38,760 nt of DNA from a virus: positions 1 through 38,760 of the IMG/VR virus record IMGVR_UViG_3300036864_000092. One strand, written 5' to 3'. The notes beneath the pieces were generated by a model. That model was not told the origin of the DNA and did not search any database. It was given only the letters and a program-made list of their open reading frames with translations. Below, piece after piece: positions 1 through 38,760 of the stretch. Made by a program: the position numbers and the translations under genes. How positions within the stretch are numbered: position 1 is the stretch's first letter; the number at the start of each line of letters is the position of its first letter.

Positions 1-113
1 CTTTCAGCCTTATGCTTAGGTGCCTCGGCTTGGGCGAAGTCAAACAAGTCAGGGCATCTCTCGCTCTCAAAGAATGGCCTAGCCAATGGTGGTTTCGTAA
101 ATATGCGCATCAT
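1..113 (-). CDS. HTH_55-like protein, partial duplicate at contig end
   Basis: This is the first 37 codons or so of the helix-turn-helix protein that is complete at 38378-38746, repeated because the contig ends overlap. It is cut by the contig boundary and is not a separate gene. On the circle its start codon lies 17 bases after the stop of the 131-550 gene, behind a G-rich Shine-Dalgarno stretch (the complement of the C run). Confidence 0.9.
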   Translation of the reverse strand, partial: MMRIFTKPPLARPFFESERCPDLFDFAQAEAPKHKAE

Positions 114-127
114 CCCCCCCCCTCCCC
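1..127. repeat. Terminal direct repeat, left copy
   Basis: These 127 bases are identical to 38634-38760, including a run of nine C at 114-122. The repeat length equals a common assembler k-mer (127), so the simplest reading is the overlap left when a circular or circularly permuted genome is assembled, not a biological terminal repeat. Removing one copy gives a circle of about 38,633 bp in which the gene at 131-550 is followed directly by the gene at 38378-38746. Confidence 0.95.
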
Positions 128-130
128 TTG

Positions 131-550
131 TTATGGTTTGTATTCTGTCAGGAGGGCTATACCAGCTTCCTTGTGGCCGTTGCGGATGAGCCAGATTGCT
201 ACTTCGTCCAACTTATCTTCATTCTCAATATCCGTCATATAAACAGGGTGCTTGGGGTTCTTAGCAACTTCCTCTAAAACCTTTTCAGCTTGGCGCGTAA
301 TCTCCCTAAGTGAAAGATTTGGTGCTTCCTTCACCTTCCGGGGACGGCCACGGGTTACGGGGGCTACGAGGTCATCTTGCCTTTCTTCCGTTGTGTAAGC
401 CTCACCACTTTTCGTGTACCAATTGTAATCGGTATCGCGGGCGGGAACATTAACGTCCTTATCATCCCACTCCTCAAGTTTAACCGTTCCCCCTCCACGG
501 GTTTTGAACGACTTACCTACATCTTTCTTAGTCAGCTTGAGCTTTTTCAT
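131..550 (-). CDS. Hypothetical protein, 139 aa, charged
   Basis: Not recognised. The N-terminus is Lys-rich (MKKLKLTKKDVGKSFKTR), there is an AT-hook-like TRGRPRK at about residue 66, and the C-terminal half looks helical and acidic. A GAGGATAAGG ribosome site precedes the ATG. It overlaps the end of the 52-aa gene upstream by 23 bases and is the last gene of the early leftward block before the circle junction. DNA binding is possible from the GRPRK motif but not established. Confidence 0.75.
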   Translation of the reverse strand: MKKLKLTKKDVGKSFKTRGGGTVKLEEWDDKDVNVPARDTDYNWYTKSGEAYTTEERQDDLVAPVTRGRPRKVKEAPNLSLREITRQAEKVLEEVAKNPKHPVYMTDIENEDKLDEVAIWLIRNGHKEAGIALLTEYKP

Positions 551-686
551 CCTTATCCTCCTTAATAACCCATTGTTTTAATAAATCTAATATAATCTGT
601 AACTTACTCTTAGGCACGCGGACGGGCACTGTGTCCTCTCCATAAGTCCCTGAGCCTTTTGGTCTCCCTCCCCTTTTCTTTAGCAT
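528..686 (-). CDS. Small RPKGSG-type protein, 52 aa
   Basis: The product begins MLKKRGGRPKGSGTYGED and continues with VPVRVPKSKLQIILDLL. Phage and plasmid proteins with this GRPKGSGxYGExTxPVRVP pattern are small, basic and often resemble ribbon-helix-helix DNA-binding proteins; that function is inference here. The ATG follows AGGAAGGA at good spacing and overlaps the stop of the Fis gene (ATGCTAA), so translation is probably coupled to it. The 3' end overlaps the next gene by 23 bases. Confidence 0.75.
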   Translation of the reverse strand: MLKKRGGRPKGSGTYGEDTVPVRVPKSKLQIILDLLKQWVIKEDKDEKAQAD

Positions 687-940
687 TTCTGATCCTTCCT
701 TAGTTTCTCTGCAAACTCACATAACCCATATTCCCTGAACTTCTTCACGACATTACTCCTGTTCAGTCCGAGTATCTGCGCTGCCCTTACTCTATTGCCC
801 TTGGTGAATTGGAGGACGTTCTGGTAAAGTACGGGCTCAATCAACTTCTTGATGTTATTCAATGTTAGGGTATCCCCAAGCTTAAGCGGGAATGCCATGA
901 ACGTATCCAGGCATTTATTTACTTCGTGTTCGAGTTTCAT
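680..940 (-). CDS. fis: Fis-family DNA-binding protein
   Basis: An 86-aa protein whose C-terminal 45 residues match the Fis/NtrC-type helix-turn-helix: a P-LYQNVLQFTKGN segment, then RVRAAQILGLNRSNVVKKFREYG at about residues 49-71, aligned by eye with the E. coli Fis pattern of TRGNQTRAA, MGINRGT and KKYG. E. coli Fis is 98 aa, so this is a near full-length copy with a short N-terminus. Fis bends DNA and tunes transcription, recombination and replication start; here it could control phage promoters or mimic host Fis. SD GGAGGGAGA precedes the ATG, which overlaps the stop of the small membrane gene upstream. Confidence 0.88.
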   Translation of the reverse strand: MKLEHEVNKCLDTFMAFPLKLGDTLTLNNIKKLIEPVLYQNVLQFTKGNRVRAAQILGLNRSNVVKKFREYGLCEFAEKLRKDQKC

Positions 941-1062
941 TCTCCCTCCAAGGGGATTATGTTGGGTACAATCTCCTCACCGCGATAGATGAGGTATGTC
1001 CCACCTATAGCCAGTAAAGTAACGAGGAGAATAAATATCCCCAGTTCTTTCCATTCCCTCAT
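937..1062 (-). CDS. Small membrane protein, 41 aa
   Basis: The ORF starts MREWKELGIFILLVTLLAI and has one hydrophobic helix (about residues 8-26) followed by a short acidic tail. A strong GGGAGGA site lies just before the ATG, and its TGA overlaps the Fis start codon (ATGA-type coupling). Function unknown; a single-pass inner-membrane protein with the short basic-acidic N-terminus is the only supportable statement. Confidence 0.7.
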   Translation of the reverse strand: MREWKELGIFILLVTLLAIGGTYLIYRGEEIVPNIIPLEGE

Positions 1063-1100
1063 AGTTCCTCCCTTGCGCCCCCGCGCTGTTGTTAAATCAA

Positions 1101-1358
1101 TTAGTTACCGTAATCTGTGACGTACTTTCTTGCTTCGTCTTTCGTCATCACAACACCATCCCAATCGTTCCAAATCTCCCCATCAACCTTGTCAATCAAC
1201 TCGCAGAGGATTTTGCGGCGCTCTTCATTAGGCTTGTCGGACGCACATCCCATAGGCACTCCATCCTTGAAGTACCGCTTGAGAATATCCAGAGTTTCCC
1301 CTTCCAAACCATCCCAACCCTTCACCGTTCCCCACTTCAAGGTTAAACTCGCAACCAT
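1101..1358 (-). CDS. Hypothetical protein, 85 aa
   Basis: Not recognised. A soluble, mixed-charge protein with two Trp-rich patches (KGWDGLEGE and IWNDWDG). A GTG lies one codon before the ATG chosen here; the ATG is better spaced from the GGGGGA site. About 40 bases separate it from the membrane gene downstream. Confidence 0.65.
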   Translation of the reverse strand: MVASLTLKWGTVKGWDGLEGETLDILKRYFKDGVPMGCASDKPNEERRKILCELIDKVDGEIWNDWDGVVMTKDEARKYVTDYGN

Positions 1359-1370
1359 CACCTGTCCCCC

Positions 1371-1592
1371 CTATTTCAGTTTATCGTCGGTTAGTACCCG
1401 TGCAAGGTTTGTCGCAATAAGCGCCTCTGTGAGTGCGTCCCAGTTGGTAGCCGTAGGGTTGCTCACATAGCGCTTACAAACTAAACCAAAAGCCGTCCCA
1501 TCCAGCGCAAAGGCCATTCTTACGTCTAGGATCGCCCCCTTAAGTTCCTCCTGGTGCTTCCTCTCGTCGCAGAGGTTGATGATCTCAGCCAT
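1371..1592 (-). CDS. Hypothetical protein, 73 aa
   Basis: Not recognised; helical, begins MAEIINLCDERKHQEELKG. The ATG at 1592 has AGGA seven bases upstream; a TTG two codons earlier is less likely. Its start overlaps the last codons of the preceding membrane-protein gene, consistent with coupled translation in the early chain. Confidence 0.65.
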   Translation of the reverse strand: MAEIINLCDERKHQEELKGAILDVRMAFALDGTAFGLVCKRYVSNPTATNWDALTEALIATNLARVLTDDKLK

Positions 1593-1752
1593 GCTCAAAT
1601 CCTAACTGCTTCATACCTATCCCCAGCATAAACACGCCAGCAGTAAAATAAGCCGTGAATGTGGAAAACTTAGAAGGCTCATGCTTACCAAAAGCAAACA
1701 TCACGCCTTGTACAAACCACATTGCTGAAACAGCCAAGCTGATATACCCCAT
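1585..1752 (-). CDS. Two-helix membrane protein, 55 aa
   Basis: Begins MGYISLAVSAMWFVQGVMF and has two hydrophobic segments (about residues 3-20 and 31-47) joined by a short charged loop with KHEPSK. I chose the ATG at 1752 because AGGGG lies eight bases upstream; a longer frame to 1812 lacks a ribosome site. Small early membrane proteins in phages often affect superinfection or host physiology, but nothing here shows the role. Confidence 0.7.
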   Translation of the reverse strand: MGYISLAVSAMWFVQGVMFAFGKHEPSKFSTFTAYFTAGVFMLGIGMKQLGFEHG

Positions 1753-1783
1753 CACACAATCCCCTGTATCCGTTGAGCCATGG

Positions 1784-2212
1784 TTAGTAGTCCTCATCCG
1801 TAGATTTTCCACCGTTCTTAACAGTCACATGAAGATGCCAAGAATCCTTAACCCCCTGAGCCATAGCAGTTGCAAAGGCGCGCGCTAAATCCCCTTTACG
1901 TGAAAGAATTGCCTTTTCACACGCCTTTTCAATGTCCTTGGTTTTAGTGGCCAATACGTTCTCCACCCCCTTTTGCACAGACTTGCGGATAAGGTCGTTA
2001 CACACGTACTCCAGCCAAGTCATCTTGTCGTAACTGCTCCATGAAATCTTACCTTGGGAATCAACCTTCTGGTTAAGCACATTGGCTATAATACCTTGAA
2101 GTATTTTATCAAAGTCGCCCAAGTGCTCTGTTATTGCCGCCTGAATCTTCTTTTCGACGATAGGCCCAACAATCTCCTTCCCAATGGAAAGATTAACTAC
2201 ATCATCAGCCAT
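1784..2212 (-). CDS. Hypothetical protein, 142 aa
   Basis: Not recognised. Mostly helical with Lys/Glu-rich stretches, WSSYDKMTWLEYVCNDLIRK in the middle, and an N-terminus MADDVVNLSIGKEIVGP. A GAAAGGGA site precedes the ATG. The start lies inside the last codons of the 48-aa gene upstream, as usual in this block. The pattern of a short N-terminal strand and a long helical body is seen in many phage proteins of unknown role. Confidence 0.72.
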   Translation of the reverse strand: MADDVVNLSIGKEIVGPIVEKKIQAAITEHLGDFDKILQGIIANVLNQKVDSQGKISWSSYDKMTWLEYVCNDLIRKSVQKGVENVLATKTKDIEKACEKAILSRKGDLARAFATAMAQGVKDSWHLHVTVKNGGKSTDEDY

Positions 2213-2351
2213 TTTTCATCCCTTTCAGTATTTGTTGGCATTCCATCAACCCCTCCAAAGCTAGCTCCCTTACCCATGGGGCGGGCTGCTTGAGGGTATC
2301 CTTCAAGCACAGGAAGGCTTTCAGCTTGGTGTAGAGGCTATCTAGGTTCAT
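2205..2351 (-). CDS. Hypothetical protein, 48 aa
   Basis: Begins MNLDSLYTKLKAFLCLK and is amphipathic-helical with two Cys. A GGAAGAG site lies eight bases upstream of the ATG. It starts two bases after the stop of the upstream gene and its end overlaps the next start, which supports it as a real small gene. Function unknown. Confidence 0.6.
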   Translation of the reverse strand: MNLDSLYTKLKAFLCLKDTLKQPAPWVRELALEGLMECQQILKGMKNG

Positions 2352-2353
2352 GA

Positions 2354-2566
2354 TTAGCTCTTCCGTGTTTTAAATTGGATAGTGTCGTAAAATTGGCCGC
2401 GCTCGTAACAATTTTCAGACTCCACTTTAGCCTGAATCTGCACAGCCTTCAGGAGATAACGGATAGATGAACGAATCTGTTCGCGTTCCAGCGCTTCTTC
2501 TGAATCTGCCAAAGCATCCAGTAGTTCAGTGCGTTCAAGATAACCGAGTGTTACAAGGTCTTTCAT
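2354..2566 (-). CDS. Hypothetical protein, 70 aa
   Basis: Not recognised; helical and acidic, begins MKDLVTLGYLERTELLDA. The ATG at 2566 is preferred because GGGGTG lies six bases upstream and the TGA of a 12-codon ORF ends just before it. An ATG at 2584 would add six residues but has no ribosome site. Confidence 0.65.
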   Translation of the reverse strand: MKDLVTLGYLERTELLDALADSEEALEREQIRSSIRYLLKAVQIQAKVESENCYERGQFYDTIQFKTRKS

Positions 2567-2656
2567 CGTCAGCACCCCAGCCATTGTAGGATTTGTTCGC
2601 GGGTCATTAGCGGTTCCACCAGTTTATGAATATTCGCACAATTTGATCCGTGTCCA

Positions 2657-2896
2657 TTAGCACACCGCCATAATCGCTAAGCCGGTGAACACAGCGCCTG
2701 CAAAGAACAGGCACAGGGCTTGTGTAAGGCTCGGTGCGTGGAGTTGGTCCAATAGGGCTTTAATCTCGCTCTTCAAGTCTTTCGGGGCGTAGGCGTAACT
2801 CCGGCGAAGGAGCTGTTCAAGCTCTTCACGTTGTTGGCGCAGGACATCAATCTCTGAAATCGGCGTCTTTTTCTCAGTAATGTGTAGGTTGTTCAT
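2657..2896 (-). CDS. Tail-anchored membrane protein, 79 aa
   Basis: Begins MNNLHITEKKTPISEID, has a charged helical or coiled-coil middle (about residues 14-58) and one C-terminal hydrophobic segment (LCLFFAGAVFTGLAIMAV). The start is fixed by an ideal AAGGAGA site inside the GCTAACAAGGAGA leader shared with other transcription units of this genome. Its TAA overlaps the ATG of a 16-codon ORF (TAATG). Confidence 0.75.
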   Translation of the reverse strand: MNNLHITEKKTPISEIDVLRQQREELEQLLRRSYAYAPKDLKSEIKALLDQLHAPSLTQALCLFFAGAVFTGLAIMAVC

Positions 2897-2902
2897 GGTT
2901 TG

Positions 2903-2950
2903 TCTCCTTGTTAGCCCCGTTACTGTGCAGGAACTATTGGGACTTGGCAA
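2903..2950 (-). promoter_or_regulatory. Promoter and GCTAACAAGGAGA leader A
   Basis: On the minus strand TTGCCA (2950-2945), 17 bases, CACAGT (2927-2922), six bases, then GCTAACAAGGAGA (2915-2903) and the ATG at 2896. The -10 box is weak. The leader and spacing match those at 10756, 10871 and 22931, which is the main support. Confidence 0.5.
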
Positions 2951-3051
2951 GCTTCTTGTTCAAGAATTCTTATATGTTTGTCGGACTGGCCGTATTCTTT
3001 CAATAATTCAACGAGATGGCGTTCCATGTCGGCGTCTAGCATTCCGTTCAT
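2920..3051 (-). CDS. Hypothetical protein, 43 aa
   Basis: Begins MNGMLDADMERHLVELLKEY. The ATG overlaps the TGA of the replication gene by four bases (ATGA), so it is probably translated by coupling. Its 3' half overlaps promoter A. Function unknown; helical and acidic. Confidence 0.55.
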   Translation of the reverse strand: MNGMLDADMERHLVELLKEYGQSDKHIRILEQEACQVPIVPAQ

Positions 3052-3716
3052 AGCGGCGGCTTCTCGCTTGTGTACTTCCTGCACCACCCCGCAAAGGCAG
3101 CGTCAGGCTTCTTGGGCCTTTCCCCGCGTATTCCAAGCCCTTTGTTATAAATCCCTGCCAAATGGTAGATGTCCCAACCTGGTGCGGCTCTACGGGCACC
3201 CTCTAACCCCTCTTCAGAGAGCAGATGTAAGATATCAAACCCCCCGTTTCCTTTTTCAAACTCCCTCAAACTCCCTCCCTCTCTTGGAGTTTTAATAGAT
3301 ATAGAGTGGGTTTGGAGTGGAGTGGAGTGGGTTGCATTGCCATCGCATTGCGGTTCGCATGCGTCTCGCATCGCCCTCTCTTGTTCCCAACGGGCATTCG
3401 CCGCAGTCTTTCCAGCCTCGCTTTTCTTCTTCTGGTACTCTTCCTGGGCCGCTAAATCTCGCTCGATCTTGGAATGCACCCATACGGTATCTGTTCGTTT
3501 GAAGTACCTCTCAAGTACATAGTCTATTGCTTTGAACTCTTCTTCGCTGTGGGCTTGGCATGCGCGACGTATGCGATTCGCATCGGCTGGGATTGGCTTG
3601 CCTGTATTCCAATATTCTCCTATGAGACGTAAATACGCTCCATGCTCAAGCAGGCTCAGCGTTCCAGTGTCTTTTAGGTAATCGCCCCAGAAGAAAGGTT
3701 GGTAATACTTTGGCAT
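3048..3716 (-). CDS. Replication initiation protein, DUF1376 (YdaU-like)
   Basis: A 222-aa protein whose first 110 residues show the DUF1376 signature: PFFWGDYLKDTGTLSLLEHG, then LRLIGEYWNTGKPIP, an Arg-rich helix, and KSEAGKTAANARWE at about residues 98-111. DUF1376 proteins sit in replication modules of lambdoid phages, in the place of lambda O, and are thought to bind the origin and bring in host replication factors. A Ser/Thr/His-rich linker follows (about residues 120-145) and then a Trp-containing C-terminal domain. No helicase, helicase loader, primase or polymerase gene is visible, so the phage likely relies on the host replisome. A hairpin and two short direct repeats lie directly upstream. 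The ribosome site is weak (ATAGGG close to the ATG). Confidence 0.82.
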   Translation of the reverse strand: MPKYYQPFFWGDYLKDTGTLSLLEHGAYLRLIGEYWNTGKPIPADANRIRRACQAHSEEEFKAIDYVLERYFKRTDTVWVHSKIERDLAAQEEYQKKKSEAGKTAANARWEQERAMRDACEPQCDGNATHSTPLQTHSISIKTPREGGSLREFEKGNGGFDILHLLSEEGLEGARRAAPGWDIYHLAGIYNKGLGIRGERPKKPDAAFAGWCRKYTSEKPPL

Positions 3717-3738
3717 GGCCCTATGTTCTTATTCGTCA

Positions 3739-3780
3739 CCTATGGGGAAATGTCATGAAATGACGGGGGCAGGCCATAGG
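3739..3780. repeat. Nested inverted repeat upstream of replication gene
   Basis: Outer arms CCTATGG (3739-3745) and CCATAGG (3774-3780) enclose an inner hairpin GTCAT-GAA-ATGAC (3752-3764). It lies 23 bases before the start of the DUF1376 gene. It could be an operator, part of an origin, or an mRNA hairpin limiting translation of the replication protein. Confidence 0.6.
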
Positions 3781-3783
3781 AAC

Positions 3784-3838
3784 CGGCCCCTTATCCCCAC
3801 TCTGCCCTATATGGTGCAGGAACGCAACGGCCCCTTAT
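3784..3838. repeat. Two 11-bp direct repeats, possible origin iterons
   Basis: CGGCCCCTTAT occurs at 3784-3794 and 3828-3838, 44 bp apart start to start, each preceded by AAC. The position just upstream of the replication gene is where iterons could be expected, but only two copies are present, so the origin role is a guess. Confidence 0.35.
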
Positions 3839-3850
3839 ACAAAATGCAGG

Positions 3851-3997
3851 TTATTTACCTAGCACGTCCTCTCGGCGTAGGTGTTTTGATAGAAACTCTT
3901 CCTTGCGTTTCAGATAGTAAGCATAAAGCTCTTCAAGGTTCATTTTGGCCATCATCTCTAACTCTTCCAATGTGCTGATAGGTTCCGGTGTTTTCAC
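3851..3997 (-). CDS. Hypothetical protein, 48 aa
   Basis: GTG start overlapping the upstream stop (TAGTG), with AGGGAG about eleven bases before it. The product is MKTPEPISTLEELEMMAKM followed by a charged helix with YAYYLKRKEEF. Small acidic-basic helical protein; no family recognised. It is followed by a 134-bp gene-free stretch holding the repeats at 3739-3838. Confidence 0.65.
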   Translation of the reverse strand: MKTPEPISTLEELEMMAKMNLEELYAYYLKRKEEFLSKHLRREDVLGK

Positions 3998-4419
3998 TAT
4001 GCTTTACTCCCTTTCATGGCGCGCCAGACAGCCTCTTGTTTACCTGCGTTGAAGCCATCTCGGTATGCAACAAGAACGGCTTTCCCATGATTTACCTCAG
4101 CCTCTTCCAGCTTGGCTTGGGTGCTCTGATATTCTCTAGCAAGGGGCTCTAACTCGGCTACAGAATACGAAGTTGAGTGGCGAGCATTGCCGTCGCAGTC
4201 AAACAGAATGTGTTTAGCCAGTTCGTCGGCCTCTTCACGCTCCGCGCTTACCTGGGGTTTAGCCATAGCCTTAGCCACAACCTCCGCATAAGCCAGCAGG
4301 GCGTGGCCAAACAACAAAGCATCGCGGGCCTCTTGGCCTGTAGGCTCTTGCGTCTCGTAGAACTTCACCACGTCGCGCGCACGTTGCAGCGCAGCTTTCA
4401 TGTCCGGTGGGGGTGTCAT
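3997..4419 (-). CDS. Hypothetical protein, 140 aa
   Basis: Not recognised. Helical N-terminus (MTPPPDMKAALQRARDVVKF), a central CDGNARHSTS segment, and a coiled-coil-like C-terminal part. The CDGNARHST piece resembles CDGNATHST in the linker of the DUF1376 protein next door, with 22 of 29 matching bases. It overlaps its neighbours by 1-4 bases. Confidence 0.68.
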   Translation of the reverse strand: MTPPPDMKAALQRARDVVKFYETQEPTGQEARDALLFGHALLAYAEVVAKAMAKPQVSAEREEADELAKHILFDCDGNARHSTSYSVAELEPLAREYQSTQAKLEEAEVNHGKAVLVAYRDGFNAGKQEAVWRAMKGSKA

Positions 4420-4616
4420 GCTTCAATCTCCTTAATAATCCGTGGTTTAAATGGTGCTGGCGGGTTCAGGTAATCTTCTAAGTAGCGTTGAGCGTTGTCA
4501 GGGTCGCACGATGCTATAACCCGAGTATCTCGCCACAGTTTAAATCCAAAGTATGTCTTCAGTTCTTGCCACTTATACCAACCTTCTTCACGTTCAATAA
4601 GCCTAAAACGTCGCAT
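4416..4616 (-). CDS. Hypothetical protein, 66 aa
   Basis: Begins MRRFRLIEREEGWYKWQELK; Arg- and Trp-rich. The ATG overlaps the TGA of the preceding membrane gene and its own TGA overlaps the next ATG (ATGA). An ATG one codon earlier exists. No family recognised. Confidence 0.62.
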   Translation of the reverse strand: MRRFRLIEREEGWYKWQELKTYFGFKLWRDTRVIASCDPDNAQRYLEDYLNPPAPFKPRIIKEIEA

Positions 4617-4771
4617 CACTCTCGTCCTCCTTTGGGGGTTGGGCCGGTGAAGAACTCGCGGGTAGCTTTACCCCACCGCTCTCCACGCTCGGCGGCTTCG
4701 GGGCCGTATAGCCAGCGGGAAATAAACACCCCAATAATGATACCCCAAAGGAGGATGTAAGCGGTTCTCAC
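4616..4771 (-). CDS. Small membrane protein, 51 aa
   Basis: I place the start at a GTG with GGAGGG seven bases upstream, giving MRTAYILLWGIIIGVFISRW and then a soluble charged tail. The hydrophobic segment spans about residues 4-18. The same frame stays open far upstream, opposite to the reading of the HNH gene, but that extension is a shadow. A 19-codon ORF (4774-4833, MSMKTTAALSS) lies between it and the HNH stop and may only couple translation. Confidence 0.62.
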   Translation of the reverse strand: MRTAYILLWGIIIGVFISRWLYGPEAAERGERWGKATREFFTGPTPKGGRE

Positions 4772-4823
4772 TTCCCATCCCTCCCCTTCGGGGCTGAGGA
4801 TAGGGCTGCGGTAGTTTTCATGC

Positions 4824-5570
4824 TCATATCCATTTCGTTGGGTGTGGGGCTGATTCAGTAACAGGGGGCTTGCCTGCCTCTTTGTTGCGGAGGCAGAGCT
4901 TGCACATACCCCGCCAACTCCCGTTACCCCGCAGGATGCTATAGCTCTCCCCGTTTGAGCGGTTCCAGCCGTAGACACACATAGGCCAATAGTCCCCGGC
5001 AGCAGTTTCAGCGTAAAGGTGGGAGTGGCGCAGGTGTTGCTCATTCCTGTCAGCCGCCTCCACATACCGAACAATTTCCATATCCGGCTTAGGCTTCTCA
5101 GGTTCCGCGTCAATTGTGAGCCAACGGTAGGTCTTGTGGCTACGAATGTCTCTAATCGTGCTGGGGTGTACGTTAAACTCTTTGGCAATCGCCGCTGCGG
5201 ATTCCCCAGCCTTTAAGCGGGCATAGATACCGGGCACACTAGCTACAGGTACAGCTTGGCGGTTGCCTCGCCCCTTCTTTACCATATCTAAGGTGTTGTC
5301 TTTAATGGTGCCTATCCATAGGTGGTGGGGATTGCAGCAAGCCGGGTTGTCGCAGCTATGGCAAACACTCATTCCGTCTGGGACGGGTTGGCCATTATGA
5401 AAGGCCCATGCAAGGCGGTGGGCGCGGTAGCTTTTGTAGGCAATGGTGGTTTGCCCGTAACCCCACTTAGTAAGCCCGGCAGTCCAGTGCCAACACTTAT
5501 CCGCCGCGCCGCGCTCTACTTTACTCCAAAACTTCTGAATGGTAGCTTCATCAAAGCCCACGAACCTCAC
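4824..5570 (-). CDS. HNH homing-type endonuclease with HTH
   Basis: A 248-aa protein. Residues about 10-100 form an HNH_3-type nuclease domain: CWHWTAGLTKWGYGQ, YRAHRLAWAFHNG, and CHSCDNPACCNPHHLWIGT with the catalytic His and zinc-type Cys. Residues about 108-145 hold a helix-turn-helix resembling resolvase/homing-enzyme repeats (GESAAAIAKEFNVHPSTIRDIRS). The last 70 residues carry a second Cys cluster (CVYGW and CKLCLRN). The start is a GTG at 5570 with little SD; a GTG three codons later is possible. Free-standing HNH genes of this sort are mobile intron-like elements or act in DNA processing; it is not beside the terminase here. Confidence 0.85.
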   Translation of the reverse strand: MRFVGFDEATIQKFWSKVERGAADKCWHWTAGLTKWGYGQTTIAYKSYRAHRLAWAFHNGQPVPDGMSVCHSCDNPACCNPHHLWIGTIKDNTLDMVKKGRGNRQAVPVASVPGIYARLKAGESAAAIAKEFNVHPSTIRDIRSHKTYRWLTIDAEPEKPKPDMEIVRYVEAADRNEQHLRHSHLYAETAAGDYWPMCVYGWNRSNGESYSILRGNGSWRGMCKLCLRNKEAGKPPVTESAPHPTKWI

Positions 5571-5595
5571 TTTCGTTGGTTAATTTCCGCCAGTT

Positions 5596-5892
5596 CTAGC
5601 TGGCGGTTTTAGTATGTGCCGCACCTTCAAGCTCGGCAATACGATTGCACAAATAATCTACCCGCGCCTGTAGGGCCTCCACCTTGTCTTGCAGGTCCAT
5701 GTAATCACCTATCACGTCAAAGGCTGAGCCTTTAGGTAGACGCTCACATAGCCGCGCGTTCTCCCCTTCAAGGGTGGCGATGTAGGCCAACACAGCCTCA
5801 GCATCCCATTTATGTAGCTTAGGATATGTAAACTGGTTTGAGAACCGTTCTAGGGCGTATAGGGCTGGCGCGGGACGGGCGGGGTTAGCCAT
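5596..5892 (-). CDS. Coiled-coil hypothetical protein, 98 aa
   Basis: Begins MANPARPAPALYALERFSN; residues about 30-90 form heptad-like helices (YIATLEGENARLCERL and DLQDKVEALQARVDYLCNRIAEL). The ATG at 5892 overlaps the TAA of the upstream gene; an ATG at 5907 would add five residues. Neither has a clear ribosome site, so coupling is likely. Function unknown. Confidence 0.65.
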   Translation of the reverse strand: MANPARPAPALYALERFSNQFTYPKLHKWDAEAVLAYIATLEGENARLCERLPKGSAFDVIGDYMDLQDKVEALQARVDYLCNRIAELEGAAHTKTAS

Positions 5893-6091
5893 GGGTAGGG
5901 CTTTCATAAGGTGTAAGGCGGTCTAGCGGATTGGTGGCAGGGGCACCGTTCGGGCCTACCCACTTCACGTCTCCGCATTTTGTGCATTCGTACATGCAAG
6001 TCCCCCGGTACATCTGATCCTCCACTATACAGCATAGGCTCCAACGGCAGCCGTCCACCTTCTTGCGGAAGATTCGAGGTTTACAAACCAT
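5885..6091 (-). CDS. Cys-rich zinc-ribbon-like protein, 68 aa
   Basis: Begins MVCKPRIFRKKVDGCRWSLCC and carries CMYECTKCGDVKWVGP, so it probably binds zinc through Cys pairs. The ATG follows AGGGTGAGTG and overlaps the upstream TGA. Small early zinc proteins of this size may bind host enzymes or nucleic acid; that is not shown here. Confidence 0.66.
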   Translation of the reverse strand: MVCKPRIFRKKVDGCRWSLCCIVEDQMYRGTCMYECTKCGDVKWVGPNGAPATNPLDRLTPYESPTHG

Positions 6092-6570
6092 CACTCACCC
6101 TCCCCAGTCTGTGTCCGCCCCTTGGGGGCTGGAGGGAGCACGAACACCAAGCCATCCTTCGGCCTAAACCACTTACCGTTGCGGGTGTCTATCAAGGCTT
6201 TATCCTTCGGCCCACCGCCCTCATAAGCCACTCCACCAGCAAACAAAGTGCCGTCTGGTCGGAAGGCGCAAGCGTTGGTGTGTAGGTCAAGCCCATCTAT
6301 CTCCCGCCACCCGCTATGGGCAGCACCCTCAAGCTGGTTAATGACAAGGCGTAGGCCATCTTCGATACCCTGATGGCGCTCCTTCCATTCCGTAAGCTCC
6401 TGCTTCTGGGCAGCAACGTGCGCGGCTATAAGTTGGGCGGCTCTATTGGTGCTTTCAGTTGTTGGGGCACAACCATACCAAAGTTGAAAAATCTCACGGG
6501 CCAGCGCTTCATCCGCTGGGGTTACAAGGGGTTTCACTTCGGGGACTTCTCTTTGGTTGGTTTTAGGCAT
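6091..6570 (-). CDS. Hypothetical protein, 159 aa
   Basis: Two parts: a helical N-terminal half (ALAREIFQLWYG to about residue 80) and a C-terminal half with GWREIDGLDLHTNACAFRPDG and FVLPPAPKG. No family recognised with confidence; the beta-rich end resembles small DUF551-like domains seen in the next gene. It overlaps both neighbours. Confidence 0.68.
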   Translation of the reverse strand: MPKTNQREVPEVKPLVTPADEALAREIFQLWYGCAPTTESTNRAAQLIAAHVAAQKQELTEWKERHQGIEDGLRLVINQLEGAAHSGWREIDGLDLHTNACAFRPDGTLFAGGVAYEGGGPKDKALIDTRNGKWFRPKDGLVFVLPPAPKGRTQTGEGE

Positions 6571-6731
6571 TTCTCGTAAAAGCCTTCGTGCGGGTTAGGG
6601 CGGGTAGGCGTAACAGTTTGCCAATCGCCCCATACGTCCTCGCAGAATTGGCGTGTACCGCAGCGGTCGCATACTCGCTCTAGGTTCCACAGTTCGCGCC
6701 ATCGGTGCCTAAACCAGCAAAGCCACCTCAT
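6534..6731 (-). CDS. Small zinc-ribbon protein, DUF1660-like
   Basis: A 65-aa protein, MRWLCWFRHRWREL followed by CDRCGTRQFCEDVWGDW. The pattern of C-x(4)-H-x-W and a CxxC is like the DUF1660 family of tiny phage proteins. GGAGGG precedes the ATG, which overlaps the upstream TGA. It overlaps the next gene by 37 bases in another frame. Confidence 0.65.
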   Translation of the reverse strand: MRWLCWFRHRWRELWNLERVCDRCGTRQFCEDVWGDWQTVTPTRPNPHEGFYEKCLKPTKEKSPK

Positions 6732-7345
6732 CACCCTCCCTCCTGGGTGGTAGACCGGGCTTTGAGGGCGCGGATGGCTTTAACGGCACATTGTTCACAA
6801 TCCTCATAATGCCAGTTGCCGTGAGGGCACTTATCATGTTTGGAGGGCTGTCCGTCTTCTCGCCACGGTGTACCAACATCCTTTGAGAATCCGTCTTCAA
6901 TCAGCTTCGCCGCTTCCTCCAAAGCCTGCTCCCGTATCTGTGCAAGGTCTGGCTGCGCGGGGGCGGTGGTGGCTGTAACAGGTGATGCGGGAAGTGGGCA
7001 CCAGTGAGTAGGGGAGAACTCAACATCATCGCCGCCCCAAACCATCAGGTAGTAACGGCCATCCTTTTCATACGCCGTTCCCATGATGTGAGCGTCATTT
7101 TCGGGCGTGTAAAAGTCAGCCTTAATACAACCAAAGAAGGCGTGTTTCCCGGTATTGTGAATGTACGCGGATAGGTCTGTGATGTCGCGCCATTGCGAAT
7201 CAAAAGGCGGCATTTCACCAAGATGTTTAGGATGTGCCAGAGCATACTGAGCAAACCCGATAATTTCATAATCCTTGTGGTTCTCGGTAGGTACTATCTT
7301 TTCAATAGCTTCAAGTAATTCATAGGCGAGGTCTTGGTAGCTCAC
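6731..7345 (-). CDS. DUF551-like protein with C-terminal zinc motif
   Basis: A 204-aa protein. Residues about 50-120 have the DUF551 look: a W-R-DITDL start, a short beta-rich body with YYLMVWGGDD, and the closing THWCPLP. After a helical linker the C-terminus has CPHGNWHYEDCEQC, a likely zinc site. DUF551 proteins are common in early regions of phages of Gram-negative bacteria; their function is unknown. Confidence 0.72.
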   Translation of the reverse strand: MSYQDLAYELLEAIEKIVPTENHKDYEIIGFAQYALAHPKHLGEMPPFDSQWRDITDLSAYIHNTGKHAFFGCIKADFYTPENDAHIMGTAYEKDGRYYLMVWGGDDVEFSPTHWCPLPASPVTATTAPAQPDLAQIREQALEEAAKLIEDGFSKDVGTPWREDGQPSKHDKCPHGNWHYEDCEQCAVKAIRALKARSTTQEGG

Positions 7346-7349
7346 GGAC

Positions 7350-8084
7350 TCAGACTTTCATTAGAGTTTTGATTTCGGCTAAATCGCCGCGAACATCGTC
7401 AAATATTCCAGTTTCGCGCTTCTCCACCCCCGGCGCGGCTGCCAAGCGTTCCTGTACGTGGGCTTCAAGGCATTCAATCGCGTAAATATAGGCCCGCGCT
7501 AGTGACCGCAAAGCTGGAGAAAGAACCTTCTCACCATCCAAAATGGTTTTAGCAGTGGCTAAGTCAAACTCTACATCATCACTCCGCTGCCGCTCGGCTC
7601 GCCCTGTCTGCGCCTGCGCCCCGCGCATCTGTTCGGTTATGCCGGTAAGGCGTGGTTCTTGCCATGGGTGCTGCGCCCCTGTGGGTGCCCCGGTTGTTTG
7701 GACGGAATTGGACGGCATAAGGTTGCCAGTTATCCCGACCTTTTCACATAACGTGGTCGGTGCTGGGGTGGCGGCAAGGGCTTCCTCCACTATTTTCCTA
7801 ACCTCGGCGGCACATTCATCCCATCCGGTTTGCCGGGGGTCTTTGGTGGAGTAGGCTTGGGACTCCGAGTTGGTGAAACGCAGAAGGTCTTGCAGGGCTT
7901 CGCGCTCCCCTCCCATTACGGGGGCGGCGTTCAAAGCCCTCTCCTTGGCAACGCGAAACCACTCCTTGCGTTCGTCTAGGTCACGGATAGGACCTTTATT
8001 CAGCCAAAGCTTTTCAAGTCCTTCGATGAGATACTCAGCGGCCTGTACGAATTCGGGCAGCGGCAGGGTGGTGGTGTTAGGCAT
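7350..8084 (-). CDS. Hypothetical protein, 244 aa, three-part
   Basis: Not recognised. A helical N-terminal section (about residues 1-100, with WFRVAKERALNAAP), a Pro/Gly/Gln-rich linker (about 105-165), and a helical C-terminal section with YIYAIECLEAHVQERL. The layout resembles early phage proteins that carry several short ead/Ea22-like segments joined by variable linkers, often mosaic between phages; I infer this from form only. Confidence 0.66.
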   Translation of the reverse strand: MPNTTTLPLPEFVQAAEYLIEGLEKLWLNKGPIRDLDERKEWFRVAKERALNAAPVMGGEREALQDLLRFTNSESQAYSTKDPRQTGWDECAAEVRKIVEEALAATPAPTTLCEKVGITGNLMPSNSVQTTGAPTGAQHPWQEPRLTGITEQMRGAQAQTGRAERQRSDDVEFDLATAKTILDGEKVLSPALRSLARAYIYAIECLEAHVQERLAAAPGVEKRETGIFDDVRGDLAEIKTLMKV

Positions 8085-8241
8085 TGGTCAAATCCTCTAT
8101 AAATGCTTCTATTGGGGTAAGACCATCATTGAAGTAATCTCTCCAACATTCCGTACCCGTTTGTTTAATCATACTTTCTTCATAGCCGTACTCTTTGGCT
8201 ACCCTGTCCAACTGTTTCAGCCATTGATTAAAGCTCTTCAT
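8077..8241 (-). CDS. Hypothetical protein, 54 aa
   Basis: Begins MKSFNQWLKQLDRVAKEYGY and is rich in aromatic and acidic residues, with CWRDYFNDGLTPIEAF. GGGG just before the ATG serves as ribosome site, and the end overlaps the next start. No family recognised, although DYFxxGxTPxEAxxED resembles short phage proteins of unknown role. Confidence 0.62.
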   Translation of the reverse strand: MKSFNQWLKQLDRVAKEYGYEESMIKQTGTECWRDYFNDGLTPIEAFIEDLTNA

Positions 8242-8245
8242 CCCC

Positions 8246-8392
8246 TCAGCCCCCTGTCACGCTGCTGGGGGTGGGCTCAAGACCCATCATCAAGATTTCC
8301 TGGTGGTATTCATCGGTCACTGGCAACCACTTGCCAAAGTCAGTATTAAATACCTCAAGTCTGTAATACTCCCCAACTTTTACCCATCTCAT
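8246..8392 (-). CDS. Hypothetical protein, 48 aa
   Basis: Begins MRWVKVGEYYRLEVFNTDFG, a small beta-like fold, and ends in a Pro/Ser/Gly tail. It starts just after the stop of the preceding gene, in the same orientation. No function recognised. Confidence 0.6.
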   Translation of the reverse strand: MRWVKVGEYYRLEVFNTDFGKWLPVTDEYHQEILMMGLEPTPSSVTGG

Positions 8393-8394
8393 GC

Positions 8395-8715
8395 TTATCG
8401 CCCCTCCTGTTGTGTCACGGTGGCGGGGTCGAGGGCGCGTATGCCATTTGCCATGGCCTTTTCGCTGCCAAGCAATTCTAAGTCTCGCACGGTTATTTTG
8501 TATCGCTCTTTCCCTCCATCACTTGGCGTAGCAAGCCGAACATTGTGCGTCTCATAAAACTGCGCCGCAGCTTCCTGCATAGCCTTGGCTCCCTCTAGGC
8601 GTGCTGCCGCCATGGCTTGACGGAAAAGCTCGGTCATAGCTTCGGCTGCAATTTGAGGGTGGAGAGGTGGGTGGATTTTGAATGCGTCCTCTGCCCAATC
8701 TGCTGCTGTTTTCAC
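8395..8715 (-). CDS. Hypothetical protein, 106 aa
   Basis: GTG start overlapping the upstream TGA (AAGTGA), giving MKTAADWAEDAFKIHPPLHP. The helical middle LFRQAMAAARLEGAKAMQEAA and the C-terminal part are typical of small early phage proteins with an (A)xxEG(A)xxMQE helix. The frame continues open upstream but without plausible start, so I use 8715. Confidence 0.64.
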   Translation of the reverse strand: MKTAADWAEDAFKIHPPLHPQIAAEAMTELFRQAMAAARLEGAKAMQEAAAQFYETHNVRLATPSDGGKERYKITVRDLELLGSEKAMANGIRALDPATVTQQEGR

Positions 8716-8894
8716 TTCATGCGCTCTCCTTGTTTGGGGGGTGCGGGCAGGCGTTGAATGCAAAAGGTTTTGGTGCCGTAACTGGTTTCCACAACCTTGC
8801 AGTCCCATGCGCCGTCCAATGTTTTTGTTTCCTGAATGTATAACTCCGCCCACCCCCAAACCGGGAGCAGCGCAAGTAAAGTTAAGTATTTCAT
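8712..8894 (-). CDS. Small exported protein, 60 aa
   Basis: A clear Sec signal peptide, MKYLTLLALLPVWGWA, with cleavage after AxA-like GWA, followed by a 44-aa mature part with two Cys (WDCKVVETSYGTKTFC) that could form a disulfide in the periplasm. First of four adjacent exported small proteins. Unknown role. Confidence 0.72.
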   Translation of the reverse strand: MKYLTLLALLPVWGWAELYIQETKTLDGAWDCKVVETSYGTKTFCIQRLPAPPKQGERMK

Positions 8895-9121
8895 TGTACC
8901 GATATCCTATCGTTATCGTCCGTCACTTGGCCGCACTGGTAAGGTGGATTTCGAGAGCATTTAGAGCTTACCAAACGCACCCAGTATCTCTTTCCATCAA
9001 TCACCTTTTCTACGTAGAACTGGTTTGTTGTCTCCCCCGCAGTGAACTCACTCACTTCAGTTGGACTAACGGCCCATACATGCACCGGGAGCAGCGACAA
9101 GAGGATGAGGGTGCTACGCAT
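8891..9121 (-). CDS. Small exported protein, 76 aa
   Basis: Signal peptide MRSTLILLSLLPVHVWA then a mature domain of about 59 aa with one Cys pair (SKCSRNPPYQC). The shape (signal peptide, short beta-rich body, Cys pair) is like the preceding gene, so the two may be distant paralogues. ATGA overlap with the downstream gene. Confidence 0.72.
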   Translation of the reverse strand: MRSTLILLSLLPVHVWAVSPTEVSEFTAGETTNQFYVEKVIDGKRYWVRLVSSKCSRNPPYQCGQVTDDNDRISVQ

Positions 9122-9123
9122 GG

Positions 9124-9453
9124 CTAGTGCCCTCCAAAATCGTCAAGATATGTATTGCGGTAAATGGCCCACCATTTATGGTTACACCAACTGTCATAAT
9201 CCCCGTCGCAATCCCTATCCTCCCCAAGAGCCTGTGACCACGCCTCTGTGTTGACGCAACGCATAAGGTAGGGGTTATTCCAGTAGTAATCGCCATCCCT
9301 CACTACATGGCAGAAAAGGTTGCTAGGATAGCGGAGAACGGGCGCAGCAGGCCATGGCATGGGAATAGGTAAAAAGTTTGCCCAAACCAGCAGCCCTATC
9401 AAAATCTTAGGCCACAGGTTCTTTTCAATATATCTGATTACGGTTTTCTTCAT
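9124..9453 (-). CDS. Exported or membrane-anchored Cys-rich protein, 109 aa
   Basis: Basic N-terminus MKKTVIRYIEKNLWPK, a hydrophobic helix at about residues 17-35, then a Trp/Tyr-rich ectodomain with Cys at FCHVV, RCVNT, RDCDG and WCNHK. The even number of Cys outside the membrane fits disulfides in the periplasm. AGAGGAG lies before the ATG. A GCTAACGAGG sequence 38 bases upstream resembles the shared leader. Confidence 0.7.
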   Translation of the reverse strand: MKKTVIRYIEKNLWPKILIGLLVWANFLPIPMPWPAAPVLRYPSNLFCHVVRDGDYYWNNPYLMRCVNTEAWSQALGEDRDCDGDYDSWCNHKWWAIYRNTYLDDFGGH

Positions 9454-9497
9454 CTCTTCACTCCTCTGTTATCTTCCAGCCTCGTTAGCGGGGCGGC

Positions 9498-9704
9498 TTA
9501 ATAAATTCCTTGGCATGTGTATCTATAACTATACCCTCTACCAAGCTTTTCTGCGTCCCATCTCTTGGCTGCACAAGCAATCTCCTTCAAAGAACTAGCA
9601 ATCTCTCTTAGAGAGTCCTCCATACGGTACTTGGTTCCGTAATCTGAGGAAGGCTCCCCGCACCCACTCACCGCGAGGGCCAGGATTAATAGGGTGGGTT
9701 TCAT
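9498..9704 (-). CDS. Small lipoprotein, 68 aa
   Basis: Begins MKPTLLILALAVSGCGEPSS: a lipoprotein signal with lipobox VSGC, Cys at residue 15. The mature part is helical (SLREIASSLKEIACAAKRW) and ends YTCQGIY. GAGGAGA precedes the ATG. Phage lipoproteins made early often sit in the outer membrane and block further infection; here that is inference only. Confidence 0.75.
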   Translation of the reverse strand: MKPTLLILALAVSGCGEPSSDYGTKYRMEDSLREIASSLKEIACAAKRWDAEKLGRGYSYRYTCQGIY

Positions 9705-9874
9705 GTGGGGTTCTCCTCGTTTTGCCAATACCAAGCGTGTTTAGTAATCACCAATTTCAAAGGGAACCCGATAAGCCCCCAAAAACCTACCCTCATTAGC
9801 AGCCACGGCGAAAAGGTTATGTACATGGGATATTCTTCCAAAGCCTTAAACATTTTAGGTGTTATTTTACTCAC
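9701..9874 (-). CDS. Small membrane protein, 57 aa
   Basis: GTG start with AAGGAGA six bases upstream. Product begins MSKITPKMFKALEEYPMYI and has a hydrophobic aromatic stretch (FSPWLLMRVGFWGLIGF, about residues 21-37) before a polar end. Its TGA overlaps the ATG of the lipoprotein gene. Confidence 0.66.
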   Translation of the reverse strand: MSKITPKMFKALEEYPMYITFSPWLLMRVGFWGLIGFPLKLVITKHAWYWQNEENPT

Positions 9875-10151
9875 GTCCCATCTCCTTATTGTCTATCTCA
9901 GCGGTGCGCGCCAACTGCATAATTTTGGCAAGCTTCGTCGTAAGAATTTCATTCTGGCTGCGTAACTCCTCGTTCTCACTCATAATCTCCGCAGGGGTTA
10001 ACCGCTCGTATTTTAAGGCTCTCAGGTGAAACTGGACGTGTGAGGGAGAACTGGCTCCGCAAGCTTCCTGTGCCTGTCTAAGGGTAAAAGCTGGGTTCTT
10101 TTCAACGAAAGCACGCAGTTTTTCACGGACTTCAATGCGTTTAAGTTCCAT
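9867..10151 (-). CDS. Winged-helix/coiled-coil DNA-binding-like protein, 94 aa
   Basis: Residues about 10-52 resemble LexA-type winged-helix domains (FTLRQAQEACGASSPSHVQF then HLRALKYERL). A heptad-patterned helix follows (ENEELRSQNEILTTKLAKIM), a likely dimerisation coiled coil. An HTH plus a zipper suggests an early transcription regulator. GGAGGG precedes the ATG at 10151. Confidence 0.65.
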   Translation of the reverse strand: MELKRIEVREKLRAFVEKNPAFTLRQAQEACGASSPSHVQFHLRALKYERLTPAEIMSENEELRSQNEILTTKLAKIMQLARTAEIDNKEMGRE

Positions 10152-10483
10152 CACTTCCCTCCGTCTATCTCTGCTTTTAGGGCGCGGTAGGCGGCAAGTG
10201 TTGCCTTCACCGGCTCCAACCCGATGCCCGTATTTGGCTGGCGCCCTACAATCTTTTCGACTGCGGCGTTCCAGCTTTCCGTTTGCTTCAACACCTCATC
10301 CAGCGCCTCCGCCAGCTTCTCTGTGTGTTGGGCTAATTTTTCTTTTTGGGCGATATAGTCTTCAATGGTTTTATAACCGTGCGGCGTAAGCACACTCAGT
10401 CCACCATTTGCCCAATTTTCAACATAAGTAAGAGCTTCAGCCACTAAGACTGGCCGCTTCAGCGCATCCTCAATCTTGCTCAT
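10151..10483 (-). CDS. Coiled-coil hypothetical protein, 110 aa
   Basis: Begins MSKIEDALKRPVLVAEALTY; contains a long helix EKLAQHTEKLAEALDEVLKQ and ends RALKAEIDGGK. Many phage early proteins have this pattern; no function recognised. ATGA-type overlap with the preceding gene. Confidence 0.66.
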   Translation of the reverse strand: MSKIEDALKRPVLVAEALTYVENWANGGLSVLTPHGYKTIEDYIAQKEKLAQHTEKLAEALDEVLKQTESWNAAVEKIVGRQPNTGIGLEPVKATLAAYRALKAEIDGGK

Positions 10484-10749
10484 GACATCACCCTGTTCAA
10501 TGTTCCGTCAAGTCTGCGGTTAAGTCTCTCTCTACGCACGCCGTTAACGATCTTCCATAGGTTCTTCTCAACCCTTTGGAGGAGTCTCAAGTTCTCTCCG
10601 TACTTGCCAAACTGCGCAGCTTCTATCTCGTCTACCTTGGTTATCTCAAGATTCGCAAGTTGGGCATCTGTCATAGCCGCAAACTTACGTCCCTCGTAAT
10701 GGTCCGTGAAGACTTTATCCCTGAATTGGTGGCTGTATAAGCCGAGCAT
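10480..10749 (-). CDS. First gene of leftward early operon, 89 aa
   Basis: Start ATG at 10749 chosen because GCTAACAAGGAGA lies seven bases upstream; a longer frame begins before the promoter. The protein begins MLGLYSHQFRDKVFTDHYEG and is basic toward the end (RRERLNRRLDGTLNRV). Unknown role; as first early gene, a regulator or host-takeover protein is plausible. Confidence 0.7.
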   Translation of the reverse strand: MLGLYSHQFRDKVFTDHYEGRKFAAMTDAQLANLEITKVDEIEAAQFGKYGENLRLLQRVEKNLWKIVNGVRRERLNRRLDGTLNRVMS

Positions 10750-10755
10750 GTTAGT

Positions 10756-10802
10756 TCTCCTTGTTAGCCGCCTATCAAAACACACCTTATATAACCTGGC
10801 AA
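10756..10802 (-). promoter_or_regulatory. Leftward early promoter and shared leader B
   Basis: Minus strand: TTGCCA (10802-10797), 17 bases, TTTGAT (10779-10774), five bases, then GCTAACAAGGAGA (10768-10756). A second possible pair, TTGCAC-18-TATATA, overlaps upstream. It faces away from the rightward promoter at 10836, making this the main divergent early control region. Confidence 0.65.
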
Positions 10803-10835
10803 CATATTATTGTGCAAAAAGTGTAAATAATGTGA

Positions 10836-10876
10836 TTGACCGTGTTTTACGGGTATCTTATGGTCTGTGGGCTAAC
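10836..10876 (+). promoter_or_regulatory. Rightward early promoter and shared leader B'
   Basis: TTGACC (10836-10841), 17 bases, TATGGT (10859-10864), six bases, then GCTAAC (10871-10876) followed by AGGGAGG and the ATG at 10892. This is a good sigma-70-type match. It drives the three-gene plus-strand operon. Confidence 0.7.
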
Positions 10877-10891
10877 AGGGAGGAAATCAAA

Positions 10892-11068
10892 ATGACATAC
10901 ATCGAAGCGTCCAACAAACTTGGGGAATTGCAGGTTAAGTTAAACAGTGGGGCGGATTGTCTCACCATCCTTAAAGAGGTGAATGAAGTCTTAGATAAGG
11001 TGATAAACCAGTTTCCGGGGCATGATGATATTGATTGGGTCAACTCTCAACGGGGGTATGACGCCTAA
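10892..11068 (+). CDS. Hypothetical protein, 58 aa
   Basis: Begins MTYIEASNKLGELQVKLNSG, a helical acidic protein, with AGGGAGG before the ATG. First gene of the plus-strand early operon next to SSB-like and DUF1064 genes; no family recognised. Its stop codon lies inside a 13-bp palindrome (11065-11077). Confidence 0.7.
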   Translation: MTYIEASNKLGELQVKLNSGADCLTILKEVNEVLDKVINQFPGHDDIDWVNSQRGYDA

Positions 11069-11077
11069 CCAGGTTAG
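11065..11077. promoter_or_regulatory. 13-bp palindrome, possible operator
   Basis: CTAACCAGGTTAG is a perfect palindrome around a central A, overlapping the stop of the first rightward gene and 43 bases before the SSB-like gene. It may be an operator or only a chance repeat. Confidence 0.3.
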
Positions 11078-11119
11078 CCATAAGGCCGACATCAACGTAA
11101 ACGAACGAAATGAACTGAC

Positions 11120-11485
11120 ATGAAACTAGACCAAGTGTTCCCAAGCAATTATCTGAAAGCTGACGACCTGAAAGGGCGCGAAGTAACAGTAACTATCCGT
11201 GAAGCCAAAATGGAGAAGCTGGGAGAAGACCAGCGCCTTGTCTGCCACTTTGCAGGTAAAGAAAAGGGACTTGTAACCAACCGCACCAATGCAGACCGTA
11301 TCGCCTATTATCACGGCGACGATACGGACGGTTGGATTGGCAAGCAAATCATCCTTGGCACTGAGTTGGTATCCTTCCAAGGTAAAACTACGCCTGCCTT
11401 GCGCGTGAAAGGTATTCCCCTCGCTCAACAAGCCCCTGCACCAGCACCGGAGGCACCCCCTTTTGATGACGAAGTTGGATTCTAA
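11120..11485 (+). CDS. SSB-like conserved phage protein
   Basis: A 121-aa protein, MKLDQVFPSNYLKADDLKGR, with a beta-rich body (VTVTIREAKMEKLG, GWIGKQIILGTELVSFQGKT) and an acidic-aromatic tail PPFDDEVGF after a Pro/Ala linker. The OB-like body plus linker plus DDxxF-type tail is like single-stranded DNA-binding proteins, whose tails bind replication partners. The family is common next to DUF1064 genes in phages; the binding activity is inference. Ribosome site is weak. Confidence 0.65.
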   Translation: MKLDQVFPSNYLKADDLKGREVTVTIREAKMEKLGEDQRLVCHFAGKEKGLVTNRTNADRIAYYHGDDTDGWIGKQIILGTELVSFQGKTTPALRVKGIPLAQQAPAPAPEAPPFDDEVGF

Positions 11486-11524
11486 CCACGGGGGCCTTGT
11501 GCCCCCTCTTTATGAGGAGTCAGT

Positions 11525-11842
11525 ATGAACAAATACAAAGCCATCCGCACTACTGTTGATGGTATCACCTTTGACAGCAAGGGAGAGGCCAAGCGGTATC
11601 AGGAGCTTTTGCTACTTCAACGAGCTAATGTCATTTCAGGGCTACAGCGGCAGGTAAAGTACGTGTTCACCCATAACGGGATTAAGCTAGGCTCTTATGT
11701 GGCGGACTATGTGTATCAGGAAGGCCCTAAAACCGTTGTAGAAGACTTTAAGAGCCCTGCGTCTATGACGCCACTATACCGCATGAAGAAAAAGCTTATG
11801 AAGGCGTTCTATGCGGTGGATATATTTGAAAGTCACAAATAA
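11525..11842 (+). CDS. DUF1064 endonuclease-like protein
   Basis: A 105-aa protein matching DUF1064: begins MNKYKAIRTTVDGITFDSKG and continues EAKRYQELLLLQRANVI, then SYVADYVYQEG and VVEDFKSP, the PD-(D/E)XK-type core (E of the EAKRY helix, D of ADY, E-D-F-K). DUF1064 proteins resemble T7 endonuclease I / Holliday-junction resolvases, so it may debranch replicating DNA before packaging. TGAGGAGTCAGT precedes the ATG. Last gene of the plus operon, followed by a terminator at 11943. Confidence 0.82.
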   Translation: MNKYKAIRTTVDGITFDSKGEAKRYQELLLLQRANVISGLQRQVKYVFTHNGIKLGSYVADYVYQEGPKTVVEDFKSPASMTPLYRMKKKLMKAFYAVDIFESHK

Positions 11843-11942
11843 CCTGTGCTATAAGTCTTCAGCGCCAGTGTTACCCAAACAGCCTTGTTAGCGCATAGCG
11901 GAATGGGCCTGGCGCGTTTCCTCCTGCCTGTCGAAGTACAAA

Positions 11943-11968
11943 AAGGGGTAGCTGCGATTCTACCCCTT
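11943..11968. terminator. Bidirectional intrinsic terminator
   Basis: AAGGGGTAG (11943-11951) and CTACCCCTT (11960-11968) form a 9-bp stem with an 8-base loop, followed by CTTT on the plus strand and a run of T on the minus strand. It ends the plus operon and backs up the terminators of the opposing strand. Confidence 0.75.
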
Positions 11969-12039
11969 CTTTCCCCCTGAATGCTGGACTTTGCGTCCAA
12001 GCGCCCCACCTTCCCAAATCATGCGTAAAAATTCGATAC

Positions 12040-12067
12040 AAAAAAGGCCCCGGCTACATGCTGGGGC
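12040..12067 (-). terminator. Intrinsic terminator of ncRNA 3
   Basis: Minus strand GCCCCAGC (12067-12060), loop AUGUA, GCCGGGGC (12054-12047) with one G-U pair, then C and six T (12045-12040). A textbook terminator for leftward transcription. Confidence 0.82.
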
Positions 12068-12178
12068 GCTGAAGTGTGAGTATCTCTCTGAAGGACTCCC
12101 GCACGTAATTCCCCACCATTTCGCGGCATCCTGTGGGCGGATGTGCTAACTATAAGGTCACTTCACCGCGTATTCTCT
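12040..12178 (-). ncRNA. Putative structured ncRNA 3
   Basis: No ORF of note. The minus strand has a promoter-like pair just upstream and an intrinsic terminator at its end. Between them, CGCGG can pair with CCGCG, CAUCC with GGAUG, and GUG-CGGGAGU with ACUC-CAC; GAAGUG and CACUUC offer an alternative 6-bp pairing. No family recognised. It is supported as an RNA gene by signals and foldability only. Confidence 0.5.
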
Positions 12179-12180
12179 CC

Positions 12181-12209
12181 ACCCTACCCAACCCCGCAGG
12201 TGTTGACAA
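12181..12209 (-). promoter_or_regulatory. Promoter-like pair before ncRNA 3
   Basis: Minus strand TTGTCA (12209-12204), 17 bases, TAGGGT (12186-12181). The -10 is GC-rich and matches the -10 of ncRNA 1 exactly. It begins right after the T tract of the ncRNA 2 terminator. Confidence 0.5.
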
Positions 12210-12210
12210 G

Positions 12211-12244
12211 AAAAACCCTCCCCATAACTAGTATCTAGGGAGGG
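12211..12244 (-). terminator. Intrinsic terminator of ncRNA 2
   Basis: Minus strand CCCTCCC (12244-12238), a 15-base loop, GGGAGGG (12222-12216), then five T (12215-12211). It is a leftward terminator. Confidence 0.78.
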
Positions 12245-12274
12245 CGTTTGTAGGGCCTAGGCGTCCATTTATTC

Positions 12275-12350
12275 AGCGGCAGGGGACACTCCACGCTACG
12301 CTTCACAGCGTTTCGCCTTTCGGCTCGTCAGGCGTCAATTAAGTGCCGCT
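12275..12350 (-). ncRNA. Type I hammerhead ribozyme
   Basis: All core parts are present on the minus strand. CUGACGA at 12331-12325; stem II GCC-GAAA-GGC (12324-12315); GAAA (12314-12311); stem III ACGC/GCGU with loop UGUGAA (12311-12298, including the A15.1-U16.1 pair); cleavage base A at 12297 (GUA). Stem I is the open one: ACGC (12335-12332) pairs with GCGU (12296-12293), then an internal loop, then AGCGGCA (12350-12344) pairs with UGCCGCU (12281-12275). An alternative outer pairing GGCACU/AGUGUC exists. Hammerheads self-cleave by transesterification; phage examples are known. Predicted cut between 12297 and 12296. Confidence 0.88.
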
Positions 12351-12394
12351 CCAGATGTTCTCATGTCTTCCCTACTGGAGAACCAGCGCACCCC

Positions 12395-12423
12395 CTTATA
12401 ACCAAAAAGGCCAGCCCCCGCAA
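12395..12423 (-). promoter_or_regulatory. Promoter-like pair before ncRNA 2
   Basis: Minus strand TTGCGG (12423-12418), 17 bases, TATAAG (12400-12395). It overlaps the 3' arm and T tract of the ncRNA 1 terminator, so one RNA ends where the next may start. Confidence 0.5.
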
Positions 12424-12436
12424 GCAGGAACCGGCC
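12404..12436 (-). terminator. Intrinsic terminator of ncRNA 1
   Basis: Minus strand GGCCGGTTCC (12436-12427) pairs, with G-U wobbles, with GGGGCTGGCC (12418-12409), followed by five T (12408-12404). It acts on leftward transcription. Confidence 0.72.
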
Positions 12437-12590
12437 CCAACGGCCATGAAACAGCGACAAGGCGGCTCCATGGCACTACTCTATGAGTTACGTGTGCACT
12501 AAGTCATTATTTCCCATCGGCTTTACCCGGTATGGACTGGTGCTACGTGTTCCTTTTGGGAATCCGCTGACTCTTTCCAGTTAGGCGCAC
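12404..12590 (-). ncRNA. Putative structured ncRNA 1
   Basis: About 185 nt with nested helices seen by eye: GUGUGC (12592-12587) with GCACAC (12497-12492) closes a domain that contains ACUGG/CCAGU, a UUCC-CAAAA-GGAA hairpin, and CCAU-AC-CGG with CCG-AUGG. A terminator follows. There is no ORF of note. The nested complementary pairs suggest selection for structure; the family is unknown. Confidence 0.55.
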
Positions 12591-12595
12591 ACCCC

Positions 12596-12624
12596 ACCCT
12601 ACCACCGCTGGGGAAGAGACTCAA
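12596..12624 (-). promoter_or_regulatory. Promoter-like pair before ncRNA 1
   Basis: Minus strand TTGAGT (12624-12619, overlapping the stop codon of the 110-aa gene), 17 bases, TAGGGT (12601-12596), then GGGGTGTG. It shares TAGGGTGG with the ncRNA 3 promoter. Confidence 0.45.
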
Positions 12625-12953
12625 CCGCCTTGAGGGCCTTCAAGCATATCTTCTGAATGAGTTCGACGTAAGTTGAACACGGTACGTCCCTTTGGGTTTT
12701 CAACATAAATGGCAGTTATAACACCACCATCTTCCATCCAATCATCCCTCTTCATAGGCTTATGAAACAGCATGTAGGACGTGCAATTACCATTAAGGTA
12801 AACGTCCACTTGGGAATCTTCCGGCATTTTATGGATACTCACACTGTCCGCCGCTAAAAGTTTAACCTCTTCAACGCAAACCACCCTGGAAGTTTGTGGG
12901 GTTGTTTTAGTACACTTGTACGAACTGACGACTTTAACAACAAAGTTGCTCAT
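12621..12953 (-). CDS. Hypothetical protein, 110 aa
   Basis: Not recognised. Begins MSNFVVKVVSSYKCTKTTPQ; beta-rich, with three Cys and no signal peptide. The ribosome site is poor (AAAAGAA). It stands alone between a leftward terminator (13030-13046) and the ncRNA array, so it may have its own weak promoter or be reached by read-through. Confidence 0.62.
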   Translation of the reverse strand: MSNFVVKVVSSYKCTKTTPQTSRVVCVEEVKLLAADSVSIHKMPEDSQVDVYLNGNCTSYMLFHKPMKRDDWMEDGGVITAIYVENPKGRTVFNLRRTHSEDMLEGPQGG

Positions 12954-13029
12954 TTCTTTTATCTATCTGTTGGTTATCTGTTGTGTGCGGCTCTACCCGT
13001 TCACCCCTTCATGTAACCACAAAAAAGAA

Positions 13030-13046
13030 GCCCCCACAAGGAGGGC
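13030..13046 (-). terminator. Intrinsic terminator after lysis/nuclease block
   Basis: Minus strand GCCCUC (13046-13041), loop CUUGU, GGGGGC (13035-13030), then UUC and six U. It follows the last gene of the lysis block by about 60 bases. The rest of 12954-13106 holds no gene that I can support. Confidence 0.65.
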
Positions 13047-13106
13047 AGTTTATCCGCGCCGGGAGGAGAAGACGCGGGGTGGGGTTGGGAGGGCGAACTT
13101 AACCGC

Positions 13107-13289
13107 CTAGCCCTTACGGGCCTCCCAAGTTGGGTTACATGCCTCTGCGTCTTCCTTGGTTAAGTGGGCACAAAGGCACTTGGGGCAGTGGGTCATGTAG
13201 ACCTTCCGAATGCCGGGCGGTTTAGGCGTCGGGAAGTAAGTTTGTGTGGCCAAACGCAGGGGATGGTTCGCTTCCTTGGCCGTGTTCAT
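13107..13289 (-). CDS. Small CxxC protein, 60 aa
   Basis: Start ATG at 13289 chosen for GGAGG six bases upstream, inside the end of the nuclease gene. The product begins MNTAKEANHPLRLATQTYFP and has MTHCPKCLCAHLTKEDAEAC, a probable zinc site. Unknown role. Confidence 0.68.
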   Translation of the reverse strand: MNTAKEANHPLRLATQTYFPTPKPPGIRKVYMTHCPKCLCAHLTKEDAEACNPTWEARKG

Positions 13290-13662
13290 TGTGGGCCTCC
13301 GGGTTGATGAACTTATGCTGCGCCTCGATTGGAATACGGTCAATCCCGTAGTTCTGCCATACTTTCAGGAGGTAGACTTCTTGGAATCCGTACTTAGATT
13401 CCCAGGTTTTATCTCCTCTATGGAGTTCTTTATGGATATCCCAGTAAAGCGGAATGCAGAAGTAATCGCTGGGCTTTTTTCCCATCCCTGCGCCATAGGC
13501 TCCTCGCCGGATATGACTGCGTTCAATCTCACTACGGCCAGTAATAATACAAGGCTGAGTAAGTAACCAAGAGAAGTAATCTTTTTCATCATACGTCCTC
13601 TTATCCTTCTTTGCCTTCCGCTTAAAACCAGAGCGTTTTAAACCTGTTTTCCGCTGTAGCAT
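13222..13662 (-). CDS. DUF968-type HNH nuclease (NinG/YbcO-like)
   Basis: A 146-aa protein: Lys/Arg-rich start (MLQRKTGLKRSGFKRKAKK), PCIITGR with Cys, SHIRRGAYGAGMGKKPSDYF, PLYWDIHKELHRGDKTWESK. The HIRxGxxGxGxKPxD-xxxPLxxxxHxxxH pattern belongs to DUF968/HNH-type phage nucleases acting in recombination or late DNA processing. Several ATGs are close together; 13662 and 13668 are both possible. It overlaps Rz1. Being attached to the lysis cassette is a little unusual. Confidence 0.78.
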   Translation of the reverse strand: MLQRKTGLKRSGFKRKAKKDKRTYDEKDYFSWLLTQPCIITGRSEIERSHIRRGAYGAGMGKKPSDYFCIPLYWDIHKELHRGDKTWESKYGFQEVYLLKVWQNYGIDRIPIEAQHKFINPEAHNEHGQGSEPSPAFGHTNLLPDA

Positions 13663-13912
13663 CCCCATACACTCCCTCACACTTCAAACCGTTCTCAGGC
13701 CATGAACAAAGGCGGTGGCCCATACATAACATGTCTTCAATTTGTTTGGCTGTTTCATCCGTCAGCACATCATTCTGGTCAAGGTAGATGGGTTGGGCAA
13801 CCAGACAATAGGGGACGTTATCGCTTGGTGTAACCCGATGCCCGCAGCCTTGCAGCACTACCAGAAGTAGGGCGAGACTTAGCCAGCCTTTCTTCTTTAA
13901 GAACGGTCTCAT
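13622..13912 (-). CDS. o-spanin lipoprotein, Rz1-like
   Basis: A 96-aa protein, MRPFLKKKGWLSLALLLVVL followed by QGCGH: lipoprotein signal with lipobox LQGC. The mature part, with PYCLVAQPIYLDQNDVLTDE, TAKQIEDM and GHRLC, is typical of phage Rz1-like lipoproteins. The ATG lies inside the Rz-like frame with AGGA upstream, so the pair has the classic overlapping spanin arrangement. Spanins fuse inner and outer membranes in the last step of lysis of Gram-negative hosts. Confidence 0.78.
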   Translation of the reverse strand: MRPFLKKKGWLSLALLLVVLQGCGHRVTPSDNVPYCLVAQPIYLDQNDVLTDETAKQIEDMLCMGHRLCSWPENGLKCEGVYGDATAENRFKTLWF

Positions 13913-14084
13913 AACATCCTGCAAGGTTCTCAGCCCTTTCAGCTCTCTCAATCTTCTTCTGCCATTCCTTCCCAGCCATAAGTAAGGCCGCTGTTTTCAG
14001 CATCGCCCCTAACTCGCTGAATAAACTCCATAACGCTGAGGGGGCGCCCTTGATGGCTTCCCAAATCGTCAGAAGGCTTTCCAT
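13818..14084 (-). CDS. Putative i-spanin, Rz-like
   Basis: An 88-aa protein with a moderately hydrophobic N-terminal helix (SALWSLFSELGAMLKTAALL) followed by a charged helix (EWQKKIERAERAENLAGCYE). Position and overlap with the lipoprotein frame indicate Rz; sequence alone is weak. The start overlaps the stop of the membrane gene upstream (TAATG). Confidence 0.6.
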   Translation of the reverse strand: MESLLTIWEAIKGAPSALWSLFSELGAMLKTAALLMAGKEWQKKIERAERAENLAGCYETVLKEERLAKSRPTSGSAARLRASGYTKR

Positions 14085-14257
14085 TACTCAGGGGTTGCGG
14101 GCTGTTCCACAGGGTCAGCACAGCCGCCGAGGGCTTGGCAGACGGGCTTGAGGGGTGGGTAAAAGTACACCGCAAGGCCAAGGGCAGCTACAACAACAGC
14201 CATAATAAGGCCGATAAGGGGATTAGCCGGAGCTTTTGGGGGAGTTTTGTCAGCCAT
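14084..14257 (-). CDS. Small membrane protein in lysis cassette, 57 aa
   Basis: Begins MADKTPPKAPANPLIGLIMA with one hydrophobic helix (about residues 13-33) and a short C-terminal domain with two Cys (VCQALGGCADP) that could form a disulfide outside the membrane. Coupled to Rz-like gene by TAATG. It may be a holin/antiholin type or an accessory lysis protein. Confidence 0.68.
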   Translation of the reverse strand: MADKTPPKAPANPLIGLIMAVVVAALGLAVYFYPPLKPVCQALGGCADPVEQPATPE

Positions 14258-14258
14258 G

Positions 14259-14393
14259 TTAGAAAGCGTTCTTTACGCCATCAATAATACGCTCAATCAC
14301 CTCATGTTGGCCCGCAACATAGGAGACACCCATATAGATAGCCAGCATGAGCAAGCTCAATTCATAACAACGTCCAGAGAGTTTCATATTCAT
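14259..14393 (-). CDS. Small membrane protein in lysis cassette, 44 aa
   Basis: Begins MNMKLSGRCYELSLLMLAIY with one hydrophobic segment (about residues 11-27) and a short helical tail. AAAGGA precedes the ATG. It ends two bases before the next start. The role in lysis is inferred from position. Confidence 0.64.
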   Translation of the reverse strand: MNMKLSGRCYELSLLMLAIYMGVSYVAGQHEVIERIIDGVKNAF

Positions 14394-14426
14394 ATCTTTC
14401 CTTTGCAAGGATTTTACCACAATCCA

Positions 14427-14846
14427 CTAACCTAGCAAGATAAGCTGAGAGACATCCCCCGAACGGGTGGGGCCAACGTCTTCTGTCCACTTGGAATCTA
14501 AAATTTCATCATGGGCTTTTTGCCAGTCTTTAGCCTCAATTGCAGCCCACATCTGATGGAATCCTGCAAAGGTATCCTCTCCCATAAAGGCCATGTCAAC
14601 GAGAGCAGCTTGTCTGTTGGGACTTAGGGTATCAAATGAGGGACAGAGACGGGAGCATATCCCGAAGGCTTCGTTCACATCGTTTCGGAAGAGGTAATCA
14701 ATCTCATCCTCTGACAGACCCTTACCAGCCAGATTGCGGCCAATGCCAATTGTCGGTAAGCCAACAGTGTCAAAATAGACTTTACTTCGTCTACCTTCAT
14801 GCTTAGTGAGGAGTTGAGCTGCAAGGGTCCAGGCGTTCTGTTCCAC
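14427..14846 (-). CDS. Endolysin, T4-lysozyme type (GH24)
   Basis: A 139-aa muramidase: KHEGRRSKVYFDTVGLPTIG places Glu17, Asp26 and Thr32 with the same spacing as the T4 lysozyme triad (E11, D20, T26). GIGRNL and the later WxxAIEAKDW helices fit GH24. It cuts the glycan strands of peptidoglycan. No signal peptide or SAR helix, so it needs a holin to cross the inner membrane. GTG start with TAGG about seven bases upstream. Confidence 0.9.
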   Translation of the reverse strand: MEQNAWTLAAQLLTKHEGRRSKVYFDTVGLPTIGIGRNLAGKGLSEDEIDYLFRNDVNEAFGICSRLCPSFDTLSPNRQAALVDMAFMGEDTFAGFHQMWAAIEAKDWQKAHDEILDSKWTEDVGPTRSGDVSQLILLG

Positions 14847-14853
14847 GGGAAAC

Positions 14854-14994
14854 CTACCAGCCGTAGTATTTGCAAATCTTGTCCGCGCCCCACAGCAAAG
14901 CTATTCCTATGGGCGCCCATAGCCACCAGTCAAACTGGTTTACCCATTTTAGATACCAGTCCAAGCTACGGCGCTTTAAACACCTACGCTCCAC
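14854..14994 (-). CDS. Small Trp-rich membrane protein, 46 aa
   Basis: GTG start at 14994, inside the end of the holin gene, with AAGGA eight bases upstream. It begins MERRCLKRRSLDWYLKWVNQ, basic N-terminus, then a hydrophobic Trp-rich helix (WWLWAPIGIALLWG) and a basic end. Position between holin and endolysin suggests a second holin or antiholin. Confidence 0.66.
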   Translation of the reverse strand: MERRCLKRRSLDWYLKWVNQFDWWLWAPIGIALLWGADKICKYYGW

Positions 14995-15346
14995 GATTAT
15001 CATCCTTACCTCCCATGAACTTGTTAAGGAGGGGAATTTTACCCGCCAGAGCGTTGTTTACAAAACCTATTGCCATGATTCCTATCAAAACCGCGATAGC
15101 TCCTGCAAACATTCCGTAAGAAACCCCTAAGAGATCAATAATCCCTTGTGTCGCAGTTCCACCGAATGCACACCCTGCCAAGAGGGTAGCGGTGATGGCC
15201 CACTTATTTACAACTTTGCCTTCAGCCAAATCCCCACAAACCTTTATCCCAGCACCCAAGAGCCCTAAAGCAGAATAGAACATAGTCGTTCCCCAAGTGT
15301 GGGGAGGAACTACATCAATTGCGGTTTGGATGGGGGAGGCGTCCAT
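14984..15346 (-). CDS. Putative holin, 120 aa
   Basis: Three predicted membrane helices (about residues 18-38, 47-68 and 74-98: FYSALGLLGAGIKVCG, WAITATLLAGCAFGG, YGMFAGAIAVLIGIMAIGF) and a short charged tail KDDNRGA. Directly upstream of the endolysin in the same operon, as expected for a class I-type holin that permeabilises the inner membrane. AGG lies seven bases before the ATG. The bases around its start recur in ncRNA 2. Confidence 0.76.
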   Translation of the reverse strand: MDASPIQTAIDVVPPHTWGTTMFYSALGLLGAGIKVCGDLAEGKVVNKWAITATLLAGCAFGGTATQGIIDLLGVSYGMFAGAIAVLIGIMAIGFVNNALAGKIPLLNKFMGGKDDNRGA

Positions 15347-15354
15347 TTATTGAC

Positions 15355-16071
15355 CTAACTACAGCTTGCAGCTTGGCTGGTAACTTGCCGCACATTGCCC
15401 CCGTTGCAATATTCCAGACAACCTGTAGTTCTGTTTATCCACATAGCTCCTTGGGTCGTTCCAGCACAGGTAGGTGTAGTTGGAGAGCCTACAGCGGTAA
15501 ATAAAGTAGCACTTATAGATGCGGCTAAAAATCGGTACGTACTGGATGTCATGGTATTTGCAGTATCAACTCTGAATATTTCTAAACCGTTACTGTCTTG
15601 GAGAGTACGGACAGCATTGGCACTCATGAGACGTTCAACGATGGAGTTGTTGCCGCTAGGCGCGATAGCCCAACGCGCATTAGCCGAGCCGTTGGTTGAA
15701 CCAATTAGAATACCGTTATTGATAGAGAGATTGTTTCCCATGATATGGAGTGTGGCACTTGGAGTACCCGCCGCACCAATCGTCGTCCAACTGGTTACTG
15801 TCATGTTTTGGGAGGCACTGACATAAGTAGCATTAAGCAAGTCTGTCGCGGAGTTATAGGTCAGCCCGGTATCTCCGGTAATCGTGCTAGTACCGTTCCA
15901 GAAGGTGACTTGGTTGGCTGTGCCGGTTCCTGTAGTTCCTGAACCGCTACCGCCTCCAACGGTTCCACGTGCAACGCTTCGGGTATAAACTCCGTCAGCT
16001 AAAGCATTCGCGGTTAAAATACACAGCACCATGATGAACACGCTAAGGCGGGAAAGGACGGCGAGGGTCAT
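15355..16071 (-). CDS. Exported fibre-like protein with ADGVYTR motif, 238 aa
   Basis: Begins MTLAVLSRLSVFIMVLCIL with a signal peptide ending NALA; the mature part starts DGVYTRSV and continues with a Gly/Ser/Thr linker, beta-repeat fibre-like stretches (TYVSASQNMTVTSW, SATLHIMGNNLSINN) and a Cys-containing end (PTCAGTTQGAMWINRTTGCL). The DGVYTR start recurs in the gene at 17759. A tail-fibre-like body behind a Sec signal is unusual for a phage. It could coat the cell surface or be exported for host interaction. Confidence 0.7.
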   Translation of the reverse strand: MTLAVLSRLSVFIMVLCILTANALADGVYTRSVARGTVGGGSGSGTTGTGTANQVTFWNGTSTITGDTGLTYNSATDLLNATYVSASQNMTVTSWTTIGAAGTPSATLHIMGNNLSINNGILIGSTNGSANARWAIAPSGNNSIVERLMSANAVRTLQDSNGLEIFRVDTANTMTSSTYRFLAASISATLFTAVGSPTTPTCAGTTQGAMWINRTTGCLEYCNGGNVRQVTSQAASCS

Positions 16072-16078
16072 ATCTTTG

Positions 16079-17743
16079 TCATGCTCTTTGCCAAACTTTA
16101 ACATACTCAACCAGCATATCAATAGGGCCTACCGCCTGCCCTAGTTCTCCGTCCAACCCCTGTAAACTTACCAGTAGGTAGAGCGGAACTTTGCACTCAT
16201 CCGGACACGGTATGCGCTCTAACTCCACCCTGTCCATATAGATGATAATGAAGCTATCGGTTAACTCCACCCCATAGGTGTGCCAGTTGCCATCCCGTAT
16301 CGCATCCATGCCGGTGTAATCTGATTTCCACCAGTGGCGCGATACCTGGCCCGTCACATAAGGGCTGCCGGGGCGCAGGTGCAACGAGGCATGGTGACCA
16401 CGGCTGTCATTGCCAGGGTAACACTCCATCACATCAATCTCAGGGCGGGTGGCGGAAGGGTTGGTGTAAAGTTCCTTGCCATAAAGCCAGAACGCAGGCC
16501 ACGCACCCATGCTGCCCTGCGCGGGCATTTTCATCTTGGCCTCAAAGTAGCCCATGGTTTGGGAAAACCCTGCACCGTTGGTGTCACTGGTCTGCATATG
16601 GCCCGTTTGCCAAACCCCACTCACCTGCTCCATGCGGATGCGCAGCACGCTGCCCTGAATGCTAAAGGGGCTCACTGTGGCATTGGGCGGCATAAATTCG
16701 GCAAACCCTACACGGGAATGAATGGGTGCAAACCACGGGCCCGCCCCACCGGTGGGGGTGATGGTGGCCAAGGCTGGGGCACCATTAAACGTACTATCAT
16801 GGGTTAAGGTCAATCCCGTCATGTTAAGAGAGGTGCCTGCGCTGCTTTCGGTCCACACTACACTTGCATCAGGACCGTAGGGGTCAGGTCCACCGGTAAC
16901 CGGAGGTGCTAGTAAATCGTCTGGGTCGTAGGTTCCAAGTTTGGTCATCAAGGCCCAGCAAGCGTTGTTAAACGTCGCAAGCTCCGCATCCGTAAGCAGT
17001 GAGCTATTGCCTACGAGGCCAATACGGCGACATGAGTTTTCACCGATTTTAAAGGTGTCGCTAGCATCTGCGGCAAAGCCGGTGGCCACGTTTCCGCCCC
17101 CACCCACCAACACCCCATCTTTGTAAATCCGTATCAGGTTGCCGGAGGTGTAGCGTCCAGCCGACACCAGGCCAATGGCGTTGGTGACCACACCGCTCGC
17201 CGTCCGTTGGGTGGCGCTGCGGGTCACTCGCGCCCCTACGGTGGTGGCGGCGCCGGTCACAAGTTGGGTTTCCAGGGCTTTAATCAGGTTGAAGGTATTG
17301 CCATATTCGTGCATGGAGCCGTTGTTGGGGTCGAAGGTGTTATCACACACAAACACGTGCATCATGGCATCATTAAGTTGGTAGTTGCCGTTACCGGGGA
17401 TGTACCCCGTATCGTAATAATCGGTGAGGTTTGTGGTGCCGGTCACTCCCTGGAAAGGCTCAAAGGTCGGGTTCCCAACTTTGGTCAGAGGGAAGGTGGA
17501 AGGAGAAACAATGTTGATAGGTAACGTGGCTTCGTCCGGTGCTCCCGTCACATGAAGGGTATCAAATTTAGAGGCAATCGGGCCAAGGGTGTTTAGAAAG
17601 TCCGCATAGAGCGGTTCTGCACTTGCGGCGTCAATCCGTACAATGGGTGCTGTTTTAGGGGTTACACTGGTGACAGGCGCGGTTTTCTTACTCACCGTGG
17701 TAACAGGTGCGGGCTTGGGGATAACAGTCGGTATCCACACCAT
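16079..17743 (-). CDS. GH16-family glycoside hydrolase, likely depolymerase
   Basis: A 554-aa protein. N-terminus of short Pro/Thr/Lys repeats (PVTTVSKKTAPVTSV), a beta-rich LamG-like part (about residues 50-275), and a GH16 domain (about 295-554) with catalytic motif EIDVME (Glu435, Asp437, Glu440), WPAFWLYG before it and WHTYGVEL after it. GH16 enzymes cut beta-1,3/1,4 glucans or galactans; on a phage it would degrade capsule or slime. There is no signal peptide, unlike its neighbours, so it is probably part of the virion or released at lysis. The exact substrate cannot be read from sequence. Confidence 0.85.
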   Translation of the reverse strand: MVWIPTVIPKPAPVTTVSKKTAPVTSVTPKTAPIVRIDAASAEPLYADFLNTLGPIASKFDTLHVTGAPDEATLPINIVSPSTFPLTKVGNPTFEPFQGVTGTTNLTDYYDTGYIPGNGNYQLNDAMMHVFVCDNTFDPNNGSMHEYGNTFNLIKALETQLVTGAATTVGARVTRSATQRTASGVVTNAIGLVSAGRYTSGNLIRIYKDGVLVGGGGNVATGFAADASDTFKIGENSCRRIGLVGNSSLLTDAELATFNNACWALMTKLGTYDPDDLLAPPVTGGPDPYGPDASVVWTESSAGTSLNMTGLTLTHDSTFNGAPALATITPTGGAGPWFAPIHSRVGFAEFMPPNATVSPFSIQGSVLRIRMEQVSGVWQTGHMQTSDTNGAGFSQTMGYFEAKMKMPAQGSMGAWPAFWLYGKELYTNPSATRPEIDVMECYPGNDSRGHHASLHLRPGSPYVTGQVSRHWWKSDYTGMDAIRDGNWHTYGVELTDSFIIIYMDRVELERIPCPDECKVPLYLLVSLQGLDGELGQAVGPIDMLVEYVKVWQRA

Positions 17744-17758
17744 GACTTTAAACTCCCA

Positions 17759-18775
17759 TTAGCACGTAGGCGAGACGTACACCGCGCCCGTGGGCCCTAC
17801 GCACAGAGTACGGCTGGTGGCCCCGGCAAAGCTGGTGCTAATTTCCCCGGTAATGGTGGCGGCACCCGTGGCCAAAGTCGCTACTGTAGCGAGCCCGCTA
17901 GTTAGGAGGGTGCCTGAAACATCAAGGTTGGCCGTGGGGGTGACCTGGTTAATCCCAATGGACCCCGCCCCCCCTAAAATGGCGGTCCCCGTCTGCGCCA
18001 GGTCGCCGTACATGGTTTGGCCGATATTCAGCCGGTAACTTGCCGTGTTGTTGGGAAGCCCGGCACTCGCCCCAACCACGATGTTGTTAAAGGAAGTGGT
18101 CCCCAGTGTAACTTGGTGGCCAATGCCAATGTTGTTGGTGCCGCTGGTCATGTTGCTGGCTACTTGGTTACCTATCAACACGCTGTTCCACAGGCGTGTG
18201 CCAGCCGAGTTGGCCGTCTGGAAACCCAAGGCAAAGCTGTTGGAAACGTCCGTTTTAAACCGGGCAGCCTCTGAGCCAATAAGAACACTGTTCCGTGCAC
18301 TCACTGCCGATTCTCCGGCTCGATAACCGATAGCAACGCTATTTATGCCGGTACTCCCATCACTCTGAGAGAGGACGTTTTCACCAATGGCCACGTTGCG
18401 GAAGCAGGTTGTGCAGGAAACTAAGGCATTATGTCCAATGGCGTAGTTGAATGTCCCGGTGGTAAGGCTTACTAGTCCCCCTGTTCCAATCCCGTAGTTA
18501 CTTCCACCAGAAGCAGTTGTGTTACCTGTGGAGCCAACGAAAAAGCTGTTAACAGCCGTTGCAGGCTTTAACCATGTCAGACTTGCATCTCCGGTCAATT
18601 TACTGGCCGGGCTGCCGTAGCCGATGTAGGTAGCAGTGAGGTCAACTGTGCCGGATGTACCACCCCCAGAACTTCCCCCAGAGGAAGGGCGCACTACAGT
18701 TCGTGTGTAAACTCCGTCCGCAAAGATGGAGGTTGTCAGTAGGCAGAGAAGAAGGGTGAGTCTTACTGCGGACAC
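17759..18775 (-). CDS. Exported YadA-head-like protein, 338 aa
   Basis: GTG start at 18775 gives MSAVRLTLLLCLLTTSIFA, a signal peptide, then DGVYTRTVV and a Gly/Ser linker. The middle (about residues 85-245) has repeats of the trimeric-autotransporter head kind, such as AIGHNALVS, AIGENVLSQ, AIGYRAGESA, LIGSEAARF, LIGNQVA, GIGHQVT. A C-terminal fibre region ends with paired Cys. These heads bind host molecules in adhesins; here they may form a trimeric fibre. There is no beta-barrel anchor, so it would be released or attached by other means. A GTG five codons earlier is possible. Confidence 0.78.
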   Translation of the reverse strand: MSAVRLTLLLCLLTTSIFADGVYTRTVVRPSSGGSSGGGTSGTVDLTATYIGYGSPASKLTGDASLTWLKPATAVNSFFVGSTGNTTASGGSNYGIGTGGLVSLTTGTFNYAIGHNALVSCTTCFRNVAIGENVLSQSDGSTGINSVAIGYRAGESAVSARNSVLIGSEAARFKTDVSNSFALGFQTANSAGTRLWNSVLIGNQVASNMTSGTNNIGIGHQVTLGTTSFNNIVVGASAGLPNNTASYRLNIGQTMYGDLAQTGTAILGGAGSIGINQVTPTANLDVSGTLLTSGLATVATLATGAATITGEISTSFAGATSRTLCVGPTGAVYVSPTC

Positions 18776-19191
18776 GTGCGGCAACTCCACTCAAAGGCAC
18801 CGATATTGTTGGCCCCTGTGGTGGTGGAAATCCGGTCGTCCGGGCGCACATAGACATTTACGTAGGAGGTGGAGACTTGAAGGTTTCCTTTCAGCATTCG
18901 ACCAGAGGGGTTGTAAATCCACCCTGTAACGGTCCGAGAGACGGTAGGGAAGGTTTCCCCACATCTTGAAGGGTTCTCACATACCCACATAGGATCGCCA
19001 CTCATAATAAAGGTATCCGCCCAGTAAGGGACGGTGACAGAGGTGACTGTAGAGGGGGTGACGAAGATATTCCCCACCGCCCCGGCTGAGAGGGGAATGT
19101 TCTCAGGGGTAACAGCGGCGAGGTTTTGAGGCCGGTTTTGCGCCCACACAGGGCTAGACAAGACCATAAGGGCGAGTACGAGCTTTTTCAT
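18763..19191 (-). CDS. Exported protein, 142 aa
   Basis: MKKLVLALMVLSSPVWA is a clear signal peptide with AxA-type cleavage, followed by a beta-rich mature domain with two Cys pairs (WVCENPSRCG and WSCRTCPQ). No family recognised. It is the first gene after the plus-strand moron; the ATG lacks a good ribosome site, and a TTG at 19227 in the same frame is an alternative start. Confidence 0.7.
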   Translation of the reverse strand: MKKLVLALMVLSSPVWAQNRPQNLAAVTPENIPLSAGAVGNIFVTPSTVTSVTVPYWADTFIMSGDPMWVCENPSRCGETFPTVSRTVTGWIYNPSGRMLKGNLQVSTSYVNVYVRPDDRISTTTGANNIGAFEWSCRTCPQ

Positions 19192-19280
19192 AGGGGAAAG
19201 CTTAATGGGTTTTTGACGTTGTGACAATACTGCAACAGTGGGTCAAAAGGCTTCTTCATCCCCTCTTGTCAAGATAGTTC

Positions 19281-19337
19281 TTGTGCATAAACTCATAAGT
19301 GCGGTATCCATAAGGATATCGCTAACCAAGGAAAGGA
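19281..19337 (+). promoter_or_regulatory. Promoter and leader D of the plus-strand moron
   Basis: TTGTGC (19281-19286), 18 bases, TATCCA (19305-19310), then GCTAACCAAGGAAAGGA (19321-19337) before the ATG at 19345. CATAAG (19309-19314) is a second -10 choice at the six-base distance seen in leaders A, B' and C. The leader is a variant of GCTAACAAGGAGA. Confidence 0.5.
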
Positions 19338-19344
19338 TACTGTT

Positions 19345-19557
19345 ATGCATGACAGTACCAAAACAAAGAAGTTCTACATGGGGGTTCAAACCACCATGCG
19401 GGGCTACATAAGCCAACTCTACGAGATAGAGCCGGACATATTTCCGGATGGCTATCCCGAACTGGCAACCCGCAAAGCTAACAAGCTAAGCGAAGTTGTC
19501 AGGGGGTTGAGCGACCTGTTGAACATCGAGGATGAAATATCCAAGTTGTTTAAATAG
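19345..19557 (+). CDS. Moron protein, 70 aa
   Basis: Begins MHDSTKTKKFYMGVQTTMRG and is helical with a mixed charge (SEVVRGLSDLLNIEDEISKL). First gene of a plus-strand cassette set inside the leftward late genes, followed by a terminator. AAGGAAAGGA precedes the ATG. No family recognised. Confidence 0.75.
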   Translation: MHDSTKTKKFYMGVQTTMRGYISQLYEIEPDIFPDGYPELATRKANKLSEVVRGLSDLLNIEDEISKLFK

Positions 19558-19571
19558 GTTCCTTGGGGAGA

Positions 19572-19593
19572 ACCGGGAGCTTCGGCTCCCGGT
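19572..19593 (+). terminator. UUCG-loop terminator
   Basis: ACCGGGAGC (19572-19580), loop TTCG, GCTCCCGGT (19585-19593), then CATTTT. A 9-bp perfect stem with a UUCG tetraloop after the 70-aa gene. The T tract is short, so some read-through into the lipoprotein gene is possible. Confidence 0.75.
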
Positions 19594-19619
19594 CATTTTA
19601 ACCATTGAAAGCAAAAAAG

Positions 19620-20054
19620 ATGAAACTTATCTATCTTCTCCCCCTTACTCTCGCTGCCTGTTCCTCCCTTGGAACCGGTATTGACCCTAACAAAATGGCC
19701 TATTCAGACGCTAACTTAAGTGAATGGCGTACCGATCAACCGGAAATAGGCGACTGTGTAGACTATACTTTAGGGATGTCCCGTAAGTTAGGGGGTGGTG
19801 GGTATTTGGTAGGCACCTCAGCCCAAGGTGGGCAGGATCACGCCGTCCTTTATCATTCCGGCAAAGTTTATGACCAACTCGGCCAAAAGATACGGCCAGC
19901 GCAAATTATAGGCTCTGTGGCCTGTGACCTCACGACAGGGAATGTTGGCTTCATCAATCCGCAAACCCAGTTCGTTCCGTTCACCACGCTCAATAAGTCT
20001 GAGTTTGGGGCACATTGCCAAAAAGCAGCTAGGGAACTCAATGCGTCCAAATAA
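19620..20054 (+). CDS. Lipoprotein with transglutaminase/papain-like motif
   Basis: A 144-aa protein. MKLIYLLPLTLAAC is a lipoprotein signal with lipobox LAAC (Cys14). GDCVDY (Cys46), DHAVLYHSG (His74) and VYDQLG (Asp85) follow the Cys-His-Asp order of bacterial transglutaminase-like cysteine proteinases. It would be exported and lipid-anchored, most likely facing the periplasm or cell surface. As a moron-type gene it could modify the envelope or block superinfection, but substrate and activity are not shown. The ATG at 19620 has only an A-rich leader. Confidence 0.72.
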   Translation: MKLIYLLPLTLAACSSLGTGIDPNKMAYSDANLSEWRTDQPEIGDCVDYTLGMSRKLGGGGYLVGTSAQGGQDHAVLYHSGKVYDQLGQKIRPAQIIGSVACDLTTGNVGFINPQTQFVPFTTLNKSEFGAHCQKAARELNASK

Positions 20055-20280
20055 ACGCGCTCAAATCATAGCGGGGGCCTATTCGGTAGTTTACCGGGGG
20101 CTCCCCTTTACCTTAGAGAACGTGGCAAAGGAGGCCGGTGTGTCGCGCGGTGGTATTATCTACCACTTCTCAACACTCACTGATTTAATCCGGGCTCTTA
20201 TTGACCACGCGGCGCTTCGTAACGGTAGCCAACATAGTCGAAATCCACGAAAACGCGGCTCCCGCCTGCCTTCTTCGTAA
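20041..20280 (+). CDS. TetR-type DNA-binding domain, truncated
   Basis: A 79-aa protein, MRPNKRAQIIAGAYSVVYRG followed by PFTLENVAKEAGVSRGGIIY and HFSTLTDLIRALIDHA, matching the TetR N-terminal HTH (about residues 8-55). Normal TetR proteins are about 190-210 aa; the ligand-binding part is missing. AGGGA lies six bases upstream; the start overlaps the end of the lipoprotein gene. The last 83 bases read opposite to the 3' end of the fibre gene at 20198. Whether it is a functional small regulator or a remnant cut by insertion is open. Confidence 0.78.
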   Translation: MRPNKRAQIIAGAYSVVYRGLPFTLENVAKEAGVSRGGIIYHFSTLTDLIRALIDHAALRNGSQHSRNPRKRGSRLPSS

Positions 20281-21661
20281 CCCCATTCTGCACCCCTAAC
20301 GTCGCACCATTCCCCGCAGGAAGGTTCGTAGTAATAGGCGTTTCAAAGGTCCATGTATCACTTACAGCCCACGCATAGTCAGCGTTGGTAGCAGTGCCGT
20401 TGACGAAGGTAAGGAGTTTAACAGGCTGCGTCGTGCTTACCGGGGCAGCCGTAGTATTACTGGTACTTGTTCCCAAGTTGAAGGCTTGGCTGCGCCAGAA
20501 GCTGGCACTTGCACTAGGGTCATAAGCCCACCCCACTGTGTTGCTGATAGTGGCTGCGGCGGAGGCATTACTAAAACCTACGTTGGCAACAAAGGTTTGG
20601 GCCGCTGTACTCAGTTGTTCAGGGTTTACCCGTACCAGGCTTAAAAGAGCACCGTAACCTAAGGTAAAGTCGCGGGGAGCACTTCCAATATAGCTTCTAC
20701 CAGTACTGGTAGTGCCGGGGTCAGCAAATGCAAACCCAATCCCCACTTGTGTACTGCTTACTCCACCACTATCAGAGTTCGCGGTGTTACAGGTACTGCC
20801 TGTTCCAGAGGCCCAGCAGTTGGGGAAATAGTTAATGAAATCAGAGAAATCATCGAAGAACTGAGCTGGGCTGGCGTGACGGTTGCCATAGAGGAAATTC
20901 CACTTAGTTCCGGTGTAGCGGAAGGTTACGGAGTCCTGCGGCATCAACATCAACGGCATGGCCATTTGCGAGTAGTTGAAGCGGCTGGCGGCAACACTCT
21001 TGGGGGAGTTGTTTTCAAGGATAACCAAGCGCCCATCTGCACCTGTCGTGGTGGTAGAGTTGTAGATTGTCAAAAGCTTACCAGTAGAAATCCCTGTAGA
21101 GGAAATTCCAGAAAGAATTACACTTGCGGTAGGAACGACGCGGAATTCAGATTCAACTTGAGTTGCTCCACTCATCCCTGAAATTGTATAATTATTTTGG
21201 TCCGTGCCAACGCTGGCGGTGACACTTTCAAAGGTGGGAAGGTTATAGAGTCCCGCACCTGAGCCTGAGATTTGACCGCCATAAAGGAAAGAAGCTGAGA
21301 TGAGAGTTGTAGGAGTTGTAAGAGGAGTTCCGCCGTTAAAGGTGGAAGCTGAGATATTGCCTGCTATATAGGCCGAAGTTGCGCTAAGTTGGTTGGAATA
21401 AACAAAGGTTCCTGAAAGGATTGTAGCTGAGACCGTACCTGCGTTAATTTGGGTCGCTGTGATGATCGAGGTGGAGATAGGGCCTGTATAGCTAATGGTA
21501 GAGAGGTTATTCGCTACTGAGAGAATCGCATTTCTCACATTCACGGGGGCAATGGAACGGGTGCTATTGTTGGGAAGTTGGGTGTTCACATAGGTTGTAA
21601 TGGATGAAAGCTGCGCGTGAGCTGTGGTGCATAACAGAAGGAAGAGGAGGACGAGTCTCAT
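20198..21661 (-). CDS. Exported tail-fibre-like protein, 487 aa
   Basis: MRLVLLFLLLCTTAHA is a signal peptide. The mature part has a helical TYVNTQLPNNSTRSI segment, then fibre-like Ser/Thr/Ala/Ile repeats to about residue 145 (ATQINAGTVSATILSG, SATSAYIAGNISAST), and a globular C-terminal domain with FFDDFSDFINYFPNCW and VFVDFDYVGYRYEAP that looks like a receptor-binding tip. It could be a tail fibre with a Sec signal or a surface protein. The start overlaps the stop of the next gene. Confidence 0.72.
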   Translation of the reverse strand: MRLVLLFLLLCTTAHAQLSSITTYVNTQLPNNSTRSIAPVNVRNAILSVANNLSTISYTGPISTSIITATQINAGTVSATILSGTFVYSNQLSATSAYIAGNISASTFNGGTPLTTPTTLISASFLYGGQISGSGAGLYNLPTFESVTASVGTDQNNYTISGMSGATQVESEFRVVPTASVILSGISSTGISTGKLLTIYNSTTTTGADGRLVILENNSPKSVAASRFNYSQMAMPLMLMPQDSVTFRYTGTKWNFLYGNRHASPAQFFDDFSDFINYFPNCWASGTGSTCNTANSDSGGVSSTQVGIGFAFADPGTTSTGRSYIGSAPRDFTLGYGALLSLVRVNPEQLSTAAQTFVANVGFSNASAAATISNTVGWAYDPSASASFWRSQAFNLGTSTSNTTAAPVSTTQPVKLLTFVNGTATNADYAWAVSDTWTFETPITTNLPAGNGATLGVQNGVTKKAGGSRVFVDFDYVGYRYEAPRGQ

Positions 21662-22146
21662 CGCGCTACCCAGTAATACCAGCAAGAGTTGTTAGAGGCG
21701 TTCCCATTGTTCCCAAGTTTCCATGAGAACCCCGTAGTTGAAACACCATTGACATACATCACTGTTGAAGCGGTGGTTCCGTTACAGCCTGTCACAACCG
21801 CCACCGCGCCAGAGGCCGAGGACATCGCTACGCCGAAGTTCACACTTCCCCCAGCCCCGTCTGTAGTCGTCCCTGCGTTGAAAGTACCAAACCGCACCTC
21901 GTTGAGCGTCTGGCCATTCAAAACAATCTGCGAAGAACTGATAGGCCCTCCTATCGTGGTGGCGGAGATGTTCTTAAAATAACCATTGGTGGCTGAGACG
22001 GTACAATTCGCACCCGTACAGGCAATCAACCCTGTAGGAGAAGTCATGGTCAGGCTTTGAGATACGGTGACGGTAGAAAGTGCGGAGCCAGCCCAAACAG
22101 GGAAGGAGAAGGCCGCTAAAGCAAGTGTAAGTATGTATTTATTCAC
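21658..22146 (-). CDS. Exported fibre-like protein, 162 aa
   Basis: GTG start overlapping the upstream TAG (TAGTG), with GAGG five bases before it. MNKYILTLALAAFSFPVWA is a signal peptide. The rest is beta-repeat (VTVSQSLTMTSPTG, ATTIGGPISSSQIVLNG) with a short Cys-containing tip (NASNNSCWYYWVAR). It is probably coupled to the tail fibre gene upstream. Confidence 0.68.
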   Translation of the reverse strand: MNKYILTLALAAFSFPVWAGSALSTVTVSQSLTMTSPTGLIACTGANCTVSATNGYFKNISATTIGGPISSSQIVLNGQTLNEVRFGTFNAGTTTDGAGGSVNFGVAMSSASGAVAVVTGCNGTTASTVMYVNGVSTTGFSWKLGNNGNASNNSCWYYWVAR

Positions 22147-22811
22147 TATGGCCTCGCGTTGTTGAATTGATCGCCTGAGAAGTAGATGTTGGTGAAGTCT
22201 GCCGAGCCATCCCCACGGTAAATAGCGAAGATTTTCCAAGAACCTGAGCCGAGGTATTCAAGGTCAAGGTAATCGTTCTGAAGGCTCGTATAAGTGCTTG
22301 TGATGAAGGGGCACAGAATATTAGCTCCGAGGGTAATACTCCATCCTGGCGATTGAACGCGAATACGGTATATCGGCGCATCAATAGAGGCCGAAGAACC
22401 AAAACTCGTTGTGGGTGTTGTACCGGTAACGACTGCGAGGTGAGAGGAAACAGAGCCTAAATCCACAGTCGTTGCCGAGGCTATCTCTGTGGCTGCTCCA
22501 AACCCACCACCGGAACCTCCACCTGAACTGCCAGAAGAGGGAACACCAAAGTCATCTACGGTTTGTAAAACAACATCATTGGCATCTGCCACAACCACTT
22601 TATAAAGAGATGTAGACCACCACACCGAGGCTTCCCCGGCTGCGTCGAGGATAATAGGGTTGGTGTTCATTGCAACCTGATTGTAGTCCGCATACGTCGC
22701 TAACGGCGTGAGAGTCCCCGCCTCATAGGTGTAAACCTTCCCGCCAGAAAGGGGATTCCCGTCTTCATCGAGAACCTGCATTACAGGATTGGCTAAGCGA
22801 AACGCTACCAT
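22146..22811 (-). CDS. Tail fibre/spike with virion-binding head domain
   Basis: A 221-aa protein. The N-terminus FRLANPVMQVLDEDGNPLSG, followed by a GKVYTYEAGTLTPLATYADY piece and NPIILDAAGEASVWW, is the virion-attachment domain found at the start of many podovirus tail fibres. After a Gly/Ser linker (about residues 92-102) comes a beta-rich part of about 115 aa. P22 tailspike is far larger, so the receptor-binding piece may be supplied by the next genes. The ATG lies 21 bases after a perfect AGGAGGTGA. Confidence 0.8.
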   Translation of the reverse strand: MVAFRLANPVMQVLDEDGNPLSGGKVYTYEAGTLTPLATYADYNQVAMNTNPIILDAAGEASVWWSTSLYKVVVADANDVVLQTVDDFGVPSSGSSGGGSGGGFGAATEIASATTVDLGSVSSHLAVVTGTTPTTSFGSSASIDAPIYRIRVQSPGWSITLGANILCPFITSTYTSLQNDYLDLEYLGSGSWKIFAIYRGDGSADFTNIYFSGDQFNNARP

Positions 22812-22825
22812 GGGCCCACCCGCAT
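22805..22825 (-). CDS. Six-codon minicistron before the tail fibre
   Basis: ATG at 22825 reads MRVGPW and stops at TAG, which overlaps the ATG of the tail fibre (ATGGTAG). A perfect AGGAGGTGA (22838-22830) sits five bases before the minicistron start, whereas the tail fibre start itself only has GGGTGG. This looks like a leader that delivers ribosomes to the fibre start. Confidence 0.45.
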   Translation of the reverse strand: MRVGPW

Positions 22826-22895
22826 TGAATCACCTCCTCTCTCATAAATTGTGATGTAATATTGCAACAGTAAGGTTTTATTTACAAGGGGTGGG

Positions 22896-22936
22896 TTGAC
22901 ACGGGTGAATATGTACACAATGCTTAAGGGGCTAAC
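22896..22936 (+). promoter_or_regulatory. Promoter and shared leader C
   Basis: TTGACA (22896-22901), 17 bases, AATGCT (22919-22924), six bases, then GCTAACAAGGAGA from 22931. The consensus -35 and the shared leader make this a confident moron promoter for the 33-aa membrane gene. Confidence 0.68.
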
Positions 22937-22948
22937 AAGGAGATAGCT

Positions 22949-23050
22949 ATGGAACTGTTACTTGCAGGTATATTTGGAGTATGTGTAGCTATATGGATCG
23001 TACTCTCTCAGATTGAAAAGAAGCTCCAAAAGCTTATAGATAAGAGCTAG
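22949..23050 (+). CDS. Moron membrane protein, 33 aa
   Basis: Begins MELLLAGIFGVCVAIWIVLS and ends with a basic helix QIEKKLQKLIDKS. One membrane helix. It has its own promoter on the strand opposite to the late operon and ends four bases inside the stop region of the ejection gene. A host-modifying or superinfection-exclusion role is a reasonable guess. Confidence 0.7.
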   Translation: MELLLAGIFGVCVAIWIVLSQIEKKLQKLIDKS

Positions 23051-24696
23051 GGTCTAACTTTAGCCACAGGATTAGGGGCTTTGTTGATAACCTTTTTCAC
23101 CACATTGGGAGATTGGTTATAAAGCGTCTGAAAACCACGGTTGGCGAGGAGTCCTGCGCCAGTTTTGGCCGCCACTGCCGTACCTAATACCGGGTTGGCA
23201 AGGAAAGTCGCTCCTAATCCTGCACTTCCACCGCCCATCACGCTCTTTTCATAGGTATCCGAACCCCCGGGGGATTTAAGAAGTTTCCCAATGCGGGCCA
23301 AGTCCACAAGCTCATCCTGACCCGTCGCCAATCGTGAAGCTTTGATGTATGGGCTAGCAGCCACTCGTTGATGAAGTTGATTAGGGTCAATCAGGCCATT
23401 GGTAGATTTCTCAAGCAAAGGCTCTACGGTCTTATAATTCCGCCACTGCCTGCGCAAACCTTGCAGTTTTTCGGTATCCGCTTTGGACAGACTTCCCTCA
23501 GCCATGTCGTCAATCACATCGACCAACTCCCCGAGATACTGTTTCGCACCTCCCTCAGCTTTAGGGATACGCTTAACCAATTCAGATCGGAAATTCGCTA
23601 GTTTTTCCCCTGAAACAGCTTCACCTGTCCCCACATCTGCTTTAAATTTATCAATGTTGCGTTGCACCACTCCTGCTAATTCACCTGTTAGGGCATCTTT
23701 GGCATTCTCTGCAATGGTATCAACGGTTTGCACCGTGTCAGGCTTAACATTGACTGCCTTACCCTTCAAAACATCTCCAAACCCCTTACTGGTACGATCT
23801 AGAAAGTTCTGGATGGTTTGGGGACCAAGATTATCGGCATCTTCTCCCAAGGTTTTAGCAACAGCCTTATTCCACACTGCCCGTTGAGTTTCCTCAAAAG
23901 GTTGGACTCCACTAAAGGGAAGTGCCTGGCTGACCTTTTGGATAGTGGTACGGGTTTTTCCGGGGGCAATTTGGCTGACACTCAGGGGGATTCCCAATTC
24001 ATCAGCTCTTTTTGCGAGGGCAGCGGTGCCTTCATCAACAGAAGGGACAAGGGCTTCACCCACCTTTTCCGCTGTCTTTTTCGCGCCTTGCATGGCGGCG
24101 CCAGGGGCTTTAAACCCAATACCACCGCCTATCAACGTTCCTGCAATCTGGCCCGGTGTTCCCGCTACCACTTGACCAATATCCCCGCCAAGCTGGCTTC
24201 CAGCCCCTAAAGCGGCGGTACGGCCTATTGTAGCCGGGGCTAACATGGCACCTTCACCGCCTAATGGGAGGGTTGAAACAGCCATTCCACTAGCTTTAGC
24301 AAGCTTGCCCGCATAAGTCTTTGGTTGGTATTCCTGACCGGCAATTGGTGTCACGACATTAGCATTCAAGCCATTCTGCATATTCTGGCTAAAGAGTTGG
24401 CCGAATGAGCCTTTGTCTCCGGTAAGTTTTTGGGCTCCGGCTGCCAAGGCGGCAGCGGGAGCATCAATGAGGGTGGGCAATCCCCTTACCACACCGGAGG
24501 CGGCAGATTTCACCACATCCTCCCCCATGGAAGGCTCAGGGGCACGCATGGCCATGGGGTCAATGCCTACCTTCTGATAAAACTGATCCTTGGGAATATC
24601 GCTGTAATATTTGGCGTGGAGGGCATCAGCCAACTGTCCATCACTCATATCGTGGTATTGCGGGTACTTTTGGCGGATTTCAGAGATAGTCGGCAT
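23047..24696 (-). CDS. Ejection (internal virion) protein, gp16 slot
   Basis: A 549-aa protein starting MPTISEIRQKYPQYHDMSDG then QLADALHAKYYSDIPKDQF, an N-terminal motif common in podovirus ejection proteins. Gly/Ala-rich hydrophobic stretches at about residues 60-90 and 145-200, then helical repeats; a late Gly-rich stretch near residue 500. In P22 the gp7, gp20 and gp16 proteins are ejected and help DNA cross the envelope. It occupies the gp16 position. Confidence 0.78.
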   Translation of the reverse strand: MPTISEIRQKYPQYHDMSDGQLADALHAKYYSDIPKDQFYQKVGIDPMAMRAPEPSMGEDVVKSAASGVVRGLPTLIDAPAAALAAGAQKLTGDKGSFGQLFSQNMQNGLNANVVTPIAGQEYQPKTYAGKLAKASGMAVSTLPLGGEGAMLAPATIGRTAALGAGSQLGGDIGQVVAGTPGQIAGTLIGGGIGFKAPGAAMQGAKKTAEKVGEALVPSVDEGTAALAKRADELGIPLSVSQIAPGKTRTTIQKVSQALPFSGVQPFEETQRAVWNKAVAKTLGEDADNLGPQTIQNFLDRTSKGFGDVLKGKAVNVKPDTVQTVDTIAENAKDALTGELAGVVQRNIDKFKADVGTGEAVSGEKLANFRSELVKRIPKAEGGAKQYLGELVDVIDDMAEGSLSKADTEKLQGLRRQWRNYKTVEPLLEKSTNGLIDPNQLHQRVAASPYIKASRLATGQDELVDLARIGKLLKSPGGSDTYEKSVMGGGSAGLGATFLANPVLGTAVAAKTGAGLLANRGFQTLYNQSPNVVKKVINKAPNPVAKVRP

Positions 24697-25757
24697 TAGC
24701 GTATGCCTAATGGGTCAGCAGCCACTTGTGGTGCAGAACTACCTTTAAACGCAGCCCCGGCAGCATTCTTAATCCCTTGCTTGGCAGTTTCCCGGTTGCG
24801 GCGTTTTTGCTCCAAAACTTCCTTTGTGTCACCCGGTTGGGGGAAATACTGTTGTTTGGCGTTCGCAAATTCCTGGTCACTAATCACCGCCCCAGATTCA
24901 CGGCGAAGGACGGCGTTCACAAAGTCGCGCTGTGCTTGTTGGAATTTCTGTGTATTGGCTCCAATCATGTAGTTCCCAAAAGGTGCGGAGGCCACAACAT
25001 CTTGACCAATCGTAGGCTTATAACCTGCATCTTCCAAGTCACGAATGATCTTGTCGGACTCATCCATACGTGAGGCATAAAGGGCGGCATTAGATTGTCC
25101 TTCAGTTGGCGCTTTAGCCTGTGGTGTCTTAGGGTCTTTTGGGCCACCAGGAATCGGCTCTAACGTCCCATCCTGCTTCCAGCGGTAACCTAATGGAGGT
25201 TTACCCACAGGCTGCATAGGGCTTGGCATTGTGCCTGATACAGGTGCCATGGGGGGAGGGGCCATAACCTTCTGTGTATTCGCCCGGTTCAACCCTGCGG
25301 CGGTATTCCGTTGGTTAGAGAGGGCATTAAAGCTTCCAGCTTGGGCACCCTCAGTGGTGATTTTAGCTTGGTTTAAGGCTTCATCAAGCTTAAGTTGAAT
25401 CTGCTCTTTCATCGGCAGCATCTGCATACGCAAACTATCCAAGGCGGCTTTGTCATATACGGGCGGGATATGCTGCATCACTTCGGGCCCAAACTCCTGT
25501 ACTGCTTGTGCCGTTACTTGGTTGTAGTTCTCAGGCGTTGCCATACTAATAAGTTGAATTGATCTATCAAGCTTGGAGTTGGCCAATTCCAGCTTCTTCG
25601 CTTCCATCTCAATAGAAGATTTTTGCTGCTCATCTTGCGCTTTCTGGCGCTCAAGTGGAATCTGGTTGATTTTTTCCTGATTCAAATAGCCGCGATGATA
25701 AGCTGAAGTAACATCCACCGGGGCATCTATGTTGTTGAGGTTACCGAGAGTGACCAT
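24696..25757 (-). CDS. Ejection-type protein, gp20 slot
   Basis: A 353-aa protein with N-terminal helices (LERQKAQDEQQKSSIEMEAK), a Pro-rich middle (about residues 165-225), and a C-terminal NAVLRRESGAVISDQEFANA block followed by KQQYFPQPGD, known in podovirus structural proteins of the ejection group. It shares one base with each neighbour gene. Its placement matches P22 gp20. Confidence 0.74.
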   Translation of the reverse strand: MVTLGNLNNIDAPVDVTSAYHRGYLNQEKINQIPLERQKAQDEQQKSSIEMEAKKLELANSKLDRSIQLISMATPENYNQVTAQAVQEFGPEVMQHIPPVYDKAALDSLRMQMLPMKEQIQLKLDEALNQAKITTEGAQAGSFNALSNQRNTAAGLNRANTQKVMAPPPMAPVSGTMPSPMQPVGKPPLGYRWKQDGTLEPIPGGPKDPKTPQAKAPTEGQSNAALYASRMDESDKIIRDLEDAGYKPTIGQDVVASAPFGNYMIGANTQKFQQAQRDFVNAVLRRESGAVISDQEFANAKQQYFPQPGDTKEVLEQKRRNRETAKQGIKNAAGAAFKGSSAPQVAADPLGIR

Positions 25758-26494
25758 TAGAACATCCCATACAGTGCATCGCCTGCCGTGGCATAGCTCT
25801 TGTTACCACTGTTGAACAACGCACCTAGGCTAGTTGCTGTATTACCTAAGCCTGAGTTCCAAGCACTTGCTGCACCTATTAAACCATTACCTTGTGCGGT
25901 AGCGGCGTTCATATTGGCTTGACCTGTGTTATTGGCATAGTTTTGGTTGGCATTCCCAACTGAATTAGCTGCTGTCTGGCCTAGGCCAGCAAGGTTGGAT
26001 AGCTTGTTATAAAGGTTGGTTTGGTTGGTGTTATAGCGGTTATAGGCGTTCTGAAACTCACCTGAAGCGTAATCCTGAGAGTAGCGATTTAAAGCCTTTG
26101 CGGCAGCGCCGGAGAAATAACTACCCTTTGCACTGGCGGTGCGATCTAGGGCCTTTTGGCCTTCTGCGAGATTGAATTGGTAGCCAGGGTCGGCTTGAAA
26201 ATCACTCGCTCCGAATGGTTTTGCAAGGGAGCCATACCCTGCCGCAGACGAACTGCCGGATGTACCCAGAAGTGAGCCCAAAGAGGTAACAGCGCCACCC
26301 CCGGCCTGCAACCAAGGGGCTTGGTCGGCACGGGTCGTATCATACATATACTTCTGAAGTTCACGGTCTGAATTAGCGGCTTCGGCCTGCATAGAGGCGG
26401 CGTCTTTAGCAGCATTTGCCTGTTTGTTAGAGCCAATAAGCCCTGCTGCTATACTAGCTCCCCCTAAAATTGCCGCTGCGGTTCCAATCGCCAT
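25757..26494 (-). CDS. DNA transfer protein, gp7-like
   Basis: A 245-aa protein, MAIGTAAAILGGASIAAGLI followed by a KQANAAKDAASMQAEAANSD helix, DQAPWLQAGGGAV, and a C-terminal Asn/Ala/Gly-rich stretch. The GGASI hydrophobic start plus DQAPWxxAG is characteristic of gp7-like DNA transfer proteins. Start at 26494 chosen by AAAGGTG just upstream; a longer frame to 26533 lies inside the acetyltransferase gene. Confidence 0.8.
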   Translation of the reverse strand: MAIGTAAAILGGASIAAGLIGSNKQANAAKDAASMQAEAANSDRELQKYMYDTTRADQAPWLQAGGGAVTSLGSLLGTSGSSSAAGYGSLAKPFGASDFQADPGYQFNLAEGQKALDRTASAKGSYFSGAAAKALNRYSQDYASGEFQNAYNRYNTNQTNLYNKLSNLAGLGQTAANSVGNANQNYANNTGQANMNAATAQGNGLIGAASAWNSGLGNTATSLGALFNSGNKSYATAGDALYGMF

Positions 26495-26946
26495 TAAATC
26501 ACCTTTGTATAGCTCATCTCGGTTTGCTTCCAACCTAAGCGATGAAACAGGGGGGAAGCGTCAAGGTTGATTGTATGGGATGCTGACAAAAATGCAACAC
26601 CTTGGGCCTTAAGCAGTTCCTCAGAGGTTTTTAGAAGATTTAAGCCGATTCCCCCCTTGCGATAGTCTGGATGAACATACCAGCCTAATTGCCCGGCGTG
26701 CTTGGCCTTAAAGTTCATGTGTCTTGGTAGCACCACATTGACGATATACCCCACGATTTCAGGATTACGGGCAGTTGTGACGTGGAGAAGGCCGTTTTCA
26801 GCCATTTGATTGAGCGAATCCATGTCTAAGTCAAACTCAAATGCCCCATGGGTAAAGTCGCATTCGGGGTATTGCTTACGGGATAACTCCTCAACCTTAT
26901 GGCCTACATCAGTCCATTTCTCTTCTTGGTAGGCTAGTTGGTCCAA
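26494..26946 (-). CDS. GNAT acetyltransferase-like protein, gp14 slot
   Basis: A 150-aa protein with a GNAT fold by motif: VTTARNPEIVGYIVNVV, then GWYVHPDYRKGGIGLNLLKT (the acetyl-CoA-binding R/Q-x-x-G-x-G/A pattern, here RKGGIG), then FLSASHTINLDASPLFHRLG. It sits where P22 carries gene 14, which I recall as a small head-completion protein possibly of the same fold. The start is a TTG at 26946 with AAGGA six bases upstream; a GTG at 26988 has no ribosome site. Confidence 0.72.
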   Translation of the reverse strand: MDQLAYQEEKWTDVGHKVEELSRKQYPECDFTHGAFEFDLDMDSLNQMAENGLLHVTTARNPEIVGYIVNVVLPRHMNFKAKHAGQLGWYVHPDYRKGGIGLNLLKTSEELLKAQGVAFLSASHTINLDASPLFHRLGWKQTEMSYTKVI

Positions 26947-27218
26947 ATCGCATCCTTTCCACGTACAATCTTTGCCACCCCATGCCACTGTAAAAAGGTC
27001 TTATCCTTCTCATAAAGCTCTGCATCTGCGTTGTGGGCTTGAACCAAATCAGAGGCAAGGGGGGTCGTACCGCTGAACACGCTGATGATGTAACCCTTCA
27101 AATCCCCATGTTCACGGGCAGTGGAAACGTGCATAAACCCCCTCCGGCCCAGCCATTCCAAGTTTGTATCTAGGGGGAAATCCTCTCCGTTCCAGTGTTC
27201 TGAATTGTACTCAAGCAT
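26934..27218 (-). CDS. Truncated GNAT paralogue, 94 aa
   Basis: Resembles the N-terminal half of the next gene: EHWNGEDFPLDTNLEWLGRR then GFMHVSTAREHGDLKGYIIS against THGAFEFDLDMDSLNQMAEN and GLLHVTTARNPEIVGYIVN. The acetyl-CoA-binding half is missing. This suggests tandem duplication with loss of the 3' half, or a split subunit. Confidence 0.68.
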   Translation of the reverse strand: MLEYNSEHWNGEDFPLDTNLEWLGRRGFMHVSTAREHGDLKGYIISVFSGTTPLASDLVQAHNADAELYEKDKTFLQWHGVAKIVRGKDAIWTN

Positions 27219-27633
27219 ATGTTAAAGTCCCCACTTTGCTCACAATCGCCAACTCCGTCCCGCTTACCGTACTCACAAGCCATACAGAGTCGTACCTATC
27301 GGTTGAGGAGAGAGACCCCCCGGAAGTGGTGGTTCCGTCCCCGTGTATAGTCTGCCCTGGGTTTAGCTGAATCGTCCAGCCACCCGCACCGGAACCAACC
27401 ACTCTTATGAACTGATTCTGCCCAAAAGATGAGGGAACGGTGTAAGTCTGTAGCGTGGGGGCGGAAGCTATATAGGTTACGTTCATTTGTAGCTCTTGGT
27501 CTGAGTCGGATTCAGTAAAGAAACCAGTGATATAGCTGTATATCTGTGTAAACCATCCCGTCCAATCGGTAGACTGTCTCACATTGTTAGGTAAGAGTTG
27601 CGTGATAGGGGCTGGGGTAAAGGGATTAGGCAT
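27211..27633 (-). CDS. Beta-rich virion protein, 140 aa
   Basis: Begins MPNPFTPAPITQLLPNNVRQ; a helical first third, then beta segments (VTYIASAPTLQTYTVPSSFG, RYDSVWLVSTVSGTELAIVS). It sits where P22 has the tail needle gp26 but lacks a long coiled coil. Probably a tail-associated protein. Confidence 0.66.
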   Translation of the reverse strand: MPNPFTPAPITQLLPNNVRQSTDWTGWFTQIYSYITGFFTESDSDQELQMNVTYIASAPTLQTYTVPSSFGQNQFIRVVGSGAGGWTIQLNPGQTIHGDGTTTSGGSLSSTDRYDSVWLVSTVSGTELAIVSKVGTLTYA

Positions 27634-29143
27634 AACCTGGTTCAGTCTGTACGTGAAAGCCTATCCAAAATACCTTACAAGGGGCACAGGTGTTGATCTC
27701 CCACACCCTCTGCCTAAACCGCCCTAACCGGCGCCACATCACGCGGATACCATATTCTCCCACCTTGCCAGAAGAGGCATATTTCTCCCGGCTCCATGTA
27801 TGTCCCCCATCGTCGGAGAATCTAAGCCAGAGTTTAGGGTTTGTGGCGGGGTTTAAGTCATTTGCAGGGTTCACATCTGAAGGCGTGCCAATGTCGAAGC
27901 CAAAATCAAATCCTGAGTCGAAGGCTCCGTTCGAGCCGTACCCACCTCCTCCATCAAGTCCAACACCCGTTTCCATGTCAAGTTGAGCCTGAGAGCAGAA
28001 CTGATATTTCAAGTCATTCTGGGCCTGAGGAGGGAGGGCGCGGGATGTTCTGATATAAGCCCCATCATCCGTGAAGAAATTGGAGGATTGCTCGTAAAGT
28101 CTCCCGTCCTCATAATCGCCCATCAAGTGTTTTCCGTAGGCAAAGATGTGGAAGAGGGGTCTATGGCGGGAATATTCCCCGTCTGAGAAGAAAGCTCTTT
28201 CATGCCAAAGGCCACTCTGCACTTCAAATGTCCATGAGATTTGACCGGGGAAGTTGAAGACAATGAAATATCTCCCTTGATCCTGGTAGGAATAGGCGAC
28301 GCAGTTTTGAAGGTCCGTATAAGACTGAAGCTTAATTTCCACAGCCGGGGTTGAGACCTTCTTAGGAGAATACCCCTCAATCTGCCATACCGCTGCTTGC
28401 CCATCGTTATCTTGACCGAGGAAAAACAGCATGTTGGCGGACTGAACAACACTAAAAGCCGCGACAGTTCCATACTGAATCAAAGCCCCTGGAACGGTGG
28501 AGTAAGGGAAGTCAGCTCCCCCGGTATTGGTCACAATCTGCGTCGTCGTCGCCCCTACCAAAAAGACCTGTTGGTGAACAGAGAGTACAGCTAAGAGATT
28601 ATCTGGTGAACCTTCCGCAGCGGCGAAGTCCAAGGGGTCTCCGGTCAACCCATCATACAATGCAGAGATGTAGTAAAGCTGAGAACTCGGCTTCACAAAC
28701 AGGAAATACCCTGAGTCGAAGGCGACGGTGTTAGAACCGAGGAAATAGGGGTCTGTAATCTCCGTTAAAGTGTTAGTTGCAAGGGTGAATATGTATCCAT
28801 CCGGCCCATCCACAATACACACCTGGAACCCATTAAAAGCCAGCCCCACCATTCCAGATTGGGAGTTTAAGGTTCCACGGGAAACAAAGGTGTTATCGAC
28901 GAAGATTTCATAGAGGGTATTCCCAGAGACGACGAAGTTACGGTCATTGGCGGTAATCCCCCCTCTTTGCGGGAAGAGGTCAAAGGTGACAAAGGTCCTT
29001 AATCCTGGTCTACCCTGAAGCGCCCAGTTTGTTTTAGAGGTTCCTGTAGCTGACTGAATCGGATAGATGTTCATAGACCTTTGAGCATCCCAGTTGAAGG
29101 AGAAGCTCTGGTTAGAAGGCCCGGCTAATGGTATCTGCGGCAT
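27626..29143 (-). CDS. Tail hub / DNA stabilisation protein, gp10-like
   Basis: A 505-aa beta-rich protein, MPQIPLAGPSNQSFSFNWDA, with a NIYP motif and repeats of propeller type (VVSGNTLYEIFVDNTFVSRG). The order after the gp4-like gene and the size (P22 gp10 is 472 aa) support the assignment. Gp10 forms the hexameric tail hub below the gp4 ring and closes the packaged head. Confidence 0.78.
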   Translation of the reverse strand: MPQIPLAGPSNQSFSFNWDAQRSMNIYPIQSATGTSKTNWALQGRPGLRTFVTFDLFPQRGGITANDRNFVVSGNTLYEIFVDNTFVSRGTLNSQSGMVGLAFNGFQVCIVDGPDGYIFTLATNTLTEITDPYFLGSNTVAFDSGYFLFVKPSSQLYYISALYDGLTGDPLDFAAAEGSPDNLLAVLSVHQQVFLVGATTTQIVTNTGGADFPYSTVPGALIQYGTVAAFSVVQSANMLFFLGQDNDGQAAVWQIEGYSPKKVSTPAVEIKLQSYTDLQNCVAYSYQDQGRYFIVFNFPGQISWTFEVQSGLWHERAFFSDGEYSRHRPLFHIFAYGKHLMGDYEDGRLYEQSSNFFTDDGAYIRTSRALPPQAQNDLKYQFCSQAQLDMETGVGLDGGGGYGSNGAFDSGFDFGFDIGTPSDVNPANDLNPATNPKLWLRFSDDGGHTWSREKYASSGKVGEYGIRVMWRRLGRFRQRVWEINTCAPCKVFWIGFHVQTEPGYA

Positions 29144-29144
29144 A

Positions 29145-29858
29145 TCACGTAGGTTGTCCGGTTAGGTAGTTGAAGGTTATTCCAGAGCCTCCCAATCCTC
29201 TGTCAAAACTGAGGGTTGGGATGTCTACATTCATACGCTTAAGTTGCGCTTTGGATTCGTTGGCTAAACTGGCTAATACGGCAGAAATTTCCCGGCCATA
29301 ACGGGGCGCCAACTCAACAGCTAAGTTCGTTCTTAGGGCTCTCTCGTAACCAGGAGGAAGGCTTACGTCATCATTAATAGAAGCATACTCAGCCAATACA
29401 GTGCGCATCCATAATACGAGGCTATAAGTGTTATCGGAGAGTTGGGGCCAGACGTAGAGCTTACCTAATGGAAATGTGGCATCAAGATAAACCGCTGTAA
29501 TCAGGGTTGAGTTAACTCCTTTTGAGACGATATCCGCATAGTCCTGATAAGACCTACACACATAAATCTCCAAGTCATTCGTATTAGAACTGCGCATATA
29601 GGCAGAATCTACAGAAACAGGGCGGGCGGTGTTGATGTCTCCCCCCGCTCCAATCGTGTAAAAAGCTTGCCCTGTCGGTAAGGTAAAAACTTCTTGCCGC
29701 ATAGCGTAGACCATTAGGGCTTCCGTCTGCCACGTACCTAACAATTGGTTTAAAGCCTCAAGTCCGTCCTGTATTTCATCCGCAGTAGGGGTTTCACCAA
29801 CCGCAATCGCTCCTAAATCCTTTACGGCTTGGGTAATGAGAGTGCGCACAGTCGTCAT
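29145..29858 (-). CDS. Head-tail adaptor, gp4-like
   Basis: A 237-aa protein, MTTVRTLITQAVKDLGAIAV with EIQDGLEALNQLLGTWQTEA, YTIGAGGDI and PLGKLYVWP, the typical features of P22 gp4-type tail accessory factors. Gp4 binds the portal and receives the gp10 hub. It is translated just before the gp10-like gene with one base between. Confidence 0.82.
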   Translation of the reverse strand: MTTVRTLITQAVKDLGAIAVGETPTADEIQDGLEALNQLLGTWQTEALMVYAMRQEVFTLPTGQAFYTIGAGGDINTARPVSVDSAYMRSSNTNDLEIYVCRSYQDYADIVSKGVNSTLITAVYLDATFPLGKLYVWPQLSDNTYSLVLWMRTVLAEYASINDDVSLPPGYERALRTNLAVELAPRYGREISAVLASLANESKAQLKRMNVDIPTLSFDRGLGGSGITFNYLTGQPT

Positions 29859-29904
29859 CGTAAAACCCTTTTAAATTGAAGGGGGCTTTTCACCCCCATT
29901 GAAC

Positions 29905-30213
29905 CTAGGAGGTTTGCTTGGCAGCCGGAGTAAAGCGTACCCAGTTATAAACACTGGTATCGCTTGCCGTAGCACCTACGGTAAAGCCAGTACCAGTTGT
30001 ACCTGTAAGGACCGCAGGACCAGCCGGGGAAACAGTACCCCCAGCGGTCAAGAGGCCAAACAGAACAATATCACCGAGAGTATAGGCGGCATCCACAATA
30101 GTCTGCGGAGAGGTGCCGTTTACAGTCACAGTGCCGAAGCTACCAAAAGTCATAGCCCCGGTGCCGTCCCCTACAAGATTGTTATAGAGGTTAGTGGTGG
30201 TGGTTTGAACCAT
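29905..30213 (-). CDS. Small virion protein, 102 aa
   Basis: Begins MVQTTTTNLYNNLVGDGTGA; Gly/Thr/Val-rich, beta type. It lies between the coat-associated gene and the gp4-like gene, in the slot of small head or decoration proteins in many podoviruses. No specific family recognised. Confidence 0.65.
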   Translation of the reverse strand: MVQTTTTNLYNNLVGDGTGAMTFGSFGTVTVNGTSPQTIVDAAYTLGDIVLFGLLTAGGTVSPAGPAVLTGTTGTGFTVGATASDTSVYNWVRFTPAAKQTS

Positions 30214-30223
30214 GTTGATTCTC

Positions 30224-30685
30224 CTACTTGTCGTTTTCGGTGATACCGACGATCACCGTGTTGGTGTCAGAGATTGTATTAGGCTGTGATGCACTAATCG
30301 TAATCGCTGTGTACAACGGTTGACCCAGGGAGTTGCCCTGTTTCGGAATCACCACGTTGCCAGCCGTACTCACGCTTACGTCCTGAGAGGCAATCTTACG
30401 AGTCCCCAAGAAGTAATTGATCGTAGGAGTCACAAGGTTAGATACCGCCGTGCCTGAACTAATCAGGGTAATAGCGATAACCTTATTACTCGCAACGCCA
30501 ACACGGCCAATCTGAGCCACGGTTGTTACCGAAGTCAGGTTCATCGTGCAGTACCGGAATCCCGGCTGGCTTGATTCCTGAGATGGGCAACCGACACCAG
30601 CCCATGCAGTACCCGTAGTCGTCAGGGCATGGGCTTGGGTCATCAGGCCAAGGGAGAGGATAGAGAGAGCTATAAGCTTTTTCAT
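30224..30685 (-). CDS. Exported protein in the capsid operon, 153 aa
   Basis: MKKLIALSILSLGLMTQAHA is a strong signal peptide with AxA cleavage. The mature domain is beta-rich with two Cys (GVGCPSQ and YRYC-like FRYCTMNL). The start is placed at 30685 because AAGGAG needs that spacing; an ATG two codons earlier touches the SD. A Sec signal in a head gene cluster is hard to square with a capsid role, so it may be a surface or periplasmic factor. Confidence 0.7.
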   Translation of the reverse strand: MKKLIALSILSLGLMTQAHALTTTGTAWAGVGCPSQESSQPGFRYCTMNLTSVTTVAQIGRVGVASNKVIAITLISSGTAVSNLVTPTINYFLGTRKIASQDVSVSTAGNVVIPKQGNSLGQPLYTAITISASQPNTISDTNTVIVGITENDK

Positions 30686-30695
30686 GTTCATCTCC

Positions 30696-31916
30696 TTAAC
30701 CCGCTACCCGGGCTGCAAGTTGCGCGCGGATGGTTTTCCAACCACCAATCACGTCAAGTCGAGCAGGCAAGCGGTCATTGCTGATGTCATAGGCACGTAC
30801 CAGACGAATCGAGATGTTCAACTTAGGTGAGCGTTTCCGAGCCGCCATATCCACACCACCTGGAAGAATCAGGTCAGCCGAGGCGAATGCAAAGGCATCG
30901 CGGTGGAAGGCAAGGTTCTGTGGGCTCACCGTACCAGACGCACCAAAGAACGTCACAGCGGCGTTAGCAGCCGGAAGGCTATCAACTGACTGGAACGCTT
31001 GGTTAGTTGGGTTGTAGACGATCTGAGGCGAGATGTTCAGGGTTACTGTCGTACCCGTCGCTGCGGCGTCAGCGGTCACTACAAATTGCTGTAGCTGGCC
31101 GGTAGACTCGCGGGATTGAGGGTTGACTGAGTACACGTTAGCCACGGTGAAAATATCACCCTGCTTGAACGTATCCCCAGAAGTTACACCTTTCAGGGAG
31201 ATGGTCGTTGCACCTGTTACAGAGGTCGTATTGACCGCCGCGTTGGTAGCAGCGTCCAAGACTCCGAAGGTATGGGTACGGACGTTCTGGTCCATCTCAA
31301 ACTTCCAACCCAAGGCAGAGCCCATCGCGCCATTCTCATATTGGTCAGAGATAATGCGGGAGGGATTGAACAGGGTAGAGTTTGCATTCACCAGCACAGC
31401 CTGAGCAACCGGGTTGATGACTGCGGCACGCTCGTTGTCACCATAAGGCGCAGCCGAGTTGTCGAGTTTAACCCCTGCATTGAGATAGGTGAGGTTGGTA
31501 CTTGGGGTTGTACCGGGAGTCCCTACCGCTTGGTAGACATCCTTATACAGCGCCATGCCGTTGAGGTCGATTTGGTTTGCAAGCTGGGCTACAGCGGGCT
31601 TCACAAAGCGATCTTGGAACTCGTCAACACTCAAGGTCATATCCTTGGAGCTAAATGCCATGGATTGTTGATATTGGGTGTCGAGAACCAGCGCAACGGA
31701 TGATTCGGTAGAATCCTGCACTTGAAGAGCGGGACCAGTGGTTGGGGCATAACGTACCGGCAGGCGGACATTCAGGGTATCGCCGATTTTCGCGCCAGAC
31801 TTGGCGTAATAATCATCGAACTCCCGCTTGACGTGCTTGGTGAACTTCAATTGGTTCTCAAGCACTTCCTCTGCCATAAGCGTAATCATGCTTATATTAA
31901 GAAGTGTATTGGCCAT
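30696..31916 (-). CDS. Major capsid protein, P22 coat-like
   Basis: A 406-aa protein with the N-terminal helix MANTLLNISMITLMAEEVLE, the KREFDDYYAKSGAKIGDTLN part, RFVKPAVAQLANQIDLNGM, and a C-terminal RSPKLNISIRLVRAYDISND block followed by RLPARLDVIGGWK, all as in P22-type coat proteins of the HK97 fold. AAAGGTAAG precedes the ATG. It follows the scaffold gene, as usual. Confidence 0.88.
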   Translation of the reverse strand: MANTLLNISMITLMAEEVLENQLKFTKHVKREFDDYYAKSGAKIGDTLNVRLPVRYAPTTGPALQVQDSTESSVALVLDTQYQQSMAFSSKDMTLSVDEFQDRFVKPAVAQLANQIDLNGMALYKDVYQAVGTPGTTPSTNLTYLNAGVKLDNSAAPYGDNERAAVINPVAQAVLVNANSTLFNPSRIISDQYENGAMGSALGWKFEMDQNVRTHTFGVLDAATNAAVNTTSVTGATTISLKGVTSGDTFKQGDIFTVANVYSVNPQSRESTGQLQQFVVTADAAATGTTVTLNISPQIVYNPTNQAFQSVDSLPAANAAVTFFGASGTVSPQNLAFHRDAFAFASADLILPGGVDMAARKRSPKLNISIRLVRAYDISNDRLPARLDVIGGWKTIRAQLAARVAG

Positions 31917-31920
31917 TTAC

Positions 31921-32727
31921 TTACCTTTGTTTGAGTTTTGCTTTGTAGGCCCTCCACTGCTCTGCGCTCATGTCGTGGTTATTAAACGGGTCAAGGGTTG
32001 AGGTTTGACCTGTTCCACGGGGAACATTCAAAGGCGGGGGTGCCTTGGTTACTTTGGTTTCAGGAGGCTTTTGAGATTCAAGCGAGGCTTCAATACGGCC
32101 AAAGAACCTGTTTACCTGTGCATAGTTCATCCCCTCAAGCTTTTCAGCCTCTTCAGGATTCTTTGCCAAGTGATAGGCTACTTGTGGTCCCATGTCGGAT
32201 TCTAGGAGGGCTTGGGCAATCGTATTATTCCAAGGCCCATCATAGGCTTCCGTCACTTCGTTGAAATCGGTTGCAGATTTTGAGAACTCGGCGGCTTTGG
32301 CTTGGTATTCCCTTTGCCGTTTTTGCGCCTCAGTTCGCATTTCTGCTTCTTTGGCCTTGGTTTCCCGTTCAGTTAGTTTTGCCTCAATGGTTTGATTGGC
32401 TTTCCAATCTGCCAAATCCTCAAAATACTGCTCGTTAGACTTTCCGGCCTTCTCATATTCCTCGTAATTGGGTCTGCCTTTGGAGGTATCCTTAGGGAGG
32501 GATTCTTTCTCAGCCTTAATACGCGCTATCTCAGCCCGTACTTCAGCCAATTCCGCATCCTTCGCTGCCAACTTACGTTGATAGCCCGTAGGGCGTTTCT
32601 CTTCAGGCTTGAGAGCCTCATCCTGCTTGGGTTCTTCTTTGGGTTCCGGCTTGGGAGTTTCCTCTTGGGCTAAACTCTCTAAAGTCTCCACTTGTGCAAC
32701 AGCGTCATCGCCAGCATCAATTAGCAT
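31921..32727 (-). CDS. Scaffolding protein
   Basis: A 268-aa, highly charged protein: acidic N-terminus (EEPKQDEALKPEEKRP), long coiled coils (KLAAKDAELAEVRAEIARIK; RETKAKEAEMRTEAQKRQRE), and a C-terminal amphipathic helix SAEQWRAYKAKLKQR. P22 scaffold binds coat through a basic C-terminal helix, which matches here. AAAGGGAG precedes the ATG. Position between portal and coat agrees. Confidence 0.86.
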   Translation of the reverse strand: MLIDAGDDAVAQVETLESLAQEETPKPEPKEEPKQDEALKPEEKRPTGYQRKLAAKDAELAEVRAEIARIKAEKESLPKDTSKGRPNYEEYEKAGKSNEQYFEDLADWKANQTIEAKLTERETKAKEAEMRTEAQKRQREYQAKAAEFSKSATDFNEVTEAYDGPWNNTIAQALLESDMGPQVAYHLAKNPEEAEKLEGMNYAQVNRFFGRIEASLESQKPPETKVTKAPPPLNVPRGTGQTSTLDPFNNHDMSAEQWRAYKAKLKQR

Positions 32728-32813
32728 GATCTCATCTCCCTTTGCGCCAGCGTTATCGCAACAGCGCTTGTGATTTAAATATCACACTATGAGAGAGGTT
32801 TGTAAATACCCAC

Positions 32814-34883
32814 TTATGCGGCTTGGGCCGTTGGGGACGGAGCAAGGGAGGCTTGGTGTTCAGCCATCTCAATCTGCTGGGAGTGTCCGATGGTTTGGGC
32901 AATCTGTTGCAATTCTGCCATCATCAGTGATTGGGCAGCCTGCATTTCACTACGCATCGCCTCAACGGTTATCTTGTTCTCGTTGTTCATCGCTGCAATC
33001 TTTTCTCGGCTGGCTAAGTCAAGGGCCTTGGTGTCCTGTTCGTCTTTCAGGGAATGCACAACTTGGGTCAACTGCTCAATCATTTGGTTCATTTGCTGCA
33101 TCTTGGCTTGAGCTTCAGGTGGAATATCCCCCTTCATTTCATCCTGAATCTGGGCAGGCAGCATAGCTTTAAGTCGGTTGGCTACAGCTTGCGCTTCTGG
33201 CCAATCCATGTTCTTCACCATAATATCCCCAGCAACTTCCATCAGTTGTGGGAAGGCTTGCACCAGTTGGGCCATAGATTCCTGAGCCTCTTGACGCTTG
33301 GTGTTATAGCTTGGTCCTACTTCAACGGTTACGTCAAAGTCTGCCTTGGTCATGTCGTAAATCTTGGCAATGGCTTCTTGAGGAGCACCTTGGGGTAATG
33401 GCTTACCATCCTGGCCTAGCGGGGTGTTGAGGTGTACCATTTCGGTATCGCCATCTTCTTTGACAATCCGTGCAACACGCGGCGCATCGTAAACCTTGGG
33501 AATAAGGTCAATCAGGATCACCCCGGCATGTCTGATAGATCGGGAAAGATTATCTATATAGTTGAAATTGGCGACATCCCCTTCCTTTTGACGCGCCAGA
33601 ATCGCTTTACCGGAGGTTTCGTTGGAGCGTTGGCCTAATGATGCGTCAAAGATACCGGTAATGTTCTTAAGGTCTTGCAGGGCCTTTTCAGTTGCCTGGA
33701 CCATCGCCTGAACGGGGGGTTCAACGTGGGAACGCGTTGGGGCTGGAACCATATGGCCGTCAACGGAAGTGGGCTTGTATGGTAAGTAGCTGAAGTTCTG
33801 TGTATTTGCATTCTCCCACAGCTTCTTGTAGTCATCCACCTGGCCTTCAGCAACGATGAAAGGAGCTTTTGGGCTTAAGGCAATCGCCTCCGTCTGCGCT
33901 GTGCTCATGTAATTATATTGTCTTTGGGCATCCATTGCATTCCACACCATGCCAGTAAGGTATCGTTTACCCTCAACCATCATGTCATCGCCCAAAACAG
34001 GAATGATTGGTATCCATTTTCCCGGCCATACCTGCTCTTCAAGCACATCACAGCTTGTCAGCTTGTAACACTTCACTTCCCGCGTTGTGGTGGTTCTCTT
34101 GTTGAGAACCGGTGGGGCAATCCCGCCTTGTTCTTCAAACTCTTTTAATTCACTCTCAAGCAGAGTTGTACCATCCTGCATCATAAGCAGAGTTTCTTCC
34201 TTCTCTTCCACCACAAAATACTCGACAAGGCGTACAGTTTCGTTATTGGCCCAATCTGGCTGTTCATCCCCTACTGAGGACAGATCAAGGTTGTTCACAC
34301 TCGCTTTAGGGTAGCTCTTCTGAAATTCTTTGCGGGGAATATCATAGACAATAAACATATACTTCGCGTCTGAGTAGTCATACTTCCGGGCATAGGGGTC
34401 TACGTAAACATCAAAGGCATTCTTAATCGGCTCAATTCTAATCACCTGGTTAAAGGAATTATCATCCTCATACTCAGTCACAATGCGGAAATAGCCGAAG
34501 CCTTTGATAACTTGAGATAAACACGCTGTATCATAGGCAACGTCAGCATTCGAGGCTACCTGGATATGCCGAATCATACCCTCCCATACTCTTGCTTCAT
34601 CCACAGTGGAATCATGGACAGGGTGAACGTGGATAGAAGGTCTATTTTGTCGTTGATCGTTCGTAACTTGGCGTACAAACTTAACCAATTGGTTTAAGGT
34701 CAGGCATGGACGAGATTCCAAACGCCGTGTTTGCTGAACATTGGTGGGCCATTGGTCGCCCACATAGAACCTATCGGCTTCTAAAGCCTTGTTGCGATAG
34801 TCATTCTCTGCCTCTTCACACAGCTTAAACCGCTGCATGGCAGATTCGAGGATAGGATTGAGGGATGGGGTCTTATCAACCAC
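32814..34883 (-). CDS. Portal protein, P22-like
   Basis: A 689-aa protein (P22 portal 725 aa): N-terminal RFYVGDQWPTNVQQTRRLES, LTLNQLVKFVRQVTNDQRQN, IDNLSRSIRHAGVILIDLIP, and a long helical Gln/Met-rich C-terminus (PPEAQAKMQQMNQMIEQLTQ). It forms the dodecameric DNA gate at one vertex. The start is a GTG overlapping the end of the GroES-like gene, with AGGTG six bases upstream. Confidence 0.88.
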   Translation of the reverse strand: MVDKTPSLNPILESAMQRFKLCEEAENDYRNKALEADRFYVGDQWPTNVQQTRRLESRPCLTLNQLVKFVRQVTNDQRQNRPSIHVHPVHDSTVDEARVWEGMIRHIQVASNADVAYDTACLSQVIKGFGYFRIVTEYEDDNSFNQVIRIEPIKNAFDVYVDPYARKYDYSDAKYMFIVYDIPRKEFQKSYPKASVNNLDLSSVGDEQPDWANNETVRLVEYFVVEEKEETLLMMQDGTTLLESELKEFEEQGGIAPPVLNKRTTTTREVKCYKLTSCDVLEEQVWPGKWIPIIPVLGDDMMVEGKRYLTGMVWNAMDAQRQYNYMSTAQTEAIALSPKAPFIVAEGQVDDYKKLWENANTQNFSYLPYKPTSVDGHMVPAPTRSHVEPPVQAMVQATEKALQDLKNITGIFDASLGQRSNETSGKAILARQKEGDVANFNYIDNLSRSIRHAGVILIDLIPKVYDAPRVARIVKEDGDTEMVHLNTPLGQDGKPLPQGAPQEAIAKIYDMTKADFDVTVEVGPSYNTKRQEAQESMAQLVQAFPQLMEVAGDIMVKNMDWPEAQAVANRLKAMLPAQIQDEMKGDIPPEAQAKMQQMNQMIEQLTQVVHSLKDEQDTKALDLASREKIAAMNNENKITVEAMRSEMQAAQSLMMAELQQIAQTIGHSQQIEMAEHQASLAPSPTAQAA

Positions 34884-35211
34884 GGGTTACACCTAGCGCG
34901 GTATAGATTTCCGTCATATCGTAATGTGTTTCGAGGGCATCAAAGTCCTTGTCATCTAAAATACCAATAATATCAGGTTCATTGACTACAACATATTTCT
35001 CTTTGGCTAAGGTAAACTCCGTAAACCACTTCGTCCCCACGGCTACAATAGAGCCCACAGGGATGCTCTTCACTTCAGGGCCAACGTGCTTCACGAGGCC
35101 CATATTAGGCGGCTCATCCTTACTCTCGGCCGTGTTGATGATGATCCCGCTTTTACTCTTGGTGGGGAGGATAAAACGCTTAATAACCAATCTATCCTTG
35201 ATGGGAATCAT
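34876..35211 (-). CDS. groES: GroES-like co-chaperonin
   Basis: A 111-aa protein: MIPIKDRLVIKRFILPTKSK then SGIIINTAESKDEPP, LVKHVGPEVKSIPVG and YVVVNEPDIIGILDD align by eye with Cpn10/GroES (DRVIVKR, SAGGIVL, G-x-V-x-A-V-G, D-V-K-x-G-D-x-V, E-x-D-I-L-A). A C-terminal extension of about 20 residues is added. GroES caps GroEL; phage versions (T4 gp31 is the model) adapt host GroEL to fold the coat. The position just before portal and coat fits. GAGG lies seven bases before the ATG at 35211. Confidence 0.85.
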   Translation of the reverse strand: MIPIKDRLVIKRFILPTKSKSGIIINTAESKDEPPNMGLVKHVGPEVKSIPVGSIVAVGTKWFTEFTLAKEKYVVVNEPDIIGILDDKDFDALETHYDMTEIYTALGVTRG

Positions 35212-35338
35212 GGGGAGCCTCTGCATTATAGGGTTTTACGTTAGCCAAGTTCTTTTCAGCGTGAATGCGCTTCAGTTCCAAGATGTCGTACTTGTGCTGT
35301 TGGCCATGCTTAGTGTGTTGGATACGGAAATAGGTCAT
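35192..35338 (-). CDS. Hypothetical protein, 48 aa
   Basis: Begins MTYFRIQHTKHGQQHKYDIL; Lys/His/Gln-rich. Its start overlaps the upstream stop (ATGA) and its end overlaps the GroES-like start in another frame. One of five tiny genes between the large terminase and the portal. Function unknown. Confidence 0.6.
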   Translation of the reverse strand: MTYFRIQHTKHGQQHKYDILELKRIHAEKNLANVKPYNAEAPHDSHQG

Positions 35339-35466
35339 GCCTGCTCCTTAAACGCATTCACTACATTTTGAGGTAGGTAGAAAGCGTGCATAATGTTCCC
35401 ATCGTTAATGTGCAGGAAGTAAACATACATAGAAAGGTCGTATGTGGCCTTAATACTCTGAATCAT
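35335..35466 (-). CDS. Hypothetical protein, 43 aa
   Basis: Begins MIQSIKATYDLSMYVYFLHI, beta-like with aromatic residues. AAGGAG precedes it and its ends overlap the neighbouring genes by four bases (ATGA). It resembles its two upstream neighbours in layout, perhaps paralogues. Confidence 0.58.
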   Translation of the reverse strand: MIQSIKATYDLSMYVYFLHINDGNIMHAFYLPQNVVNAFKEQA

Positions 35467-35624
35467 ATGCTCTCCTTAAACTCTTTGAGCATGGCTTTGG
35501 ATATGATAAATGAATACTTACTTGCATCCTTTGTTTCTATGGTGAGCGCTGCAAATTCAGGGTGCTTACCCTCAGTAACTTCCATCTTGGCAATCGTCAG
35601 GGTTTCAAACTCTGTCAGGGTCAT
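35463..35624 (-). CDS. Hypothetical protein, 53 aa
   Basis: Begins MTLTEFETLTIAKMEVTEGK, beta-rich with a C-terminal helix AMLKEFKESI. ATGA-type overlaps on both sides. Function unknown; the pattern of strands then EFK-type helix recurs in the 43-aa neighbour. Confidence 0.58.
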   Translation of the reverse strand: MTLTEFETLTIAKMEVTEGKHPEFAALTIETKDASKYSFIISKAMLKEFKESI

Positions 35625-35815
35625 GCCAGATCAGCCTTCTTATCCCGCTCGCCAAACAGCGTCCCGTCCTCTGTCCAGTGCCGATAGGATCGCTCCCCGG
35701 CAATCAGACCAATCCACACCTTTATATTACCAGGCTGCATCTTACGTGTTTGGGGAAGGAGAATCACAGCACGTCCGTCTGTGGTTTTGTACTCGTACTT
35801 ATCAGGCTCAATCAT
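35621..35815 (-). CDS. Hypothetical protein, 64 aa
   Basis: Begins MIEPDKYEYKTTDGRAVILL and has aromatic residues (VWIGLIAGERSYRHWTEDG). ATGA overlap at both ends in the terminase-portal gap. No family recognised. Confidence 0.6.
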   Translation of the reverse strand: MIEPDKYEYKTTDGRAVILLPQTRKMQPGNIKVWIGLIAGERSYRHWTEDGTLFGERDKKADLA

Positions 35816-36015
35816 GCGCTTGCCGCCTTAAATGCCTTTAGCCACTCACAATGGTCTTTAGGTATTCCATCGCCTTTGAGTTGGTTTCTCACTTCCTCAC
35901 GCAGGGCAAAAAGTTCCGTGGTGTTATCGGAATAGTAAAGACGCAGCACATACATATCCTCATGGATTTCATAAAGCACAAGGGCTCTAACAACGTGCTT
36001 TCTTACTTCAATCAT
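35812..36015 (-). CDS. Hypothetical protein, 67 aa
   Basis: Begins MIEVRKHVVRALVLYEIHED; beta-strand start and a helical, acidic end. It starts inside the stop region of the large terminase (ATGA) and so is expressed late with it. Function unknown. Confidence 0.62.
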   Translation of the reverse strand: MIEVRKHVVRALVLYEIHEDMYVLRLYYSDNTTELFALREEVRNQLKGDGIPKDHCEWLKAFKAASA

Positions 36016-37316
36016 CCCATCCAGCTTCCAGGTTGGAGACTAGAATAGCTTTGTTGTGTCTGTTGTGCAACAGGGGGTGATTTGCGTCTGGCTAACCATG
36101 TAGCGAAGTAGCGCATCATGTCGCTAGGGTGAGAGGCCCAGTTGTGCAAAGGTTTATCAGTATAAACCTTCTTCTCATCATCCCATTCATACTGATATTC
36201 CGTTAAGGCTTTGATAAGGAGCTTGGTTTTCTTCTCCTCAAACCACAATTGAGGTATCAACTGGCGCACAAGCTCAATCCCTGAAGCTATGGAGTCTTGA
36301 GGCAATACTATGTTCTTAATCCCCATGTTCTCTAACTGTTTGGATAAGGTTGTGCCGGTTCTCAGGCTCTTATGCCCAGCATCATGAGGTAAGACGTGAG
36401 TTTCATAGTTATAAGGTTTATCTTTGATAACCTTCACATAGTGGTCAATCGCCTCTAGGCTGTTCTCATAGTAATCAATGACCCTTGGCTCTTTCCCTAC
36501 CAGTTGGGCAAAGCCAATTGAGAGGGTGTCTGAATAGCCCAAGTCCCATATCGTGATGACAGGGTAAGCTGGGTTGTAAGGAATCGGAACAATGCGCTCC
36601 TTAGCTTGCTCCATCAGTTTGCCATAGATAGAGCCTTCAATCGGCACGTCAAAGGAGCATTCATACTCTTGCTTGAACTTGTTCACGCTCATCTTCCTCT
36701 TAATCCTCATCACCTTATCGGCATCGCTCCACGTGGAACCTGAGAAGGGCAGTATCTCACAAAACCACTCAGGATCGCCAATAGCCCCCTCAATCTCCTC
36801 CTCTTCATCCCCGTAGATGATTTGGTAGAGTTGGTTCTTGCCCTTCGCTGTCCCTGTAATCGTAAGCCACCCATCATAATCCCCAAGCATAGGCAGAATC
36901 ACCGTATCAAGGGCGATAGGCTTCATGTCCTGAAACTCATCGAGGATAACCCCATCGAGATATCCACCCCGAATCGCATCAGGATTATCAGCGCCATCAA
37001 TATAAACAAGCTGCCCGCCTGGCAGAGTGACTTCAAAGTTGGATTCATTGATTCTAGCCCCTGGAACGAACCCTGCGTAGTATTTTAGGTATCCCCATAT
37101 ATTCCTTCGTGTCTGCTTGAACAAAGGGCCTATAAACGCATAGCGGGGCTGCGGGAATATTCTCTTATTCTTGAGGGCACGTTTGAGCAAGTCATTGACG
37201 GCGGCAACAGACTTCCCACCTCGTCTACGGGCAACAAGCACTGCAAACTGCTGCGTTCGAGCATGGTAGTTCTTGAACTGCTCCCTCTTCGTGTAAGGGA
37301 TTACAATCTCACTCAT
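36012..37316 (-). CDS. terL: Terminase large subunit
   Basis: A 434-aa packaging motor. ATPase: Walker A ARRRGGKS (residues 29-36), Walker B VILDEFQD (about 121-128), coupling motif TGTAKG. Nuclease: IWDLGYSD (about 248), PHDAGHKS (about 302) and HPSDMMRY (about 400) with the acidic residues of the RNase H-like fold. It cuts and pumps DNA into the head. Headful cutting would explain the circular assembly. It overlaps the small subunit by 8 bases. Confidence 0.93.
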   Translation of the reverse strand: MSEIVIPYTKREQFKNYHARTQQFAVLVARRRGGKSVAAVNDLLKRALKNKRIFPQPRYAFIGPLFKQTRRNIWGYLKYYAGFVPGARINESNFEVTLPGGQLVYIDGADNPDAIRGGYLDGVILDEFQDMKPIALDTVILPMLGDYDGWLTITGTAKGKNQLYQIIYGDEEEEIEGAIGDPEWFCEILPFSGSTWSDADKVMRIKRKMSVNKFKQEYECSFDVPIEGSIYGKLMEQAKERIVPIPYNPAYPVITIWDLGYSDTLSIGFAQLVGKEPRVIDYYENSLEAIDHYVKVIKDKPYNYETHVLPHDAGHKSLRTGTTLSKQLENMGIKNIVLPQDSIASGIELVRQLIPQLWFEEKKTKLLIKALTEYQYEWDDEKKVYTDKPLHNWASHPSDMMRYFATWLARRKSPPVAQQTQQSYSSLQPGSWMG

Positions 37317-37737
37317 CAGCCCAGCGGATTGTTACGTCCTGTTTGAACTTCTCGCCATCTTTGTTCGCCACTTCAACTTGTGACTTATCCCCAAAGGTCT
37401 TAGGTGCGAGTTTGGCAGCACGCCATGTCATAGCCTTCCAGTACGCCATAAACGCTTGTGGGTCGATTTGGTAAGCTGGGTTTCTGGCAACAAGCTGTGT
37501 CGCTAAAACCGTTGTGTTATCAATGCAATACTGTTGTTGAATATCCCTCGCGCGCGAATACCGCTTCACTAACTCTTCATCTTCGTCTAACCACGCATAG
37601 AATGTAACGGCACTCGGCAAGTTTTTGTCGGCAGAGCAAATATGGTCAAGGCCAAGCTCGCAAGTCGCAATAGCCTGTAGAATCTTGTCTACAGCTTCCT
37701 TACGCTTTTCAACTGTCCATTTAACAGGACGAACCAC
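37309..37737 (-). CDS. terS: Terminase small subunit
   Basis: A 142-aa protein from a GTG start at 37737, directly at the end of the small basic gene. It starts near VRPVKWTVEKRKEAVDKIL, has PSAVTFYAWLDEDEELVKRY of HTH type (about residues 35-55), and an oligomerisation helix WKAMTWRAAKLAPKTFGDKS. It recognises the packaging site and stimulates the large subunit. A longer frame begins in the upstream gene and lacks a ribosome site. Confidence 0.84.
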   Translation of the reverse strand: MVRPVKWTVEKRKEAVDKILQAIATCELGLDHICSADKNLPSAVTFYAWLDEDEELVKRYSRARDIQQQYCIDNTTVLATQLVARNPAYQIDPQAFMAYWKAMTWRAAKLAPKTFGDKSQVEVANKDGEKFKQDVTIRWADE

Positions 37738-37738
37738 A

Positions 37739-37876
37739 CTACTTCTTCTTTCCCTGTGCCTTGCGCTTAGTAGAATACGCAATTGCAACAGCCTGCTTAA
37801 CTGGCTTTCCAGCCTTAACCTCTTTCTTGACGTTTGCCTTGAAGGCTTTAGGAGATGAGGATTTCTTAAGTGGCAT
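37739..37876 (-). CDS. Small basic protein, 45 aa
   Basis: MPLKKSSSPKAFKANVKKEV followed by KAGKPVKQAVAIAYSTKRKA: a Lys-rich phage family often placed near terminase. The GKPxKQAVAIA helix and the Lys-rich ends suggest nucleic-acid binding. Its TAG overlaps the start of the small terminase gene. Confidence 0.78.
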   Translation of the reverse strand: MPLKKSSSPKAFKANVKKEVKAGKPVKQAVAIAYSTKRKAQGKKK

Positions 37877-37877
37877 G

Positions 37878-38141
37878 TTACTTCACCTTCTTGGGGCGCC
37901 CGAGTTTGCGGGGCGCTTCAGGTGTTACACCATGAGTTTCAATGATTTGTTCCATCTTATTACCTTCTGCGGCTATTTCCGTCAAAACAATGGGATTCTT
38001 ATGCAATCCCTCAACAGACTTCACCTCAGCCGCATGCAATCCATTCCGCACCAAACGCTCAAACTTCTCTTCCTGAGTTCCCCACATAGGTAAACCGTGC
38101 TTGGTTAGTTTGGTATCAATCTCTTTGTCGGTCAGCGCCAT
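37878..38141 (-). CDS. Hypothetical protein with AT-hook-like end, 87 aa
   Basis: Begins MALTDKEIDTKLTKHGLPMW and ends LGRPKKVK, an AT-hook-like motif. The middle is helical. AAGGA lies nine bases before the ATG. It is just upstream of the packaging genes; DNA binding is plausible only from the tail. Confidence 0.68.
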   Translation of the reverse strand: MALTDKEIDTKLTKHGLPMWGTQEEKFERLVRNGLHAAEVKSVEGLHKNPIVLTEIAAEGNKMEQIIETHGVTPEAPRKLGRPKKVK

Positions 38142-38331
38142 ATTGTGAAATCCTTCTCGCATCCGTTATCGCTATATACATCTTGCCCATGTAAGGGGTT
38201 GAGTATATTCCTAATTTACGCATTATATCCGTTACTGTCTCATGGCGCAAGCCTGAGCGTGATTCAAAGCGGGCTAAGTGGATAGAGTCTATCCCCCTTA
38301 TGGTGTGAGTGTCGCCCTTTTCGAGGTGCAT
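38116..38331 (-). CDS. Small HTH-like protein, 71 aa
   Basis: Begins MHLEKGDTHTIRGIDSIHLA; a part like ETVTDIMRKLGIYSTPYMGK may be a winged helix of excisionase/MerR type, but I cannot assign it firmly. It overlaps the next gene by 26 bases. Confidence 0.6.
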   Translation of the reverse strand: MHLEKGDTHTIRGIDSIHLARFESRSGLRHETVTDIMRKLGIYSTPYMGKMYIAITDARRISQYGADRQRD

Positions 38332-38377
38332 TCCCTAGTATGTAGGTTATGCGTAGGCATACAAGATGTTGTGGTTA

Positions 38378-38746
38378 CTAACGCAGCAGTCCTTCCAGTT
38401 TCATTCTCTCCGTCTCTGTGGGTAGGAAATACCGTTTCCACTTGGAAGTCTCGTTATGCTCCCATATGTCACAAAGCCTTATCTCATGTATCTTCAACCA
38501 ACTTCTTAACTCCCGTATCCGTCTAGGGGCTTCTGTTCCACCTGTCAGCTTGATCGCTTCGAGGCTTGTGAATGTCCCTCCGTCTACCAGGACTTTAGCC
38601 AACTTACCGCATTGTGTATCTGCTTTAAGTGGTCTTTCAGCCTTATGCTTAGGTGCCTCGGCTTGGGCGAAGTCAAACAAGTCAGGGCATCTCTCGCTCT
38701 CAAAGAATGGCCTAGCCAATGGTGGTTTCGTAAATATGCGCATCAT
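38378..38746 (-). CDS. Helix-turn-helix protein, HTH_55-like
   Basis: A 122-aa protein. Residues about 46-85 (CGKLAKVLVDGGTFTSLEAI, then TEAPRRIRELRSWL) match small phage HTH_55 proteins with a G-x-x-TxLEA...RIxELR pattern. The N-terminus is Pro-rich (MMRIFTKPPLARP). The first 37 codons lie in the terminal repeat. It may regulate the switch to packaging genes; that is inference. Confidence 0.72.
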   Translation of the reverse strand: MMRIFTKPPLARPFFESERCPDLFDFAQAEAPKHKAERPLKADTQCGKLAKVLVDGGTFTSLEAIKLTGGTEAPRRIRELRSWLKIHEIRLCDIWEHNETSKWKRYFLPTETERMKLEGLLR

Positions 38747-38760
38747 CCCCCCCCCTCCCC
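38634..38760. repeat. Terminal direct repeat, right copy
   Basis: Exact copy of positions 1-127. It ends four bases after the nine-C run and T. See the left copy: it most likely marks closure of a circular assembly. Confidence 0.95.

Follow-up and report, generated by a model that had tools for sequence, protein, structure and literature searches.

What does a phage carry in a non-coding stretch of some 780 bp at the downstream end of its late genes? The window analyzed here, the complete 38,760 bases of an IMG/VR virus record, is placed as a P22-like podophage by its terminase subunits, portal, scaffold, coat and head-closure proteins. Its head-closure protein shares at most about 37% identity with those of isolates such as Rhodoferax phage P26218, and its portal shows 37–45% identity, in the best segments, with the closest IMG/VR contigs. 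The late genes occupy the minus strand; a lysozyme at 14.4 kb and small genes that end at 12621 close the series. The stretch in question (11.84–12.62 kb) lies directly downstream on the same strand and is met by three convergent plus-strand genes; these end at 11842, and the final one encodes a Holliday-junction resolvase. Because the equivalent convergent junction measures only about 110–130 bp in the P22-like relatives that were read, the segment is peculiar to the lineage of the window. The RNA element described below was absent from the P22-like relatives found by resolvase, hc3 and portal; a single marginal match in one of them (L008, E=0.03) is not believed. No relatives were found for the flanking 110-aa protein, and neither blastn of the region nor megablast of 25 kb matched any phage record.

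A preliminary description had proposed that this segment, taken to be the only long non-coding region of the genome, holds three small-RNA genes, each with a promoter, a structured body and a terminator. The stretch is indeed non-coding, since no ORF of at least 50 aa lies wholly inside 12150–12620. The statement about the region is roughly true, except that 19228–20197 holds just two plus-strand ORFs (70 and 149 aa, neither with a PHROG match) and forms a second stretch that lacks recognizable minus-strand genes. The three proposed minus-strand intrinsic terminators, each a hairpin with a T tract, are present in their places, and a fourth that had been missed brings the tandem series to four (Table 1). 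A hairpin and T-tail scan of the whole genome found minus-strand matches at 12407, 12214 and 11942, within 470 bp, which rank first, third and fifth among its ten matches; in the remaining matches the stem is interrupted or the T-tract is poorer. The terminators of this stretch are unusually clustered. The one at 12040 was caught by neither scan, on account of the form of its T-tract or of its loop, and is plain in the sequence as a stem at 12069–12046 followed by T6.

When 77,450 positions were ranked by a sigma-70 weight matrix, the three proposed promoters came 237th (12624), 725th (12423) and 33rd (12209); the third stands out, the other two are no better than chance, and a consensus promoter scan found none at the array. 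Nor are the units repeats of one layout in the sense of homology, as their bodies cannot be aligned to each other beyond the 10-mer GGTAGGGTGG, which units 1 and 3 share at their putative -10 regions (12596–12624 and 12181–12209). With two mismatches allowed this 10-mer is mildly enriched in the window (55 occurrences against 38.6 expected), and may represent a promoter motif specific to the phage. The folding energies of the single sequences are unremarkable, with z-scores (-1.47, -1.18, -0.87 and -1.58) that are not informative.

Table 1. Features of the array, in coordinates of the window.
Feature	Position	Strand	Basis
Unit 1, non-coding segment	12404..12620	-	no relatives, no match to model R1
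Intrinsic terminator ending unit 1	12403..12438	-	-21.9 kcal/mol, scans
Whole structured RNA of unit 2: hammerhead in double-pseudoknot shell	12250..12396	-	blastn to L022, model R1
Possible outer closing stem P0 (AGGGGGUGCG 12396-12387 / CGCCCUCCCU 12246-12237)	12237..12396	-	by eye, one mismatch
Shell helix a (GUUCUC 12383-12378 / GAGAAC 12362-12357), loop holds b	12357..12383	-	99% of cells paired, 5/6 pairs compensatory
Shell pseudoknot helix b (GUAGGG 12375-12370 / CCCUAC 12255-12250)	12250..12375	-	80% of cells paired, 5/6 pairs compensatory
Shell helix c, outer part of hammerhead stem I (AGCGGC 12350-12345 / GCCGCU 12280-12275)	12275..12350	-	covariation
Type I hammerhead ribozyme	12293..12335	-	three-stem descriptor; predicted cut 12297/12296
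Shell pseudoknot helix e (GUGUCC 12289-12284 / GGACGC 12266-12261)	12261..12289	-	100% of cells paired, 5/6 pairs compensatory
Intrinsic terminator ending unit 2	12210..12246	-	-17.4 kcal/mol, T tract at 12214
Putative promoter TTGTCA-17-TAGGGT	12181..12209	-	weight-matrix rank 33 of 77,450; consensus match only
Unit 3, non-coding segment	12038..12205	-	no relatives, no match to model R1
Intrinsic terminator ending unit 3 (GCGCCCCAGC..GCCGGGGC-T6)	12040..12069	-	read from sequence
Fourth terminator, palindrome between convergent transcripts (AAGGGGUAG..CUACCCCUU)	11940..11968	-	-13.8 kcal/mol

The middle unit (unit 2, 12396–12211 on the minus strand) is a real structured RNA, as had been proposed, of a kind that the preliminary description did not recognize: a hammerhead ribozyme within a larger conserved structure. 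The hammerhead reads, on the minus strand from 12335 to 12293, ACGC CUGACGA GCC-GAAA-GGC GAA ACGCU-GUGA-AGCGU A / GCGU, with the cut predicted at the slash. The proximal part of stem I is formed by ACGC and GCGU (12335–12332 and 12296–12293), stem II by GCC-GAAA-GGC (12324–12315) and stem III by ACGCU-GUGA-AGCGU (12311–12298), while the core consists of CUGACGA (12331–12325), GAA (12314–12312) and A17 at 12297. The residues C3 U4 G5 A6 N7 G8 A9, G12 A13 A14, the pair A15.1-U16.1 and H17 are all present; four, three and five pairs flank the core in stems I, II and III, and stems II and III are closed and stem I is open. The window hammerhead thereby agrees with every criterion for core residues and core-flanking pairs by which hammerheads have been accepted (PMC3088659). 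A three-stem descriptor has a single match in the window; 1168 dinucleotide-shuffled copies of the entire window together gave two. The Rfam model Hammerhead_1 (RF00163) gives 17.2 bits against a gathering score of 34; canonical hammerheads in L015–L017 score no better, so this model is insensitive to the group. In a nested thermodynamic model the probability of stem I is just 0.03 for the window and lies below 0.5 for 31 of 33 members, so that the model does not discriminate.

Relatives were sought with two patterns. The first, a hammerhead core with a 3-bp stem II and a GAAA loop, retrieved 22 IMG/VR contigs, and most of the genuine ones match the flanks of unit 2 over about 140 nt. The second contained only the ends of the surrounding structure, hereafter the shell, and no hammerhead letters; it does not match the window itself, and it found 33 viral contigs and one Patescibacteria MAG. 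An intact hammerhead core is present in 27 of the 28 distinct viral shells with an insert of 55–85 nt. Beyond viruses, a single match to the strict shell pattern was seen among 84,980 prokaryote species genomes. Altogether, pattern scans gave about 40 relatives, from IMG/VR and from phages or plasmids of Arthrobacter, Mycobacterium, Microcystis, Enterobacter, Pectobacterium and Acinetobacter hosts. Two loci that matched the core pattern (L014 and L035) were rejected, as not all of their stems form, and three others (L018, L023 and L028) were chance matches inside genes.

Within the set of fetched loci, blastn aligned the window from 12392 to about 12253 with L022 at 72.7% identity over 143 nt (E=9e-19). 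A shell-only covariance model (R1), from which the ribozyme had been removed and which was built from 26 other sequences with the window excluded, matched unit 2 as two abutting halves, 12327–12247 and 12388–12328, at E-values (1.2e-6 and 0.028) that are rough; it is the ribozyme insert that divides the two halves. R1 recovers the expected members and gave no match in the P22-like relatives L005–L007. In Rfam, which the preliminary description had named as a check, no family was found for the window at gathering or lax thresholds (release 15); a search with 11 member loci at the gathering threshold returned only tRNAs and an unrelated ALIL pseudoknot, and one with a shell-only member returned nothing up to E=10.

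The shell comprises about 95 nt folded into two interlocked pseudoknots in the order a-b-a'-c-e-c'-e'-b', with the hammerhead between c and e, such that b/b' crosses over a/a' and e/e' over c/c'. In the alignment (A1), the seven helices follow the order a, b, a', c, d, stem II, stem III, d', e, c', e', b'. Helices a, b, c and e all form in the window sequence and covary across the family, and the hammerhead stems (helices 4–6 of the alignment) covary among 33 relatives. For the 33 sequences, 94.5% of cells are paired and 27 of the 35 pairs have double-sided changes, both pseudoknots included, in an alignment whose assembly from exact-pattern matches over-represents the conserved ends. In columns 55 and 56 of helix c, the sole AU and the sole GC are compensatory pairs of the window itself. 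The covariation score of 0.614 compares with 0.166 for shuffled alignments (none of 500 reached it), which mere kinship of the sequences could beat, and with 0.06–0.10 for slid controls, which preserve kinship. Four stretches are conserved and unpaired in the family (ACAUCUGG, CGUGGAG, GAAUAA and CCUAGG), and they read ACAUCUGG, GCGUGGAG, GAAUAAAUGG and CCUAGG in the window. Taken as sequence evidence, these results leave little doubt that unit 2 belongs to the shell family and carries a hammerhead ribozyme, and its RNA very probably cleaves itself, at the predicted position 12297/12296.

An outer closing stem, P0, may complete the structure. Of 44 members, 13 have closing stems of at least 12 uninterrupted bp, where mismatched flanks would lead one to expect 0.33, and long closing stalks of this kind, as in rRNA precursors, are possible substrates of RNase III. 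In the window, the longest uninterrupted run of P0 is only 7 bp, and its putative 3' arm doubles as the 5' arm of the next terminator, that at 12214.

The strongly covarying pairs that the preliminary description had named as support are thus found only for the middle unit. Units 1 and 3 have no relatives by sequence search, and R1 gave no match in units 1, 3 or 4 of the window. By eye, unit 1 (CCAU/AUGG, GGGAAAUAAUGA) and unit 3 (ACAUCCGCCCAC..GUGGGGAAUUAC) resemble the shell, a likeness that no test supports. A topology-only descriptor, devised to tell whether they are degenerate shells, was dropped, as it matched 1584 of 1593 shuffles.

The family includes several forms that depart from that of the window. 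Members in canonical order are present in Arthrobacter phage Karkharias, whose core is intact, in the Mycobacterium abscessus prophage phiGD24-3 and in an Aquitalea plasmid. A sister clade (L015/L017 and L029) keeps the layout a-b-a'-c-hammerhead-e-c'-e'-b' with different conserved letters (CAUGCCC..GCGCCCCCUA..GGGGC..CAAGG). In eight contigs (L067 and L069–L075) the shell occurs without a ribozyme, with one or two nt between c and CCGUGGAG; another contig (L068) has a short insert and no hammerhead, and Microcystis phage Mwe-JY26 also carries a member without a ribozyme. Circular permutations occur in Enterobacter phage SDFMU_EhYP, Pectobacterium phages Pappous and Taid, Dickeya phage Setonix and Acinetobacter plasmids. 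In these the hammerhead comes first and is followed by e, c', e', b', a linking hairpin, a, b, a' and c, where the register of c and e was read by eye; L080, L081, L083 and L084 are members of this permuted kind. The hammerhead core is a variant, UUGAUAA, in Mycobacterium phage Gaia (L077), which with the Acinetobacter locus L083 represents the damaged cores; the Gaia RNA is predicted to stay uncut. G12 is changed to A in the Acinetobacter plasmid copy, and this hammerhead is probably inactive. The shells of L037/L054 and L066 hold an insert other than a canonical hammerhead, that of L066 (CUGAGGU..GGUGAAAAAUCCC) having the appearance of a decayed or variant one. Since some relatives have damaged cores or no ribozyme at all, cleavage is not essential everywhere. 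Moreover, the existence of shell-only and circularly permuted members indicates that the folded shell, not the order of the chain, is what is kept, and the shell, rather than the cut, appears to be the functional core.

The genomic neighborhoods of the members are of several kinds. Many lie within or beside tRNA genes (L020, with 28 tRNAs, L044, L051, L055, L065, Gaia, phiGD24-3, Mwe-JY26, L082 and L083), and others adjoin terminase, portal, head or tail genes (L022, L038, L050, L057, L058, L063, L069, L070, L072 and L080–L082). Several are located just upstream of a gene (L030 and L032), a position that would suit a role in cis. Arrays of such RNAs exist elsewhere, as L058 has two tandem hammerhead RNAs (2549–2883) directly before its terminase small-subunit gene. 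Farther upstream in L058, to about 3060, come another small structured unit, the third, and a repeated spacer some 33 nt long (CGCCCGGAGCC..AAGG..GGGTAAAGTC), and by eye a lysine-rich mini-ORF, MGTKKKGGKKY, can be read on the minus strand (about 2511–2478) between the RNA array and the terminase genes.

We consider the probable explanation of unit 2 to be a widespread phage RNA family in which a shell that may serve as a stable trans-acting RNA has its ends set by a hammerhead. The fold, its covariation, the intact catalytic core, the distribution among phages and the ribozyme-less and permuted forms can all be read from the sequences. The late minus-strand operon, or else a weak start nearby, is the probable source of the transcript, which would end at 12214–12210. 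Cleavage between 12297 and 12296 would leave a 2',3'-cyclic phosphate and a 5'-OH on GCGUGGAG. Because the site lies in the short 4-bp helix between c and e, helices b and c, and probably P0, would keep both pieces joined after the cut, and the product would be a nicked shell with the conserved CCGUGGAG-like strand (CGUGGAG) freed at its 5' end. Such a nicked shell might be a phage RNA that is stable, matures together with tRNAs or late mRNAs and acts in trans, and for which the hammerhead would set the ends or the nick. We infer that cleavage takes place in the cell, that the RNA is stable and that it acts in trans. Proximity to tRNA genes and occurrence in widely separated hosts favor a stable RNA that acts in trans on a conserved target; we regard it as an evenly balanced proposition that the shell is such an RNA. 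A bolder version, to which we would give somewhat less than an even chance, is that a phage-wide RNA class acts in trans on a host component conserved across Actinobacteria, Proteobacteria and Cyanobacteria, such as one involved in translation, tRNA maturation or RNA decay, and is activated by the built-in hammerhead when the conserved strand is freed.

The main rival to a trans-acting shell RNA is a role in cis, in which the element would process or attenuate the 3' end of the late transcript, such that folding or cleavage of the shell decides between termination and read-through. The hammerhead would cut read-through mRNA, and formation of P0 would compete with the 12214 terminator. The location of the array on the strand of the late genes and directly downstream of them speaks for this model, and the arm shared by P0 and the terminator (12246–12237) would allow attenuation. 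A terminator lies at most 110 nt away in 13 of 43 members; however, none is found there in the other 30, many members reside inside tRNA arrays, the ribozyme-less and permuted forms retain the whole shell, and the P0 of the window has a mismatch and a short uninterrupted run of 7 bp. A cis role is thus unlikely, if by no means negligible. It is improbable that the array consists of three independent small-RNA genes, each with its own promoter and terminator. The tandem terminators, a third promoter site in the top 0.05% of positions and the L058 array of such RNAs accord with that proposal, but the promoters of units 1 and 2 are at chance level, the bodies are non-homologous, and units 1 and 3 lack both relatives and a match to the family model, so that the original claim is not supported. 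We find it very improbable that the hammerhead serves to produce circular or re-ligated RNA, with a host or phage RNA ligase rejoining or circularizing the pieces on the shell as a scaffold. Hammerhead ends are ligatable and circularly permuted genes exist, but with one hammerhead per element no unit-length circle can be excised. Finally, chance resemblance to a hammerhead can be dismissed. By chance a window should contain the loose core pattern alone about two times, but the full descriptor only about 0.002 times, and the flanks, which were not used in finding the first homologs, align and covary over some 140 nt.

Phages have been known to carry hammerhead ribozymes since about 2011. The roles of those in prokaryotes are an open question (PMC6155905), and the family described here makes the question of what phage hammerheads are for directly testable. 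It offers a covarying partner structure, natural controls that lack the ribozyme, and circular permutations, and it has members in phages of laboratory hosts, namely Mycobacterium phage Gaia on M. smegmatis and Arthrobacter phage Karkharias. Databases that lack it would gain a structured RNA family, and if the RNA does act in trans as a class switched by its hammerhead, it would be a naturally occurring ribozyme-switched RNA, some of whose relatives are circularly permuted and others ribozyme-less.

The hammerhead itself is known; the shell around it may constitute a new RNA class. The open-access papers searched do not describe the shell structure, and individual hammerheads of the group may be listed already. 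The type I hammerheads (Rfam RF00163; PMC3088659) share with ours the catalytic core, the three stems, of which II and III are closed and I is open, and a location in phages such as many hammerheads of bacteria and phages are reported to have. Here, however, stem I leads into a conserved shell (about 95 nt) that combines two pseudoknots with unpaired invariant stretches, and the shell also exists without the ribozyme and in circularly permuted form. The phage hammerheads of PaP3 and Bcep176 were tested in that study (PMC3088659); a search of both genomes did not find the shell, and they are not counted as members. Theta ribozymes (PMC10879173) are likewise self-cleaving ribozymes among phage tRNA genes, but those are HDV-like, whereas here a hammerhead is held in a different and wider shell that also occurs far from tRNAs. 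The non-circularly permuted hammerheads (HRIMA-1 / type SGC; PMC10085705) also combine a hammerhead core with several pseudoknots and an altered chain order. In that case the blocks of the core are reordered, whereas here the core keeps the type I order and the shell and ribozyme are circularly permuted as a whole in some phages. Lastly, a pseudoknot-containing hammerhead has been described (PMC11300833) in which the pseudoknotted ribozyme itself closely resembles pistol; in the present family, by contrast, the pseudoknots form an external shell, one that also exists free of any ribozyme.
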